NCBI GenBank assembly: GCA_016793635.1
Contig: JAEUMD010000008.1
Coordinates: forward strand, 310,001-374,000
DNA from: Hyphomicrobiaceae bacterium
GTDB taxonomy: Bacteria > Pseudomonadota > Alphaproteobacteria > Rhizobiales > Hyphomicrobiaceae
Reading direction: 5' to 3'
DNA: 64,000 nucleotides
A program made the translations under genes and the position numbers. Positions within the stretch are counted from its first letter, which is position 1. The number at the start of each line of letters is the position of its first letter. The notes under the pieces are model-generated. The model made no database searches. It was not told where the DNA came from and was given only the letters and a program-made list of their open reading frames with translations. Positions 1-64,000 of the stretch are shown here, in pieces.

Positions 1-8
1 CGGCGAAA

Positions 9-34
9 GCGAGACCTCCCGAAGGAAGTCTCGC
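9..34 (-). terminator. Hairpin terminator downstream of the cytochrome c gene
   Basis: The 7-bp arms GCGAGAC (9-15) and GTCTCGC (28-34) are perfectly complementary, and the inner bases CTCC/GGAA extend the stem imperfectly. Read on the minus strand the hairpin lies about 60 bases past the stop of the cytochrome gene and is followed by TTTCG, a weak U-tract. Its core (CCTCCCGAAGGA) recurs in the terminator near 42.75 kb. Confidence 0.6.
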
Positions 35-93
35 CTGCCAAGGCCACGTGCCGGGGGACCAGCAGTAACGCTTGTTTGGCACGGGGCCCCTGC

Positions 94-522
94 TCAGCCG
101 TCGTGCTTCGACTCGATGAATGCGCGGATCGCCCACATGGCCTCCTGGCTCAGCACGCCCTCGAAGCCCGGCATCTTGGTGACACCGTTGATCGTGGCGC
201 CGCGGCGAATGCGCTCCATGAACCACTCGTCGCCAACCTCACCCTTTTCCAAGTAGCGCAGATCCGGCGCCAAGCCACCCGAGATCACGTCGAGGCCATG
301 GCAGCGCGCGCAGTTCTGGTTGTATCCCGACGACCCGATCTTGATCGCCGTCTCGTTGCCGACGTAGGGGTTCTTCGAGCGCCACTGCTCGCCGAGCTGC
401 TCGAGTCCGGTGGTGTCGACAGGCTGCGGCGCGACATCGCCATGCGCGCCGACGCTGGCCACGCCGACGCAGAGCGCCAAGCCAGCCACGACGGCCGGTG
501 CGATCACACGGTTCAAAATCAT
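94..522 (-). CDS. c-type cytochrome, PedF/cytochrome c-550-like
   Basis: A 142-residue exported monohaem cytochrome c. It starts with a signal peptide (MILNRVIAP... through SVGAHG, about 26 residues). The haem motif CARCH lies near residue 73, and a Met in TKMPGF is a likely distal ligand. The start at 522 was chosen because GGAGAG precedes it and the signal peptide begins there; a longer frame upstream adds no recognisable sequence. It diverges from two PQQ-catabolism accessory genes, and cytochromes of this type accept electrons from PQQ-dependent alcohol dehydrogenases in the periplasm. That role is inferred from family resemblance and context. The dehydrogenase itself is not in the window. 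Confidence 0.85.
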   Translation of the reverse strand: MILNRVIAPAVVAGLALCVGVASVGAHGDVAPQPVDTTGLEQLGEQWRSKNPYVGNETAIKIGSSGYNQNCARCHGLDVISGGLAPDLRYLEKGEVGDEWFMERIRRGATINGVTKMPGFEGVLSQEAMWAIRAFIESKHDG

Positions 523-947
523 CGAAGGCTCTCCGCGTTCCTCTCGGGGGGGTGTTGTTAATTGCTTTGTTGCTTCGAGAGTAGACAGAGCAAATAACGC
601 CCGGAATTGCCAAATAGTGCAACCGGCGAGCAAATTGCCTTCCGGCGCCCATCCGAGTTGTTGATCCACCGGGGTGAACGACCATGTTTTGTACGATAGT
701 ACACTTCATGACCGGTGACGGCACGGCATAGCATCCTCGGCAGACGATCCCGGCCGAACGGGCCTCTCCAGCGCGTTCGAGGACAAGCATCGGGACCAGG
801 GAGGACCTCGCCGGCCGGCGCGATTGCGTCGCCGCACTCCGAGCGACGTCAGACGACAGGCACCGCGGAACCGCTCTCCGGCCATTCGACCGGCCCCGCG
901 AGCGCGCGTCGTTCGCGCCAGCTCGATGACAGGTATCAACAGACGTG
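523..947. other. Intergenic region between divergent PQQ-catabolism genes
   Basis: These 425 bases separate the divergently transcribed cytochrome and beta-propeller genes and should carry both promoters. A short palindrome, GTAC-GATA-GTAC, lies at 691-702. No sigma-54 promoter or convincing gene was seen; the open frames here have no ribosome-binding site and no recognisable sequence. Confidence 0.5.
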
Positions 948-2009
948 ATGACCGCTTCCGCCTCGCGGCTTTCCTCCTTTTTCCCGAAAAGATTGGCTGC
1001 CGGGACTTACGCCCTCGCGGCGCCCATTCTCGCCGTCTCTGCCTTCCTCTCGGTCCGCATCGCGCTCGCCGCCATCGCCGGCTCGGCCTCGGCGCTGGCG
1101 CACGAGGTCTATGTATCGAACGAGAAAGACAACTCGATCTCCGTGATCGATTCCCGCTCGCTCGAGGTGGTACGCACGTTCAAGGTCGGGCAACGCCCGC
1201 GCGGCATCACCTTCTCGCGCGACTACAAGACATTCTACGTCTGCGCCAGCGATAGCGACGCCGTGCAGGTGTTCGATGCGGAGACGGACAAGCATCTCTA
1301 CGATCTCCCCTCGGGCGACGATCCCGAGCAGTTCGCAGTGTCGCCGGACAACGCCCGCCTCTACATCGCCAACGAGGACAACGCGGTCACCACCGTCATC
1401 GACCTCGCCCAGCGCAAGGTCATCCGTCAGGTCGATGTCGGCATCGAGCCCGAGGGCATCGCCGTGTCGCCCGACAACAAAATCGCCATAGCGACGTCCG
1501 AGACGACGAACATGGCACATTTCATCAATACCGAAAGCTTCGAGGTCTACGACAACGTTCTGGTCGATGCCCGCCCGCGGCACGCCGAGTTCACGCAAGA
1601 CGGTAAGCTGCTCTGGGTCTCCTCCGAAATCGGCGGTAGCGTTTCGGTGATCGACGTCGCCACGCGCAAAGTTGTCAAGACGATCACCTTCACCATTCCG
1701 GGCGTGCGCTCCGACATGGTCCAGCCGGTCGGGATGAAGCTCGCCAAGAACGACACGCTGGCTTTCGTCGCGCTTGGCCCCGCCAACCGCGTCGCCGTCG
1801 TCGATGCGCGCACCTACGAGGTTTTGAAGTATATTCTCGTCGGGCAGCGCGTCTGGCACATGGCGATGACACCGGAAGAGGATCTGCTGTTCACCACCAA
1901 TGGCGTAACCAACGACGTAACCGTGATCGATGTGGCGCGGCTTGCGGCGGTGAAGTCGATTTCCGTCGGGCGCTATCCATGGGGCGCGGCCATCAAGCCG
2001 AAGACATGA
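948..2009 (+). CDS. PQQ-dependent catabolism-associated YVTN beta-propeller protein
   Basis: A 353-residue secreted beta-propeller. The N-terminal signal sequence ends near ASALA-HEVY. After it come about seven repeats of the YVTN type, for example VYVSNEKDNSISVID, LYIANEDNAVTTVID and LFTTNGVTNDVTVID. This matches the family of propellers found beside PQQ-dependent alcohol dehydrogenases; the exact function in that family is not settled. An in-frame GTG three bases earlier is an alternative start, and neither has a strong ribosome-binding site. The stop overlaps the ATG of the next gene (ATGA), which indicates translational coupling with the CXXCW-motif protein. Confidence 0.85.
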   Translation: MTASASRLSSFFPKRLAAGTYALAAPILAVSAFLSVRIALAAIAGSASALAHEVYVSNEKDNSISVIDSRSLEVVRTFKVGQRPRGITFSRDYKTFYVCASDSDAVQVFDAETDKHLYDLPSGDDPEQFAVSPDNARLYIANEDNAVTTVIDLAQRKVIRQVDVGIEPEGIAVSPDNKIAIATSETTNMAHFINTESFEVYDNVLVDARPRHAEFTQDGKLLWVSSEIGGSVSVIDVATRKVVKTITFTIPGVRSDMVQPVGMKLAKNDTLAFVALGPANRVAVVDARTYEVLKYILVGQRVWHMAMTPEEDLLFTTNGVTNDVTVIDVARLAAVKSISVGRYPWGAAIKPKT

Positions 2010-2644
2010 TCGTCAGAGCGAACGTCCTTGCTGCCTTCCTGCCAGCGCCACTCCGGCTGGCATCGCTGTTGTTCGCGTCATTCTTGCTCGCGTCATTCCT
2101 TCTCACGTCAACGCCGTCGCGCGGGGAGCCAGATTCGGCCTTCGATCCCGAAACCGGCTACCGCATCGCGCGCTATCAGGCCGCCGTACCGGAGAAACCG
2201 CCGGCCGGCGAGCGTGTATGGATCGACGACATCGACCGCCTCGTCCGCGACGCGCATGCAGTGCTACTCGACGTGTCGCCGATCCATGGCGCCGGGTACG
2301 ACAAGGCGAGCGGTGCATGGCGGATCAGCAAGCCGCACGAGACATTGCCTGGCGCGACTTGGTTGCCAGAAGTCGGACGCGGCGACATCAATCCCGCGGT
2401 CGCGCGCTTTTTCGCGCGTGAGCTCGCGCGACTCACCGGTGGCGACAAGACGCGCGCCATCGTCATCTTCTGCAACGCGGACTGCTGGATGTCCTGGAAC
2501 GCCGTGAAGCGTGCCGCGAGTTTCGGCTATAGCGGCCTCAAGTGGTTCCCCGAGGGCACGGACGGGTGGCGCGACTTCGACCGCGCACTGGTTGCAGCCG
2601 TGCCTGTGCCGCTCGACATTGCACGAGACACCGCACCTGAGTAG
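2006..2644 (+). CDS. PQQ-dependent catabolism-associated CXXCW motif protein (rhodanese-like)
   Basis: A 212-residue exported protein. A hydrophobic N-terminal segment (about residues 8-35) looks like a signal peptide or anchor. The C-terminal half carries the diagnostic motif CNADCW followed by SWNAVKRAASFGY, typical of the rhodanese-like proteins linked to PQQ-dependent catabolism. ATGA overlap with the propeller gene supports a two-gene operon. Proteins of this class are thought to serve the periplasmic quinoprotein dehydrogenase system; the substrate is unknown. The gene ends 25 bases from the convergent acyl-CoA dehydrogenase gene. Confidence 0.85.
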   Translation: MIVRANVLAAFLPAPLRLASLLFASFLLASFLLTSTPSRGEPDSAFDPETGYRIARYQAAVPEKPPAGERVWIDDIDRLVRDAHAVLLDVSPIHGAGYDKASGAWRISKPHETLPGATWLPEVGRGDINPAVARFFARELARLTGGDKTRAIVIFCNADCWMSWNAVKRAASFGYSGLKWFPEGTDGWRDFDRALVAAVPVPLDIARDTAPE

Positions 2645-2669
2645 ATGCGCGCCGGATTGGCGCTTGCTC

Positions 2670-3860
2670 TCAAAATGCGCTGATGCCGGTTATCGCGCGG
2701 CCAAGGATGAGCGCGTGAATGTCGTGAGTGCCCTCGTAGGTATTCACCGCCTCGAGGTTCACCATGTGACGCATCACGTCGTACTCGTCCGAGATGCCGT
2801 TGCCGCCAAGCATGTCACGCGCGGCACGCGCGATCTCCAGCGCCTTGCCGCACGAGTTGCGTTTGACGATGGACGTCACCTCGGGTGCGGCGGCGCCCGT
2901 GTCCTTCATCCGCCCAAGACGCAGGCAGGCGCCATAGCCGAGCGCGATCTCCGTCAACATGTCGGCGAGCTTCTTCTGCACGAGCTGGTTGGCGGCGATC
3001 GGCCGGCCGAACTGCGTTCTGTCGATCACATACTGGCGCGCCTTGCGGAAGCAATCCTCGGCGGCGCCCAGCGCTCCCCAGGAGATACCGTAACGTGCCG
3101 AGTTGAGGCAGGTGAATGGCCCCTTGAGCCCGGCGGCATTCGGCAGCATGGCGTCGTCACCGACCCGGACGTCGTCGAGCACGATCTCGCCCGTCACGGA
3201 TGCCCTGAGACCGACCTTCCCATGGATGGCGGGCGTCGTGAGGCCATCCGCGCCCCTCTCCACGATGAAGCCGCGAATGACGCCGTCCTCGGTCTTCGCC
3301 CATACCACCATCACGTCGGCGATCGGTGCATTCGAAATCCAAGTCTTGGCGCCGGAGAGACGCCACCCGCCGTCGCACTTGCGGGCGCGCGTCGCCATCG
3401 AGCCCGGATCGGAACCGTGATCCGGCTCGGTCAGGCCGAAGCAGCCGATCATGCGGCCAGCGGCTAGCTCGGGCAGATAGCGCTGCCGCTGCTCCTCCGA
3501 GCCGAATGCATAGATCGGCAGCATCACTAGCGAGGACTGCACGCTCATCATCGACCGGTAGCCCGAGTCGATGCGCTCGATCTCGCGGGCAACGAGCCCG
3601 TAACAGACATAGTTGAGACCGGCGCCACCGTAGCGCTCGGGCAGCGTCACGCCGAGCAGGCCGAGTTCGCCCATCTCGCGGAAAATCGACGGATCGGTCA
3701 CTTCTGACCGGAACGCTTCGCGCACACGCGGGTAGAGCTTGTCCTCGGCATAGCGCCGGGCGGTCTCCGCCACCATGCGCTCCTGCTCGTCGAGCTCGCC
3801 AGCGAGAAGGAGCGGATCCTCCCAATCGAAAACCGGCTTGTCGACAACCGCGCTTGTCAT
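2670..3860 (-). CDS. Glutaryl-CoA dehydrogenase-like acyl-CoA dehydrogenase
   Basis: A 396-residue flavoprotein of the acyl-CoA dehydrogenase family. Seen in order are the helical N-terminal domain, the FAD-binding stretch [16 protein letters not shown], the mid beta-domain with [18 protein letters not shown], and the C-terminal domain ending [21 protein letters not shown], whose Glu (near residue 376) is the expected catalytic base. The length and the motifs [17 protein letters not shown] and [21 protein letters not shown] best fit glutaryl-CoA dehydrogenase, which oxidises and decarboxylates glutaryl-CoA to crotonyl-CoA in lysine/tryptophan breakdown. A TTG four codons upstream (3872) is an alternative start. 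No pathway neighbours confirm the substrate. Confidence 0.88.
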
Positions 3861-3932
3861 TGCTGCATCCAACTATCTGCCCGCTCAGGAGACTTTGATA
3901 GCACGCCCGCCCCGAGTGTCATGTGTGCTCGG

Positions 3933-6458
3933 TCAAGTGCCGCGCGGCTTGGCGCGCGCGGTCGGCGCGGCGGAAGCCGGATCGTCCGGCCAGGGGTGGC
4001 GAGGATAGCGGCCGCGCATCTGCGATTTGACGTCGGCCCACGAGCCCTTCCAGAAGCCGGGCAGGTCACGCGTCACCTGGATCGGCCGGTGGGCGGGCGA
4101 CAACAGTTCGAGCGTCAATGGCAGCCGCCCTCCGGCAATCGCCGGATGTTCCTTGAGGCCGAACAGCTCCTGCACGCGGATGGCGAGGCGCGGCGCCCCC
4201 GCGCCATCGTAGTCTATGGCATGGCGGTTGCCCGTCGGGGCCTCGAAATGGGTCGGCGCCGCCGCTTCGAGCCGGCGCTTCAGATCATACGGGATCAGCG
4301 CCTCTAGCGCATTGCCGAGATCGCCAGCGTTGATCTCGGCCGCCTTGGTCTTGCCGACGAGGAACGGAGCGAGCCAAATCGCGGGCGAGAGTGCCAGGGC
4401 AGCATCGGAGAGATCGGGCCAGGCGCCACCCTCCGCCGCGCGCAGAAATGCGATACGGTCCCTGAGCTGAGCCTGCGCCCTGCTCCATGGCAAGGTGCCG
4501 ACACCCGCCCGTGCAGCGCCCTCGGCGAGCGCGCAGGCGACGTCGCTCCCCGCCTCCACAGCACGGGGTTCCGCTGCGAGCGTGATGGCGCCGAGCCGCC
4601 GCAAGCGACGCGCGCGAACCGCACCTGCCTGCTCGTCGTAGGCTATCTCGTCGAGCGTTCGGATGCGCCCGCCGGCAATGGCCGCGATTTCCTCCTCGCT
4701 CGCCCGGGCCGCCAGCAGAATTCGCGCCTCCGCCGCCTTGCCCTGCATTTCGGCGACGACGAGGAAGGGAGCGCGGGCCAGCGCATCGACGGCCTCGACC
4801 GACGCCGCCCTGCCGTTGGCCAGAAGAAACTGTCCCGGCGCGCCGCGGGCCTTGGCGATGCGGTCCGGGTAAGCGGCGGCGAGCAGCTCGGCAAGTCCCG
4901 CCGCCGGCCGATCTGCACCACTGGCGTCAGGGAGGGTCTGCGCGCGCGTCGGCATCGCCTGTCGCGCCCAGCCCTCGGCCATGCGCCGCATATCACTTCC
5001 CCGGCGCGAGCGGTCCCGCCGGAAGGCGTCGAGCCTGTGTGCGAGGTCGCGGTCGTTTCCGCCGAGGCCACGCTCGACAAGCAAAGCCGCGATCTCCGCA
5101 GCGAGGCGCACGGCGTCTCGACCGCCGATCCGCTCGGCCGCAAGCAGCATACGGGCGATGCGCGGCGGCAGAGGTAGCTGGCGCAGGCGCCGGCCCTGCT
5201 CGGTGATGCGCCCGCCGGAATCGATCGCGCCCAGCGCTGCGAGCTCGTCACGTGCGGCGGAGAGCGCTGCTTTTGGCGGCGCATCGAGGAACGCGAGTGT
5301 CGCCGGATCGGTCGCGCCCCATTCGGCGCAATCGAGCACGAGACCGGTGAGGTCCGCGGCGCGGATCTCGGGATCGGCGAACGCGGGCAGGCTCTGCGTC
5401 TGCGGCTCGTCCCACAGGCGGTAGCAGACGCCCGGCTCGGTGCGCCCGGCGCGTCCCCGCCGCTGGTCCACGGATGCGCGTGACGCTTTAACCGTCTCGA
5501 GGCGCGACATGCCGATACCGGGCTCGTACCGCGGCACACGGGCAAGTCCGGCGTCGACGACGACGCGAACACCCTCGATCGTAAGTGAGGTTTCCGCGAT
5601 CGACGTCGCGAGCACCACCTTGCGCGTGCCGGCAGGAGCCGGTTCGATCGCCGCATCCTGCGCCGCTGCATCCATCGCGCCGTAGAGTGGAGCGAGGAGC
5701 ACATCTCCCCCAAGCGAACGCTCCTCGAGTCGCTCGACGACGCGGCGGATCTCGCCCTGGCCGGGGAGGAACGCGAGCAGCGAACCCTTCTCCGCGCGCA
5801 ATGCGCGTTCGATGGCATCCGCCACTTGATCCTCGAGCCGCCGCGCCGGGTCACGCCCTAGATAACGCGTCTCGACCGGATAAGCGCGCCCTTCGCTTTC
5901 GATCAACGGCGCGCCGCCGAGAAGCGTCGCGACGCGCACCGCCTCGAGCGTCGCCGACATCACCAGGATGCGCAGGTCCGGCCGCAGGGCATCCTGCGCG
6001 TCGCGCGCCAGGGCGAGCCCAAGGTCGGCGTCCAGCGAACGCTCGTGGAACTCGTCGAACAGCACGGCACCGACGCCCTTCAGCTCGGGATCATCGAGAA
6101 TCATGCGTGTAAATACGCCTTCCGTCACCACCTCGACGCGCGTCGCGGGGCCTACCTTCGAGGCGAGCCGGGCACGAATACCGATCCGCCCGCCAACGGC
6201 TTCGCCAAGCGTCGTCGCCATGCGCTCGGCGGCATTGCGAGCAGCGAGGCGGCGAGGCTCCAGCACGAGGATCTTGCCGCCTTGCCGCCACGGTGCATCG
6301 AGTAGCGCAAGCGGAACGCGCGTCGTTTTGCCGGCTCCGGGCGGCGCAACGAGCACCGCCGATGTCGACTGCTCGAGCGCCCGCTGGAGATCGGGAAGCA
6401 CGCTGTCGATCGGCAACGGCGCGTCGGGCCGCATGTCGCGGAACTCCTCATCTGTCAT
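3933..6458 (-). CDS. hrpB: ATP-dependent RNA helicase HrpB
   Basis: An 841-residue DExH-box helicase of the HrpB subfamily. Walker A is APPGAGKTT near residue 40, motif II is DEFHERS near 137, motif III is SAT, and motif VI is QRRGRAGRTEPG. A helicase-associated region and the long HrpB-specific C-terminal domain follow, with the typical ending PIQVTRDLPGFWKGSW. Length and domain order are normal for the family. HrpB is an accessory helicase presumed to act in RNA metabolism, and its partner RNAs are not established. It is transcribed alone, between an acyl-CoA dehydrogenase gene downstream and a divergent acyltransferase gene upstream. Confidence 0.95.
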   Translation of the reverse strand: MTDEEFRDMRPDAPLPIDSVLPDLQRALEQSTSAVLVAPPGAGKTTRVPLALLDAPWRQGGKILVLEPRRLAARNAAERMATTLGEAVGGRIGIRARLASKVGPATRVEVVTEGVFTRMILDDPELKGVGAVLFDEFHERSLDADLGLALARDAQDALRPDLRILVMSATLEAVRVATLLGGAPLIESEGRAYPVETRYLGRDPARRLEDQVADAIERALRAEKGSLLAFLPGQGEIRRVVERLEERSLGGDVLLAPLYGAMDAAAQDAAIEPAPAGTRKVVLATSIAETSLTIEGVRVVVDAGLARVPRYEPGIGMSRLETVKASRASVDQRRGRAGRTEPGVCYRLWDEPQTQSLPAFADPEIRAADLTGLVLDCAEWGATDPATLAFLDAPPKAALSAARDELAALGAIDSGGRITEQGRRLRQLPLPPRIARMLLAAERIGGRDAVRLAAEIAALLVERGLGGNDRDLAHRLDAFRRDRSRRGSDMRRMAEGWARQAMPTRAQTLPDASGADRPAAGLAELLAAAYPDRIAKARGAPGQFLLANGRAASVEAVDALARAPFLVVAEMQGKAAEARILLAARASEEEIAAIAGGRIRTLDEIAYDEQAGAVRARRLRRLGAITLAAEPRAVEAGSDVACALAEGAARAGVGTLPWSRAQAQLRDRIAFLRAAEGGAWPDLSDAALALSPAIWLAPFLVGKTKAAEINAGDLGNALEALIPYDLKRRLEAAAPTHFEAPTGNRHAIDYDGAGAPRLAIRVQELFGLKEHPAIAGGRLPLTLELLSPAHRPIQVTRDLPGFWKGSWADVKSQMRGRYPRHPWPDDPASAAPTARAKPRGT

Positions 6459-6561
6459 TCAAACGTATACGAACTTGGTTCCACCCGGAGCTTCGCCTAT
6501 GATCGCCGCCGCGCGGGCGCAGGTATCACCTCCGCGCTTTGCGCTTGTCGAACGAGGCAGC

Positions 6562-7101
6562 ATGAGCAGCCACCCCCCATCCTCAACACCGCCGAACCGG
6601 ACAGCAACCGCCCCGGCGCTTAGAGCCCTTTCGCCCGAGGCCGCGCAAGAGGCGATGGCGCGTTCCAAGCTGCTCTCCGCGTCACTCGGCGGCGTCGTCG
6701 CCGTGCTGATACAGTCTCCCGACTACAAGTTCCACACGCTTGCCGATCTCGAATGGCTGGTAGGCCCATCGCTGGCGTTGCAGCAGTTCGCCCTGCTCGA
6801 GGGGCGCACGCCGGATGGCGCCAACCTCTACCCCGTCGCCACGGTGCTCTGGGCGCTGGTTTCGGCCGAGGTGGATGCGCGCCTCATGCGCGAGCTGGAC
6901 CGCCCGATCCGTCTGGCACCGGGCGAATGGCGTTCGGGCTCAATCCCCTGGATCGTCATAGCGACCGGCGAGCGCAAGGCTCTTCCAGCCCTGCTCGAGA
7001 AGCTCGCCGCCACGAAGTTCAAGGATGCGCCGCCGAAACTCCGCGTTGTCGGCGCGGACGGTCGGGTGAGCGTCGGGCGCCTGCAAAGCAAGATCCCGTA
7101 A
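6562..7101 (+). CDS. HlyC/RtxC-like toxin-activating lysine acyltransferase
   Basis: A 179-residue protein resembling HlyC-family acyltransferases, which transfer fatty acyl groups from acyl-ACP to lysines of RTX proteins before type I secretion. Recognisable stretches are QSPDYKFHTLADLEWLVGP (residues about 52-70), PVATVLWALVSAEVDARL and SGSIPWIVIATGERKALPALL. The usual SPxH motif reads SPDY here, so the expected catalytic histidine appears replaced by tyrosine, although a histidine occurs three residues later. It lies 204 bases ahead of a type I secretion ABC transporter and adaptor on the same strand, which supports the family call. No RTX substrate gene is in the window. Confidence 0.75.
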   Translation: MSSHPPSSTPPNRTATAPALRALSPEAAQEAMARSKLLSASLGGVVAVLIQSPDYKFHTLADLEWLVGPSLALQQFALLEGRTPDGANLYPVATVLWALVSAEVDARLMRELDRPIRLAPGEWRSGSIPWIVIATGERKALPALLEKLAATKFKDAPPKLRVVGADGRVSVGRLQSKIP

Positions 7102-7305
7102 CACGGTGACAACCGGACGGAGGACTACCGCCGCGCGTGGCGGATTGGCGCCACAGGCCAACAAATCAATGCTCACAATCTCCACAACCGCTGGTCGCGC
7201 GCGTTAAGTTGCCGCTGTCCTTGCGGATATGCCTTCCAAGAACTTTACCGGCGCCATCTCCGGGGCCACCAGGACCTGGCAATATTTTGCTTCGGGGTAG
7301 CGCAC

Positions 7306-9234
7306 ATGATGACGCCCGCCGGCCACAACCGACGTGCCGCCGCAGGCCGCAGCGGGGATGGCAACTCCGTCTCACGGGCGCTGCGCCGCCGCCTCGGCGT
7401 TCTGACGATCGCCGGGCTGATCTCGGGTCTCATCAACCTCTTGGCGCTGACCGGCTCGTTCTACATGCTCCAGGTCTACGACCGCGTGCTGCCATCGCAT
7501 TCTGTGCAGACGCTTGTCGGCCTGAGTATTCTGCTGGTGCTGCTCTACATCGCTTACGGTCTGCTCGACTTCTTTCGGGCGCGGATCATGAGCCGCGTCG
7601 GAATCGGTTTCGACCGCGAGATCGCGGGGACCGCCTTCTCGGTCGTGCAATTCCTTCCGCTCCGAACCCGCGGCAGCGGAGACGGCCTGCAACCGGTCCG
7701 CGACCTCGACGCCATTCGCAGCTTCCTTTCGGGGCAGGGCCCGACCGCCCTGTTCGACCTGCCGTGGATCCCCGTATACCTCGGCGTCGTCTACCTCCTG
7801 CATCCCCTGCTCGGGCTCTTCGCACTCGTCGGCGCCGTCGTTCTCATTGCGCTGACGCTGCTCGCCGACCTGCGGAGCAAGGCGCCGATGCGGCAGGCCG
7901 CGGAAAGTGCAGCCATGCGCGCCGCGCTCGCCGAGGCTGCCGTACGCAACACCGAGGCCGCCCGCGCGCTCGGCATGTCGGCCCCCATCAGCGAGCGATG
8001 GCAGGCACTCAATGCGCGCTTTGTCGCCCAGCATACGGCGGCGGCCGACGCAGCGACTGCACTCGGCTCGGTCAGCAAGGTGATGCGACTTCTACTGCAA
8101 TCGGGCATGCTCGGCCTCGGCGCCTACTTCGCCCTGCTCGGAGAGGTCACCGCCGGCACCATCATCGCCGCCTCGATCACCATGTCGCGCGCGCTCGCGC
8201 CCGTCGAAATCGCGATTGCCCATTGGCGCGGTCTGGTGCTGGCCCGCCAGAGCTACCGCCGTCTCGCCGACATCGCCGCGAACATGGCGCTCGACACCGC
8301 TAGCCAGCTGTCTCTACCCGTGCCATTGCACGCGCTCTCAGTCACAAGTCTCTTTGTCACGCCGCCGGGCGCGCGCGGGCCCGCACTTCGCAATGTCGCG
8401 TTCGAACTCAAGGCCGGCGACGGTCTCGGCGTCGTCGGCCCGACCGCATCGGGCAAGTCGACGCTGGCACGGGCGCTCGTCGGCATCTGGCCGCCCTCGC
8501 ATCCCGATTCCTCGGTGCGGCTCGACGGTGCGACACTCGACCAATGGCCTCCAGCGATCCTTGGCCGGCACATCGGCTACCTGCCGCAGGATGTGGAACT
8601 GATCGACGGCACAATCGCCGAGAACATTGCCCGCTTCGATCCGTCCGCCACCGACGCCGAGATCGTCGCTGCCGCCATGTCCGCGCATTGCCACGACCTG
8701 ATCGTCCGCCTGCCCGAGGGCTACCAGACGCGCGTCGGTGGCAGCGGCGGGCAGCCGGTTTCGGGCGGTCAGCGCCAACGAATTGCGCTCGCCCGTGCGC
8801 TGTTCCGCGATCCATTCCTGGTCGTCCTCGACGAACCGAACTCCAACCTTGATCACGATGGTGAAACGGCGCTGGTGCAGGCTATCGCCGGCGTTCGGCG
8901 CCGCGGCGGCATCGCCGTCGTCGTGGCCCACAAGGCGCGAGCACTGGCGGCTGTCGACCGAGTGCTGGCACTGGCGGGCGGCGATCAACGTCTGATCGGC
9001 CCACGCGACGACGTGCTGCGCTCGCTGCTCCAACCACCGCCCGCCACAACGCAGCATGCGACATCCGGCGGTGAAACCCAGGCTCGCGTGGTGCGCGGCA
9101 CTGTTCAGCGAACGAAGACCGGCCCGCCCGAGCCCACGGCCGCGACGGTTGGCACAGCAAAGAGCGCACTTGCAGCGCACGATCTGCCGGGGCGCGTCGT
9201 CATTCCGCACGCCGAACCGAAGGCCGGCACATGA
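7306..9234 (+). CDS. Type I secretion system permease/ATPase (PrtD-like ABC transporter)
   Basis: A 642-residue inner-membrane ABC exporter. The N-terminal half has about six transmembrane helices starting at GVLTIAGLISGLINLLAL. The ATPase half has Walker A GPTASGKST (near residue 383), signature VSGGQRQRIALARAL and Walker B LVVLDEPNSNLD. No C39 peptidase domain is present, which fits the PrtD group that exports RTX proteins with a C-terminal signal. The last ~70 residues form a Pro/Thr/Ala-rich extension. The stop overlaps the start of the HlyD-family adaptor gene (ATGA). The secreted substrate and the TolC-type outer-membrane partner are not in the window. Confidence 0.92.
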   Translation: MMTPAGHNRRAAAGRSGDGNSVSRALRRRLGVLTIAGLISGLINLLALTGSFYMLQVYDRVLPSHSVQTLVGLSILLVLLYIAYGLLDFFRARIMSRVGIGFDREIAGTAFSVVQFLPLRTRGSGDGLQPVRDLDAIRSFLSGQGPTALFDLPWIPVYLGVVYLLHPLLGLFALVGAVVLIALTLLADLRSKAPMRQAAESAAMRAALAEAAVRNTEAARALGMSAPISERWQALNARFVAQHTAAADAATALGSVSKVMRLLLQSGMLGLGAYFALLGEVTAGTIIAASITMSRALAPVEIAIAHWRGLVLARQSYRRLADIAANMALDTASQLSLPVPLHALSVTSLFVTPPGARGPALRNVAFELKAGDGLGVVGPTASGKSTLARALVGIWPPSHPDSSVRLDGATLDQWPPAILGRHIGYLPQDVELIDGTIAENIARFDPSATDAEIVAAAMSAHCHDLIVRLPEGYQTRVGGSGGQPVSGGQRQRIALARALFRDPFLVVLDEPNSNLDHDGETALVQAIAGVRRRGGIAVVVAHKARALAAVDRVLALAGGDQRLIGPRDDVLRSLLQPPPATTQHATSGGETQARVVRGTVQRTKTGPPEPTAATVGTAKSALAAHDLPGRVVIPHAEPKAGT

Positions 9235-10565
9235 CGGAACGGTTGCCCCACCCCACAGCCGCCAACAACAGTTCTCCGCTCGCCGGAGCAGGGACGACGC
9301 CCTACGTTGCCGGCGCGGGGCTCGTGACGGTGCTGCTCATCTGCGGCATAGGGCTGTGGAGCGCCGCGACCGACATTGCCGGCGCGGTCATCGCGCCCGG
9401 ACTCGTCGTCGTCGATGGCCACGTCAAGAAGGTGCAGCATCCGACTGGCGGTATCGTCGCCGCCATCATGGTCGAAAACGGCGACAGGGTGCAGGCCGGA
9501 ACTCCCCTCGTGCGCCTCGACGAGACCGTCACTCGCGCAAACCTTCAAGTCATCGCCAAGCAGATGGACGAGTTGTCGATACGCGGCGCTCGGCTTGCCG
9601 CCGAGCGCGATGACGCCTCCGCCCTCACGCTCTCGGCGGCGCTCGCCGAGCGTCTGAGCGATCGGGTCGTCGCAGCCGCCGTTGCCGGCGAGCAGAGCCT
9701 GTTCTCATCGCGGCGCCGCTCGAACGAAGCCGTCGAAAGCCAATTGCGCGAGCGGATCGAGCAATTCGACCAGGAAGCGGCCGCACTCGATTCCCAGCGT
9801 GCCGCGAAGGCACTCGAAATCGATCTGATCGACGAGCAGATCGTGAGCCTCGCCGGCCTCGAGGAGCAGAAGCTCGTTACCGCGACGAAGATGATAGCAC
9901 TGCGGCGGGAGGCGGCACGCCTCAAGGGCGAGCAGGCGACGCTTCTCTCCTCCGCGGCGCAAACCCGGGGAAAGATCGCCGAGATCGAGCTTACGATCCT
10001 CCAGCGCCAGCAGGAGTTCCGCACCGAGGTCGTCAAGGAGCTGCGCGAAACAGAGGCGCGGTTGACCGAATTGTCCGAGCGGCGCATCGCCGCGGAGGAT
10101 CTGCTCGCGCGCGTGCTGATCCGCGCGCCCGTGGCGGGCACTGTTCACCAGCTCGCCGCAAACACAGTCGGTGGTGTCATCTCGGCCAGCGATCCGATCA
10201 TGCTGATCGTGCCGGAGAGCCAGCCGCTCGTCGTCGAAGCACAAGTGTCGCCCCGGGACCGCGATCAGGTCGCCGGCGGCGCACCCGCCTACATCCGCTT
10301 TGCCAGTTTCAACCAGCGCACGACGCCGGAGATCGCCGGTACGGTCGACCGGATCGCTGCCGACCTCACCACCGACGCACGCACCGGCATGAGCTACTTC
10401 GGCGTCCGCGTCGTCATTCCGGAGACCGAACTCGGCAAGCTCGGCGGCCCGCTCGTGCCGGGCATTCCGGCCGACGTTCAGATCACGACCGGCTATCGCT
10501 CTGCACTTTCCTACCTGGTCAAACCCCTCCAGGATCAGATCGCACGGGCGTTCCGTGAGCGGTGA
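9231..10565 (+). CDS. HlyD-family type I secretion periplasmic adaptor subunit
   Basis: A 444-residue membrane-fusion protein with one transmembrane segment near residues 26-48, then a lipoyl-like half (GLVVVDGHVKKVQHPTGGIV), a long alpha-helical/coiled-coil region (about 110-285), the second lipoyl half (ARVLIRAPVAGTVHQLAANT) and a C-terminal beta-barrel region. The motif KKVQHPTGGIV is characteristic of PrtE/HlyD adaptors. Adaptors of this type join the ABC exporter to an outer-membrane channel. Coupled to the ABC gene by an ATGA overlap. Confidence 0.92.
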   Translation: MTERLPHPTAANNSSPLAGAGTTPYVAGAGLVTVLLICGIGLWSAATDIAGAVIAPGLVVVDGHVKKVQHPTGGIVAAIMVENGDRVQAGTPLVRLDETVTRANLQVIAKQMDELSIRGARLAAERDDASALTLSAALAERLSDRVVAAAVAGEQSLFSSRRRSNEAVESQLRERIEQFDQEAAALDSQRAAKALEIDLIDEQIVSLAGLEEQKLVTATKMIALRREAARLKGEQATLLSSAAQTRGKIAEIELTILQRQQEFRTEVVKELRETEARLTELSERRIAAEDLLARVLIRAPVAGTVHQLAANTVGGVISASDPIMLIVPESQPLVVEAQVSPRDRDQVAGGAPAYIRFASFNQRTTPEIAGTVDRIAADLTTDARTGMSYFGVRVVIPETELGKLGGPLVPGIPADVQITTGYRSALSYLVKPLQDQIARAFRER

Positions 10566-10773
10566 GCGGCCCGCTGCAAACCTGGGCACCGGGGCGCAAA
10601 CACTTGAATTTTTACCATATTCATCCAACCACCCTTCGCCACCCGCGTTTCCATGCGGCCGGATGATGCTCTAGACGGCGTCGCGGCGAAGCCTTATGGC
10701 TGCACGCTGCACGCTGCCCACGGCCCTTGCCACCGGGCGGGTGCATCCCGTGCAACAGGACCTGTCCAGCCCC

Positions 10774-11772
10774 ATGTCTGCCGAGCGCATTTCGGTCGTC
10801 GTGCCGATGTTCAACGAGGGCAAGGGAGCGTCCCGTTTTCTGGCCGCCCTGCTACCCGTGCTGGAGGAAACCGGCCTCGACTACGAGGTGATCGCGATCG
10901 ACGATGGCTCGATCGACGACACGCTCGAGGCTTTGAGGGCCGCGCACGAGCACAACCCGCGCGTCAAGGCGGTGGCACTCTCCCGCAATTTCGGCAAGGA
11001 GATCGCAGTCGCCGCGGGCCTGCGCCATGCGGGCGGCGATGCCGTCGTCGTCATGGATGGTGATTTGCAGCACCCTCCCGCGCTCATCGCTGAGTTCGTC
11101 GCGCTTTGGCGACAGGGCTATGACGTCGTCTACGGACAGCGGACCGACCGCGATACCGATTCCGCACTCCGCCGCTTCCTGGCGCTTCGCTACTACCGCA
11201 TGTTCCGCGCCCTCTCCGGCACTGAACTGCATTCCGAAGCAGGTGACTTCCGCTTGCTCAGCCGCCGCGCCGTCGATGCGCTGAACCGGCTGGGCGAGCG
11301 CGCGCGGTTCAACAAGGGCCTGTTCGCCTGGATCGGCTACAAGACGATCGGCGTGCCGTTCAAACCTGCCGAGCGCCTCGACCAGAGCGCCTCACGCTGG
11401 CGGCTGCGCCGCCTGTGGCACTTCGCACTCGACGGCATCGTCTCATTCACTACCGCGCCGCTGCGGATCTGGTCGTATCTCGGCGTCGCCATTTCACTTG
11501 TGGCACTCGTGTTCGGTGCGTCGATCATCATCAAGACGATCCTGTTCGGCGATGCGGTCGCCGGCTTTCCGACGCTGATCGTCTCGATCCTGTTCCTCGG
11601 CGGCGTACAGCTCATCTCGCTCGGTGTCATCGGCGAGTATCTCGGCCGCGTGTACGAAGAAGTGAAGGCGCGACCGCTCTATTTGCTGGCCGACACCATC
11701 GGCATCGATCCCGTGGAAGCGGGAACACGAGCGGGAACGGACATCGCGCGGCGCGCGGAGCCGCCGCGATGA
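10774..11772 (+). CDS. Family 2 glycosyltransferase (GtrB/DPM1-like)
   Basis: A 332-residue membrane glycosyltransferase. The GT-A domain begins ISVVVPMFNEGKGASRFLAAL, with acidic motifs DYEVIAIDDGSIDDT and VVVMDGDLQHPP. Two C-terminal transmembrane helices follow (about residues 236-300, LRIWSYLGVAISLVALVFG and FPTLIVSILFLGGVQLISLG). This layout is that of bactoprenol or dolichol-phosphate glycosyltransferases. An ATG 26 codons upstream (10696) is possible, but the chosen start begins at the conserved domain. Its stop overlaps the ATG of a ChbG/HpnK-type deacetylase, and a GtrA protein follows, so this is a lipid-linked sugar transfer operon. The acceptor is unknown. Confidence 0.9.
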   Translation: MSAERISVVVPMFNEGKGASRFLAALLPVLEETGLDYEVIAIDDGSIDDTLEALRAAHEHNPRVKAVALSRNFGKEIAVAAGLRHAGGDAVVVMDGDLQHPPALIAEFVALWRQGYDVVYGQRTDRDTDSALRRFLALRYYRMFRALSGTELHSEAGDFRLLSRRAVDALNRLGERARFNKGLFAWIGYKTIGVPFKPAERLDQSASRWRLRRLWHFALDGIVSFTTAPLRIWSYLGVAISLVALVFGASIIIKTILFGDAVAGFPTLIVSILFLGGVQLISLGVIGEYLGRVYEEVKARPLYLLADTIGIDPVEAGTRAGTDIARRAEPPR

Positions 11773-12680
11773 CGGAGCGGCCGCGCAGCGTTTCCGGTCG
11801 CATCGGAAACGTGGTACTCGTGGCCGACGACTTCGCCATATCGGGCGGCGTCTCGGCCGGCATCGAGAGCCTCGCGCGCCAGCGCCGCATCTCGGCCGCG
11901 AGCGCCATCGTCACACTGCCACGCTGGCGCCACGACGCCCCCCGTCTCGCCGCGTTGCGCGCCGAGATCGCCATCGGACTGCACATCAATTTCACGCTGC
12001 TCCAGCCGCTCGGCGCCATGCCGAACCTTGCGCCGCGCGGCCTGCTCCCCGCCATCGGAGCGCTCACACTCAAAGCCGTCGCCGGGCGAATCGACGTCGA
12101 GGAAATCGCAGCGGAGACCTCGCGCCAGCTCGCCGCCTTCGAGAGCGCAACGGGCTTCCCGCCCGACGTGATCGACGGTCACCAGCACGTGCATGCCCTG
12201 CCGAAGATCCGCGACGGCGTGATGATGGCGCTCACCGCACGCTATCGCTCGGATACGCCACGGCCGCTGCTGCGAGTTCCGGCGGACCGTGCACGGGCGC
12301 TCGCTGCCCGTCGCCAATCGTTCGGCAAGGCTGCTGTCCTTTCACTGCTCGCGGCAGGCGCTTCCGGCTTGTTTCGCGGCGCCGGCTTCCCGGTCAACGA
12401 CAGCTTTGCCGGCGTCACCTCGTTCGCAGCCGACGCAGCAACCGTCGCCCGTGATATCGACGCCGCGCGCGTGGCACCGCGCGGGCTGCACATCGCCATG
12501 TGCCATCCCGGGCTGCCGACGGCCGAGCTTGCCGAGATCGATGCCATCACCGATCGTCGTGCGGTAGAGCTCGCTGTTCTCGGGGCGGATAACGCACTGA
12601 CGGCTCAGCTCTGGCATCCTGCACGCCCGGCCGACGGCGCCGTGATCGACTGGAAGCGTGAACGTGAGGCCTTGCCATGA
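11769..12680 (+). CDS. ChbG/HpnK-family carbohydrate deacetylase
   Basis: A 303-residue member of the YdjC/ChbG/HpnK fold. The metal site is visible as VLVADDFAIS near residue 16-25 (two Asp), with His residues in GLHINFTLLQPLG and the DGHQHVHALP motif, and CHPG near the C terminus. Family members remove N-acetyl groups from sugars, for example HpnK in hopanoid glycan modification and ChbG on chitooligosaccharides. It sits between a GT2 glycosyltransferase and a GtrA membrane protein with 4-base ATGA overlaps on both sides, so deacetylation of a lipid-linked sugar is a reasonable inference. Confidence 0.88.
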   Translation: MTERPRSVSGRIGNVVLVADDFAISGGVSAGIESLARQRRISAASAIVTLPRWRHDAPRLAALRAEIAIGLHINFTLLQPLGAMPNLAPRGLLPAIGALTLKAVAGRIDVEEIAAETSRQLAAFESATGFPPDVIDGHQHVHALPKIRDGVMMALTARYRSDTPRPLLRVPADRARALAARRQSFGKAAVLSLLAAGASGLFRGAGFPVNDSFAGVTSFAADAATVARDIDAARVAPRGLHIAMCHPGLPTAELAEIDAITDRRAVELAVLGADNALTAQLWHPARPADGAVIDWKREREALP

Positions 12681-13108
12681 CGCACGGCGGCAAACGCGAA
12701 CGCGATACGGCCGGGCAACGCAGCCTCGCATCCCATGGAGCTGGATTCGTCACATCGGGGCTGATCGCATTCGCCGTCGATGCGGGCGTGCTGTTCCTGC
12801 TGACGCATTACGCGGGCCTCGACCCGTTCAGCGCGCGCGTGTTCGCGATACTCACAGCGATGGTCGCCGCGTGGCTGTTGCATCGCCGGTTGACGTTCGC
12901 GGTGAAGACATCGCCGAGCATCGCTGAATTTGTGCGTTTCGCCGTCGTCGCGGCGGGTGCCGCGCTCGTCAACTATGCGGTCTACGCAGCGATACTTCTG
13001 TTGTGGGCACGGATGCCGCCGCTCGCCGCCCTCGTCGCGGCAACTGCGGTATCGATGTGTGTCAGCTATGTCGGCATGCGGCTCGGCGTATTCCGCCACC
13101 GTGCCTGA
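12677..13108 (+). CDS. GtrA family membrane protein
   Basis: A 143-residue protein with four predicted transmembrane helices (SGLIAFAVDAGVLFLLTHY, VFAILTAMVAAWLLHRRLTF, FAVVAAGAALVNYAVYAAIL and AALVAATAVSMCVSYVGMR) and the GtrA-type motif WLLHRRLTF. GtrA proteins are thought to flip undecaprenyl-phosphate sugars across the inner membrane for glycan decoration. It completes a three-gene unit with the GT2 enzyme and the deacetylase. An ATGA overlap couples it to the preceding gene. Confidence 0.87.
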   Translation: MTHGGKRERDTAGQRSLASHGAGFVTSGLIAFAVDAGVLFLLTHYAGLDPFSARVFAILTAMVAAWLLHRRLTFAVKTSPSIAEFVRFAVVAAGAALVNYAVYAAILLLWARMPPLAALVAATAVSMCVSYVGMRLGVFRHRA

Positions 13109-13116
13109 TCGTGCCA

Positions 13117-13132
13117 AGCCCGCCGACGGGCT
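13117..13132. terminator. Short hairpin between convergent genes
   Basis: AGCCCG (13117-13122) and CGGGCT (13127-13132) form a 6-bp stem with a CCGA loop, midway between the convergent GtrA and transglutaminase-like genes. There is no clear U-tract, so terminator function is a guess from position. Confidence 0.4.
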
Positions 13133-13140
13133 CGCGCCGT

Positions 13141-14016
13141 TCAGCTCGACTGCGCCTGCGACTGCGTTTGCGACTTCCCCATCTGCACCTGCCGCCCGTC
13201 TTCGGATGACTGCGACTGCTGTTGGCCGGCCTGCTGCTTCATCACCTCGACGGCAACCTCGAGCTCCTCCTTGCCGCCACCGCGACGCGCGCCGCGAACC
13301 GGCGTCGCCGATGCCGCGTCGAGACCGGCCGCAACCCGCACATAGGTATCCGTCGGGCAAAGGCGGTTTGCCGGATCGAACCCTACCCAGCCTAGCCCTT
13401 CTACAAACGCTTCGACCCAAGCGTGCCCGGCCTCTGCTTCTCCAACCAGATACCCCGAAACATAACGGGCCGGCCGGCCGAGAGAACGCACCGCTGCAAT
13501 CATGATGTGTGCGTGATCCTGGCAGACACCCTTGCCGTCCGCCAACGCTTCGGTCGCCGAAGTGTGAGCGTTCGTGACACCGGGAACATAATCGACCGCA
13601 TCGCGAGTCGCATGCATGATGGCGTGCAGTCTCGCGATATAGTCCTTGCCCTCGCTGGCGTTGGCGATCTTGCGGATCGCCTCGCTCGCCTCGGTCTGGG
13701 GCGTCATGCGCAGGTAGACGGTAGCAGGAGCGACCTCGACGATGCCGCTGACGATGCCCGCCATATCGGCCGTCTCAACCACGCCCTTCACGTCGATGAC
13801 CACTTCGGAATGAGGCTTCGTCACCGTGATCTGGTGCACCGTGTTGCCATAGCAATCCCGGAAAGTGGCGGCACGCTCGATGCCTGGCGCGTCGATGGTC
13901 CACTCGAGCACGCGCTGGCCGGGAAAGCTCTGCGGTGTCACTCTCAGACTCTGCACCGAGTAACGAGTCTCGGCGTCGTAGACGTAGCGAGTACGATGAT
14001 GCACGGCGATCAGCAT
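13141..14016 (-). CDS. Transglutaminase-like cysteine protease family protein
   Basis: A 291-residue protein with the bacterial transglutaminase-like N-terminal domain (about residues 1-80) and a transglutaminase core. The triad is visible as Cys in GKGVCQDHAHIM, His in AGHAWVEAF and Asp in GWVGFDPANR. The C-terminal ~45 residues are low-complexity and Gln/Ser-rich. The ATG at 14016 was chosen; a TTG eight codons upstream overlaps the preceding stop. It is the last gene of a three-gene minus-strand cluster with an alpha-E protein and a circularly permuted ATP-grasp protein, a recurrent bacterial set proposed to build or process a peptide-like product. Confidence 0.9.
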   Translation of the reverse strand: MLIAVHHRTRYVYDAETRYSVQSLRVTPQSFPGQRVLEWTIDAPGIERAATFRDCYGNTVHQITVTKPHSEVVIDVKGVVETADMAGIVSGIVEVAPATVYLRMTPQTEASEAIRKIANASEGKDYIARLHAIMHATRDAVDYVPGVTNAHTSATEALADGKGVCQDHAHIMIAAVRSLGRPARYVSGYLVGEAEAGHAWVEAFVEGLGWVGFDPANRLCPTDTYVRVAAGLDAASATPVRGARRGGGKEELEVAVEVMKQQAGQQQSQSSEDGRQVQMGKSQTQSQAQSS

Positions 14017-14036
14017 GTCGGCGTCCAGACCTGGTC

Positions 14037-14981
14037 TCAATCGGTGAAATTGTAGGCGAGCGCGATCTCGCTGCCGAGTCGATTGTGCCGGCCGAGGAAG
14101 TCGATCAGGAACTCGTGCAGGCCAGATTGGAAGATGGCGCTGACGTTGGCGTCGGCCAGCCGAGTACGACTATCGTGCGCCATGTCGTGACACTCGTGCC
14201 GCAGCCCGTAGTCACGCTCCAGCGCACCGAGCGCGTTGGCGATCTCATCGTAGCAATAGCGCAGCGAGCGCGGCATCTCGTTGTTGAGGATCATGTACTC
14301 GGCGATCCGCCAGGGCTTGTAGCTTTCCTTGTACACCCACTTGTAACTGCGGTGCGCGGAGACCGAGCGCAGGATCGCCGACCATTGGTAGTTGTCGATA
14401 CCGCCGCCGACGATCTCGTTCTGCGGAAGCAGCAGGTAGTACTTCACGTCGAGAATACGGGCTGTGTTATCGGCGCGCTCCAGGAACGTGCCGAGCTGGC
14501 TGAAATAGAACCCGTCGCGGCGCAGCACGGTATTGAGCAACGTGCCGCGGAACAGCGCCGAGCGCTGCTTGATCCAGGTGAGGAGATCGGGAAGCTCGCT
14601 CATCTTCACACCAGCCGTGTTCAGGCGGCTGAAGTCGAGGTAGGTCTGATTGAGGCTCTCCCACATGTCGCTGGTGATGGCGGTGCGCTGTGCGCGGCCG
14701 TTCTGGCGCGCCGTCGCGAGACACGAGCGCACGCTCGACGGATTCTCGGGATCGACCAGCAGGTAATGGATCACCGAGCGCGCATCGAGACCACCATACT
14801 TCTTGAAATAGCCTTCGGCGCATCCCGCGCTTTTCAGCGTCGAGCCCCACTCCTGGTTGCGGTTGGTTCCGCGCGGGATGAGACCGATGCGATAGGCGAC
14901 ATCGACGAGCCGGGCCATGTTTTCGGCGCGCTCGATGTAGCGCGAAAGCCAATAGAGATCGTGTGCTGTACGGCCAAGCAT
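14037..14981 (-). CDS. Alpha-E domain-containing protein
   Basis: A 314-residue mostly helical protein of the alpha-E family. It begins MLGRTAHDLYWLSRYIERAENMARLVDV, the typical N-terminus of the family, and includes LERADNTARILDVKYYLLLP in the middle. The biochemical role is unknown. In many bacteria it is encoded between a circularly permuted ATP-grasp enzyme and a transglutaminase-like protein, exactly as here, and the three are presumed to act together in making an unusual peptide bond. It ends 20 bases before the chosen start of the transglutaminase-like gene. Confidence 0.9.
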   Translation of the reverse strand: MLGRTAHDLYWLSRYIERAENMARLVDVAYRIGLIPRGTNRNQEWGSTLKSAGCAEGYFKKYGGLDARSVIHYLLVDPENPSSVRSCLATARQNGRAQRTAITSDMWESLNQTYLDFSRLNTAGVKMSELPDLLTWIKQRSALFRGTLLNTVLRRDGFYFSQLGTFLERADNTARILDVKYYLLLPQNEIVGGGIDNYQWSAILRSVSAHRSYKWVYKESYKPWRIAEYMILNNEMPRSLRYCYDEIANALGALERDYGLRHECHDMAHDSRTRLADANVSAIFQSGLHEFLIDFLGRHNRLGSEIALAYNFTD

Positions 14982-15097
14982 GTGTGGCGACTTTCTTCAG
15001 ATTATCTGTCGCGGTGTTCCGCCTGTTCGGGCAACACCTTGGACGCGCGTCCTGGCAGACGCTGGCGGGGGCAGGCTCGTGAATGGTGCGGCACGGC

Positions 15098-16603
15098 CTA
15101 CTCCTCGAGCACCCAGGTATCCTTCGTGCCACCGCCCTGGCTGGAGTTGACGACCAGCGAACCCTCCTTCAACGCAACGCGCGTGAGACCGCCGGGCGTT
15201 AGCCGGATCTTGTCGCCGACGAGCACGAAGGGGCGGAGATCGACATGCCGGCCGTGGATGCCCTTGTCGCAAATGGTGGGGCAAGTGGAGAGCGCGAGAG
15301 TCGGCTGGGCAATGTAATTGTCCGGACGCGCCTTGACCTTGGCGCGGAACGCATCGACCTGCTCCTTCGTCGACGCAGGGCCGACCAGCATGCCATAGCC
15401 ACCAGACCCGTGAACCTCCTTCACCACCAGTTCGGCCATATGCTCGAGGACGTAGGCGAGTTCGTCGGCCTTCCGGCAGTTGTACGTCGGCACGTTCTTC
15501 AGGATGGGCGGGCGCCCCATGTAGAACTCGATGATCTCCGGGATGTAGCTGTAGATCGCTTTATCGTCGGCGATACCTGCACCCGGCGCATTGACGATGG
15601 TCACACGGCCCGAGCGGTAGACGTCGAAGATCCCCGGCACGCCGAGCATCGAATCCGGCCGGAAGACGAGGGGATCGAGATACTCGTCGTCGATGCGCCG
15701 GTAGAGCACGTCAATCTGCTTCAGACCGCGCGTCGTCTTCATGTGCAGCGCGCCGTCGGAAACGATGAGATCCTGTCCTTCGACGAGTTCTATGCCCATC
15801 TCGTCGGCAAGGAAGGAATGCTCGAAATAGGCGCTGTTGTAGATGCCGGGCGTGAGCAGCGCGATGGTCGGCTCTTGATTGAGGTTGGGCGGCGCGACTG
15901 AACGAAGCGTCTGCAGTAGGCTGTCCGTGTAATCCTCGACCGGCGCCACGTTGTTGCGCTCGAACAGTTCCGGAAAGGTGTGCATCATCGTCTCGCGGTT
16001 CTCCAGCATGTAGGAGACGCCAGATGGTGTGCGCGTGTTGTCCTCAAGAACGTAGAAGTCGTCCTCACCAGTGCGTACGAGGTCGACACCGATGATATGG
16101 GAATAGATGCCGCGCGCGGGATCTACCCCGACCATCTCCGGCACGAAAGCCGAGTTCTGCACGATCAGCTCCGCGGGAATCCGGCCTGCCCGCAGGATCT
16201 CCTGGCGATGATAGATGTCGTGCATGAAGGCATTGAGCGCGCGCACGCGCTGCTCGATGCCGGCGGAGAGGCGCCGCCATTCCGCAGCCGCGACCACACG
16301 CGGGATGATGTCGAAGGGAATGAGACGCTCGGCAGCGTCCTTATCGCCATAGACGTTGAAGGTGATACCGACACGGCGAAAGATCGTTTCGGCTTCGAGT
16401 ACCTTCTGCTTGAGATCCTCGAGCCGTTGCGAGGAAAGCCAGTCGCCGACAGCGGAATACGGGTCGCGCAACTCGTCACCGTAGCCGCGCATCTCGTCGA
16501 ACGGCGTGGCAGACTTCGCCGCCGCGGGCACGCTGAGGGGAACGACGTTCGACGCAGACGAAGTCTGTGAGGCCGATTGTGAGGAGACGTTCTGTGAAGC
16601 CAC
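15098..16603 (-). CDS. Circularly permuted type 2 ATP-grasp protein
   Basis: A 501-residue ATP-grasp-fold protein. Landmarks are the N-terminal Ser/Gln-rich leader, FNVYGDKDAAERLIPFDIIPR, VGVDLVRTGEDDFYVLEDNTRTPSGVSYMLENR (ATP/metal-binding acidic residues) and VVKEVHGSGGYGMLVGP near residue 400. These match the circularly permuted ATP-grasp family, predicted to form amide bonds. GTG starts exist at 16603 and 16624. The former has GAGGG at a suitable distance and was chosen. It is the first gene of the cluster with the alpha-E and transglutaminase-like proteins. Confidence 0.9.
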   Translation of the reverse strand: MASQNVSSQSASQTSSASNVVPLSVPAAAKSATPFDEMRGYGDELRDPYSAVGDWLSSQRLEDLKQKVLEAETIFRRVGITFNVYGDKDAAERLIPFDIIPRVVAAAEWRRLSAGIEQRVRALNAFMHDIYHRQEILRAGRIPAELIVQNSAFVPEMVGVDPARGIYSHIIGVDLVRTGEDDFYVLEDNTRTPSGVSYMLENRETMMHTFPELFERNNVAPVEDYTDSLLQTLRSVAPPNLNQEPTIALLTPGIYNSAYFEHSFLADEMGIELVEGQDLIVSDGALHMKTTRGLKQIDVLYRRIDDEYLDPLVFRPDSMLGVPGIFDVYRSGRVTIVNAPGAGIADDKAIYSYIPEIIEFYMGRPPILKNVPTYNCRKADELAYVLEHMAELVVKEVHGSGGYGMLVGPASTKEQVDAFRAKVKARPDNYIAQPTLALSTCPTICDKGIHGRHVDLRPFVLVGDKIRLTPGGLTRVALKEGSLVVNSSQGGGTKDTWVLEE

Positions 16604-17191
16604 TTGGAGCCCTCGCTCGATCACTCTTCCGCAGTCCGACGCGCAACGTTCTTGTCTGTCATGCAGGGTTCACGCCGCTGCAAGCTCTTTGAATCTAACG
16701 AAGCAATTGGCGCGAAGATACCCCAGAGAACTGCCCAGGAAGGCAGCTTATGCATAAAAGTTAGGCGACCAGGCCGTTGCCAAAGCTTTGTGCAACAAGG
16801 TTCTGATGATATTGCAGCCAGTTGCGTGCTGCGACCGCGTCTGCGGAGAGCATTTCGACCGACAAGCGCGCTCCTCATACTTTTTATCGACACCACCCCG
16901 ATTGCGTGGCATTTTGTATGCCAGCGCTCGAGGCTGGCGTGCCCAGTCGGGTGCAGCGGGGGTTCGCGTTCATCCCGGACCTACTTCTCACGCGAACGCA
17001 GCCTTCGGATGAACCCGGCACGCCGCACGACGTCGAACAGCGCCGCCAAGAAGAGCCGGTCGATCGATCCCGCAACCATCGGGCCTCTCGACGAACAACG
17101 GCCATCCGCCTGAACAGCGGCGCGCAACGCGCTCATGACGGACATCGCGAGGCGCGATGCTCACGTCGGAGCAAGCACTCGGGAGGTGCCC
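16604..17191. other. Long intergenic region between divergent genes
   Basis: About 590 bases separate the ATP-grasp gene (minus) from the CoA-ligase pair (plus). Both promoters should lie here. A short inverted repeat (GCCAGCGCTCGAGGCTGGC) is at 16919-16938. Open frames crossing the region have no ribosome-binding site and no recognisable sequence. No tRNA or other RNA gene was found. Confidence 0.4.
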
Positions 17192-18370
17192 ATGGATCTC
17201 TACGAGCATCAGGCCAAGCGCCTGCTTTCCGCATATGGCATTCCGATACCCATCGGCGAGGTCGCGACAAGCGTCGACGGTGCGGGCCAGTCCGCGCGGA
17301 GGCTCGGATGCAACGGCTTCGTCGTCAAAGCGCAAATACTCGCCGGCGACCGCAAGCAGGCTGGCGGCATTCGCTTTGCCTCCAATCCCACCGAGGTCGA
17401 AAACGCTGCGCGTGCGCTTCTCGGCACGAAACTCGTCACGCGGCAGACCGGCTCGCGCGCCGCGCGCGTCGATGCGGTGCAAGTCGAGGAGCAGATCCGT
17501 ACCCTCGACCTCCTCTACCTCGCCATCACTATCGATCCGCAGACGGGGACCGTCGTCATGCTGGCAAGCCGTGCTGGTGGTGATGACATCGAAGTGCGCG
17601 CCAGCACGGACCGCGACGTCGTGCACAGGATCGCGCTGTCTCTGGATGGCCCCCGCCTCGTCGGAGACTTCGACAGCGCCGCCAAGCAGATCGCGAGCGA
17701 ACCTCGCATCGCAGCGGGCCTCGTAACCGTGATGCGCAATCTTGCGGCGGCATTCATCGGAAGCGACGCCACACTCGCCGAAATCAACCCGCTCTGCATC
17801 TCCGAAGAGGGGCGGCTCTATGCCCTCGACGCCAAGGTGACGATCGACGACAACGCGCTCTTCCGGCGGCCCGAGCTGGCCCGGCTCAAGGCGGAGCGAA
17901 CCGGCGCGGACCCAGACGAGCTCGAAGCGCAACGTCACCAGATCAACTACCTGAAGCTCGACGGCAGCATCGGCTGCGTCGTCAACGGCGCCGGCCTAGC
18001 GTTGACCACGCTCGACCTTCTCGAAAGCGCTGGCGGCTCGGCCGCGAACTTCATGGACATCCGAACGACCGCCACCAGCCTCGACATCGCCCACGGATTC
18101 GGGCTCATACTTGCCAACCCTGCCGTACGTGCGATCTATGTCAACGTTCACGGCGGCGGCATGCAACGGTGCGATACGATCGCCGAAGGGCTCGGCATCG
18201 CCTTGCGCAAGGTGAGCCGCCGCGTGCCGATCGTCATGCGTCTCGCTGGAAACAATGCGGCGTTCGCGCAGACCGTATTGCGCAACAACGGCGTTGCGTA
18301 CACTGCTGCTGACGACATGTCCGATGGCGCGCGCCTTGCGGTCGCTGCAGTCAGGAAGGAGGCTGCGTAA
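17192..18370 (+). CDS. Succinyl-CoA synthetase beta-subunit-like CoA ligase
   Basis: A 392-residue protein with the ATP-grasp domain (about 1-230, beginning MDLYEHQAKRLLSAYGIPIP) and the C-terminal flavodoxin-like CoA-ligase domain (NFMDIRTTATSLDIAHGFGLIL). The length is normal for SucC or malate-CoA ligase beta (MtkA). The glycine-rich ATP loop, usually GGRGKAGG, reads AGDRKQAGG, so the protein is divergent. The start is supported by GGGAGG six bases upstream. It overlaps the alpha-subunit gene by one base (TAATG). A standard TCA-cycle role is less likely than a specialised acid-CoA ligase, but the substrate cannot be told from sequence. Confidence 0.8.
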   Translation: MDLYEHQAKRLLSAYGIPIPIGEVATSVDGAGQSARRLGCNGFVVKAQILAGDRKQAGGIRFASNPTEVENAARALLGTKLVTRQTGSRAARVDAVQVEEQIRTLDLLYLAITIDPQTGTVVMLASRAGGDDIEVRASTDRDVVHRIALSLDGPRLVGDFDSAAKQIASEPRIAAGLVTVMRNLAAAFIGSDATLAEINPLCISEEGRLYALDAKVTIDDNALFRRPELARLKAERTGADPDELEAQRHQINYLKLDGSIGCVVNGAGLALTTLDLLESAGGSAANFMDIRTTATSLDIAHGFGLILANPAVRAIYVNVHGGGMQRCDTIAEGLGIALRKVSRRVPIVMRLAGNNAAFAQTVLRNNGVAYTAADDMSDGARLAVAAVRKEAA

Positions 18371-19263
18371 TGGCCATTCTCATCACTCCCGACACCAAGG
18401 TCATGTGCCAAGGCCTCACCGGCCGTGCGGCGACCTTCCATTGCGGTCGCATGCTGTCCTACGGCACGAAGCTCGTCGCCGGCGTCGTGCCGGGCAAAGG
18501 CGGGCGTACGCATCTCGATCTGCCGATCTTCGAGAGTGTCGGCGATGCGAAAGCCGCGACCGGCGCCACCGCCACCCTTGTCTTCGTACCGCCAGACCGT
18601 GCCGCAGCCGCCATCATCGAGGCAATCGAAGCAGAGCTCGATCTTGCCGTCTGCGTGACCGAGCGCGTTCCCGTGCTCGACATGGTTCGCGTCCGCCAGG
18701 CGCTCGCGGGTTCGCGGACACGGCTGGTCGGGCCGAACAGCCAGGGCGTGCTCGCTCCCGGCATCGGCCAGCTCGGCGTGATGTCCACCGTCGACGCCCG
18801 CCGTGGCGGCATCGGCATCGCCTCACGCTCGGCCTCGCTGACGAGTGAGGTGGTTCTCCAGACGACGACGGCGGGCCTCGGCCAATCGACCACTGTCGGC
18901 GTCGGCGGAGACCCCGTGCACGGGTTGAGCCTCGCCGATACGGTCGAGATGTTCCTCGCCGACAACGAGACCGAAGGCATCATTGTCGTCGGTGAAATCG
19001 GCGGCTCGGAGGAAGAAGCGGTCGCGGCGCTTGTCGGGGCCCGCAAGCCGAGAAAGCCGATCGTGGCGCTGGTCGCCGGACGACATGCCCCGCCGGAGCG
19101 GCGCATGGGGCACGCGGGCGCGCTGGCAACCGGCGGCGCCGGCAGTGCCGCCTCGAAGATCTCGGCGCTCGAACGCGCGGGCGTTCAGGTCGTCCGCGAT
19201 GCGAGCCAGGTGGGCACGACGATGCGTGAAGCGCTGCGCTCTAGTGCGCTAGCAGGCTCCTGA
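18370..19263 (+). CDS. Succinyl-CoA synthetase alpha-subunit-like CoA ligase
   Basis: A 297-residue partner of the preceding gene. The CoA-binding Rossmann domain starts at MAILITPDTKVMCQGLTG. The ligase domain carries the expected phospho-histidine in RRMGHAGALATGGAGSAASK (near residue 247) and the loop GVGGDPVHG. The usual SRSGTLTYE motif reads SRSASLTSE, again pointing to a divergent paralogue of SucD/MtkB. Alpha and beta subunits of these enzymes form a heteromer that makes an acyl-CoA with ATP or GTP hydrolysis. A strong hairpin (19279-19304) follows the stop. Confidence 0.82.
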   Translation: MAILITPDTKVMCQGLTGRAATFHCGRMLSYGTKLVAGVVPGKGGRTHLDLPIFESVGDAKAATGATATLVFVPPDRAAAAIIEAIEAELDLAVCVTERVPVLDMVRVRQALAGSRTRLVGPNSQGVLAPGIGQLGVMSTVDARRGGIGIASRSASLTSEVVLQTTTAGLGQSTTVGVGGDPVHGLSLADTVEMFLADNETEGIIVVGEIGGSEEEAVAALVGARKPRKPIVALVAGRHAPPERRMGHAGALATGGAGSAASKISALERAGVQVVRDASQVGTTMREALRSSALAGS

Positions 19264-19278
19264 CGGGCGACCGATTGC

Positions 19279-19304
19279 GATGGAAGCGCCACGCCGCTTC
19301 CATC
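19279..19304 (+). terminator. Hairpin after the CoA-ligase pair
   Basis: GATGGAAGCG (19279-19288) and CGCTTCCATC (19295-19304) form a perfect 10-bp stem with a 6-base loop, 16 bases past the alpha-subunit stop. No U-tract follows, so it may act as a transcript-end stabiliser or a Rho-assisted stop. Confidence 0.5.
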
Positions 19305-19574
19305 CCGATCCAATACCTAACGAGCCAGATCGCCCGCCGACGAGCGACAACACACCTACCGACACGCGTCGAACCTTATGTCCGCTCCTGTCCGCGTGAC
19401 TAAAGAATACTTGGAGATGAGGCGAGTAGACTGGCCCGTCTTCTTCGCATGCTCCCGTGGGGGGGGGTAGGCGCGCCCGCCGATTATGGTCGCTTCGGCG
19501 TCCACACCGCGCGTCTCATCAGCCACCGCTCACTCGGATTGCATGAGGGCCGCACGAGTTACGCGACCCACAAC

Positions 19575-19607
19575 AAAAAAACTGCGCGGGCGAGCCTATC
19601 GCCCCGC
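19575..19607 (-). terminator. Intrinsic terminator, minus strand
   Basis: On the minus strand, GCGGGGCGA and TCGCCCGC (19586-19607, one bulge) form a stem with a 5-base loop, followed after GCAG by seven T residues (19575-19581). This is the classical layout of a Rho-independent terminator. It lies about 90 bases downstream of the small minus-strand ORF 19694-19927 and is the main support for a transcript there. Confidence 0.65.
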
Positions 19608-19693
19608 TCAGACGTCTCAGTGATTTGGGAAACTCGACAAGTATTACAAAGCGATAAGGCTGCGGGGCGCACCCACGCGAGCCGAGAGGTGCA

Positions 19694-19927
19694 TCAGCGG
19701 CGGCCAGCCCGCCACACGCAGCACATCCATAGCTGCAAACCAGCGAGCGCCGGAATCCAGAACTGTGCATCCATGGCAAATGCCGGGATCAGCAGAATTG
19801 CCGTGACACCTGCGCCCAGCAGGCACGCATTGCCTGCAATCGTCAAAACCGTTCCCTTCACGCATCCCCCCAAGTGGATTGCGACCTCCCGGCGCGCGCA
19901 CTTTTGGCACATTGTTCTTCGGTGCAT
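19694..19927 (-). CDS. Hypothetical small membrane protein
   Basis: A 77-residue frame not recognised as a known family. It starts with a basic segment containing CQKC, a possible metal-binding pair. A hydrophobic stretch follows (TVLTIAGNACLLGAGVTAILL, about residues 26-46), then a second one (FWIPALAGLQLWMCCVW), suggesting two membrane helices. No convincing ribosome-binding site precedes the ATG, but a good intrinsic terminator follows on the same strand. Other frames across the region are longer but have no such pattern. It may be real; confidence is limited. Confidence 0.42.
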   Translation of the reverse strand: MHRRTMCQKCARREVAIHLGGCVKGTVLTIAGNACLLGAGVTAILLIPAFAMDAQFWIPALAGLQLWMCCVWRAGRR

Positions 19928-20292
19928 GCGTCACGCTACCGTCATTGACTCCACAAAATCCGATTCGAGTCGACCCGTCGCAGGTCGTAATAATTAAAAA
20001 AGCCGCCCTCGACAGCAATCCTGTTGCGTCAATTCATCAATATTGACGTAGGGCAGCCCATGAACTTCGCAAAAGCGAGCTAGTATTGCAATGCACAACA
20101 ACTTATTTCCAACCTCACAAGTCGGCTTTTAAGCCCTTCGAACACACGGCTCGACCTGCTGAAAGCTGCTTAGGCTGCCCCGGAGCACCCGCATAATTCA
20201 GTCTCGCCCATCGGGAAACCTTACACGCCCTGACGAGAGACCGCCGCCCGCACTACACTCCGGGTGCGAGGCGCCGCTGCCCGCACAACGCC

Positions 20293-20324
20293 AAAGGCCG
20301 CGCCCTGCCGGACACGGCCTCTTT
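20293..20324 (-). terminator. Hairpin downstream of the DUF883-like gene
   Basis: AAAGGCCG (20293-20300) and CGGCCTCTTT (20315-20324) can pair with one mismatch or bulge around a 14-base loop, 40 bases past the stop of the minus-strand gene ending at 20364. A-rich and T-rich edges would serve as U-tracts in both directions. Confidence 0.5.
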
Positions 20325-20363
20325 CGCCAACTCAGGGCGCGAGACGCCCTAACGGCTCGCCAC

Positions 20364-20864
20364 TTACTTGGCGGCTTCGGTGAGCCGCGCCTGCGCCTTC
20401 CCGGCAATTTCCGATGCCTGCTCGAGAATCGGCCGCAGGAAGGGCTTCAAATCGATGCTGCTCAGCGTACTGCCGACATGATCGATGCGGGACGTGAAAT
20501 CGTGATCGCGCAACTCCTGGCGCACCGCGCGCCGGATCGATCGAGCCTGGCGCTCGATTCCCCGCTGCATCCTGGACGCTGCAGACTCCGGCCGCGACGC
20601 CCGGTTGCGGAGGAGCAGGACTGCCGCCGCACCGATCGCAACCGCACCCGCGACTGCGAGCGTGGGGTTCTCTTGCATCGTCTTGCGTGCGGCTGCCGTC
20701 GCGCTTTCGCCCGCGCGCTGCGCTTGCTCGAACAAACGCAATGCCTGTTCAGCGAAGTCGTCCTCAACGCGTTCCGAGCGTTCGTGCGGCGACTGGTTCG
20801 GCGTCGGGTTGGCGGCTTCCTCGCTCTGTGGTTCTGATACGGCACTCTTAGGATAGTCCTGCAT
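20364..20864 (-). CDS. Small membrane-anchored protein, DUF883/ElaB-like
   Basis: A 166-residue protein with an acidic, Pro/Ser/Glu-rich N-terminus, an amphipathic helix (AEQALRLFEQAQRAGESATAAARKTM), one hydrophobic segment (LAVAGAVAIGAAAVLLL, near residues 72-88) and a basic helical C-terminal half. This resembles the ElaB/YqjD/DUF883 group of inner-membrane stress-related proteins, but the match is by general layout only. The start at 20864 is preceded by GAGGAG. It forms a likely operon with the next minus-strand gene upstream, separated by 51 bases. Confidence 0.7.
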   Translation of the reverse strand: MQDYPKSAVSEPQSEEAANPTPNQSPHERSERVEDDFAEQALRLFEQAQRAGESATAAARKTMQENPTLAVAGAVAIGAAAVLLLRNRASRPESAASRMQRGIERQARSIRRAVRQELRDHDFTSRIDHVGSTLSSIDLKPFLRPILEQASEIAGKAQARLTEAAK

Positions 20865-20915
20865 TTCTTTCGCTCCTCTCGATCGGTTCACGATTTTCTT
20901 GGATGGACGTGGAGT

Positions 20916-21416
20916 TCACGATCCGGAAACGTTGATAAAAACGTAGAGGACCGCGGCGGCGAGCGTCGCGAGGAGCAAAGAGTGCTCGAGGATGCGAGCG
21001 TTCATGCTGCTGGTCGATCCCTGCCGCGCCTCGGTCGGCGTCAGCAGCTCACTCTCACTCGACGTCGCCGGTTGCGACTGATGCGGAACATCTGCGGAAA
21101 CCCGGCCATGAACGCGCTGCAACGTTGCGCGGGCAGTTTCGATGCCGTCGAGTAGTTGCACCGCCCTCTGCCGTGCGCCGACGTCGGCGTCCCGGCTTGT
21201 CGCCATCAGCTTGCGGCGCACGGACCTGTCCCAATTCGCAAGCGCGCGAAGCTTGTCATCCAGCGTCAAGTCACGATCGAGAGTGATCGCGGCCGGCGTC
21301 TCGAAAACAACCTCGGGATACACCACAGGATTTGCCGTTTGTGTGGTGTGCGAAGCCACCAGTACCGTGCTGCTATCGGAATCGTAGCTGCGCTCATCAA
21401 TTCCAGGCGTTGCCAT
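20916..21416 (-). CDS. Hypothetical tail-anchored protein
   Basis: A 166-residue protein with no recognised domain. The middle is helical and charged (LTLDDKLRALANWDRSVRRK and QRAVQLLDGIETARATLQRV). A single hydrophobic segment at the extreme C terminus (LLLATLAAAVLYVFINV) suggests a tail anchor. The start at 21416 has GAGGAG upstream; the longer frame adds a non-conserved leader. It lies upstream of the DUF883-like gene on the same strand, and both are small one-helix membrane proteins, so a joint envelope role is possible but unproven. Confidence 0.68.
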   Translation of the reverse strand: MATPGIDERSYDSDSSTVLVASHTTQTANPVVYPEVVFETPAAITLDRDLTLDDKLRALANWDRSVRRKLMATSRDADVGARQRAVQLLDGIETARATLQRVHGRVSADVPHQSQPATSSESELLTPTEARQGSTSSMNARILEHSLLLATLAAAVLYVFINVSGS

Positions 21417-21808
21417 GTTTCGACTCCTCGCAATCCGACCGGTCCTTGGCACAACTGTCCGCGACCGCCGCTTAACGGCCTCATGGTCGGCTTCGCGAGC
21501 CGCCGCGGACCGGGCAAGCATTCACTGCGGTTGTGGTGACTGAAACGCTCGGATGGGCGGACGGTTCCCCGCGGCCAATCCCGCAGTCTTTGCGCACTCG
21601 GCATCCGGCGATATCGGAGGAAACAACACCTTTTTCGCTCACCGCACCCAGCGCGAGGCAATCGGCGAAGTTGCGTTGCAGATCGTCGTCTTCATCTGAG
21701 TTGGGGCATGCCGCGAAGAGGATCGGGACGAAGACCTCATGCACCCGAGCCACAGTTGCGAGCCGGAACTTTGCGCCGACCGCATCACAGAGAGTGCTCG
21801 TCACCTCA
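21417..21808. other. Intergenic region with a doubtful short ORF
   Basis: These 392 bases lie between the tail-anchored protein gene and the Crp/Fnr regulator gene, both on the minus strand. A 107-codon minus-strand frame with a GTG start (21481-21804) begins seven bases past the regulator stop and has GC-rich third positions in its first half. It resembles nothing known and lacks a ribosome-binding site, so it is not annotated as a gene. Confidence 0.35.
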
Positions 21809-22510
21809 TCAAGAGACGAGGCGGCTCAAGTTCTCCATGTCGAACTCGAAGTGGTTCGGCTTGGTCTCCAGGATCACGCCCTGGCGCTTCATCTCAGCCA
21901 TCGTCCTGCTCGACGTCTCCGTCGTCAGCCCAAGCACGGCTCCGAGATCCTCGCGGCTGAAGAGCTGGCACCGCCCCGGCTCGTCCCGCTCGGCGAGCCA
22001 TAGCAGAAGCCGCCCCACGCGATCGCGCGCCGGCCCCGTGGAGAACTCCGCAATCCAGCGGTCCGCATCGCTCAAAGCACGATGCCAGCGGGCCATCAGC
22101 TCGTGATAGAGACTGGAGTTGCGCTGCGAAAGTCGGCGCACGGCATCGGCCGGAAGGCGGCAGAGCTCCGTCGGTTGCAGCGCGGTGGCGTTGTGTTCGT
22201 AATCGCCGCCGAGCAACGCCTCGAGACCCATCACGTCGGTACGCCGCAGCAGTCGCACGATCCGCTGACTGCCGTCCGGCAGGAAGCGCGTTAACTTCAC
22301 GAGACCTGAGCGGATCGTGAACAAGGTCTCCGCCTTGTCGCCGGCCGCGTAGATTTCCGCACCCGGCGCATAGACGAGCTGGTCGATCGGCCGGTGCAAT
22401 TCATCGAAATCCTTCTCGTCCAGCCGGGCAAAGAGAACAGAGCTGCGAATACTGCAGTTGCGGCAGTCGGCGACACCGGTCCAAGCTTCAGAGAGTGCAA
22501 TTCGCTTCAT
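21809..22510 (-). CDS. Crp/Fnr-family transcriptional regulator (FNR/FixK type)
   Basis: A 233-residue regulator with a cyclic-nucleotide-binding-like beta-roll (about 30-140), a dimerisation helix, and a winged helix-turn-helix. The recognition helix reads TTETSSRTMAEM, keeping the E-x-x-SR arrangement that in FNR and FixK contacts TTGAT half-sites. The N-terminus has CRNC (Cys16, Cys19) and there is a further Cys117, but no third N-terminal cysteine is seen. A standard FNR 4Fe-4S cluster is therefore uncertain. A TTGAT-like site lies upstream of nifA in this window, so oxygen control of nifA is possible. It is divergent from a CNNM/CorC-type gene. Confidence 0.87.
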   Translation of the reverse strand: MKRIALSEAWTGVADCRNCSIRSSVLFARLDEKDFDELHRPIDQLVYAPGAEIYAAGDKAETLFTIRSGLVKLTRFLPDGSQRIVRLLRRTDVMGLEALLGGDYEHNATALQPTELCRLPADAVRRLSQRNSSLYHELMARWHRALSDADRWIAEFSTGPARDRVGRLLLWLAERDEPGRCQLFSREDLGAVLGLTTETSSRTMAEMKRQGVILETKPNHFEFDMENLSRLVS

Positions 22511-22765
22511 ACCGATTCAAGCCTTCGCTGCGCGATGTGAACGGGCGGACGGTGATGGTCCGGCCGGTCCAATTGATTTTTATTCGTCGAATTGGCTGAC
22601 GTCGATCTGAGATTTCACGTGCGGCCCACGCTCGTTGCAGATGCAGAGCGCGCCGAAAGACCGAGACGAAAGCGCCGGGCAGACGTTGACCAAGAGGCAT
22701 CGCCTTCCTACGATCCGTCTCCCCAGCAGCAAGGAGTGGCCCGCGGCGAGCCGGCCGACAACGTC

Positions 22766-24061
22766 GTGACCGAGCTGACCATCGTCGCATCCCTCATCCT
22801 GCTCAACGGGATGTTCGCTCTTTCCGAACTCGCCGTGGTTTCCGCTCGCCGCACGCGCCTCAAGGCGATGGCCGCAGCTGGACGCAAGGGTGCCAACAGC
22901 GCACTCGCTCTCGCCTCGGACCCCGGCCGTTTTCTTTCCGCTGTGCAGATCGGAATTACCCTGATCGGCATCGTTAACGGCGCCTATTCGGGAGAAGCGT
23001 TCGGCACGACTGCTGCCGACGCCCTCTCGGCGCTCGGGGTGTCCGAGAGGCTCGCCGGGCCACTCGGCTATGGCGTCGTCATCGCGCTCATCACTTATCT
23101 CTCTGTCATCGTCGGCGAGCTGGTGCCAAAGAACCTCGCGCTCCGCAACGCTGAAGGCATCGCCTGCGCGGTCGCCCCGGCGATGACGCTCTTTTCGCGC
23201 ATCGCCGCACCTGCCGTCTGGCTACTCGATGCCTCGACAAGACTCGTCTTTCGCATGCTTGGCCAGACTACCGAAAGCGAGGCGCGCATCACCGACGAGG
23301 AAATTCGAACTTTGATTTCGGAGGCAGAGTCGGCCGGCGTGATCGAAAAGGGCGAGCGCAAGATGATCGCCGGCGTCATGCGGCTCGCGGACCGCGCTGT
23401 CGTCGGCCTCATGACGCCCCGTTCCGAAGTCGACTGGATCGATGTCACCGCGCCGGATCAGGACATCAAGGCTCGGCTCATCTCCACTACACACTCGCGG
23501 CTTCCGGTCGGAGAGGGTTCGCGAGATGCGCTCATCGGCGTCGTGCAGACCCGCGAGTTGCTCGCGGGCATGCTGTCTGGTCGCCCCTTCGACGTGCGTT
23601 CCGCCATTCGCCATGCGCCGATCATTCCCGAGACGACGGAAGCGCTCGACGTGCTGGCAATCCTGCGCGAGGCCGCCGTCCCGATGGCCCTCATTCACGA
23701 CGAATATGGGCACTTCGAAGGACTGGTGACACCCGCAGACATTCTCGAGGCCATCGCCGGCGTGTTCAAATCGGACACCGAGGGCTTGGACCCGCAGGCG
23801 GTGGAGCGCGACGACGGGTCTTGGCTTCTCTCCGGCGCGATGCAGGCGGACGAGTTACGCGATCTGCTGGGCGTCGCATTACCTGAACCGCGCACTTATG
23901 AGACCGTCGCGGGCTTCATCCTCTCGCAGATGCAGCACTTGCCGAAAACGGGTGAGCACATCGAGAGCAACGGTTGGCGCTTCGAGGTGGTCGACCTCGA
24001 CGGTCGCAGGATCGACAAGGTACTTGCGAGCCGCATCAAACCCGTGCGCCGCCCGCTCTGA
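22766..24061 (+). CDS. CNNM/CorC-type membrane protein (DUF21, CBS pair, CorC_HlyC)
   Basis: A 431-residue integral membrane protein. The DUF21 transmembrane domain (about 1-190) starts ELTIVASLILLNGMFALSELAVVSARRTRLKAM. A paired CBS domain follows (about 200-330), with VGLMTPRSEVDWIDV and HDEYGHFEGLVTPADILEAI, and a CorC_HlyC accessory domain ends the protein. Such proteins are linked to magnesium or other cation efflux; the old name hemolysin is misleading. The GTG at 22766 places the start at the conserved membrane domain. A longer in-frame ATG at 22592 would add 58 non-conserved residues, so the start is uncertain. Confidence 0.88.
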   Translation: MTELTIVASLILLNGMFALSELAVVSARRTRLKAMAAAGRKGANSALALASDPGRFLSAVQIGITLIGIVNGAYSGEAFGTTAADALSALGVSERLAGPLGYGVVIALITYLSVIVGELVPKNLALRNAEGIACAVAPAMTLFSRIAAPAVWLLDASTRLVFRMLGQTTESEARITDEEIRTLISEAESAGVIEKGERKMIAGVMRLADRAVVGLMTPRSEVDWIDVTAPDQDIKARLISTTHSRLPVGEGSRDALIGVVQTRELLAGMLSGRPFDVRSAIRHAPIIPETTEALDVLAILREAAVPMALIHDEYGHFEGLVTPADILEAIAGVFKSDTEGLDPQAVERDDGSWLLSGAMQADELRDLLGVALPEPRTYETVAGFILSQMQHLPKTGEHIESNGWRFEVVDLDGRRIDKVLASRIKPVRRPL

Positions 24062-24373
24062 CGGTCGGTGAACCGACGCGGGGCGGCTTGGTGCAACGGA
24101 AGGGTCTCTCTCAACACTTTCTGTTGCAATCGATCGAGTTGCACTTGAGTTGTGCCGCACGGCCCGGACGAGAGCGCGCAGTGCATCACTTCTCGACCGG
24201 TAAAACCCTGGTTAGGCGATCGCGAAGTTCGCATCCACATGCGGCCTGCATCCGAGCGGACTTCGCTATCTGAAACGCACTAACAACTCCATGACTATAC
24301 TGTCGCTTCCGATTCAGAAGTTCGCCGTTACGCAAGCGGCCAGGTGGTGGCGAACTTGTGAATCGAGACACTC
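24062..24373. repeat. Hairpin-rich intergenic region upstream of the REP-like cluster
   Basis: Between the CorC-type gene and the fixX end, several stem-loops follow one another. A 5-bp stem GTCGG/CCGAC is at 24064-24077. A 15-bp stem with two mismatches, GATCGCGAAGTTCGC (24218-24232), pairs with 24256-24270. A 14-bp stem with one mismatch, TTCAGAAGTTCGCC (24313-24326), pairs with 24349-24362. The last two share GAAGTTCGC. No gene was found. Confidence 0.6.
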
Positions 24374-24540
24374 GTGTTCCGTCTCCGACACTTGGTTCCC
24401 AGTGCGGCATGCGATCGACCAAGTGTCGGAGACGACAAGAACACTAGCTACGCGATGATACTAGTGTTGCTTTTGTCACTAACGCTTGGCAGGCCACCGT
24501 TCAGCAACCGGGAACCAAGCGTTAGTGACGCAACGCTAGC
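24374..24540. repeat. Alternating inverted-repeat cluster (REP/BIME-like)
   Basis: Four related arms of about 25-30 bases alternate in orientation. Arm 1 (24374-24400) holds CGTCTCCGACACTTGGT and pairs perfectly over 17 bp with arm 2 (24418-24434), with GTGTTC/GAACAC extending the stem to 24444. Arm 3 (24461-24490) holds GTCACTAACGCTTGG and pairs perfectly over 15 bp with arm 4 (24515-24529), then CTAGTGTTGC pairs with GCAACGCTAG (one G-T). Arms 2 and 3 can also pair (AACACTAG/CTAGTGTT). Arms 1 and 4 both extend to CTTGGTTCCC. The end of arm 4 contains the fixX stop codon. The layout resembles bacterial interspersed mosaic elements and may also terminate the fix transcript. Confidence 0.8.
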
Positions 24541-24835
24541 CGAACTTGAACAGCACGCCGAAACCGCCGCGTGGGTAGTTCCACTCGATGTCACCGGTCG
24601 CCTCCGCCATCACACGGCAGGTACCGCATTCCATGCAGCCGTCCGGCGTGATCTCGACCTGCCCTGAATCGTTCAGAGCATAGCAGCCCGCGGGGCAGAC
24701 CTTGGTGAGGGCCAGCAACGCGGCCGAGGGGACCTCGTGCGGCATCACCTTGATGTGCGGGCGCCCCGTGTCGACGAGGTAGCGGTTCTGATAGAGCTTG
24801 TCCTCGACCCGGACAGCCTGCTCGGCGATTGCCAT
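24536..24835 (-). CDS. fixX: Ferredoxin-like protein FixX
   Basis: A 99-residue 4Fe-4S ferredoxin-like protein. The cysteine motifs are [10 protein letters not shown] and [12 protein letters not shown], and the C-terminus is [19 protein letters not shown], typical for FixX. It accepts electrons from the FixABC complex, which bifurcates NADH electrons to quinone and to low-potential carriers for nitrogenase. The start at 24835 has GAGGAG upstream. It is the last gene of fixABCX, 84 bases after fixC. Its TAG stop lies inside an inverted-repeat arm. Confidence 0.96.
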
Positions 24836-24919
24836 CGTTGCACTCCTCTTCCCTGTCGATTGAACCAACACGTGAACAGTTATGCGGCGCCCTCATGATC
24901 GGCGGCCGCGTTCGTGCGA

Positions 24920-26221
24920 TCAGCGCCAGCCGCGCGCCATCGAGAAGGCGTCGCTGACGAGCCCGGTGAAGCGCCGCGCCGAGAAGAACGACTTCACGAT
25001 GGCGTTCTCCTTGGCCTTCTTTTCGACGCCATCGACGCGGAACCACGTCTGCATCGCGCTCGATAGCAGTTGCGGATAAGTCGTGAACAGGTGCTTGTTC
25101 TCGAGCGCGTGCGGAAGGTTCTTGTACTTCTTCAGATCCTTCATCACGAACGACTCGTCGAGCTTCTTCTTGTAGATCGCGAGATTCTCGGCGGTCATGG
25201 GATCGCGCCGCGTCTTGATCTGCGCGATCGTCTCGGCTGCGATGCGTCCCGTCGTCATGGCGAGGTTGGAGCCCTCGCGATGCACCGCGTTGACGAACTG
25301 CCCGGCATCGCCGACCACCAGCCACCCGTCGCCGAACAGTTTGGGGATTGCGCGATAGCCGCCTTCGGGAATCATGTGCGCGGCATACTCCTTCACCTCG
25401 GACCCCGACAGCAGCGGCACTGCGGACGGATGCGCCTTGAACCGCTCAAGCAGGCCATAAGGCGTTTCTCCCGTCTCCGCGAAATCGGAAATCAAACAAC
25501 CGATACCGACGGCGAGCGACTCCTTGTTGGTATAGATGAAGGCCGTCCCCGTCATTCCCTTCGTGATCGTGCCGGCGGCCTCGATGACGACACCTTCGTC
25601 GCCTTTGAGGTTGAAACGCGCCTCGATGGTTTCCTGCGGCAGAAAGTGCATTTCCTTGACAGCGAGCGCAACGGTCTTCGGCGCGGGCACCTCCCGCAAT
25701 CCGGCACGCGCGCCGAGCAGGCCGTTGACGCCTTCGGCAAGCACCACGACATCCGCCTTGATGAAACCTCCGACGCGATCGGTCCTGACGCCGATGACGC
25801 GGCCCGTGTCATCCTGGACGAGCTCGGTCACCGTCGTCTCGCAGATGACGAGCGCACCAGCCGCCTGCACGCGTTTGGAGAACCACTTGTCGAATTGCGC
25901 CCGGATAATCGTGTAACGGTTTGGCTTCTCCTCGTTGAAGTCGTCCGAGCGGTACTGCATCGCTGTCGTCGAGCGATCGTCCATCATCCAGAGGCGCTGT
26001 TCGATGATGTGGCGCTCGAGCGGAGCATCCTCGCGGAAATCAGGGATCAGCTGCTCCAGGGCATCCGAGTAAAGGATCGCACCCTGCACGTTCTTCGACC
26101 CCGGGTATTCCCCGCGCTCGAGTTGCAGAACCTTCAGGCCGCGTTGAGCCAGTGTCAGAGCGCAGGCGTTGCCGGCTGGTCCGGCACCAACGACGATGGC
26201 GTCGAAACGTTCCTCGATCAT
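24920..26221 (-). CDS. fixC: FixC flavoprotein (ETF:quinone oxidoreductase-like)
   Basis: A 433-residue FAD protein homologous to electron-transfer-flavoprotein:quinone oxidoreductases. The dinucleotide-binding motif [19 protein letters not shown] is at residues 11-29, and [21 protein letters not shown] marks the second FAD motif near residue 300. In the Fix complex it takes electrons from FixAB and passes them to quinone and to FixX at the membrane. It follows fixB by 11 bases. Length is normal for FixC. Confidence 0.96.
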
Positions 26222-26232
26222 GGTAAGCCCCT

Positions 26233-27336
26233 TCAGCTAGCCAACCGGTTGACACTGAGACGCGCGCGGAAAGCGCGAGTGAGTGTCGGCAGGATGCGTG
26301 TCGCGTCGCCGACGACACCCACGTGCGCGAAGTCGAAAATCGGTGCATTCTTGTCGGTGTTGATCGCGAGGATCAGATCGGCGCCCTCGACGCCGACGCG
26401 ATGCTGTATCGCACCCGAGATGCCCGCCGCGATGTAGAGCTTCGGACGGATCGTCTTGCCCGTTTGCCCGATCTGGCGATCGACAGGCACCCACCCCTTC
26501 TGCACGACGGGCCGCGAACAGCCGTATTCACCGCCGAGGACTTCGGCGAGCGCCTTGACGAGCTGGAAATTCTCCGCCGATTGCAGTCCGATACCGCCGG
26601 CGACGACGATATCCGCATATGCAAGATTGGACTTCGAGCTCTCGCGGTCCGGCAGGAAAGAAAGCACCTTCGTGACGATGTCGCTTTCGACGAGATTGGG
26701 AACGACCTCGACGACACGGCCGATGCGTCCTTCACGCCGCTCCGGCATCGCCATCACCCGAGGGCGCACCGTCGCCATCTGTGGACGGTAGTTCAACGTG
26801 TAAATCGTGCACAACAGCGAGCCGCCGAAGGTCGGGCGCGTCGCCGCGAGCGAGCCATCAGCATCGACGGCGAGTTCGGTCGAATCAGCCGTCAGTCCCG
26901 TGAGCAGCGTCGTTGCCACCGAGCCCGCGAGATCGCGGCCGAGCGTCGTCGCGCCGAGCAGGAGAATCTCCGGCTTGTAAGTTTTTACAAGATCGGTGAA
27001 GACGCGCGTGAACGGATCGTTGCGATATTCGGCAAGCGCTTCATGCTGCGCGACGTACGCCACATCGGCGCCAAACGCGAAGCATTCGGCCGCGGCCATT
27101 TTCGACGCCTCGCCCGGCGCGCCGATGATGACACCGGCAAGCTCAACACCGAGCTTATCGGCGAGCTTGCGCCCCTCACCCATCAGTTCCCAGGACACGG
27201 GATGAACCTGGCCGCGTTCGAGCTCGACGAACACCCACACGTGCTTGTAGGCCTTGAACTCCTCGGAGAGTTCCTTCTTCATGCCCGCGCGCCCGCCCTG
27301 CGGTGCCGGAGTCTTCGCCGTTGTCTCGTTGCTCAT
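26233..27336 (-). CDS. fixB: FixB, electron transfer flavoprotein alpha-like subunit
   Basis: A 367-residue ETF-alpha-type protein. The N-terminal domain carries [24 protein letters not shown]. The C-terminal FAD-binding domain carries [48 protein letters not shown] and [11 protein letters not shown], all typical of ETF-alpha/FixB. FixB pairs with FixA as the electron-bifurcating flavoprotein of the nitrogenase electron supply. It lies 25 bases after fixA and 11 before fixC. Confidence 0.96.
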
Positions 27337-27361
27337 GACCTCAAACTCCCTGGCGCGTGCT

Positions 27362-28216
27362 TCAGTAACCGGCAGCCATCTTCTCGAGCGCGGATTCGAG
27401 ACTCGGCGATCTGGCGAAGATCTCCGCCATCAGCGCCTCGCCCATTTCCTCGTTGGACTTGCCTGTGAGATCGACGATCTGCGCGCGCTCGGAGCGGGGT
27501 GTCGGAGCGAACACGCGCTTAACCACCGTCGGCGACCCCTTGAGGCCGCACTTGGTGAGATCCTTGATGCCCGCCTCGGCTGCACTCCACTTGACGACCG
27601 TGGCGCGCGCAGCCCTCAGCGCGTCATGCATCGTTCCGCGGCGTATGGTGTTGGTGCCTTCGAGCATGGTGACCAGGCATGGAAGGCTCGTCTTCAGCGT
27701 CTGGACACCGCCTTCGGCGCGCCGCTCTACGGTGACCGACCGCTCGGCGAAATCGATGCCGGATATGCGCGCGACGTAGGTCAGCTGATTGAGTTCGAGC
27801 CGGCGCGCGACGCCTGGCCCAACCTGCGCTGTGTCGCCGTCGATCGTCTGCTTGCCGGTAAACACGATGTCCGGTGCGCTCCACGTCTCCGAGATCTTCT
27901 GGATGGCGGAAGCGAGCGCGAACGACGTTGCCAGGGTATCGGAGCCGGCGAAGAACCGATCCGTCAGCAGCACAGCGCGATCAGCACCGAACGTGAGAGC
28001 CTTGCGCAGACTGTCCTCGGCCATGGGTGGGCCCATGGTTAGCACCGTCACCTCGCCGCCATGCTGATCGCGAAGCTGCAACGCCTGCTCCAGTGCGAAC
28101 AGGTCGTAGGGATTGATGATCGTCGGCACACCCTGCCGCATGATCGTGTTGGTGACGGGATGAACGCGGATCTGCGCGGAATCCGGAACCTGCTTGAGGC
28201 AGACGACAATGTGCAT
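27362..28216 (-). CDS. fixA: FixA, electron transfer flavoprotein beta-like subunit
   Basis: A 284-residue ETF-beta-type protein that begins [23 protein letters not shown]. It contains [23 protein letters not shown] and [22 protein letters not shown], the beta-subunit signature region. It is longer than the housekeeping EtfB found at 61.8 kb in the same window, as is usual for FixA. First gene of fixABCX. A sigma-54 promoter (28253-28267) and a NifA site (28362-28377) lie upstream, so expression under nitrogen-fixing conditions is expected. Confidence 0.96.
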
Positions 28217-28252
28217 CGGGAGATCTCCGCTTGCTGCTCGCGAATAGACATC

Positions 28253-28267
28253 GCAAGCCCTATGCCA
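28253..28267 (-). promoter_or_regulatory. Sigma-54 promoter of fixABCX
   Basis: On the minus strand the sequence is TGGCATAGGGCTTGC, close to the consensus TGGCAC-N5-TTGC with GG and GC at the -24 and -12 positions. It ends 36 bases upstream of the fixA start. A NifA site lies about 95 bases further upstream. Confidence 0.82.
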
Positions 28268-28361
28268 CTGCGCAGCAAGTCGGAATAACCATTGAAACCC
28301 CGATACTTACGGCTTTACCCGCGTTCCAGCGCACGTCCCGACACACGTCATATCCGCGCCG

Positions 28362-28377
28362 TGTCAGAAACCAGACA
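28362..28377 (-). promoter_or_regulatory. NifA upstream activator site for fixABCX
   Basis: TGT-CAGAAACCAG-ACA matches the NifA consensus TGT-N10-ACA exactly. It is centred about 110 bases upstream of the sigma-54 promoter, a typical spacing for enhancer binding. It lies between nifW and fixA, so it marks fixABCX as a separate unit from iscA-nifUSVW. Confidence 0.8.
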
Positions 28378-28468
28378 TGTTGGACGCGGTCCGCACGAAC
28401 GACTACGCCACCAGTCGAACTCGACCGGTGGCGTTGTGGTAGTGCTCGTACTGAACTCGCGCTTCGCG

Positions 28469-28837
28469 TCACTCGAGCTCGTCGAGCGCGACGAAACCGC
28501 CGGCGGTCGGCGCGACCGCATTCTTCAGCACTTTGAACACGCGCTGATCGAGCGGCCCCGATTGCATGAAGTCTTCATACGCGCGCTCGAGATATGACCG
28601 GCAACGCGCGATGACGACGCGGTCAGGAAGGCCATCGAGCTCCTCCTCGCCGATGTACTCGCCCATGCGCTTCAGGATGTGCAGGCGAACGACGGATAGC
28701 TTCGCGGGATCGAACGGTACTCCAAGTCCGACGAAGAACTCCTCGGCCGAGGCGCACGCCTTGAGCTTGGCGAGCACGTTCTTCTCGCTGGCCAGGGGAA
28801 TGACTGGAGGAATCGAGCAGCCGTCGTGTTCAGACAT
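28469..28837 (-). CDS. nifW: Nitrogenase-stabilising/protective protein NifW
   Basis: A 122-residue NifW protein. The family motifs are SAEEFFVGLGVPFDPAKLSVVRLHILKRM and FKVLKNAVAPTAGGFVALDEL. NifW helps protect or mature the MoFe protein, particularly under oxygen. It follows nifV by 9 bases and is the last gene of the iscA-nifUSVW unit, since a separate fixABCX promoter lies just downstream. Confidence 0.95.
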   Translation of the reverse strand: MSEHDGCSIPPVIPLASEKNVLAKLKACASAEEFFVGLGVPFDPAKLSVVRLHILKRMGEYIGEEELDGLPDRVVIARCRSYLERAYEDFMQSGPLDQRVFKVLKNAVAPTAGGFVALDELE

Positions 28838-28846
28838 GGTCGCACC

Positions 28847-30010
28847 TCAGCTTGCGGCGGCCGGCATTGTGCCGGCGGTACCGAATTTCACCAACCTCAG
28901 CAGCAGCGGCAGGCGTTGTGCCGGCACGCAGCGCTTGGTCTCCGCCGCCTCGGCGCGAACGCTCGAGAGCAAAGCGGCTTCCTCGCCCGGCTCCACCGCA
29001 ATACCGAGCTCACCGAGCGCGTTGCGGATGGCGCTCGTTCCGGAGTGCTTGCCGAGAACGATGCAGTGCTGGCGGCCGACAAGCTGCGGATCGAACGCCT
29101 GATAGGCATCGCGACTCTTGAGCAGACCGTCGACGTGAATACCGGACTCGTGCATGAACGCCGCGGCACCGACGATCGCCTTGCTCTCGGGAATCGATCG
29201 TCCAGAAGCTGCCGCGACGATGCTTGCGACCTGGGGGAGCGCGGACTGCACCAGTCCCGTCCTGAAGCCGTAGATGCGTTCTGCGGCAACCGCGATCTCT
29301 TCGAGCGGCGCATTACCGGCACGCTCGCCGAGCCCGACGACGGTCACGCTAGCATGCGTCGCGCCGGCGCGCAGGGCTGCGAGCGTATTCGCCGTCGCGA
29401 GGCCGAGGTCGTCGTGCGCGTGGATCTCGAGCTCGATACCGCTGCGGGCCACCAACCGCTCGACCAGCGCGAACGTCGAGAAGGGATCGAGCACACCAAG
29501 CGTATCGGCAATTCTGAAACGGCGCGCTCCGACGCTTTCCGCCGTCTCGATGACGCGGCAGAGGAACTCGGGGTCGGCGCGCGAGGAATCCTCACCACCG
29601 ACCGCGACCTCAAGCCCCATGTCGCGGGCATAAGGCACGACGCGGCGGATCGCCTCAAGCGCCCACTCGCGGCCCACGCCGAGCTTGGCCTTGAGTTGAA
29701 TGTCGGACACGGGCACCGACAGGTTGATCATACCGACGCCCGACCTCGCCGCGGCATCGACATCGCCCTCGCGCATGCGACCCCATGCGATCGGCCTCGC
29801 AGCGAGGCCGGCATCGACGATCGCGCGAATGGACTCGATCTCCTGCTCGCCCATCGCCGGCGTGCCCGCTTCGAGCTCGCCCACGCCTGCATCCGCAAGC
29901 GCGCGGGCGATCGCCAGCTTTTCCTCGACGGTGAAGGAAACGCCAGGCGCCTGCTCTCCATCGCGCAGGGTGGTGTCGTTGAGATGGATGCGTGACCCGA
30001 CGACGGACAT
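28847..30010 (-). CDS. nifV: Homocitrate synthase NifV
   Basis: A 387-residue enzyme of the DRE-TIM metallolyase family that condenses acetyl-CoA and 2-oxoglutarate to homocitrate, the organic ligand of FeMo-cofactor. Visible motifs are [17 protein letters not shown] near the N-terminus, the metal-binding [31 protein letters not shown] and [12 protein letters not shown]. The start at 30010 is supported by GGAGGGG six bases upstream. It follows nifS by 13 bases. Confidence 0.96.
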
Positions 30011-30023
30011 CGGCCCCTCCTGC

Positions 30024-31232
30024 TCAGGCATAGGTCGGCTGGAACGTCGCCGGCTTAGCACCGCCTTCGGTCCAGAAGGGAGAGAGGTCGCGCAGCCGCT
30101 CGATGATGCCCGGCATCACGTCCAGCACCTGATCGACGTCCTCCGCCGAGTTGTCACGGCTGAACGAGAAGCGAATGGCACCGTGCGCCGCCGTGTAAGG
30201 CACACCCATGGCACGCAGCACGTGCGACGGTTCGAGCGAGCCGGACGTGCAGGCCGAACCCGACGACGCGGCGATGCCGGCCCGGTTGAGCAACAGCAGA
30301 ATGGCCTCGCCTTCGATGAACTCGAACGCGATGTTCGAAGTATTCGGCAAGCGGTTGGCGGAATCACCCGTTACGAACGACTTGCCGATGCGCTGGAGAA
30401 GCCCCTTCTCGAGCCGGTCGCGAAGCCCGCTGATGTAGGCCATGTCCGTCGCGAGATCCGCGTGCGCTATTGCGGCGGCAACGCCGAGGCCGACGATGCC
30501 CGGCGTATTCTCCGTCCCCGCGCGTCGGCCGCGTTCCTGGTGCCCGCCCTTGAGTAGCGACTTGAAACGAACGCCGCGACGGACATAGAGCGCACCAATA
30601 CCCTTTGGACCGTGCAGCTTGTGTCCCGACAGCGAGAGCATGTCGATTTCCGTCGTCTTCAGATCGATCGGAACCTTGCCGACCGCTTGCACGGCATCGG
30701 TATGGAACAGCGCGCCGGCTTCCTTGGCGAGCTCGGCCAACTCGGCGACGGGATTGATCGTGCCGGTTTCATTGTTCGCCCACATGATGGAAACAAGCGC
30801 CGTCTTTTCCGACAGGGCTTTGCGGTACGCTTCGATATCGAGCCGCCCCTGACTGTCGACACCGATCACGTGCACTCTGGTGCCGCGCGATTTCTCGAGA
30901 TGCTCGCACATCGAGAGGATCGCTGGATGCTCGACCGCGCTGGTGATGATCTCATCGCGGCCAGGGCTCACCTCGAGCGCCGAGAGCAACGCGGCGTTAT
31001 CGCTTTCCGTGCCGCCGGACGTGAAGACGACCTCGTGATCGTGCTCCGCGCCAAGTAGCTGCTGTAGCTTGCCTCGCGCATCGCGAACCGCGCCGCCGAC
31101 TTTCGCGCCGAACGCGTGCATCGAAGACGGATTTCCGAACTGCTCGTTGAAGTACGGCAGCATCGCCGAGACGACACGGGCATCCACCTTGGTGGTCGCA
31201 TTGTTGTCGAGGTAGACAGGGCGGACGGACAT
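30024..31232 (-). CDS. nifS: Cysteine desulfurase NifS
   Basis: A 402-residue pyridoxal-phosphate enzyme that mobilises sulfur from cysteine for Fe-S assembly on NifU. The N-terminus is [12 protein letters not shown]. The PLP lysine is in [21 protein letters not shown] (near residue 203), and the catalytic cysteine loop is [10 protein letters not shown] near residue 326. The length matches NifS. It sits between nifU (66 bases upstream) and nifV. Confidence 0.97.
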
Positions 31233-31298
31233 GCGGGCCTCCTTCCTACAGGACTGCGTTACAGTGCAACGCCTTGGGCGCGCAGGGACACGAAACGG

Positions 31299-32300
31299 CT
31301 AGTGGGCGCCGGACTGCACCGGCACGACGCGCAAGGGCAGGCCGCTTCGCTCCATCAGGCGCTGCTGCACGCCATTGACCGTCATCGAAGCGAGTTGGCA
31401 ATTGATGCAGGCGCCCTTCAGCTTGAGCAGCACCTTGTCGCCATCGACGTCGATCAACTCACAGTCCCCGCCATCGCGTTGCAGCGTCGGACGCACCTCG
31501 GCGATGACTTCCTCGACAATTCGGATCTTCTGTAGCGTCGTCAGCTTGGGCTTCGGCGCTGCCGCACGGACCTCTTCGTTGAAGATCTCGAGAGGCACGA
31601 AGTCGTCGGAAATCTCGACGGTCGCCTTCGCGCCCGCCCGTCCGGTCTGCGGCTTGCGGATGATGCCACTCGTATCCGAAATGCCTCCAGCGACGAACGC
31701 AGCCGCTGCATCGAGCGCGCCCTCCGCCACCATCTCCGCGTTGACGCGGGCCAACACCGCCTCGATCCCATCCGCGCAGGTGGCGCAGCTTCCGCCCGCC
31801 TTGGTGTAGAACGTGACCATCTCGAGTGTCGTCAGCTTGTTGACGCGAATGGCCGTTTCGAGCATGCCCTCGTCGACGCCGAAGCACTTGCAAATCAGCG
31901 CACCTTCCTCGTGATCGTCGCTCCACGTCTCACCGCGGAAGTTCGCCACTGCCGCCTGTAACGCTTCATAGCCCATCACCGAGCAGTGCATCTTCTCCGG
32001 CGGCAAGCCCCCGAGGAAATCGGCGATGTCGGCGTTGGTCAGCTTCAGGGCCTCGTCGATCGTCTTGCCGATGACGAGTTCCGTGAGTGCCGACGACGAC
32101 GCGATCGCCGATCCGCAGCCGAACGTCTGGAACGTTGCCGCCTCGATGCGCTCCGTCGCCGGATCCACCTTCAGCATCAGCTTCAGTGCGTCACCACAGG
32201 CAATCGCGCCCACCTCACCAACCGCGTTGGCATCGGCCAGCACGCCGGCGTTCTTCGGATCGAAGAAGTATTCCTTCACCTTCTCGGAATAATCCCACAT
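31299..32300 (-). CDS. nifU: Fe-S cluster scaffold NifU (three-domain)
   Basis: A 333-residue modular scaffold. The N-terminal IscU-like domain has Cys35, Cys62 and Cys106 ([31 protein letters not shown]). The central BFD-like 2Fe-2S domain starts [10 protein letters not shown] (Cys137, Cys139) and ends SCATCADG. The C-terminal Nfu domain carries [15 protein letters not shown]. Together with NifS it assembles clusters for nitrogenase proteins. The start at 32300 gives the family N-terminus [17 protein letters not shown]; further upstream frame sequence overlaps iscA and is not coding. Confidence 0.97.
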
Positions 32301-32313
32301 GGCCGCACTCCCC

Positions 32314-32634
32314 TCAGCAGAATGATTTGCCGCAACTGCACTTCGACGAGGCGTTGGGATTGTCGAACGAGAAGCCCGCCTTTCCGAGCTCCTCGACGAA
32401 ATCGACGGTGACACCCGAGAGCATCTCGGCCGATCTGGGATCGAGGAAGATCTGCACGCCACTGCTTTCGACGACGGCGTCATCGGAACGCGGCTGGAGG
32501 TCGAGGCCGATCTTGTAGCGAAAGCCGGAACAGCCGCCATTTTCCACCATGATGCGGAAACCCGCGCCGGCCTTGCCGGATTTCTCTATGGCCTTCTTGA
32601 CGGCGCCTGCAGCATTCGGAGTGAGCGCGATCAT
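32314..32634 (-). CDS. HesB/IscA-type Fe-S carrier, nif-associated
   Basis: A 106-residue A-type Fe-S carrier. The three conserved cysteines are in [14 protein letters not shown] (Cys35) and KCSCGKSFC (Cys near 99 and 101). It is the nif-specific IscA (often called nifIscA or orf6) found ahead of nifU. It is the first gene of the iscA-nifUSVW unit, preceded by a sigma-54 promoter at 32677-32692 and a NifA site at 32736-32751. Confidence 0.94.
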
Positions 32635-32676
32635 TCGGTATCCTCCACTTGGTGAGAAAGCTGTTGGAGGTACATC

Positions 32677-32692
32677 AGCAAGTCGTGTGCCA
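32677..32692 (-). promoter_or_regulatory. Sigma-54 promoter of iscA-nifUSVW
   Basis: On the minus strand the sequence is TGGCACACGACTTGCT, matching TGGCAC-N5-TTGCW. It lies about 43 bases upstream of the iscA start. Confidence 0.85.
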
Positions 32693-32735
32693 CGCCGAAA
32701 ATGCTTGAAAACATGGCCTGTTTCGGTCCGGCAGT

Positions 32736-32751
32736 TGTCGCGCTCCTGACA
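32736..32751 (-). promoter_or_regulatory. NifA upstream activator site for iscA-nifUSVW
   Basis: TGT-CGCGCTCCTG-ACA matches TGT-N10-ACA. It is only about 44-59 bases upstream of the sigma-54 element, closer than for the other nif promoters here, and lies just past the stop of the hemerythrin-like gene. Confidence 0.72.
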
Positions 32752-32769
32752 ACGGTCGGCTTCACGACA

Positions 32770-33177
32770 TTACTTCGTGCGCCGCTTGCGCTGCTCCTTC
32801 ACACAGCGCGCCAGCGCCGAATCCATGGTGGCCGCGTGCGCGCGAAACCAGGCCGGCAGATATTCGCAGACGAACGCCTTCGCCATCTCCGGCATGCCCC
32901 TGTCAGCCATTGCCGCGTAGCGCGAGAGGTCGCCGAGGACGCGCGCGTGCTCTTCCTCGTGCTCGCGCGCGGCCGGGAAATCACATGTACTCATCAACTT
33001 GCTCTCGAGCGCAAAGTGCGCGCGAGTGTGCTCGACGAGAGATCGTAGGAGATGCCGCAGGTCATCGGCGTCGCGTGTCGCGCCGATGGCATTGACCAGG
33101 GCGATGAACTCGGCGTGCGTTTCGTCCATCTCGCTGACGCCGGAGTGTTCGCGCTTGGTCCACTGAAGTACGTCCAT
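32770..33177 (-). CDS. Bacteriohemerythrin-like protein
   Basis: A 135-residue single-domain hemerythrin. Iron ligands are visible as His in REHSGVSEMDETHAEFI, EHTRAHFALESKLM and AREHEEEHARVL. Hemerythrins bind O2 at a non-haem di-iron site. The start MDVLQWTKRE at 33177 is the usual family N-terminus. It lies 120 bases downstream of nifQ on the same strand, just before the iscA promoter, so it is embedded in the nif cluster. Oxygen delivery or scavenging near nitrogenase is a plausible inferred role. Confidence 0.9.
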   Translation of the reverse strand: MDVLQWTKREHSGVSEMDETHAEFIALVNAIGATRDADDLRHLLRSLVEHTRAHFALESKLMSTCDFPAAREHEEEHARVLGDLSRYAAMADRGMPEMAKAFVCEYLPAWFRAHAATMDSALARCVKEQRKRRTK

Positions 33178-33297
33178 AGAGATCACCGCGCCACCATTCC
33201 GCTCGACTGACGGCAAGCGACGGCGCCTGCTCGCGCGCAGCGACGATGCATGCCTGATTTCAATTTACGGGCGTCTCAACCTACTCAATGACACCGA

Positions 33298-33918
33298 TCA
33301 GTCCGGCGGCGTCTTGGCGCGGGCCATCAGCGCATCGACGGACCCGGGCTCGAAGCAGCGCTCGACATCGGGGCACGTGCAGCACGTGGGCGACGTGCAG
33401 TGCGCCATCCCCTCGGCCTCGCACAACTGGCGGAAGAAGAAGCGCTTCCAGCGCATGTTGTCGACGTTGAGGGCCGCGAGGTCGGGAAAGAATTGGCGCA
33501 TCGTGCTGGTCAGCATTGGCCGATCGGGCAGTCCGAGATCTTCCCAAAGGTGGCCGCCCTCGATGGAGCGCCGGGCGATGATGTGCGCGAGAACCCGCGA
33601 CGTCTCATTGTCGGGCGTAGTGTAAGCCATCAAGAGATCGCGCACCCAGGCCTGCTCCTCGCTCACATCCTGCTGAACGTAGTCGTCGGGAACAAGCACC
33701 GGATGCCCCGGAACGTACAACATCAGGAGAACCCCGAGCGAGGTTCCACCAACACCGATGCGCCGCGCGAGTGTGCCACCACGCAGATCGCGCTCCCCGA
33801 GCCCCTTTTCCAGAACTGAGCACAGCACCGTGCGCTCCAGGACCGTCGTCATCATCGGAAGCCCGACGTGTGCAACGGGCGGTGGATTTCCTGTATCGCG
33901 ATCAGTGTTTTCGAGCAC
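33298..33918 (-). CDS. nifQ: NifQ, molybdenum donor for FeMo-cofactor
   Basis: A 206-residue NifQ. The diagnostic cysteine motif C-x4-C-x2-C-x5-C is present near the C terminus (HCTSPTCCTCPDVERC), preceded by MRWKRFFFRQLCEAEGM. NifQ carries a Mo-Fe-S cluster and passes molybdenum to the NifEN/NifH maturation step. The GTG start at 33918 was chosen because AAGGAG precedes it by eight bases and it begins 14 bases after fdxB; a longer frame overlaps fdxB. It fits with modABC at 51.5-53.8 kb. Confidence 0.94.
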   Translation of the reverse strand: MLENTDRDTGNPPPVAHVGLPMMTTVLERTVLCSVLEKGLGERDLRGGTLARRIGVGGTSLGVLLMLYVPGHPVLVPDDYVQQDVSEEQAWVRDLLMAYTTPDNETSRVLAHIIARRSIEGGHLWEDLGLPDRPMLTSTMRQFFPDLAALNVDNMRWKRFFFRQLCEAEGMAHCTSPTCCTCPDVERCFEPGSVDALMARAKTPPD

Positions 33919-33932
33919 GGTGCGGTTCTCCT

Positions 33933-34247
33933 TCAAGCCTCGAGAGCTTCCGCCGGTGTGTGGGTTTGGCAGTTCTTCGGACAGACGCGCGCGCATGCAC
34001 CACAGCCGATGCAGGAGCCGGCATTATCGAGAACCATGATCTTCCGGTTGAGATCGCCGTCGAAGTCGTCGTCGTCGTCCTCTGTCACCTTGCCGAGGTT
34101 CTTCCCATCCTCGTCCAAGCCATACAGGTGCATGACGTCGCGCGAGCACACCTTGTAGCAACGGCCGCAGCCGATGCAGGTCTCACCATTGATGGCGGTC
34201 AGGTAGACCGGAGTCCAAGGTGTGCCGTCCCGAGTTGCATTTGCCAT
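33933..34247 (-). CDS. fdxB: Nif-specific ferredoxin III (FdxB)
   Basis: A 104-residue 2[4Fe-4S] ferredoxin. The cluster motifs are CIGCGRCYKVCSRDVM and CIGCGACARVCPKNC, separated by an acidic insert (EDDDDDFDGD) typical of nif-specific ferredoxin III. It is an electron carrier associated with cofactor synthesis or nitrogenase. The start at 34247 has GGGAGG upstream. It lies between the small NifX-associated gene and nifQ. Confidence 0.93.
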   Translation of the reverse strand: MANATRDGTPWTPVYLTAINGETCIGCGRCYKVCSRDVMHLYGLDEDGKNLGKVTEDDDDDFDGDLNRKIMVLDNAGSCIGCGACARVCPKNCQTHTPAEALEA

Positions 34248-34261
34248 GGTTCCCTCCCGGA

Positions 34262-34492
34262 TCAAGAGCTCGCGGCATGCGGCTTCGGCAGATCAGCGCT
34301 CTCGAGCGCTTTCAGCTCGGCTCGCGCCGCTTCGAGCGCGGCATAGGCGTCATAGGTCGCCTTTGCAGTCCCCATGATCCCCTGCCAATTGATCGGCAGA
34401 TCCTCCGCCAGATCGTGAAGGTTCATCTTCGCGGTGGTGGCGCGCGCCGAAAGCTTCTTCAATTCGGCTTTGATGGTTTCGATATCGGACAT
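34262..34492 (-). CDS. CCE_0567 family (DUF683) nif-associated protein
   Basis: A 76-residue helical protein. The motif SDIETIKAELKKLSARATTAKMNLHDLAEDLP and the stretch INWQGIMGTAKATYDAYAAL match the small DUF683/CCE_0567 proteins found after nifX. Their function is unknown, though a metal-binding hairpin has been described for the family. The start at 34492 was preferred to an ATG two codons upstream because of the spacing to GGGAG. It lies 16 bases after the NifX-associated gene. Confidence 0.9.
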   Translation of the reverse strand: MSDIETIKAELKKLSARATTAKMNLHDLAEDLPINWQGIMGTAKATYDAYAALEAARAELKALESADLPKPHAASS

Positions 34493-34508
34493 GCTCATCA
34501 CTCCCTGC

Positions 34509-34988
34509 TCAGGCACGGGCTACGTCGGGATACGCCGTGATCGCCTCGACACCCGCGGCGACGAGCTTCCCACCTTCGGACGCAAGCTTGTCGATACTGT
34601 CGAAGCCGAATCGGTGGACATCGCGCAGATGCCGCGACAGAACGACGAGCCGCCCCGTCGTAAGGAGCACGCGGCCGAAACCTTCGTGGTGCATCTTCAT
34701 CATCGGGCTCGCGACAAGCCCCGTCTCCCGCTCGATCGAAAGAGATACCGCGTTGTAGAAGAGCTCGAGTCGCGCAAGCACATCGGGATCTGGATCGGCC
34801 ATCAGCGGTAGTGCCTTGCGCTGCTCCTTCGTCACGATGAACGGCTTCAGGAGTTCCACATCACTCGTTCCCTCCCACACGCCATAGGCATCCTGGGCAC
34901 GCACCAGGCGCACCAGCGTCGCGACGAACGGCGACGCGATACCTCCAGGGGCTGAGTCCAGCGTCTCGATTTCAGCAACGACGGTCAT
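34509..34988 (-). CDS. NifX-associated nitrogen fixation protein (DUF269)
   Basis: A 159-residue protein of the DUF269 family that regularly follows nifX. Recognisable stretches are [54 protein letters not shown] and [18 protein letters not shown]. Its exact role is unknown but it is conserved in nif clusters. It overlaps the nifX stop by four bases (ATGA). Confidence 0.94.
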
Positions 34989-35473
34989 GGCATTTCCTCC
35001 TCGGCGAACGACGGCTTCGCGATTAATCCGGCTTGCCCTAGTACTTTGCGCAGCCAGGGGGGCGGGACGCCCTTCAACATCGTCTGGACACGACCGATCA
35101 CTTCGTCGATCGGCTGCACGTCGGCGACCTTGATCGGGTGCATTCCGGCCCTTACGACCTTTGCCGCTGCCGGACCGCCGATCGCTCGCACGAACAGCAG
35201 ATGTACGCCCTTCAATGCATCGACCTTCGGCGTGATGCGGTCGTCGCCATCCTCTTTGTGCTTACCTCCCTCGTCGGAAACATCGTCGAACCCGACGGCC
35301 TCGATGAACGAGGAGGCATCGGCTGTGACATCGAACACAGCGAACTTGCGCGCGGAGCCGAAGTGCGCATCGAGGCGCTTCATATCCTGCGTCGCGATGG
35401 CAATGCGGATGGCCGGCCCCGTTGCAGAGGCGACGGATTGATCGTCAATGAGTTGAAGGCGACGGACGTTCAT
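34985..35473 (-). CDS. nifX: NifX, FeMo-cofactor precursor carrier
   Basis: A 162-residue protein of the NifX/NafY dinitrogenase-cofactor-binding fold. The core is [28 protein letters not shown], with the typical HFG motif, and continues through [29 protein letters not shown]. NifX binds NifB-co or a FeMo-cofactor precursor during transfer to NifEN. It overlaps the nifN end by 29 bases, which indicates tight coupling. Confidence 0.95.
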
Positions 35474-36827
35474 CGCTCACCTCCCGTGATCGCTTGAGGA
35501 ATGGATCGAGACTTTCCGGAGTCGGCTGTTGCAGCGCGCCCTGCCACAAGTTCGCGACCTCGAAGATGAGATCGCGAACTCCCTCGTAGAGGATCGTGCG
35601 CCGGTACTGACTTCCGATGCGGTCGAAGATCGGGAAGCCGACACGCAAGTGCGGTACGCCGAGTCGCTCGGCTGCTTGCCGCCCGTGACTGTGTGTCACC
35701 ACCAGATCGCAGCCGTTCGCACCGGCTTCGTCTTCGAGATCGCGCAGGTCCCCCACAGTGACCCGCTCGGAGATTACGCGATCGAGAACCGACGAATGCG
35801 CCGATGTCGTCACCGCCGCACTTACTTCTGCACCGAGACCGGCGAAGAACGCTGAAAGTCCGAAGAGCAAGTCGGGTTCCGCCCCGATCGCGACCTTCTT
35901 GCCGGCGAAATGGAAGTGCCCGTCGAGCATCGCATCGGTGAGTTGGTTACGACGGCGGCGGATCTGTGCCGGAACCGGCTGGCGTGAAAGCTCCGAAAGG
36001 AGGGCGATGAAGCGATCGATGCTCTTTAGCCCCGTGAGCTGATCGAACACCATGAACGGCACGTCGCAGCGCTCTTGGATGAGCTGCGCCGGGCGGCGCA
36101 TGTGCTCGCCGATGGCGATGGTGAATGCCGAGCGTCCGGCATTTCGAATACACGCGACGGGCGTTCCGCCGTACGTCGTTGGAAGCCACTTTTCCGGAAT
36201 GGTGCCGTCGAGTGAGCCCGAGATGTCGGGCAGGATGATCGGATCGAGGCCGAACGCTGCGCAGGTATCGCGCAGCAACTCGACATCTGCGACGGTGAGA
36301 TGCGATCCGGGCAGTATGTTCACCTGTCGCGCCATGCGTTCTCCCGGCGCCACAAGGCTTTCCACCAAGGCCGACACCGCCTTGGTCCATCCCTCCTCGA
36401 TGGCACCGTCGAAGTCCGGAGTCGATACGAGAACGATCTCTGTTCCTGCCAGCTCCGCGGCGCGCCGCAACTTGATGGACGCCAGATCACCGGCAAAATC
36501 CTCGCCGCGGGTCTCGACGAGTGCCGTCGTGCAAACACCGATAAGCTTGGGCTGCGTCCGCTGCTTCAAATTCAGGATCGCTTCCTCGAGGTGATCCGCG
36601 CCGCCGAGAATCGTCGAGACCTCATCCATCGCCGTAGTCTGCAGCGGAATGGTCTCCTTGAAATGGCGCACGAACAGCACGAGGGCGAATGAGGTGCACC
36701 CCTGACTCCCGTGGAATAACGGAACCGATCCTTCGATGCCGAGGAACGCAAAGGCGGCGCCCAGGGGTTGTGAAGACTTCAGCGGATTGACTGCCGCGGC
36801 CTTGCCGGAGAGAACGATTTTCGCCAT
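35445..36827 (-). CDS. nifN: Nitrogenase MoFe-cofactor scaffold subunit NifN
   Basis: A 460-residue NifK-like protein. The N-terminus VNPLKSSQPLGAAFAFLGIEGSVPLFHGSQGCTSFALV holds the P-cluster-type cysteine region. The rest follows the NifN pattern, for example VDVELLRDTCAAFGLDPIILPDISGSLDG. With NifE it forms the scaffold on which NifB-co is converted to FeMo-cofactor. The start at 36827 is 11 bases after the nifE stop; sequence upstream in frame overlaps nifE and is not coding. Confidence 0.96.
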   Translation of the reverse strand: MAKIVLSGKAAAVNPLKSSQPLGAAFAFLGIEGSVPLFHGSQGCTSFALVLFVRHFKETIPLQTTAMDEVSTILGGADHLEEAILNLKQRTQPKLIGVCTTALVETRGEDFAGDLASIKLRRAAELAGTEIVLVSTPDFDGAIEEGWTKAVSALVESLVAPGERMARQVNILPGSHLTVADVELLRDTCAAFGLDPIILPDISGSLDGTIPEKWLPTTYGGTPVACIRNAGRSAFTIAIGEHMRRPAQLIQERCDVPFMVFDQLTGLKSIDRFIALLSELSRQPVPAQIRRRRNQLTDAMLDGHFHFAGKKVAIGAEPDLLFGLSAFFAGLGAEVSAAVTTSAHSSVLDRVISERVTVGDLRDLEDEAGANGCDLVVTHSHGRQAAERLGVPHLRVGFPIFDRIGSQYRRTILYEGVRDLIFEVANLWQGALQQPTPESLDPFLKRSREVSDERPSPSTH

Positions 36828-36838
36828 GTCCGCCTCCC

Positions 36839-38350
36839 TCAACATTCGCCCATGTCGTCCGCGCCCATCGCCGCAAACTTGCGTCGTGTATGCGCGACAA
36901 ACGACACGTCGGGCTCCATGTCGTGATTGGGCGTGATAGCCTGCTGGAACGCTGGACCGACGCAGTAGCCAGCGGCGTCCCACGGCGCCGGCTCCCGCAC
37001 CGTGGCCCATACCGGATTGGAGATCGCGCGATCGATCTGGCGTACCAGCTCAACCATGCCGTCATATCCGGCATACGGGTGATGGCGCTCCTGGTTGATA
37101 TCGAGCCACGGCGTCTTGGCCTTCAGGGCGATGAACTGCGTGCGACCGCCCGACAACATGATGTCGGCCTCGCCATCGGCCAACATTCTGTAAAGATCGC
37201 GCGGCGCCATCGACTCGAACATGTGCGGATCATCCTTCATCAGCTCCCGGATCCGCTCCTTGTCCTCATCCGTCGACTTCTTGATCGATGTGCCGACAAT
37301 CTCCATCCCGACCTCCATCAGCGCGGAAACGACGGACCACGACTTGACGCCACCCGTATTGAGGAGAACGCGCTTACCGGCCAGCCGCTCGCGATAGGGG
37401 GCTAGCGCCGCCCATGCGCGCCTTTCCTCATCCGAGATCAGTGCCTCACATCGAGTGACGAGATCACCAGGAGCACCGCGTTCGACGAGCAGGCGCGCGG
37501 TCTGGCGCAACGCCTCCGACGTGTCGGAAATGCCGTAGAATGAACCCTCGAAGAACGGAATGCCCCAGCGCTCATCCATTTTCCGCGCGAGATTGATGAG
37601 CGCGGTCGAGCAGACCATCATATTGACGCGCGCCGTATGCGCGGCCGCAACGTCGGCATAGCGTGCGTCGCCTGGCACACTTGCTCGAATGCGGATGCCG
37701 AGCCTCTCGAACAGCGGCTTCACCATCCAAAACTCGCCGGATAGATTGAACTCGCCGAGCACATTGATATCGGTCGGCCCTGCGTCCTCCGGTTCGCGCG
37801 TTCCGATGACGTGGTCGATCAGCGCTTCTCCGGCAAGCTTGTTGCCGAGGTTCTTCGAACCGACGAATCCTGGAGCATTGACGGGAACGACCGGGAGGCC
37901 GAGCGTCTCGGCAGCGTGTCGGCATACGGCTTCGATATCGTCGCCGATGAGGGCGGTGACACACGTCGAGTAGACGAAGATTGCGGGCGGCGCGTAGCGC
38001 TCGGCGATCTCGCGGATCGCCTTCAGGAGCTTCTTTTCGCCGCGCCCCATCACGATATCGAGTTCGGACAGATCCGTCGTGAAGCTCGTGCGCCACAGGT
38101 CTGGCCCGGAAGAAGCAGCGCCACGATTGTCCCACGAGTTGCCTTCGCACGCGAGCGGCGCATGGATGAGATGCGCGACATCGGTGATAGGTTGCAGCGC
38201 AATCTTTGCGCCATCGAACGCGCAGCCACCAGCGGCGGCGCCCGGCGTCAGAGGCTTGGAGCAACCCTTCTTGCGTTCCTTCTCGCCCTTGGCCTGGTTC
38301 TTGTCACAGGCGGGCTCCTCGAAGACGTGAGCGATCTTGTCCTTCAACAT
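36839..38350 (-). CDS. nifE: Nitrogenase MoFe-cofactor scaffold subunit NifE
   Basis: A 503-residue NifD-like protein. The N-terminal region has PACDKNQAKGEKERKKGCSKP and CAFDGAKIALQPITDVAHLIHAPLACEGNSWDNRG, typical of Nif[22 protein letters not shown] marks a second cysteine region, and NHDMEPDVSFVAHTRRKFAAMG closes the protein. It pairs with NifN in FeMo-cofactor assembly. It follows nifK by 60 bases on the same strand, with no new sigma-54 promoter seen. Confidence 0.97.
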   Translation of the reverse strand: MLKDKIAHVFEEPACDKNQAKGEKERKKGCSKPLTPGAAAGGCAFDGAKIALQPITDVAHLIHAPLACEGNSWDNRGAASSGPDLWRTSFTTDLSELDIVMGRGEKKLLKAIREIAERYAPPAIFVYSTCVTALIGDDIEAVCRHAAETLGLPVVPVNAPGFVGSKNLGNKLAGEALIDHVIGTREPEDAGPTDINVLGEFNLSGEFWMVKPLFERLGIRIRASVPGDARYADVAAAHTARVNMMVCSTALINLARKMDERWGIPFFEGSFYGISDTSEALRQTARLLVERGAPGDLVTRCEALISDEERRAWAALAPYRERLAGKRVLLNTGGVKSWSVVSALMEVGMEIVGTSIKKSTDEDKERIRELMKDDPHMFESMAPRDLYRMLADGEADIMLSGGRTQFIALKAKTPWLDINQERHHPYAGYDGMVELVRQIDRAISNPVWATVREPAPWDAAGYCVGPAFQQAITPNHDMEPDVSFVAHTRRKFAAMGADDMGEC

Positions 38351-38410
38351 GGCCCGCCTCCCGCATCATGAAGGTTGGCTCTCCCCGCCCGAGCAGGGAG
38401 AGCCTATGCG

Positions 38411-39949
38411 TCATCGAGTGAGATCGAACGAGTAATCGGATACGCCCGGCTCGTTCGTGTCGATGTCCATTGTGTCCATGATCTTGTCGAGCAGGGTCAC
38501 CAGCACGCGCAGCGCGCCCTGATAGCCCATCGTCGGGAAGCGATGGTGATGGTGGCGATCGAACACCGGGAAGGTCAGACGGATGAGCGGGATCTTGAGA
38601 TCGCGCTCGAGATACTTGCCGTACGAGTTGCCGATGATGTAATCGGTCGGCTCCGTCGCCAACAGCGACCTCAGGTGCCACAGGTCCTTGCCGGCCCACA
38701 CCTGGCAGCCCTTGCCGAACGGCGAGGAAGCGAGCAGCACCTTCATCTGCGCCTCCCACTCCTTGGTACCGTTCGTCGCGAGGCAGTGCGTCGGCTCGCC
38801 ACCGGTTTCCATGACGAAACGCGCCATGGCATAGACGAAGTCGGGATCGCCGTAGATCGCATACTTCTGGCCGTGCAACCACGACTGGCTGTCCGCCATG
38901 GCGTCGATCAGGCGGCCCCGCTCGAGACGCAGCGCCTCCGGGATCTCCTTCCCGGTCAACTCCGAGATCTTCATCAGCAGCTCGTCCGTGGCCTTCACGC
39001 CCATCGGATAGTGGAACGACGCGGTCTGCTGGCCGAACGAAGCGATGTATTCCATCGTCTTCGGCGTGCAGTAGTTCTGAAGCGAAAGCGTCGCCTTGGC
39101 GTCAAGCCCACCCTTGACCTCATCCAGAGTGGTGCCGCCGTCGTACATGCGGTACTCGCCGTCCGATGGCGTATCGAAGTTGTCGGCGGCGTCGGAGATG
39201 AAGGTGTACTCGACACCCATCAGGTCGAGAATGCGCTTCAGCTCGCGGTTGTTGCCGACGCAATAGCCGTCGAAGCCTGGAATGATATTGAGCTTCGTAC
39301 CGGGCGTAGCGGTCTTGCCCTTCCAGAAGTGCTCAACGATGCCCTTGATCATGTTGTCGTAGCCGTTCACGTGGCTACCGACGAACGCGGGCGTGTGCGC
39401 GAACGGGACGTCGAAGTCCTGCGGCACCGAGCCCTTGCCCTTGGCCTGCTCGATGAACGAGTGCAAGTCGTCACCGATGACTTCCGCCATGCAGGTCGTC
39501 GACACCGCGATCATCGCGGGATCGTAGAGCGCCTTCGTATTGGCGAGGCCGTCGACCATGTTGTTGAGGCCGCCGAAAACCGCTGCGTCCTCGGTCATGG
39601 AGGACGACACGGCGGAGCACGGCTCCTTGAAGTGGCGCGACAGGTGCGAGCGGTAGTAGGCGACGCAGCCCTGCGAGCCATGCACGAAACTCATGGTGCG
39701 CTCGAAGCCAGCTGCGGCGAAGACGGCGCCGAGCGGCTGGCACGCCTTGGCCGGATTCACGCACAGCGCTTCACGTGCCAGGTTCTTCTCGCGGTACTCC
39801 CAGGTCTTCGTCCAGTCGGCCACCTGCTCGACCTTTGCGTCCGGGTGGCCACCCTCGTACTTTTCCTTCTTGTTCTTCAACATCTCGACGTATTCGGGCT
39901 GACGGAACAGCGGCCGGTGGTCGAGCACCTTCTCAGCTGATTGCGGCAT
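38411..39949 (-). CDS. nifK: Nitrogenase MoFe protein beta chain NifK
   Basis: A 512-residue beta subunit of dinitrogenase. P-cluster cysteines are in [42 protein letters not shown] and [16 protein letters not shown]. Other typical motifs are [19 protein letters not shown] and the C-terminal [12 protein letters not shown]. The start at 39949 follows GGAGAA by suitable spacing and gives the usual N-terminus [20 protein letters not shown]. It is separated from nifD by 108 bases containing a strong stem-loop. Confidence 0.98.
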
Positions 39950-40024
39950 GACAATTCTCCATCGTTGACCGTCCGCCATACGGGACGCGTCTTGTGGAAG
40001 TGACAGCAATGGGTTCATTCAAGA

Positions 40025-40053
40025 CATGGTGCCGGCCGGTGTCCGGCACCATG
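40025..40053 (-). other. Stem-loop in the nifD-nifK spacer
   Basis: CATGGTGCCGG (40025-40035) and CCGGCACCATG (40043-40053) form a perfect 11-bp stem with a 7-base loop, starting five bases past the nifD stop. No U-tract follows. A likely role is to stabilise the nifHD message 3' end or tune nifK expression; this is inference from position. Confidence 0.7.
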
Positions 40054-40057
40054 CGGT

Positions 40058-41527
40058 TCAGGCGGCCTTCTTCCAGGGAGCGTCGAACATCTCCCAAACG
40101 GGATTGTTGATCGCGAGGTCCATGTCGCGCGCGAAGATCGCGAAGCCGTCGTAGCCGTGGTAGGGTCCCGAGTAGTCCCACGAGTGCATTTGACGGAACG
40201 GAATGCCCATCTTCTGCACCGGGTACTTCTCCTTGATGCCAGATCCGACGAGATCCGGACGCTTCTTCTCGATGAACTTTTCGAGCTCGTAACCGGTCAC
40301 ATCGTCGTAAATGAGCGTGCCGCCCTTCACGTAATGACCGGTGCGCTGATAGTCGTCACCGTGGCCGAACTCATAGCCCGTGCCCGTGATGATCATACCC
40401 AGATCCTCGTAGGCATTGACCACGTGACGCGGGCGAAGGCCGCCGACGTACAGCATGACAGTCTTGCCTTCGAGGCGCGGCCGGTACTTCGCGACAATCG
40501 CATCGACCAGGGGCTGGTACTTGGCGATGACGCGCTCGGCGCCCTCCTTGATCTTGTCGTCGAAGTGTGCGGCGATCTTGCGCAAGGACAGGGCGATCTG
40601 CGACGGGCCGAAGAAGTTGTACTCCTCCCACGGCATGCCGTACTTCTCTTCCATGTGACGGCAGATGTAGTTCATCGACCGATAGCAGTGGATGAGGTTC
40701 AGCTTGGCCTTCGGCGCGCGCTCGATTTCGGCAAGGGTCGCATCGCCGGACCAGTTGCCGACTACGTTGAGCCCCATCTCCTCGAGCAGGATGCGCGATG
40801 ACCAGGCGTCACCGCCGATGTTGTAGTCGCCGATCACGTTGACGTCGTAGGGGCCGGCCTCGTAGCCAGTTTCGCGCTTGTCGAAAACCCAGTCACGGAT
40901 CGCGTCGTTGGCGATGTGATGGCCGAGCGACTGAGAGACACCACGGAAGCCCTCGCACCGCACAGGCACGATGGTCTTGCCGGTCTCCTTGTTCTTCTTG
41001 CGCGACACCGCTTCGATGTCGTCGCCGATCAGGCCGATCGGACATTCCGACTGAATGGTGATGCCATTCGCCAGAGGGAACAGATCGTTGATCTCGTCGA
41101 TGATCTTCTCGAGCTTCTTGTCACCGCCGAAGACGATGTCCTTTTCCTGGAAGTCGGATGTGAACTGCATCGTCACGAAGCTGTCGACACCGGTCTTGCC
41201 GATGTAATAGTTGCGCCGCTGCGACCACGAGTATTGCCCGCAGCCGACCGGGCCATGGCTGATGTGCACCATGTCCTTGACCGGTCCCCACACGACACCC
41301 TTGGAGCCGGCATATGCGCATCCCCGAACGGTCATGACGCCGGGAATCGATTTGATGTTCGACTTCACGTCGCATTCACTCAGGGCGTTTCCGCTCTCGT
41401 CGGTTCCCTTGTCGGTGGCGACGTCGAGGTGCTTCTTGCGGCGCTTGGCGGCCTTGTCGGGATAAGCCGAAAGCACTTCCTCGATCAGCTTCTCATTGAA
41501 TTCCGGTGTATTTGTATAGTCGTCCAT
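40058..41527 (-). CDS. nifD: Nitrogenase MoFe protein alpha chain NifD
   Basis: A 489-residue alpha subunit. P-cluster cysteines are in [28 protein letters not shown] and [11 protein letters not shown]. FeMo-cofactor ligands are the Cys in [20 protein letters not shown] and the His in [16 protein letters not shown]. Length and residues are all intact, so the enzyme should be functional. The start ATG at 41527 lies seven bases from AGGAG; ATGs two and seven codons upstream are less well spaced. It follows nifH by 82 bases. Confidence 0.98.
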
Positions 41528-41561
41528 GTCCATGCTCCTCGATGGCAATGGTCAAAGGGTT

Positions 41562-41597
41562 GCGCCGACGACCGAGTTCAAAGCTGCGGATCGGCGC
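41562..41597 (-). other. Inverted repeat in the nifH-nifD spacer
   Basis: GCGCCGA (41562-41568) and TCGGCGC (41591-41597) are perfectly complementary over 7 bp with a 22-base loop, starting 12 bases past the nifH stop. Similar structures are known to raise stability of the nifH message relative to the full operon; here it is seen by sequence only. Confidence 0.5.
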
Positions 41598-41609
41598 GGG
41601 TTCCTTCGA

Positions 41610-42789
<1,180 letters not shown>

Positions 42790-42805
42790 GAGAACGAAGT
42801 CGCAA

Positions 42806-43681
42806 TCAAGCTGAAGTCAATGCCGCAATGGCCTCGGGCAAGGCGCAAACAAGCGGCTCGATGCCCAGCTCTGCGAAGAAGCGTTCCTCCATGCGCGTCG
42901 GTTCGAAATCCATGACCGCGTAGCTGGCGCCACCGGACCGCTTCATGATCTGGCGGGCGTACGTGCGCAGCATCTGATCGTCGAATCGACAACCGACGAA
43001 CAGGAAGCCGCGCCCCGCGCGCCGTTCCTTCACCACGTCGGGTATTGGCGACTGGATGTCGATCTCGGTAAGCACTTCGACATAGTCGCTGTCTGCGACG
43101 AGGAAATTGCTTGCTGGCGAGACCGATCCGTGCGGCTTGTAGATGATCGTGCCGACGTCGGCGGCTTCGTCCGGAGTGATCTCGCGCCCGTCTGCCGCAT
43201 AACACTTGGTCCAGACATCGCGTGTCTCGAGTGCGCGCGTGACGCCTTGCACCTCGGCGAAATCACTACGGCCAGCGCTCGCGAACGCGCGTGACAATGC
43301 CGCATCATACCAGGTGTCGACGATCAGCGGGATGCATTGTCCGGCGAGCCAGGCGTGGAGGGGGCCTGGATCGACAGGAACCTTGAAGATGTCAGCGAGA
43401 AACGCCACGAGCGTCTTACGGTGACGCCGCTGCTCGATGAACTGCGCCGTTCCCCACATATTGCCGCGCAGCTTTGCTCCGACCGGCGCTCGCTCGTGCA
43501 GCGCCATCGCCAGAGCGATTGGCGTTGTCGGCACCGATGGAGCGGGGCCGCTCTCCAGTACTCCCGGCCCGAGATAGGGAATGATACGTCCGTTGCCGAT
43601 TTCCACCGCGATCTGCCGCAGTCGCCTTTGAGCTTCGGCCGGCGGGTCGAGCGTATCGGCCAATCGCAAGGCTCCCGTCAT
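42806..43681 (-). CDS. SIR2-like domain protein, nif-associated
   Basis: A 291-residue protein with a SIR2-type NAD-binding fold. Landmarks are the glycine loop IIPYLGPGVL (residues 33-42), IVDTWYDAALSRAF near 120-133 (equivalent to the TNYD region), YKPHGSV with His184 (equivalent to the catalytic HG), and FVGCRFDDQMLR at 228-239. No zinc-binding cysteine set was seen, so it is closer to SIR2-like NAD-processing proteins than to classical deacetylases. The start has AAGGA upstream. It is 48 bases after nifT and ends the nifB operon before a strong terminator. Its function in nitrogen fixation is unknown. Confidence 0.8.
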   Translation of the reverse strand: MTGALRLADTLDPPAEAQRRLRQIAVEIGNGRIIPYLGPGVLESGPAPSVPTTPIALAMALHERAPVGAKLRGNMWGTAQFIEQRRHRKTLVAFLADIFKVPVDPGPLHAWLAGQCIPLIVDTWYDAALSRAFASAGRSDFAEVQGVTRALETRDVWTKCYAADGREITPDEAADVGTIIYKPHGSVSPASNFLVADSDYVEVLTEIDIQSPIPDVVKERRAGRGFLFVGCRFDDQMLRTYARQIMKRSGGASYAVMDFEPTRMEERFFAELGIEPLVCALPEAIAALTSA

Positions 43682-43729
43682 GTCGAATTCCTTTCATTCA
43701 AGCCCGTCGGAACGGCGCGTGTCGATGGA

Positions 43730-43942
43730 TCACGCCGCATCTGCAAGCTTGCGTGCTTCCACCGTGATCGGCAGGCGCGTATCCGCCGCCATTTCAGGCA
43801 ACTCGAGCTTCCAACCGTTCTTCAGAAGCACCCAGCCGCCCCAGAGGGTCGCCTTCTCGGCCTCAACGACGGCCTCTTCGAGATCCTTCTTCGGCACGTA
43901 GACCGAATAGCCGGCGGCCACCTTTCGGATCATGACCTTCAC
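43730..43942 (-). CDS. nifT: NifT/FixU family protein
   Basis: A 70-residue NifT. The family pattern is clear: VKVMIRKVAAGYSVYVPKKDLEEAVV then LWGGWVLLKNGWKLELPEM. Function is unknown and nifT mutants have mild phenotypes in other bacteria. The start is a GTG at 43942 with AAGGAG seven bases upstream, and it overlaps the nifZ stop (GTGA). Some annotations may miss it because of the GTG and small size. Confidence 0.92.
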   Translation of the reverse strand: MKVMIRKVAAGYSVYVPKKDLEEAVVEAEKATLWGGWVLLKNGWKLELPEMAADTRLPITVEARKLADAA

Positions 43943-44250
43943 AATGAAACTCCTTTGTGGTCTGCAGTCTCTCCGCTCGCCGGGCCGAGATAGCGTGTCA
44001 GCTCCTTGCCGCGCATGCCGACGATCGTTCCCCGGTCGATCCATTCGACCGCGTAGATGAAGAACGCCTGCAGAAATGTGCCGATGTCGCGCACATAGCC
44101 GACCTCGCCTTTCTTCACGACGATCTCACCAATCTCCCGCCCCCGAACCGTCCCATCGTTGCGTATGTTCTTCAGCGACACGACCTTCTCGCCAGGCCGA
44201 AAGAGCGGCGGCTTGAAGATCTCGACGTCCTGCTCACGCCCCAGCCCCAT
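43939..44250 (-). CDS. nifZ: NifZ, nitrogenase P-cluster maturation protein
   Basis: A 103-residue NifZ. The motif FRPGEKVVSLKNIRNDGTVRGREIGEIVVKKGEVGYVRDIGTFLQ is typical, followed by VEWIDRGTIVGMRGKEL. NifZ assists formation of the second P-cluster in the MoFe protein. The start at 44250 is supported by GGAGG five bases upstream. It overlaps the LRV-protein gene upstream by 17 bases and nifT downstream by four. Confidence 0.92.
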   Translation of the reverse strand: MGLGREQDVEIFKPPLFRPGEKVVSLKNIRNDGTVRGREIGEIVVKKGEVGYVRDIGTFLQAFFIYAVEWIDRGTIVGMRGKELTRYLGPASGETADHKGVSL

Positions 44251-45019
44251 CGGTACCTCCATCACTTGAGACGATGCGCGCACGCGCCAAGTTACGGACC
44301 TCCAAATCCCGGTCGTGGACGAGGTAAGCGAGCAGCGCCTCCGGGCACCGCTCGGCAACGACGAAGCGCACACGCAGATCCTCGTCGTGGACGAGGATCT
44401 CGAGCTGATGCGGCTCTAGCCGCCGCGCCACCTCGAGGCGCACGAGCGGGTCGTCGTCGAACATCATCGGCACCAGGACGTCGGCGGGAGCCCGCTGTGC
44501 GACGATTCTCCGGACATCGCTGACCGGGTCGTTGCGCGCGACGACGAGAAGATCCGGCGAGGCCCGTCGCGCGGCGACGCAGCGAACCGCATAATCGCCA
44601 TCGCTGAGAAGATCGACGAGATCCTTCCCCTCGGCGCGATAGGCGACGGCAAGCCGCACCTTGCGGTCTCCGTCACGCTTCAGCGCGCCGAGTCGGTTGA
44701 CCGGCAGACGGTACGCAACCATCGCCCGGACATCGGGTTCCGGATCGTCCACGAGTTGTGGCATCAGAAAGACGCTCGCATGCTTGGCGGCCAGCACGCG
44801 CAGCTCCGCGTAGGAGTGTGACAGATAGCGGTTCGCCAGCGCCGGATTGTTGGCTAGGAATCTGTCGATCCGCTTCGAACGGCGGTCGCGCACGCAGATC
44901 CGCCCGAGATCGCAACGCCCCTCCGCGCGCATGGCCTCGTGCGGGCAGTCCTTGCACGAAACCGGACGCCCCAGCCAGTCGATCGCATCGCTGTCTTCCG
45001 CCGCGGAGATCTCCGACAT
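44234..45019 (-). CDS. 4Fe-4S-binding leucine-rich-repeat-variant (LRV) protein
   Basis: A 261-residue protein with an N-terminal cysteine cluster (Cys22, Cys25, Cys36, Cys42 in CKDCPHEAMRAEGRCDLGRIC). Tandem ~24-residue alpha-helical repeats follow, for example VRAMVAYRLPVNRLGALKRDGDRKVRLAVAYR and VRLEVARRLEPHQLEILVHDEDLRVR. This is the LRV family, whose founder in Azotobacter carries a 4Fe-4S cluster next to such repeats. It is regularly found near nifB/fdxN but its function is unknown. The start at 45019 follows GGGAGAG. Confidence 0.9.
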   Translation of the reverse strand: MSEISAAEDSDAIDWLGRPVSCKDCPHEAMRAEGRCDLGRICVRDRRSKRIDRFLANNPALANRYLSHSYAELRVLAAKHASVFLMPQLVDDPEPDVRAMVAYRLPVNRLGALKRDGDRKVRLAVAYRAEGKDLVDLLSDGDYAVRCVAARRASPDLLVVARNDPVSDVRRIVAQRAPADVLVPMMFDDDPLVRLEVARRLEPHQLEILVHDEDLRVRFVVAERCPEALLAYLVHDRDLEVRNLARARIVSSDGGTDGAGA

Positions 45020-45183
45020 CACGCTCTCCCGCTCAGCCTGGAGCACTCTGCAATGCGATGGAGACGCGCACGGTCCCCCGATCGCAAGCAAGCGCTCCAG
45101 ACACAGATTTCCGGGGCATCCCATTTCGCTCGCTCATCAGCGAGGCCGACATGTGCGGTCGAGCGATGCCCTGGCGCGGCCCA

Positions 45184-45378
45184 TCAGACCTTGACGCACG
45201 TCTTCGGCACCGGACAGACCTCGGCGCACTGCGGCTTGTCGAAGTGGCCGACGCACTCCACGCATTTCGCCGCATCGATGATGTAGGTATCGCCCTTCAT
45301 CTTGATGGCCGCCGTTGGACACTCGAACTCGCAAGCGCCGCAGACCGTGCACTGCGAAGCGATGATCTTGTAGGCCAT
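45184..45378 (-). CDS. fdxN: 2[4Fe-4S] ferredoxin FdxN
   Basis: A 64-residue bacterial-type ferredoxin with two cluster motifs: [18 protein letters not shown] and [23 protein letters not shown]. The second is the extended form with a longer loop, as in FdxN proteins. It follows nifB by 39 bases. FdxN is an electron donor to nitrogenase or to NifB. Confidence 0.94.
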
Positions 45379-45417
45379 GGTGAATGCTCCTTTGCCTTGG
45401 GTGACAGGGGGTGCGGC

Positions 45418-46899
45418 TCAGGCGGAGAGCGCCTGGACCGGAACGGCATGCTCGCTCGCGTAGTAGCTGGCGATCGCAGCCTCGATGTAGTCGAAGGCGT
45501 ACGCGTCGGTGACCGCGATGCCGGCCTTTGCCAGATCCTTCCGCGGACAGTCGCCGACTTTCGAGCAAAGCACCGCGTCGACGCCCTCGAGGGTTCGGAT
45601 GACGCTGTCGAGCGTGGCATCCTCGCCGAAGCCACCGAGGCAATAGGTGTCTTCGACCTTGCGGTGGCCTATGAATTTCACGCCGTCGCGTCCGGCCTCG
45701 TAGACCTGGAATTCGCGCGCGTGTCCGAAGTGCTCGTTGATGCGGCCGCCACCCTTCGTCGCGATCGCCACGAGAATCGCCCGATCGGCGTTCTCCTTGA
45801 GCTCCGCAGCAGCGCGCGTCTTGGCGGCGACGTGGTCGCCGCGCTCGCTAGCGACCAGCTCGCGGTAGGCTTCACGCTTGGCTGGATCGTAATGAACCGC
45901 ATTGGGAAGCTGGTCGAGCGTGAACTCCTGTCCGCGATCCTCACCGAGCAGACCGACCGCATCGGCACGGCATTGCCGGCAATGCCGCATCAGATTGGCG
46001 CCACCCGCGCATGCATCCTGCAGGGCCTTGAGCTCGGCATGTGTCGGTCCGCGCTGGCCGGTAAGGCCGTAATGCGTTCCATGCGCCGGATCGGATATCA
46101 ACGGCATGATGTTGTGCAAAAACGCGCCGCGCTTCTTCACCTCCGCGTTGACGACCTTGAGATGCTCGTCGTTGACGCCGGGGATCATAACCGAGTTGAT
46201 CTTTGTGAGAATTCCACGACTGGTGAGCATTTCGAGGCCCTGCATCTGTCTCTCGTGCAGGATCTGCGAGGCTTCGAGGCCGGTGTAGCGGCGATTGCGG
46301 AAGTAGATCCATGGATAGATCTTCGTGCCGATCTCGGGATCGACCATGTTGATGGTGATCGTCACATGGTCGACGTTCATCGCGGCGAGTTCATCGACGT
46401 GGTCCGGCAGCGCGAGGCCGTTGGTCGAGATGCACAGCTTGATATCGGTGATCTCGCGCGAGACGGCCTCGAATGTCGCCTTCGTCTTTTTCCAGTCGTA
46501 GCAGGCATCACCCGGTCCTGCGATTCCGAGAACGGAGAGCTGCGGCACCTCGTTCGCTACCGTCACAACCTTGCGCAGCGCCTGATCCGGAGTGAGCTTC
46601 TCAGAGACGACGCCGGGGCGGCTCTCGTTCGCGCAGTCGTATTTGCGATTGCAGTAGTTACACTGGATGTTGCAGGCAGGCGCCACGGCCACGTGCATGC
46701 GTGCGAAGTAGTGGTGCGCTTCCTCCGAGTAGCACGGGTGATCCTTGATCTTCGCCCACACCTCTGGCGGCATGTCCCCCGGCCCCGCACTCGATCCACA
46801 CGACGACGACGAGCAACCGCTCGAGGGGATCTCGGAACGCAGGGTGGCTTGACTGGCGTCGTTGAAGAGGTCGTCGAAGGCTACGAGCTGACCGGACAT
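45418..46899 (-). CDS. nifB: NifB, radical SAM FeMo-cofactor biosynthesis protein
   Basis: A 493-residue NifB. The radical-SAM cluster motif CNIQCNYCNRKYDC (C-x3-or-4-C-x2-C pattern) lies near residue 62. Further cysteines are at CRQCRADAVG. The C-terminal NifX-like domain begins AILVAIATKGGGRINEHFGHAREFQVYE. NifB makes NifB-co, the carbide-containing Fe-S core of FeMo-cofactor. Both domains are present. The start at 46899 has GGGAG upstream. A sigma-54 promoter (46965-46980) and a NifA site (47048-47063) precede it. Confidence 0.97.
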   Translation of the reverse strand: MSGQLVAFDDLFNDASQATLRSEIPSSGCSSSSCGSSAGPGDMPPEVWAKIKDHPCYSEEAHHYFARMHVAVAPACNIQCNYCNRKYDCANESRPGVVSEKLTPDQALRKVVTVANEVPQLSVLGIAGPGDACYDWKKTKATFEAVSREITDIKLCISTNGLALPDHVDELAAMNVDHVTITINMVDPEIGTKIYPWIYFRNRRYTGLEASQILHERQMQGLEMLTSRGILTKINSVMIPGVNDEHLKVVNAEVKKRGAFLHNIMPLISDPAHGTHYGLTGQRGPTHAELKALQDACAGGANLMRHCRQCRADAVGLLGEDRGQEFTLDQLPNAVHYDPAKREAYRELVASERGDHVAAKTRAAAELKENADRAILVAIATKGGGRINEHFGHAREFQVYEAGRDGVKFIGHRKVEDTYCLGGFGEDATLDSVIRTLEGVDAVLCSKVGDCPRKDLAKAGIAVTDAYAFDYIEAAIASYYASEHAVPVQALSA

Positions 46900-46964
46900 C
46901 GTGCACTCCCGTTGGTTCGATCCGCCGCTTGGACCCGATCGGTCCGCGCGCTCACGAGAGGCAT

Positions 46965-46980
46965 TGCAACGCTGGTGCCA
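46965..46980 (-). promoter_or_regulatory. Sigma-54 promoter of the nifB operon
   Basis: On the minus strand the sequence is TGGCACCAGCGTTGCA, an excellent match to TGGCAC-N5-TTGCA, about 66 bases upstream of nifB. Confidence 0.92.
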
Positions 46981-47047
46981 ATAAAAGAACGCTTGATTTT
47001 TCGAGTGTTTTTCAGCTCGCGAGGACGACAGTTGCCGACAAGGCGAT

Positions 47048-47063
47048 TGTCGCAAAGCCAACA
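47048..47063 (-). promoter_or_regulatory. NifA upstream activator site for nifB
   Basis: TGT-CGCAAAGCCA-ACA matches TGT-N10-ACA and lies 68 bases upstream of the sigma-54 element, just before the nifA terminator. Confidence 0.8.
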
Positions 47064-47094
47064 GGGCACCGCGTTCGGCGTGCCACCGAAGCAA

Positions 47095-47117
47095 AACGCC
47101 CCGCAGAGCGGGGCGTT
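47095..47117 (-). terminator. Intrinsic terminator of nifA
   Basis: AACGCCCCGC (47095-47104) and GCGGGGCGTT (47108-47117) form a perfect 10-bp stem with an AGA loop. On the minus strand it is followed by TTTGC. It lies about 27 bases past the nifA stop, separating nifA from the nifB promoter. Confidence 0.85.
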
Positions 47118-47143
47118 GAGAAGGTTCTAACTCGCGTTATCGA

Positions 47144-48916
47144 TCAGAACCGCTTCATCGCAACGTTGTGGCGCTTGAGGGCATAGCCGATCTGACGCGG
47201 TGTGAGGTTCAACAGCCGCGCGGCCTTGGCCTGCACCCACCCACACCGCTCCATGGCGTCGACGAGTTTCTCCCGCGAGACGAGAAGTCCGGTTGGTGCG
47301 CACGCATCAGGAGAGAAGCAAGGTCCCTCGCCGGGAACTTCCGCGCCGCATGTGCAAGGCTTCTCGCACGTCTCGTCAGTCGAGCATTCGACTTCCGAGT
47401 GCGGCGGATCGATACGCTTGGGTTGAACGGTCGGCAGCGAGATACCGGGCGGACTTGTCGAGCGCGCTTCCCGGCTGCGTGATTTCCACAGCGTCGCCGA
47501 TAAGCATTCGCCATGGCCGCAACCGAAGTCGTCCGCCTCGACAGTCGCCCCCTTGGCCATCGTTGCCGTGCGATAGATACAGTTCTGTAGCTCCCGCACG
47601 TTGCCTGGGAAGTAGCAGGACTTCAGAACCGAGATCGCGCCATCGGTGAGACGCAGGTCGCGGTCGTTCTCGCGATTGAACTGGTTGAGGAACGACCGTG
47701 CCAGCGCCGGAATATCGCTCTTGCGATCGCGCAGTGCCGGCAACATCAGAGGGATGACCGAGATTCGATAGTAGAGGTCAGCCCGGAACGTTCCGCGTGT
47801 GACCGCATCCTCGAGATCGCGGTTCGTGGCAGCGACGACGCGAACGTTCACCTTCTGCGTGCGTGTCGAGCCGACGCGATCGAACTCTCCTTCCTGGAGC
47901 ACGCGCAGCAATTTGGCCTGGAATGCGGGTGAAATTTCGCCGATCTCGTCGAGAAAGATCGTGCCACCGTCAGCGAGCTCGAAGCGTCCCTTACGGGCGC
48001 TGACGGCTCCGGTGAACGCGCCTTTCTCGTGGCCGAACAGCTCGGATTCCAGCACGGACTCCGGCAGCGCCGCACAATTCACCTTGACGAACGGGGCCTT
48101 GGCGCGCGGAGACAACTCGTGGATGGCGCGGGCGAACAACTCCTTACCCGTACCCGACTCGCCGCGCAGCAGAACCGTGGCATTGGACTTTGCCACCACA
48201 CCGATTTTCTCGATCAGGCTGCGGATCGGCTTGCTGTCGCCGATGATCCCGGCGATGGACGTTTGCACCCGCGCCGGTTGCCGGCCGTCGAGCTGCTTCT
48301 CCAGGAGTCGCGATCGTTCCATCAGGCGTTCGCGATCACGCGCGATGACTCGATGCAGATGCACCGTCTGCCCGATCAGGTTGGCGACCATGGAGAGGAA
48401 CCGCACGTCGTGATCGAACGCCGAAGCGTTGCCCACGTCACGCGGGCGGTCGATCGACAGCGTGCCGATGACACGCCCCTCGATCTTGATAGGAACGCAG
48501 ATGAAGCCACACGGCTCTTGTGAGCCGGCAAGGGCCGACCCTGCGAAGTGCGGGCTGTTGGCGGCGTTATCGACGATCAGTGGCATACCGGTTGCGATGA
48601 CCTGATCGAGCGCCGACCGCGGGTGGTCGATGACGCCCCGCGCCTCGAGTTCCTCCGACCAGCAGGCCCCGACGTAGCAGCCACGCACGTCGTCGCTATC
48701 CAGCAGCATGATGGTACCGTGCCTGAGATCGAGGAAGCTCGACAGCAGGTTCATCACATTGGAGAGCGTCGATTCCAGGCGCGCGGGCCGCGCCAGGATC
48801 TTCGAAATCTCGTAGATCCCGCTGAGCGAGACCTCCGCCAGCTCTCGTGGTGCGGGCCGCATCGGCGGCGTTATTTCCAAGGGTGCATTGTCCGAAAAGT
48901 CTGACCGTAAGCTCAT
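47144..48916 (-). CDS. nifA: NifA, nif-specific sigma-54-dependent activator
   Basis: A 590-residue enhancer-binding protein. The GAF domain spans about 43-185. The AAA+ domain spans about 222-450, with Walker A GESGTGKE at 252-259, GAFTGA at 299-304 and FLDEIGE at 321-327. The Fis-type DNA-binding domain is at 545-588 ([21 protein letters not shown]). The interdomain linker (460-545) carries cysteines at 466, 471, 511, 517, 521, 523, 533 and 539. A cysteine linker marks oxygen-sensitive NifA, but so many are unusual. No nifL is adjacent. It is divergent from the ferredoxin-led operon, and a terminator follows the gene. Confidence 0.97.
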
Positions 48917-49027
48917 AGCGCCACCTCTCTCGCGGTGACTGGATCCAGGGCAGAGCCAAGGCGACGAGGCCGCTCTGCTGCACTGCAATAAGCTAGACTC
49001 GAAAACTCGTGTTTGTCGCGCTCAACT

Positions 49028-49041
49028 TTGATGCAAATCGC
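49028..49041 (-). promoter_or_regulatory. Possible FNR/FixK site upstream of nifA
   Basis: TTGAT-GCAA-ATCGC matches the FNR/FixK consensus TTGAT-N4-ATCAA at 8 of 10 specified positions. It lies about 110 bases upstream of the nifA start. A Crp/Fnr regulator with an FNR-like recognition helix is encoded in the window at 21.8 kb. The match is imperfect. Confidence 0.4.
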
Positions 49042-49139
49042 CCTAATTCAACGGGCAGAATGCCTCTATCGATTGCAATTTCGGCGATAGTAATTTGCCT
49101 ATCATATTAGCACGACAGCGTTGTCTACACATCGAGCCT

Positions 49140-49155
49140 TGTCGGATTAGCGACA
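49140..49155 (+). promoter_or_regulatory. NifA upstream activator site for the ferredoxin operon
   Basis: TGT-CGGATTAGCG-ACA matches TGT-N10-ACA and lies 56 bases upstream of the sigma-54 promoter at 49211-49226. Confidence 0.8.
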
Positions 49156-49210
49156 CCATCTTCGTTTTGCGACAACTCACTTTTTCCTTTTGACTCAACA
49201 GCTTGAATGA

Positions 49211-49226
49211 CGGCACGCCGCTTGCA
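49211..49226 (+). promoter_or_regulatory. Sigma-54 promoter of the ferredoxin-AhpCD-mod operon
   Basis: CGGCACGCCGCTTGCA matches TGGCACG-N4-TTGCA except for the first base. It lies about 93 bases upstream of the 2Fe-2S ferredoxin start. It indicates NifA/RpoN control of the genes that follow. Confidence 0.88.
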
Positions 49227-49318
49227 ATTCAACCACCGACCGTTTTCGTCAGCCCTCCGCGTAAGACCGGAGCGGTTCGAATGCGGCAAATGGATTTTGG
49301 CGAAAGGATCTAATTCCG

Positions 49319-49684
49319 ATGGCACTAGTCACGTTTTCGTCTCCGCTCCTGAAAAAGGACGTGACCGTCTACGCCATTGCCGGCGACCGCGGCACCATTC
49401 TGTCGATCGCGGAGAAGAACGGCATTCCGTTGCCGTTCGAATGCCGCGACGGCAACTGCGGGTCATGCCTCATCGAGGTCGAGCACCTCTCCGGCAAGGT
49501 GATGGGCGAAATGCTCACCGACAAGGAGAAGGGCCTTCTCAAGTCTCTGGGCAAGCTCTCCGCGGCCGACATCGAGCGCGCCGAGGTCAGCGACATCTCT
49601 CCGTCATACAGGCTGGCTTGCCAGTACATCGTCCGCGACGAAGAGATCCGCGTGAAGTTCAGCGGCGCTCCCGGCGGCGCCTGA
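49319..49684 (+). CDS. 2Fe-2S ferredoxin (FdxD/Shethna-like)
   Basis: A 121-residue plant-type 2Fe-2S ferredoxin. The cluster motif is FECRDGNCGSCLIEVEHLSG, with the fourth cysteine in YRLACQYIVRDEEI. It contains the insert TDKEKGLLKSLGKLSAADIE typical of the nif-associated Shethna protein II/FdxD group. In Azotobacter the related protein binds nitrogenase and protects it conformationally from oxygen; whether this one does so is unknown. It is the first gene after a sigma-54 promoter and NifA site. Confidence 0.93.
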   Translation: MALVTFSSPLLKKDVTVYAIAGDRGTILSIAEKNGIPLPFECRDGNCGSCLIEVEHLSGKVMGEMLTDKEKGLLKSLGKLSAADIERAEVSDISPSYRLACQYIVRDEEIRVKFSGAPGGA

Positions 49685-49717
49685 ACCGAGCGCTTCGTGA
49701 TCGAGAGGAGGCGCGCC

Positions 49718-50218
49718 ATGGACGCACCCGAAGACCTGATGCAATCGGTCGAACTGTTCCTCAGCTACGCGATCAAGCTGGAGGAGGAGGCAACACTGCG
49801 CTTCGGCCAACTCGCCGACGCGATGAACGCCGCAGGCAATCGCGAGGTCGGAGCGCTGTTTCGAAAGCTATCCGACTTCTCCCGCCTGCACCTCGCCGAC
49901 GCGCGGGCGCGCGCAGGCTTCCGCGACGTTCCGGTGATGTTGCCGGTCGAATACCAGTGGCCGGAACTCGAAAGCCCCGAAACAGCGGCCATATGGGCGA
50001 CCGATCCGCTGATCGCCTATGACGAGGCCATGGAGATCGCCCTCGAGAGCGAGAAGCGCGGCTACGCCTTCTACAAGAAGGTTCTCGACGATGCGACCGA
50101 TCCCGAGATCCGAGCCCTTGCAAAGGAGTTCGTCGAGGAGGAGGCCGAGCACGTCATGTGGCTCGAGCAGTGGATCGCCGATTCGGCGAAGCGCCCCGCA
50201 CCACGTGCGACGGCCTAG
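49718..50218 (+). CDS. Rubrerythrin-like ferritin-fold protein
   Basis: A 166-residue four-helix ferritin-like protein. Glutamate/histidine metal-binding residues appear in KLEEEATLRFGQLADAM, LFRKLSDFSRLHLADA, IALESEKRGYAFYKKV and VEEEAEHVMWLEQW. No rubredoxin domain is present. Such proteins are implicated in peroxide reduction or iron handling. The start at 49718 has GAGGAG upstream. It lies 33 bases after the ferredoxin and 90 bases before the peroxiredoxin in the same unit. Confidence 0.82.
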   Translation: MDAPEDLMQSVELFLSYAIKLEEEATLRFGQLADAMNAAGNREVGALFRKLSDFSRLHLADARARAGFRDVPVMLPVEYQWPELESPETAAIWATDPLIAYDEAMEIALESEKRGYAFYKKVLDDATDPEIRALAKEFVEEEAEHVMWLEQWIADSAKRPAPRATA

Positions 50219-50308
50219 GACCTGGCGGGCTGGCGGGCCTGCCCGCCGGCAGGAGCACGTCTACTTCCAGAACGAACACGACGACAACAAACATCAGGAG
50301 ATGATCTC

Positions 50309-50863
50309 ATGCTCGGCATCGGCGACAAGCTCCCGGCCTTCAGCATCACCGGAGTGAAACCCGGCTTCAACAACCACGAGGAAAAAGGCGAGAGCGCTTT
50401 TGAAGCGCTGACCGAAGCGAGCTTCCCGGGCAAGTGGAAGATCATATTTTTCTATCCCAAGGACTTCACGTTCGTCTGCCCGACAGAGATCGCCGAGTTC
50501 GCCCGGCTCGCCGACGATTTCGCTGACCGCGATGCCGTTGTCCTCGGCGGCTCGACGGACAACGAGTTCGTCAAGCTTGCGTGGCGACGCGCGCACAAGG
50601 ATCTCGACAAACTGCCGATCTGGCAGTTCGCCGATTCCAACGGTTCGCTCGTCGATGGCCTTGGTATCCGCGCGCCCGAAGGCGTCGCGTATCGCATTAC
50701 GTTCGTGGTCGATCCGAGCAACGTCATACAGCACGTCTACGGCACGAACCTGAACGTAGGACGGGCGCCAGCCGACACGTTACGCGTTCTCGACGCCTTG
50801 CAAACCGACGAGCTCTGCCCGTGCAACCGCGAGGTCGGCGGCTCGACCCTCAAGGCCGCGTAA
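50309..50863 (+). CDS. Peroxiredoxin, AhpC type
   Basis: A 184-residue 2-Cys peroxiredoxin. The peroxidatic cysteine is in [19 protein letters not shown], and a resolving cysteine is in [12 protein letters not shown] near the C terminus. It reduces peroxides, presumably with the AhpD encoded 16 bases downstream as electron-transfer partner. It is preceded by CAGGAG. Location in a NifA-type operon suggests protection of nitrogenase or its electron carriers. Confidence 0.93.
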
Positions 50864-50879
50864 CTCAGGGATCGACGCG

Positions 50880-51434
50880 ATGACGATCGAACAACTGAAG
50901 GGCGCGATTCCCGAGTTCGCCAAGGACGTACGCCTCAACCTCTCCGCACTCACCCGCGAGGACAAGCTCGACGAGCAGCAACGCTTCGGCCTGCTTCTCG
51001 CCGCCGCGCTCGCGACGCGCAACCCGCGCGTTGCTGCGACGATGGAAAGCGAAGCGGCAACGCATCTTTCCACCGCGGCACGGGATGCCGCGCGCTCGGC
51101 GGCCAGCATCATGGCCATGAACAACGTCTATTACCGCTTCCTCCACCTCAGCTCGAACAAGGATTACGCCACGCTGCCCGCGCGCCTGCGTATGAACGTG
51201 ATGGCCAACCCCGGCGTGCCGAAAGTCGACTTCGAGCTCTGGTCGCTCGCCGTATCGGCCATCAACGGTTGCGGATCGTGCATCGATTCACACGAGAAGG
51301 TTCTGCGCGAAGCCGATGTCTCGATCGACGTGATCCAGACTGCGATCCGCATGGCCGCCATCGTCCAGTCCGTCGCCATCGCGCTCGAGGCTGCCGACGC
51401 AGCGGCGCTCTGGCAACCCGATGCCGCAGCATAA
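50880..51434 (+). CDS. Alkyl hydroperoxide reductase AhpD family protein
   Basis: A 184-residue protein of the carboxymuconolactone decarboxylase/AhpD fold. The redox motif [16 protein letters not shown] (C-x-x-C with a following His) is characteristic of AhpD. It probably recycles the adjacent AhpC. The start lies 16 bases after the peroxiredoxin stop. modA begins 23 bases further on, so all are likely cotranscribed. Confidence 0.92.
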
Positions 51435-51457
51435 GCCCGCAATGGAAGGAGAACGTC

Positions 51458-52270
51458 ATGAAGCTGTCGCGTCCCCTGCAATACCTTGCGCTACTCGCTC
51501 TCGCTGCGTCGCAGCTCGCGCTGTCGTCGCCAAGTCGCGCCGAGAGCAGAACCGTCACCGTCTTCGCCGCGGCGAGTTTGAAGAACGCCCTCGACGAGGT
51601 CGCAGCCCGCTTCCTCGGCGCCACGGGAAATCGCGTCGTCATCTCATATGCGGCGTCGTCCACTCTGGCGAAGCAGATTCTGGCCGGGGCTCCAGCCGAC
51701 GTCTTCATCTCCGCGGATCAGGCCTGGATGGAGCACCTGGGGAAGAACAGCGCCATCGTGCCGTCGTCGCGAAAGCCGCTACTCTCCAACGCCCTCGTTG
51801 TCATTGCCCCGCAAGGCTCGACCGCCCAAATCACTCTGTCGGAAGGCTTCGATCTGAAGCCGCTGCTCGGTGACGGACGTCTGGCGGTCGCTGAAACGAC
51901 CTCCGTGCCTGCCGGCAAGTATGCCAAGGCGGCGCTCGAACACTTCGGTGCCTGGAAATTGCTCGAACCGCAACTTGCCCAGGCACCGGACGTGCGAGCC
52001 GCGCTCGCACTCGTGGCACGCGGCGAGGCTCCGCTCGGCATCGTCTACGCGTCGGATGCGGCCGCTGAGCCTGCGGTACGCGTCGTGGCCACGTTCCCCG
52101 CCGCCTCCCATCCCGAGATCGTCTACCCGATCGCGCTGACCCGGGAGGCAACCGGTGCCGAGTCGGCACAGTTCGTGGCGTTCGCCGCCGGCATAGACGC
52201 GGCAGGCATCTTCGCGCGGCATGGCTTTACCAGCCTCACGTGCGACACGGACTGCCGCAAGACCAACTGA
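51458..52270 (+). CDS. modA: ModA, periplasmic molybdate-binding protein
   Basis: A 270-residue exported solute-binding protein. The signal peptide runs to about LSSPSRAES. The molybdate-binding pattern is VTVFAAASLKNALDEVAARF, ISYAASSTLAKQILAGAPADVFISAD and ETTSVPAGKYAKAALEHFG. It delivers molybdate to ModBC. Here the molybdate serves FeMo-cofactor synthesis through NifQ. Start supported by AAGGAG six bases upstream. Part of the NifA-type operon. Confidence 0.95.
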   Translation: MKLSRPLQYLALLALAASQLALSSPSRAESRTVTVFAAASLKNALDEVAARFLGATGNRVVISYAASSTLAKQILAGAPADVFISADQAWMEHLGKNSAIVPSSRKPLLSNALVVIAPQGSTAQITLSEGFDLKPLLGDGRLAVAETTSVPAGKYAKAALEHFGAWKLLEPQLAQAPDVRAALALVARGEAPLGIVYASDAAAEPAVRVVATFPAASHPEIVYPIALTREATGAESAQFVAFAAGIDAAGIFARHGFTSLTCDTDCRKTN

Positions 52271-52313
52271 TCTTCGCTGCCCATGCATTCTTCACTGCCC
52301 ATGGAGGTCCGCC

Positions 52314-52997
52314 ATGCTGACGCTTGAGGAGATGGAAGCGCTGCGACTGAGCCTCGGGGTGGCATTCGTCGCGACTCTCGTCAGCATTCCCTTGGCCATC
52401 GCGACCGCCTTCGCCTTGTCGCGAGGGCGGTTCGCGGGCCGCGCCCTGCTCGATAGCGCGGTCCACCTCCCCCTAGTCCTGCCACCTGTCGTCACGGGCT
52501 ATCTGTTACTGATGACGTTCGGCCGCCGTGGCCCCGTCGGGCAACTCCTCGAGAGCCACTTCGGCATCGTTCTCTCGTTCCGCTGGACCGGCGCCGTTCT
52601 CGCCGCCGCCATCATGGGCTTCCCGCTCCTGGTCCGTTCCGTGCGCCTGTCGCTCGAGGCGGTGGACCGGCGCTACGAGCAGGCGGCCGGATCGCTCGGT
52701 GCCAATCCCACGTGGGTTTTCCTCACGGTGACCCTTCCGCTGACGCTGCCCGGCGTGCTCGCCGGAGCCATTCTCGCCTTTGCCAAAGCGCTCGGCGAAT
52801 TCGGCGCCACGATCACATTCGTTTCCGCGATTCCCGGTGAGACGAAGACCATACCGGCCGCGATCTACGGGTACGTGCAAACGCCTGGAGCAGACGGCAA
52901 CGCCATGCGGCTCGCGGCTCTTTCTGCGCTGGTCTCGATCGCCGCACTCGCCGCGTCCGAGACGATGACGCGGCGCTATGCGCAGCAGGAAAACTAG
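52314..52997 (+). CDS. modB: ModB, molybdate ABC transporter permease
   Basis: A 227-residue inner-membrane permease with about five transmembrane helices. The conserved EAA-type cytoplasmic loop is EQAAGSLGANPTWVFLTVTLPLTLPGVLAG. LPPVVTGYLLLMTFGRRGPVG is typical of ModB. The start at 52314 has GGAGG upstream. It follows modA by 43 bases and precedes modC by three. Confidence 0.95.
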   Translation: MLTLEEMEALRLSLGVAFVATLVSIPLAIATAFALSRGRFAGRALLDSAVHLPLVLPPVVTGYLLLMTFGRRGPVGQLLESHFGIVLSFRWTGAVLAAAIMGFPLLVRSVRLSLEAVDRRYEQAAGSLGANPTWVFLTVTLPLTLPGVLAGAILAFAKALGEFGATITFVSAIPGETKTIPAAIYGYVQTPGADGNAMRLAALSALVSIAALAASETMTRRYAQQEN

Positions 52998-53000
52998 GCC

Positions 53001-53795
53001 ATGCGTATCGACGTACGCTTGCAACACGGCTTTACCCCGTCATCACATTCCAGGGCGGATCGCCACCCGTTCGTTGTCGACGTCGAGTTCGGAATCGATG
53101 CTCGCGCCCTCGCCCTTGTCGGTCCCTCTGGCTCGGGCAAGACGACGGTACTGAATGCCATCGCTGGAATTTTCCGCCCCGCGCATGGCCGCATCCTGCT
53201 GGACGGCACCACGCTGCTCGACACCATACGCAAGATCGACGTGCGTCAGTCGCGCCGCCGTATCGGCTACGTCTTCCAGGACGGGCGTCTCTTCCCCCAT
53301 CTAACGGTGCGGAGAAATCTGCTGTACGGACACTGGTTCTCGCCGAGCCGCGAAAAAGGCCTTTCGCTCGACGATATCGTCGCCCTGCTCGGCATCGGGC
53401 ATCTCATGGAGCGGCGTCCGTCCGCTCTTTCGGGCGGCGAGAAGCAGCGCGTGGCGATCGGCCGGGCTCTTCTCGCCAAGCCGAGGCTGCTGATGCTGGA
53501 CGAGCCACTTGCCGCCCTCGACCTCGAGCGGCGCGCTGCTATCCTGCCGCTGATCGAGCAGCTGCGCGACGATCTCGCGATGCCCATCATCCTCGTCAGC
53601 CATGATCTGACCGAGGTGGCGCGCATCGCGACACACATCGTCGACATCCGAGAGGGCCGGGTCTCGCAGGTCCGTGAGAATCCTTCCGCGCGCACCCATC
53701 GCGAGGCCACCGGATGCGCGGAGATCGTGCCGTTCGCGCCCTCTCTGCCGGCGGCGGCGCACGAGACACAGTCGTTCCAGCCCCGCCGGCGATAG
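53001..53795 (+). CDS. modC: ModC, molybdate ABC transporter ATPase (short form)
   Basis: A 264-residue ATPase. Walker A is GPSGSGKTT near residue 40, Q-loop YVFQDGRLFPH, signature ALSGGEKQRVAIGRALL, Walker B LLMLDEPLAALDL and H-loop SHDLTEVA. Typical ModC proteins are near 350 residues with a C-terminal molybdate-binding Mop/TOBE domain. Here only about 40 low-complexity residues follow the ATPase core, so that regulatory domain is missing. The ATPase motifs are intact, so transport should work. Last gene of the likely operon. Confidence 0.92.
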   Translation: MRIDVRLQHGFTPSSHSRADRHPFVVDVEFGIDARALALVGPSGSGKTTVLNAIAGIFRPAHGRILLDGTTLLDTIRKIDVRQSRRRIGYVFQDGRLFPHLTVRRNLLYGHWFSPSREKGLSLDDIVALLGIGHLMERRPSALSGGEKQRVAIGRALLAKPRLLMLDEPLAALDLERRAAILPLIEQLRDDLAMPIILVSHDLTEVARIATHIVDIREGRVSQVRENPSARTHREATGCAEIVPFAPSLPAAAHETQSFQPRRR

Positions 53796-54107
53796 ATTGA
53801 ACGGCGACTTCGGCGAAGAAACCGCGCAAAGAACTGAAGGCCGCGTGCGCAAGCCATCGGTTGTGCCGCGCCACAACCGCGGTTTACTCGACTTCCGTCT
53901 ATTCCCCACCTCCTGCAACGTTTGAGAAACAATCGGTGAAGATCGGGCAACGGTTCGCTGCCAAGACCGGACGATCACCGGCTTGCGGAAGTCTGGTTCG
54001 CAAGCTGGCGTCGACCGGGGCAATTGGAGCGCAGCCTGTCCCCCGAGACACTGGCGCCTGATCCCCGAGCTGAAGCGAGACCCTTCGCGCTCGCATAGGG
54101 AGGTGCC
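53796..54107. other. Intergenic region between modC and the symporter genes
   Basis: These 312 bases hold no recognisable gene, terminator or sigma-54 promoter. The promoter of the DUF485/ActP unit should lie near its right end. Confidence 0.4.
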
Positions 54108-54416
54108 ATGTCACAAGAAATGTACCGGAAAATTCGTAGCAACCCGAAGTTCGCCGTCCTAGCCAGCGACCGGTCGCGGTTCGCGTGGGGTCTGACGGCA
54201 ATCGTGCTCGCGGCCTATTACGCATTCATGATGGTCGTCGCCTTTGCGCCCGACCTGCTGCGCTCGCCACTTTGGCCAGGAGCCACCCTTAGCGTCGGCG
54301 TACCCTTCGGCGCCGCCATCATCGTCGGATCGTGGCTCCTCACCGGGCTCTATGTCCGGCGCGCCAACCGAACCTACGAGACGCTCAACGAAGAGATTAT
54401 CAAGGAGGCGCGCTGA
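54108..54416 (+). CDS. DUF485 domain membrane protein
   Basis: A 102-residue inner-membrane protein with two transmembrane helices (FAWGLTAIVLAAYYAFMMVVAF and VPFGAAIIVGSWLLTGLYVRRAN). It belongs to the DUF485/YjcH family encoded directly before acetate/monocarboxylate symporters of the ActP type and presumed to be a small subunit. The start has GGGAGG upstream. Its stop overlaps the next gene's ATG (TGATG). Confidence 0.92.
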   Translation: MSQEMYRKIRSNPKFAVLASDRSRFAWGLTAIVLAAYYAFMMVVAFAPDLLRSPLWPGATLSVGVPFGAAIIVGSWLLTGLYVRRANRTYETLNEEIIKEAR

Positions 54417-56092
54417 TGTGGACTAATCTTGCGCGCGGCGCACTTGTGCTCCTTGCCACGCTCGCCACAACGCCAGCCTTCTGCGCACCTGCAGCCACAG
54501 GCCCCGTCGAGCAGCAGCCCCTCAACATCATCGCTATCGCGATGTTCGTCGTGTTCGTCGCCGCCACACTCGGCATCACCTACTGGGCGGCACGGCGGAC
54601 CCGCTCCGCGGCAGACTTCTACGCCGCCGGTGGCGCCATATCCGGCACGCAGAACGGCTTCGCCATCGCTGGCGATTACATGTCGGCCGCGACGCTCCTT
54701 GGCTTGTCGAGCCTCGTCTTCTCGAAAGGATTCGATGGCTTCATCTACACCATCGGGTTCTTCGTCGGCTGGCCCATCATCACGTTCCTGATGGCCGAGC
54801 GGCTTCGCAATCTCGGCAAATACACGTTCGCCGACATCGCGGCCTATCGGCTCGAGAAAACGCCGATGCGAACGTTCGCCGCGATCGGCTCCCTCACCGT
54901 CGTCTGCTTCTATCTCATCGTGCAGATGGTCGGCGCCGGCCAATTGATCCAATTGCTGTTCGGCCTGCCCTATAATTATGCCGTCGTTCTGGTCGGGCTC
55001 CTCATGATGGTCTACGTCATGTTCGGCGGGATGATCGCCACCACCTGGGTGCAGATCATCAAGGCATGCCTGATGCTCGGGGGCGGCACCATCCTGCTGC
55101 TCCTTGCCCTGGCGCAATTCGGCTTCAGTCTCGAGACCATGGCGCAGAAAGCCGTCGCCGTGCACAAGGACGGCATCAAGATCATGGGGCCGGGCACCAT
55201 GCTTTCCGACCCGGTCACTGCCGTATCGCTTTCGCTCGGAATCGTGTTCGGTAGCGCCGGCCTCCCGCACATCATGATGCGCTTCTTCACGGTTCCCAAT
55301 GCACGTGAAGCACGCAAGTCCGTGTTCGTCGCCACCGGCCTGATCGGCTACTTCTTCCTCGTCGTCTGTGTGCTCGGCCTCGCGGCGATCTCGATCGTTG
55401 CAGCCGATCCGCAGTACTGGGTCGACGGGAAAATCGGAGAGAAGATCGTCGGCGGCGGCAACATGCCGGTCATGCATCTCGCCAAGGCGCTTGGCGGAGA
55501 TGTTCTGCTCGGCTTCCTCTCTGCGGTCGCGTTCGCCACCATCCTCGCAGTCGTCGCGGGCCTCGCGCTGGCTGGCGCCTCCGCGATCGCGCACGATCTC
55601 TATGTCGGAGTCATCGCGCAGGGCTCAGCCAACGAGAAGACGGAGATGACGGTATCGCGCGTCGCGACCGTCGGCATGGGCATTGCCGCCATCGTGCTCG
55701 GCATCGCGTTCAAAGATCAGAACGTCGCCTTTCTGGTGGCACTCGCCTTCGGGGTCGCGGCGTCGGTCAACTTCCCCGTTCTCATCCTCTCCATGTACTG
55801 GAAGGGACTGACGACCAGTGGCGCGCTCGCCGGCGGACTGACGGGGCTCGTCGCGGCGGTGACGCTCGTCGTCCTCTCGCCTGCGGTTTGGGTCAAGATC
55901 CTCGGCAACGCCACCGCGATCTTCCCTTACGATCATCCGGCGCTGTTCTCGATGACCCTGGCTTTCCTGGTCACCGTGATCGCCTCCAAGCTGGATGTCA
56001 GCGCACGGTCCAAGTCAGAGCACGAGGCATTCGCCGATCAGTACGTCCGTGCGCAGACCGGCGTAGGCGCGGCCGATGCCGCCGCGCACTGA
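54416..56092 (+). CDS. Cation/acetate symporter ActP-like (sodium:solute symporter)
   Basis: A 558-residue member of the sodium:solute symporter family. A signal-like N-terminus precedes about 13 transmembrane helices. Typical stretches are RTRSAADFYAAGGAISGTQNGFAIAGDYMSAATLLGLS and SAGLPHIMMRFFTVPNAREARKSV. ActP transports acetate and other short monocarboxylates with sodium or protons. It is coupled to the DUF485 gene, and the Cache-domain kinase and response regulator downstream may control it. A strong hairpin (56108-56143) follows. Confidence 0.93.
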   Translation: MWTNLARGALVLLATLATTPAFCAPAATGPVEQQPLNIIAIAMFVVFVAATLGITYWAARRTRSAADFYAAGGAISGTQNGFAIAGDYMSAATLLGLSSLVFSKGFDGFIYTIGFFVGWPIITFLMAERLRNLGKYTFADIAAYRLEKTPMRTFAAIGSLTVVCFYLIVQMVGAGQLIQLLFGLPYNYAVVLVGLLMMVYVMFGGMIATTWVQIIKACLMLGGGTILLLLALAQFGFSLETMAQKAVAVHKDGIKIMGPGTMLSDPVTAVSLSLGIVFGSAGLPHIMMRFFTVPNAREARKSVFVATGLIGYFFLVVCVLGLAAISIVAADPQYWVDGKIGEKIVGGGNMPVMHLAKALGGDVLLGFLSAVAFATILAVVAGLALAGASAIAHDLYVGVIAQGSANEKTEMTVSRVATVGMGIAAIVLGIAFKDQNVAFLVALAFGVAASVNFPVLILSMYWKGLTTSGALAGGLTGLVAAVTLVVLSPAVWVKILGNATAIFPYDHPALFSMTLAFLVTVIASKLDVSARSKSEHEAFADQYVRAQTGVGAADAAAH

Positions 56093-56107
56093 CGACATTC
56101 GAAACGA

Positions 56108-56143
56108 ACGGAGCCGCTACCGCTTCTGCGACGGCGGCTCCGT
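56108..56143 (+). terminator. Hairpin after the ActP-like gene
   Basis: ACGGAGCCGC (56108-56117) and GCGGCTCCGT (56134-56143) form a perfect 10-bp stem with a 16-base loop, 16 bases past the symporter stop. No strong U-tract follows. Confidence 0.6.
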
Positions 56144-56252
56144 CACCACGCACGGAACTTCGGCCCGTGCCGCCTCGACAAGAGAAAACTTGCACCGACG
56201 ATGAGGTGGCATTCTACACTATGCTGGATGTTCCCGGGGGCGATCTCTACGC

Positions 56253-59123
56253 ATGATCCAGTCGCGGCTCTTGCTGAAAGTCCTGTCAGCGATGATCGCC
56301 GTTCTCGCGGCGCTCGCCGCGGCGATCTACTTCGTCGCCGTTCCCTTGGTGGAACGCAACGCCTTCAACGTCGAACTCGACGCGAGCCGCACCATTCTCG
56401 ACAACGTCTTCGAGATGGCGAGCCGCATGTCGGGCAACCTCGACGACCGGCGCGAGGCGACGATCGACTCCTTCAAGGGGCAGCTTCGTACCGTCGTTGC
56501 CCTCGCCGCGGGCTACACCGAGCATGTCTTTGCACGCCGCGATCGGGGCGAGCTGAGCGACACCGATGCCCGCCGAGTCGCGTTCGAGGGGTTGCGCGCC
56601 TTCAAATACGGTGCCGACGGCTACATCTGGGTTCTCGACTACGATGCCCGCATCGTCTCGCACCCCGATGCCACGTTCCATGGCCGGGACGCGTCGCGCA
56701 TTATCGACGCCGACGGGTCGTCGATCCTCCCGACCATCGTCGAGATCGCGCGCAAGCAGGGCGAGGGGTTCCATACCTATTCCTGGAGCAAGCTCGGATC
56801 ATCCAATCCTTCACGCAAGCTCTCGTACTTCAAGAACCTGCCCGATCACGGCCTCGTCATCGGCAGCGGCGCCTACCTCGACGAAATCGACCGCGCCGTC
56901 GATCGTCGCAAGGCCGAAGCCATCGATCAGTTGCGCATCGCACTTCGTGGCATTCACATCGCACGTACCGGCTATGCGTACATCTTCGACGCGGATGCCA
57001 ACATGATCATCCACCCCAATCCCAACATCGAGGGCGCGGAATTCTCGACGCGGCCCAACCCCGCCACGGGCCGCCCCATCGTCGAGGAGCTGAAGTCCGT
57101 CGCCGATACGGGGCGCCCGCACACCTACCTGTGGGACAAGCCATCCGACCCTGGCAACTATGGCTACGAGAAGCTGTCGTGGGTTCGCCACTTCAAGGAC
57201 TACAACTGGTACATCGCCTCCTCCGTCTATGTGGACGAGCTGCGTGCCAGCTCGCGGCTCCTCGCCGACCGCATTCTGGCCGTCGCGGCTGGTATAATCA
57301 CGCTGACCGGGCTGATCGGCTACTTTCTCGCCCGCCGTCTCGTCACACCGCTCCAGCAACTCGCCCTCACTGCGAGCCGCGTTCGCGCGGGCGACCTCGA
57401 CGCGCAAAGCGGCATTACTCGTCGCGACGAGATCGGCATGCTCGCCGATGCCTTCGACAGCATGATCTCACGACTGCGCGATAGCGTCGCGACGCTCGGC
57501 CAGCGTGTCAGCGAACGCACACGAGAGCTCGAGAGCGCGAACCTGAGATTGCAGCATGCCGCCGACCTGCAGCAACGCTCGCAGGCCGATCTCTCCGAAG
57601 CGGAGGCACGCCAGCGCCTCATCCTCGACGCCATCCCCGCCGCCATTGCCTATCTCGACGCCGACGAGCGCGTACGGTTCGCCAATCGTGGCTGGCGAGA
57701 TCTGATCGAGAGCCCCACTGCCGGAGCCGCTGGTGCGCGCCTCGTGGACGTTGTCGGGCGGCGCGCCTACGCCGTGATCACGCCCGAGATCCAGCGAACC
57801 CGAAATGGCGAAACGGCGACGTTCGACTATGCGTTCACCCGGCGTTCTGGCCGCCCGATCGTCACCAAGAACGTTCTCATACCGCGCACCAGCGCAGATG
57901 GCCGGACGATCGGTCTTTTCGTCCTCTCGCGCGACGTCACGGAAGAGAAGGAGACCGAGCGCAAGCTCGGCGAAGCGCAGCGCCTCAACGCCGTTGGCCA
58001 GCTCGCCGGCGGGCTCGCCCACGACTTCAACAACCTGCTCTCCGTCATTATCGGCAATCTCGCCTCTGCGCAGGAGAAGTATGGCGCCGTGGATGGTCTC
58101 GCCACATATCTCGAGCCCGCGCAACGGGCGAGCCGGCGGGGTGCGGATATCACCAGCCGCCTGCTCGCGTTTGCCCGCCAGCATCCCTTGCGCAGCGAGC
58201 CGATCGACGTCGTCAATCTCGTGCGCGAGGCCGTCGTGCTCGTACGCAGGACGTTCCCGCCGGGCGTCAGGATCGACCTGCAGGCGGAGCCGCACTCCGT
58301 ATGGGCGATGACCGATCCGAGCCAGCTCGAGCACGCCCTTCTCAACATGGCGCTCAACGCGCGCGATGCCATGCCTGACGGCGGCCACCTGTCGTTCGAG
58401 ATAGCGACGACCGAGGTCGCCCCAGGCACCGTCTTCGATGAAGTTGTCGCTCCAGGTGCTTATGTATCCATTGTCGTGACAGACACGGGGACCGGCTTCG
58501 AGCCGACTGCCCTCGCCCGGGCATTCGAGCCGTTCTTCACCACCAAGTCGCTCGGATCGGGCCTCGGCCTTTCAATGGTCTACGGCTTCGTCAAGCAATC
58601 GAAGGGTTACATTCGCATCGACACATCGTCCGCCGGAACCGCGATTACTCTACTACTACCGCGGACCGACGGCATCGACGACGCCACCGATGCCGCGGCC
58701 TCTCCAGCCGCGGCCGCCGACGGCGCGTGGCACGACCTGCTGGCGGTGGTCGTCGAGGACGACGACGAGGTGCGGCGCGTGTTGCGCGAGCAGCTCAACT
58801 CGCTCGGTTTCTCGATCCTGGAGGCAAGCAGTGGTGACGAAGCCGTTCGCCTGATCGAGCAGATCGACAACGTCAGCCTGATCGTGTCCGACATCGTCAT
58901 GCCGGGCGTCGGCGGCTTCGACGTGGCTCGCCGCGCCCGTTCGCTCAGGCAAGGCATTCCAATTGTCTTGCTAACGGGCTTCTCTGTCGAAAGCCTTCCC
59001 GAGGAGCTTTCAAGCGTGCCGATCCTGATGAAGCCGTGGCAACGGAGCGAACTGCGCGCCGCCATCGCCCGCCTCATTCCGCCCAGCGAACAGACAAGCG
59101 TCGAACGGACCGACACACCATGA
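56253..59123 (+). CDS. Hybrid sensor histidine kinase with Cache sensor domain
   Basis: A 956-residue membrane kinase. The first transmembrane helix is at about 10-32. A double Cache-type periplasmic sensor domain follows (about 35-330), with GYIWVLDYDARIVSHPDATFHGRD and GYAYIFDADANMIIHPNPNIEG. Next come a second helix, HAMP (about 360-410), a PAS domain (about 455-570), and the dimerisation domain with phospho-His in GLAHDFNNLLSVI. The ATPase domain has N-box NMALNARDAMPDGGHL and GSGLGLSMVYGFV. A C-terminal receiver domain holds EDDDEV, SDIVMPG and LMKPW. It is coupled by ATGA overlap to a response regulator. Cache domains often bind carboxylates or amino acids, so the adjacent symporter substrate is a candidate signal. 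Confidence 0.93.
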   Translation: MIQSRLLLKVLSAMIAVLAALAAAIYFVAVPLVERNAFNVELDASRTILDNVFEMASRMSGNLDDRREATIDSFKGQLRTVVALAAGYTEHVFARRDRGELSDTDARRVAFEGLRAFKYGADGYIWVLDYDARIVSHPDATFHGRDASRIIDADGSSILPTIVEIARKQGEGFHTYSWSKLGSSNPSRKLSYFKNLPDHGLVIGSGAYLDEIDRAVDRRKAEAIDQLRIALRGIHIARTGYAYIFDADANMIIHPNPNIEGAEFSTRPNPATGRPIVEELKSVADTGRPHTYLWDKPSDPGNYGYEKLSWVRHFKDYNWYIASSVYVDELRASSRLLADRILAVAAGIITLTGLIGYFLARRLVTPLQQLALTASRVRAGDLDAQSGITRRDEIGMLADAFDSMISRLRDSVATLGQRVSERTRELESANLRLQHAADLQQRSQADLSEAEARQRLILDAIPAAIAYLDADERVRFANRGWRDLIESPTAGAAGARLVDVVGRRAYAVITPEIQRTRNGETATFDYAFTRRSGRPIVTKNVLIPRTSADGRTIGLFVLSRDVTEEKETERKLGEAQRLNAVGQLAGGLAHDFNNLLSVIIGNLASAQEKYGAVDGLATYLEPAQRASRRGADITSRLLAFARQHPLRSEPIDVVNLVREAVVLVRRTFPPGVRIDLQAEPHSVWAMTDPSQLEHALLNMALNARDAMPDGGHLSFEIATTEVAPGTVFDEVVAPGAYVSIVVTDTGTGFEPTALARAFEPFFTTKSLGSGLGLSMVYGFVKQSKGYIRIDTSSAGTAITLLLPRTDGIDDATDAAASPAAAADGAWHDLLAVVVEDDDEVRRVLREQLNSLGFSILEASSGDEAVRLIEQIDNVSLIVSDIVMPGVGGFDVARRARSLRQGIPIVLLTGFSVESLPEELSSVPILMKPWQRSELRAAIARLIPPSEQTSVERTDTP

Positions 59124-59839
59124 GGAAGCGAATCTACGTGATCGACGACGAACCCGACATCCGCGCTCTCGTGCGCGGGGCCCTGGAGGAGTTCGGCTTC
59201 GAGGTCCACACCTTCGCATCCGGCCGCGAGGCGCGGCAGTCGATCAGCCGCTCGCCGCCGGACCTGTGTATCGTCGACATCGGGCTGCCGGACATGAACG
59301 GTCTGCATCTCGTGCGTGAACTCTGGGAGGATGTCCGGTTCGGTCTCATCGTTCTGACCGGGCGTGGCGGCATCTCCGATCGCGTGCTCGGGCTCGAGTT
59401 CGGCGCTGACGACTACATCGTCAAACCATTCGAGCCGCGCGAACTGGTCGCGCGCGTGTCGAGCGTCATACGCCGTCGCGAGCAGCTTCTCGCAGCGTCC
59501 AGCGATCTCGGCCAGAAGCGCGCCCAATTCGGTGGCTGGACATTCGACATCGGCAATCTGACACTGAGCCACGCGGACGGACGCCAGGACAATCTCACGG
59601 CAGCGGAGGCCAACCTGCTGCTCAGCTTTGTCAAAGCGCCGAACCGCGTCCTGTCGCGCGATCAGCTACAGGACGGCGACCTTCGCGACGAACCGAACTA
59701 CGAGCGCAGCATCGACGTGCGCATCTCACGCCTGCGCAAGAAAATCGAGGCGGACGCCCGCAGCCCGCAACTCATCAAGACGGTCTACGGGGCGGGCTAC
59801 CTGCTGGCTGCGGATGTGCAATGGGAGCGGGCGCGCTGA
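59120..59839 (+). CDS. OmpR-family response regulator
   Basis: A 239-residue two-component regulator. The receiver domain has YVIDDEPD, the phospho-acceptor in CIVDIGLPDMNG (near residue 53), LTGRGG and the lysine in IVKPFEPREL. The winged-helix DNA-binding domain has LTAAEANLLLSFVKAPNRVLSRDQL and SIDVRISRLRKKIE. It overlaps the kinase stop by four bases and is its likely cognate partner. Targets are unknown; the symporter genes upstream are candidates. Confidence 0.94.
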   Translation: MRKRIYVIDDEPDIRALVRGALEEFGFEVHTFASGREARQSISRSPPDLCIVDIGLPDMNGLHLVRELWEDVRFGLIVLTGRGGISDRVLGLEFGADDYIVKPFEPRELVARVSSVIRRREQLLAASSDLGQKRAQFGGWTFDIGNLTLSHADGRQDNLTAAEANLLLSFVKAPNRVLSRDQLQDGDLRDEPNYERSIDVRISRLRKKIEADARSPQLIKTVYGAGYLLAADVQWERAR

Positions 59840-60057
59840 TCGGCAGGAGCGGAGCATCATGGCGCGGTGTTGCGTGCTGGCTGCGCGGATGCGTGCACCG
59901 AAAGTCGCACGACTCTTGGCGAAGAGCCGCAACAATCCATTCACAGTTGCGAGAACTTTGCGCAAGAGTGGCCGTCTAGTATGCGCTGCAAGACGACGGG
60001 CACGGATTCCGCGAGCAGACGGTGCGGGCCCCAAGGACGGCTCAAGGGAGGAACAAC

Positions 60058-61695
60058 ATGGTCGAACCGACGAACGCCAACCCTTACGCCCACGACCTCG
60101 ACCGCAACCCCGCCAATTATGTCCCGCTCACTCCGCTCACCTACCTGGAGCGCTCGGCCGCCATCTGGCCCGACCGAACCGCCATCATTCATGGTAACAT
60201 CCGTCGGTCCTGGAGCGAAACAGCGGCGCGCTGCCGCCGTCTCGCCTCCGCGCTGGAGAAGCGCGGCTTCGGCAAGGGCGATACCATCGCGTTCATCGCC
60301 GCCAATACGCCAGAGTTGTTCGAAGCGCACTTCGCAATTCCGCTGATGGGCGGCGTACTCAACGCCATCAACACGCGCCTCGATGCCGAGGCCATCACGT
60401 TCATTCTGAGCCATGGCGAAAGCCGCATTGTGTTCGTCGATCGCGAGTTCTCCAGCGTCACCAAGTCTGCCATCGCTGCGCTCGGCCGCCCGATTACCGT
60501 CATCGACATCGACGACCCGCAGTATCATGGCGGCGAGCTGATCGGCGAAACGACCTACGAGGCGCTGCTCGCGACGGGCGTCCCCGACCACCCCTGGCGC
60601 ATGCCGCAGGACGAGTGGGAGCCGATTGCGCTCAACTACACCTCCGGCACGACCGGAAATCCGAAAGGTGTCGTCTATCACCACCGTGGCGCTTATCTCA
60701 ACGCCGTGTCGAACGCGCTGTCGTGGAAACTCGGCGACACCACCGTGTACCTGTGGACACTGCCGATGTTCCACTGCAACGGCTGGTGCTTCCCCTGGAC
60801 CATGGCTGTTACGGCTGGCACCAGCGTTTGCCTGCGCGCCGTTCGCGTCGATGCGATTCTCGGAGCCATCCGCGATGAGAGGGTGACGAATTTCTGCGGC
60901 GCCCCGATCGTTCTCAACATGATCAACAACGCACCAGCGGATCTGCGCCAAGGCATCTCGCACCGAGTCAACGTGATGGTCGCAGGTGCCGCGCCGCCGG
61001 CCGCCGTGATCGCTGGGATGGAGCGCATGGGCTGGGAGGTAACGCATGTCTACGGCCTCACCGAATGCTACGGCCCGACCATGCTCAATGTCTGGCACGA
61101 CAAGTGGAGCGGCCTCGACATCGACGCCAAGGCCTCGATAAAGGCCCGCCAGGGCGTGCGCGGTCCGATGCTCGAGGCCGTGATGGTCGCCGATCCGGAA
61201 GACATGCAGCCGGTGCCGAAGGACGGCACGACGATCGGTGAGATCTTCATGCGCGGTAACAACCTCATGGCCGGCTACCTCAAGAACCCGAAGGCGACCG
61301 CGGAAGCGTTCCACGGAGGTTGGTTCCACACCGGCGACCTCGCCGTCTGGCATGCTGACGGCTATTGCGAGATCAAGGACCGCTCTAAGGACATCATCAT
61401 TTCCGGTGGTGAGAACATTTCATCGATCGAGGTCGAGGAGGTTCTTTACAAGCATCCCGACGTTCTGGAGGCTGCCGTCGTCGCGCGGCCGGATGCCAAG
61501 TGGGGCGAGACCCCGTGTGCGTTCGTCACGCTCAAGGATGGCGCGCAGGCCAGCGATGCCGAGATCATAGCCTACTGCAAGCAGCACATGGCCGGCTTCA
61601 AGACGCCGAAAACAGTGGTCTTCGGTCCACTGCCGAAGACATCGACCGGCAAGACGCAGAAGTTCATTCTTCGCGAGCGAGCGCGCAACCTCTGA
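60058..61695 (+). CDS. Acyl-CoA synthetase (AMP-forming)
   Basis: A 545-residue AMP-forming ligase of the ANL superfamily. The P-loop motif is NYTSGTTGNPKGVVYHHRGA. Further core motifs are YGLTECYGP and GWFHTGDLAVWHADGYCEIKDRSKDIIISGGENISS. The C-terminal catalytic lysine is in TSTGKTQKFILRERA. The overall pattern, including LPMFHCNGWCFPWT, fits the medium/long-chain AlkK-type acyl-CoA synthetases. Start has GGGAGGAAC upstream. It is followed by etfBA and an acyl-CoA dehydrogenase, consistent with a beta-oxidation module. The fatty-acid chain length preference is unknown. Confidence 0.92.
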   Translation: MVEPTNANPYAHDLDRNPANYVPLTPLTYLERSAAIWPDRTAIIHGNIRRSWSETAARCRRLASALEKRGFGKGDTIAFIAANTPELFEAHFAIPLMGGVLNAINTRLDAEAITFILSHGESRIVFVDREFSSVTKSAIAALGRPITVIDIDDPQYHGGELIGETTYEALLATGVPDHPWRMPQDEWEPIALNYTSGTTGNPKGVVYHHRGAYLNAVSNALSWKLGDTTVYLWTLPMFHCNGWCFPWTMAVTAGTSVCLRAVRVDAILGAIRDERVTNFCGAPIVLNMINNAPADLRQGISHRVNVMVAGAAPPAAVIAGMERMGWEVTHVYGLTECYGPTMLNVWHDKWSGLDIDAKASIKARQGVRGPMLEAVMVADPEDMQPVPKDGTTIGEIFMRGNNLMAGYLKNPKATAEAFHGGWFHTGDLAVWHADGYCEIKDRSKDIIISGGENISSIEVEEVLYKHPDVLEAAVVARPDAKWGETPCAFVTLKDGAQASDAEIIAYCKQHMAGFKTPKTVVFGPLPKTSTGKTQKFILRERARNL

Positions 61696-61821
61696 GCGCG
61701 ATCAGGATAGCAGAATACCGGCAAAGCAACTCGTCAGTCGTGCGCAGAAGGCGCTTCTCACGCGCCCCCAGCATCGCGGCGGGGCAGCCCACGTGCGCGC
61801 ATCGAAAAGGCTCAGGGCACC

Positions 61822-62577
61822 ATGAAAATTCTGGTCAGCGTCAAACGGGTCGTCGACTACAACGTCAAGATTCGCGTCAAGGCCGATGGCACCGGCATCG
61901 AGCTCGCCAATGCCAAGATGTCGATGAATCCGTTCGACGAGATCGCCGTCGAGGAGGCCGTGCGCCTCAAGGAGAAACATGCCGGAACCGAAGTCGTGGT
62001 CGTATCCGTCGGTCCCTCCAAGGCGCAAGACGTCATCCGCACCGCTCTCGCCATCGGCGCTGATCGCGGAATTCTCGTCGAGACGCCGGAAGGCGCGACG
62101 GTCGAGCCGCTCGCCGTCGCCAAGATCCTGAAAGCAATCGTCGCGCAGGAGAAGCCCGACCTCGTCATCCTTGGCAAACAGGCGATCGATGACGACTGCA
62201 ACCAGACCGGCCAAATGCTTGCGGCGTTGCTGGGATGGGGTCAGGGAACATTCGCCTCGAAGCTCGGCCTCGGAGATGGCTCCATATCCGTCACGCGCGA
62301 GATCGACGGCGGGCTCGAAACCATCCGCCTGAAGTTACCCGCGATCGTCACCACCGATCTTCGCCTCAACGAGCCGCGCTACCCGGCGCTTCCGAACATC
62401 ATGAAGGCGAAAAAGAAGCCGCTCGAGATCAAGGCACCCGTGGAACTCGGCGTCGAGGTTGCTCCGCGATTGCAGATCCTCGGAACATACGAGCCGAAGA
62501 AGCGCGAAGCCGGTATCAAGGTCGAGAACGTCGGTGCACTGGTCGCCAAGCTGAAGACCGAAGCGGGAGTGATCTAA
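61822..62577 (+). CDS. etfB: Electron transfer flavoprotein subunit beta (EtfB)
   Basis: A 251-residue housekeeping ETF-beta. It starts [23 protein letters not shown] and contains the beta signature around [22 protein letters not shown] and [22 protein letters not shown]. It is distinct from the FixA in the same window, which is longer and more divergent. With EtfA it carries electrons from acyl-CoA dehydrogenases to ETF:quinone oxidoreductase. The etfA start is one base after its stop. Confidence 0.96.
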
Positions 62578-62578
62578 G

Positions 62579-63517
62579 ATGGCCATTCTCGTACTCGCCG
62601 AGCACGACAACACGAACCTCAACGCCGCGACCGCGAAGGCCGTCACCGCAGCGACGGCCATGGGTAGCGAAGTCCACGTCCTCGTCGCAGGCCAAAGCGC
62701 GCGGCCGGTTGCCGCTCAGGCGGCTCGCATCGAAGGCGTCGCCCGTGTTCTGCTGGCCGATAGCGCCCACCTGGGGCACGCACCGGCAGAGGACGTCGCC
62801 ACGCTGCTCCACGGTTTGATGTCCGGATACGACGCTCTGCTCGCGCCGGCCACCGCGTCGGGCAAGAACATCCTGCCGCGCGTCGCAGCCCTGCTCGACG
62901 TCATGCAAGTCTCAGATATTACCGCGGTCAAATCGGCCGATACCTTCGAACGCCCGATCTACGCCGGGAATGCCATCCAAACCGTGAAGGCACCTGAAGC
63001 GAAGAAAGTCGTCACCGTGCGGACCGCGGCGTTCTCCGCGGCGGGCGACGGCGGCCAGGCGACGATCGAGACGATCTCCGCACCCGCCCCCTCGGGACTT
63101 TCCGCATTCGAGAACGCTACTCTTACCAAGTCGGACCGGCCTGATCTCACTTCCGCACGCATCATCATCTCCGGCGGCCGCGGCCTTCAATCCGGTGAAA
63201 ATTTCCGCACCTTGATCGAACCCGTCGCCGACAAGCTCGGTGCGGCCATCGGCGCATCGCGCGCCGCCGTCGATGCCGGTTTTGTTCCCAACGACATGCA
63301 GGTCGGCCAAACCGGCAAAGTGGTCGCCCCTGAACTCTATATTGCCGTCGGCATCTCTGGTGCCATCCAGCATCTCGCTGGCATGAAGGACTCGAAGGTC
63401 ATCGTCGCCATCAACAAGGACGAAGAGGCGCCGATCTTCCAGGTCGCCGACTATGGCCTCGTCGCCGATCTCTTCCAGGTCCTCCCAGAACTTGCAGCGG
63501 AACTCGACAAGAGCTGA
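62579..63517 (+). CDS. etfA: Electron transfer flavoprotein subunit alpha (EtfA)
   Basis: A 312-residue ETF-alpha. The FAD-binding C-terminal domain shows [60 protein letters not shown] and [23 protein letters not shown]. It pairs with EtfB. It lies directly upstream of an acyl-CoA dehydrogenase gene that it is likely to serve. Confidence 0.97.
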
Positions 63518-63606
63518 GCTGGACAAATTCCAGCAAGCCCGACGCACGACACCGCTCTCCAAACGCAGATGCCTCCGTTGAGACAACGCCAACCCGGATA
63601 GCTCCC

Positions 63607-64000
63607 ATGACCTACGCCGTTCCCCTCCGCGACATCAGGCTCACGCTCGACAGCGTCGGTCTCGCCGGCATCACGGCACTGCCGGGATTCGAGGAAACCG
63701 AGCCTGATCTCGTCGAGAGCATTTTGGGCGAAGCTGCGAAAGTCGCCGAAAATACGCTCGCTCCGCTGAACCGCGTCGGCGACACCAACGGCGCTCGCAT
63801 GGCCGATGGAAAGGTCGTCGTTTCCCCCGGCTGGACTGAAGCCTGGCAAAGCCTCGTCGAGGGGGGCTGGAACGGTGTCTCCGCATCGGCCGAGAGCGGC
63901 GGCATGGGTTTGCCCGAGTTGCTCGGCTTTGCAATCTCGGAAATGTGGCAGTCGGCCAACATGGCGTTCGCGCTCTGCCCGATGCTCACGCAAGGAGCCG
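63607..64000 (+). CDS. Acyl-CoA dehydrogenase, N-terminal part (cut by window end)
   Basis: The reading frame is open from ATG 63607 to the window end (131 codons) with no stop. The N-terminus ([22 protein letters not shown] then [18 protein letters not shown]) and the stretch [27 protein letters not shown] match the long acyl-CoA dehydrogenase group that includes DmdC-like enzymes. It follows etfBA by 89 bases on the same strand. Substrate cannot be told from the fragment. Confidence 0.85.

Follow-up and report, generated by a model that had tools for sequence, protein, structure and literature searches.

What kind of repeat lies at the end of fixX, and how does it come to hold the stop codon of that gene? 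The locus belongs to a stretch of 64,000 nucleotides from a Hyphomicrobiaceae genome, which was analysed as a whole and is called the window below. A first-pass annotation read the repeat as a mobile REP/BIME element, dispersed by a RAYT transposase, that had supplied the stop codon on insertion. The mobile repeat at the end of fixX is upheld here, and the assignment to REP/BIME with RAYT and the supply of the stop codon are both abandoned. The element is very probably a non-autonomous MITE of the IS630 (Tc1/mariner-like) family, built as a double hairpin and inserting at CTAG.

The sequence is not unique. As the annotation had suggested, the own genome, a draft of 3.82 Mb in 26 contigs, was searched for copies; BLAST of 24365-24545 found 15 places with 85-100% identity and one further place with the left unit only. 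The boundaries of the 15 full copies are sharp in the alignment (14 are 169 bp long and one 165 bp), and 11 carry CTAG at both ends, the rest having a one-letter variant at one end. A covariance model, R1, was built from 29 diverse elements, with the window copy left out and one other own copy included. On the own genome R1 gave 46 matches at an E value of 0.01 or less, which correspond to 26 distinct places, both strands matching; 26 may be a lower bound, as 150 of 879 candidates were scored. The view of a dispersed two-unit palindromic mobile repeat is thus borne out by the 15 full copies and the 26 model places. These dispersed, sharp-ended copies, as expected of a MITE, contain no transposase gene and are far too short for one. 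The features discussed below are as follows.

24371-24539, plus strand: element 1, a complete double-hairpin, very probably an IS630-type MITE (15 full genome copies, alignment boundaries, 135.9 bits with R1)
24371-24447, plus strand: left hairpin unit (17-bp perfect inner stem, fold, IS630 end match of the family)
24448-24460, plus strand: 13-nt linker, IHF-like in the reverse complement, decayed in the fixX copy (linker composition in 50 copies)
24461-24539, minus strand: right hairpin unit, inverted relative of the left unit, with its outer arm ending at 24539 (15-bp perfect inner stem, fold, alignment)
24536-24539, no strand: terminal CTAG, putative insertion site, holding the fixX stop TAG as the complement of 24536-24538 (sequence and ORF; congeners G001 and G002 with the same stop)
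24212-24374, plus strand: element 2, older and decayed, of the same superfamily, GAAGTTCGC-stem subgroup (79 bits with R1, E 9e-17, stem-loops)
24536-24871, minus strand: fixX, ferredoxin-like protein (ORF, Pfam PF05187; the name fixX is that of the first-pass annotation)
22592-24061, plus strand: CNNM/CorC_HlyC-type gene, convergent with fixX (ORF, Pfam)

Alignment of the copies places element 1 at 24371-24539 (169 bp), composed of a 77-nt hairpin, the 13-nt linker and a 79-nt hairpin in the opposite orientation. Its right end is CTAG and its left end is CTCG, mutated from CTAG. The four alternating arms described earlier exist, within these boundaries and not within 24374-24540 as first drawn. 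The perfect pairing of arms 1 and 2 over 17 bp and of arms 3 and 4 over 15 bp is likewise confirmed, and the folds of the two hairpins are much more stable than those of shuffled versions (z of -5.8 and -6.4, with 0 of 200 shuffles as good). Two further stem-loops had been described upstream. With filters off, R1 matches 24212-24370 at 79 bits, and therefore both stem-loops are parts of a single decayed element of another subgroup. The whole-genome R1 search places element 2 at 24212-24372/24374 (79.7 bits, E 9e-17), and the filtered search of the window returned element 1 (135.9 bits) without element 2. Elements 1 and 2 stand head to tail with CTCG at 24371-24374 common to both, and together they fill part of the gap between the CorC-type gene and fixX.

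The family extends well beyond this genome. An own copy found matches in 27 of 100 genomes, the own genome counted, and in the genome collection a core pattern had at least 114 matching stretches. Among 80 matches listed by title, 77 name alphaproteobacteria and three say only Proteobacteria; the titles include Bradyrhizobium, Nitrobacter, Mesorhizobium, Hyphomicrobium, Acidiphilium, Parvularculaceae and others, which we take to be alphaproteobacterial from the genus names. Of 385 genomes drawn evenly over the class, 7 had a match, the own genome among them, and a reversed control pattern gave 0 matches. The element is common in some alphaproteobacterial groups and, by the core pattern, absent from most. 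The 96 full-length elements with CTAGTG and CACTAG ends measure 163-172 bp; they were selected for these ends and for GATTC, and the uniformity of the ends is partly due to this selection.

Pairing is kept while the stems diverge: 98.2% of cells are paired, 31 of 49 pairs show changes in both partners, and on each of five measures the observed value was equalled in 0 of 500 shuffles. The family has inner stems of 15-16 pairs and nine outer pairs, CTAG is paired at both feet, and an unpaired insertion adjoins the linker in both units, with one of 29 rows (L179) deviating on the right. Such strong covariation, the position of the window elements between convergent genes and the conservation of the 13-nt linker beside diverging stems would suit an element that is mainly a selected RNA or DNA structure, such as a bidirectional transcript end, an mRNA-stabilising stem or a methylation or nucleoid site, with its spread being secondary. 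On the other hand, correction between the arms of a palindrome could also keep the pairing, and no Rfam family was found in the window at the gathering threshold. No intrinsic-terminator-like site (a hairpin followed by a T run) was found in 24000-24900 by a scan for loops of 3-8 nt, which would miss hairpins with loops as long as these. As the main explanation, a selected structure is extremely unlikely; it is compatible with an IS630 MITE and does not exclude it.

The arrangement of the units has features in common with REP/BIME and with the CGTC and GTAG repeats. Palindromic units alternate in orientation, lie between genes and are found near gene ends, and CGTC repeats are described as frequent in alphaproteobacteria and as having no known transposase in PMC3733652. 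However, that source gives REP units as 20-40 bp with stems of 5-13 bp and an unpaired tag at one end, whereas the present units are 77-79 nt long, have long stems and end in paired CTAG feet; the combination of short stems and a one-sided, unpaired GTAG or CGTC tag is not seen here. For dispersal by a RAYT, a Y1 tyrosine transposase, no association was found among 60 genomes: Y1_Tnp is absent from the own genome and occurs in 1 of the 12 genomes with the element (the own genome counted) and in 10 of the 48 others. The single Y1 gene of the element-bearing genomes, in G006, does have an element about 150 nt away, but the 11 other Y1 loci that were examined have none. A RAYT-dispersed REP/BIME is thus a very unlikely identity, and by the tested features the element is not a REP/BIME. 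That Y1_Tnp gene of G006 (L199:1501-1857) has one in-frame TAG, and the element lies downstream of it at 2006-2173.

At the level of sequence, the features tested for an IS630-derived MITE are all found. The terminal 22-mers of 19 IS630 elements were compared with 97 distinct outer arms; the set excludes L285 and also L269, which is identical with L240. Twelve of the 19 are bounded by CTAG and have TG, TC or TA ends, and eight of these resemble the outer arms as if sharing terminal inverted repeats: L239, L270, L274 and L275 at both ends, and L240, L271, L276 and L280 at one. The matching ends agree in 16-19 of 22 letters, with a shuffle frequency of 0.0035 or less. No match to the outer arms was found for L241, L246 and L298, and L243 is borderline (0.0055). 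In the element L054, the two arms match the two different ends of IS630 L239 in 19 and 17 of 22 letters. The transposase encoded by L270 contains DDE_3 and helix-turn-helix domains. The seven IS630 with AGC-type ends (L250 with one TG end) did not match the arms of the fixX-type element, and the CTAG-bounded ends of L285 (LHD-71) are unlike the arms. A search for inverted ends, restricted to pairs of CTAG, found ends with at least 13 of 22 letters alike in 9 of 30 IS630 loci. From the later search through element-bearing loci, 20 of 30 IS630 loci were examined for their ends, and in nine of these 20 no CTAG-bounded ends were seen. Two copies of IS630 L239 lie 1172 bp apart in G005:C84 as a head-to-tail tandem with one CTAG in common, like the miniature elements.

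The likeness to IS630 could also be due to chance or to a common target preference, the driver being another CTAG-targeting DDE transposase; IS5 or IS701 would presumably be examples of such a family. A 4-bp duplication of CTAG suits such DDE families as well as a duplication of TA suits IS630, and the own genome is without IS630. The likeness, however, extends 22 bases past CTAG at both ends of four IS630, and shuffles reach it in 0-2 of 2000 trials per end, and we consider another DDE family very unlikely as the source. The search for IS630 was negative both in the own genome (G000, a draft) and in G003, which has many copies of the element, and the driver would have to have been lost, missed in the draft genome or located elsewhere. 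Among the 60 genomes, IS630 (NF033545) occurs in 10 of the 12 with the element and in 28 of the 48 others, and the link is not clear from these numbers. Of 28 additional genomes that were reached by way of loci carrying the element, 26 also have IS630 (16 of them over the cut-off); several of these entries look like one genome taken twice, with identical matches. A preference of IS630 for TA in CTAG is stated in the title of Tenzen and Ohtsubo (1991), as cited in PMC2170065.

The element very probably derived from IS630 can be seen as an insertion where a congener retains the empty site. Empty sites were sought for two of the 15 own copies. At L008 the congener G001 has a single CTAG in a collinear alignment and the own genome has CTAG, 165 bp, CTAG, an insertion at TA within CTAG with duplication of the target, for which a duplication of TA and one of CTAG are equally compatible. 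The L003 site is also empty in G001, yet it reads TCGG, not CTAG. Searching plasmids with the flanks yielded no usable empty site. Tandem elements in L107, L115 and L106 have one CTAG in common, and in L013 the element abuts a second CTAG-ended family with one CTAG common to both. These results suggest that the element moves, lands on CTAG and leaves CTAG at both ends. An integron attC-like site was also considered and was dropped as a candidate once the CTAG ends and the IS630 ends had appeared.

The second family (CTAGAGC..., in a 64-10-64 layout) is a double hairpin of the same design with different arms. It occurs at L013:1664-1801, in the flanks of L006 and L012, and in L181 to the left of the fixX match. 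The AGC-type IS630 L245, L253 and L255, three of the seven, match this family, which was represented in the comparison by one element (two arms), and L241 resembles it weakly (0.02). One plasmid record matched it, also weakly.

The stop codon of fixX does lie within the repeat, as first annotated, the CTAG at 24536-24539 containing it on the minus strand. That the element supplied it is contradicted by the congeners. In G002, where R1 finds no element at this place, fixX stops after the same residue, likewise with TAG; in G001 this fixX stop is directly adjoined by a CTAGAGC-type repeat of about 60 nt. Therefore the stop was present before the insertion, and the CTAG that overlaps it would be the landing site. 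A parallel is found beside L008, where DctM ends in an identical GCC TAG in G001 without the element. Pfam-recognised genes have their TAG stop inside the terminal CTAG at 5 of the 15 own copies, namely fixX, a short-chain dehydrogenase (L006), DctM (L008), UDP-glucose dehydrogenase (L014) and YacG (L010); beside these, four further open frames of 82-124 codons end likewise, as frames only. Over 188 element ends, TAG is in frame in 28 of the 47 end-reaching open frames of at least 250 codons (one third expected by chance, p 2e-4). When the comparison is with the remaining CTAG sites of these loci, a modest enrichment is left (28 of 188 sides versus 26 of 309, p 0.027). Similarly, the stop of an RraA-family gene on an Agrobacterium plasmid coincides with the end of a full element. 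Since CTAG overlaps TAG stops and would be regenerated on insertion, the element can occupy gene ends with the protein unchanged, fixX being one such place. The neat placement at gene ends would thereby be explained without benefit to the host. The transposase gene of IS630 L270 (L270:1402-2514) itself ends with TAG inside the terminal CTAG of its element.

How IS630 might act on such an element is suggested by the spacing of the arms. The two outer arms would serve as the terminal inverted repeats recognised by an IS630 transposase, and the outer arm of the left unit, from 24371, is a candidate for one of them; each hairpin may be one IS end folded back on itself. In 14 ends from eight IS630, a gapless fit is best for the outer arms in all 14, and a gap of 3-4 nt fits better for the inner arms in all 14. 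Ungapped scores of inner arms still reach 18 in two cases, which makes the spacing rule a preference. The insertion of 3-4 nt in the inner arms may break the spacing of the repeat, and the transposase would then favour the outer ends.

The central linker is a candidate for an IHF-like bend that would join the two ends of so short an element. Its consensus in 50 copies taken from BLAST or the model is CAA-NNNN-ATGATT; a length of 13 nt was assumed, and the flanking CTAG letters on both sides scored at least 6 of 8 in all 50. The IHF consensus is given as WATCAANNNNTTR in PMC5896051 and PMC3281130. The reverse complement of the linker agrees with it at 8 of 9 positions in 32 of the 50 copies and at 7 of 9 in 14, one position being missed nearly always. 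For the scoring, R, a variant of the printed consensus, was used at the sixth place. Background 13-mers reach at least eight positions in 0.03% of cases. The copies share ancestry, and the IHF-like linker counts as one observation, though conserved while the stems diverged. Binding of IHF at the linker and mobilisation by an IS630 transposase would fit these sequence patterns. Methylation by CcrM (GANTC) was considered as the cause of the linker conservation and is weakened, the A of the GANTC being kept in only 38 of 50 copies and its free position in 49 of 50; the same counts speak against the linker as a selected methylation site.

Several known repeats resemble the element in part. CIR (CcrM-associated intergenic repeats; Chen and Shapiro, 2003) occur in Caulobacter and other alphaproteobacteria, and the review by Delihas (PMC2229807) gives their mobiliser as unknown. 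Like the element, CIR are intergenic and have two stem-loop arms with a linker, TA termini and, in many copies, GANTC. They differ in length, about 110 bp against 163-172 bp, and, compared by description, in the position of GANTC, which is at or in the terminal loop in CIR and is found as GATTC in the linker here. RUP of Streptococcus pneumoniae, described as an IS630-derived MITE in the same review, also has no transposase gene, has IS630-like ends, inserts at TA and exists in many dispersed copies. It is, however, about 107 bp long with one end-to-end stem-loop, whereas the element has a hairpin at each end and a central linker and, unlike RUP, appears to carry two different IS ends. Br-REP1 and Br-REP2 of Bradyrhizobium are likewise palindromic repeats at gene 3' ends in Hyphomicrobiales, but their consensus as printed in PMC5082802 differs by eye from the element arms. 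Searches of the open-licence PMC full text brought up no paper recognised as describing this element family. We tentatively propose, as a possibility that is on balance doubtful, that the double-hairpin repeats of alphaproteobacteria (the present family, the CTAGAGC family and perhaps CIR, RIME and Bru-RS) form one class of IS630 MITEs, in which each of the two IS ends forms a hairpin, the inner ends are disabled by the 3-4 nt spacer, host IHF preassembles the paired ends at a central IHF-like bend, and CTAG targeting steers insertions to stop codons. For one repeat superfamily of this sort, the present results point to an enzyme family, a target (CTAG) and a rule of end recognition.

Copies of the element are also found on mobile DNA. 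With the L125 copy as query, 17 plasmid records matched, all from genera that, judging by their names, we take to be alphaproteobacterial. No plasmid match was obtained with an own copy or the L078 copy as query, nor any phage match with the L120 copy, and a search for lone arms around the ORFs of 116 named and viral loci gave nothing useful. Two IMG/VR viral contigs carry a match to the core pattern (L178:2607-2631 and L179:4078-4102), for which a host-to-host route or mis-sorted host DNA is possible. Plasmids of Agrobacterium vitis have a single hairpin unit of this type where a MerR-type gene ends (L235:3999-4083 and L236:2999-3081). At L094:167-424, three CTAG-bounded hairpin units are chained, with other arms and another linker.
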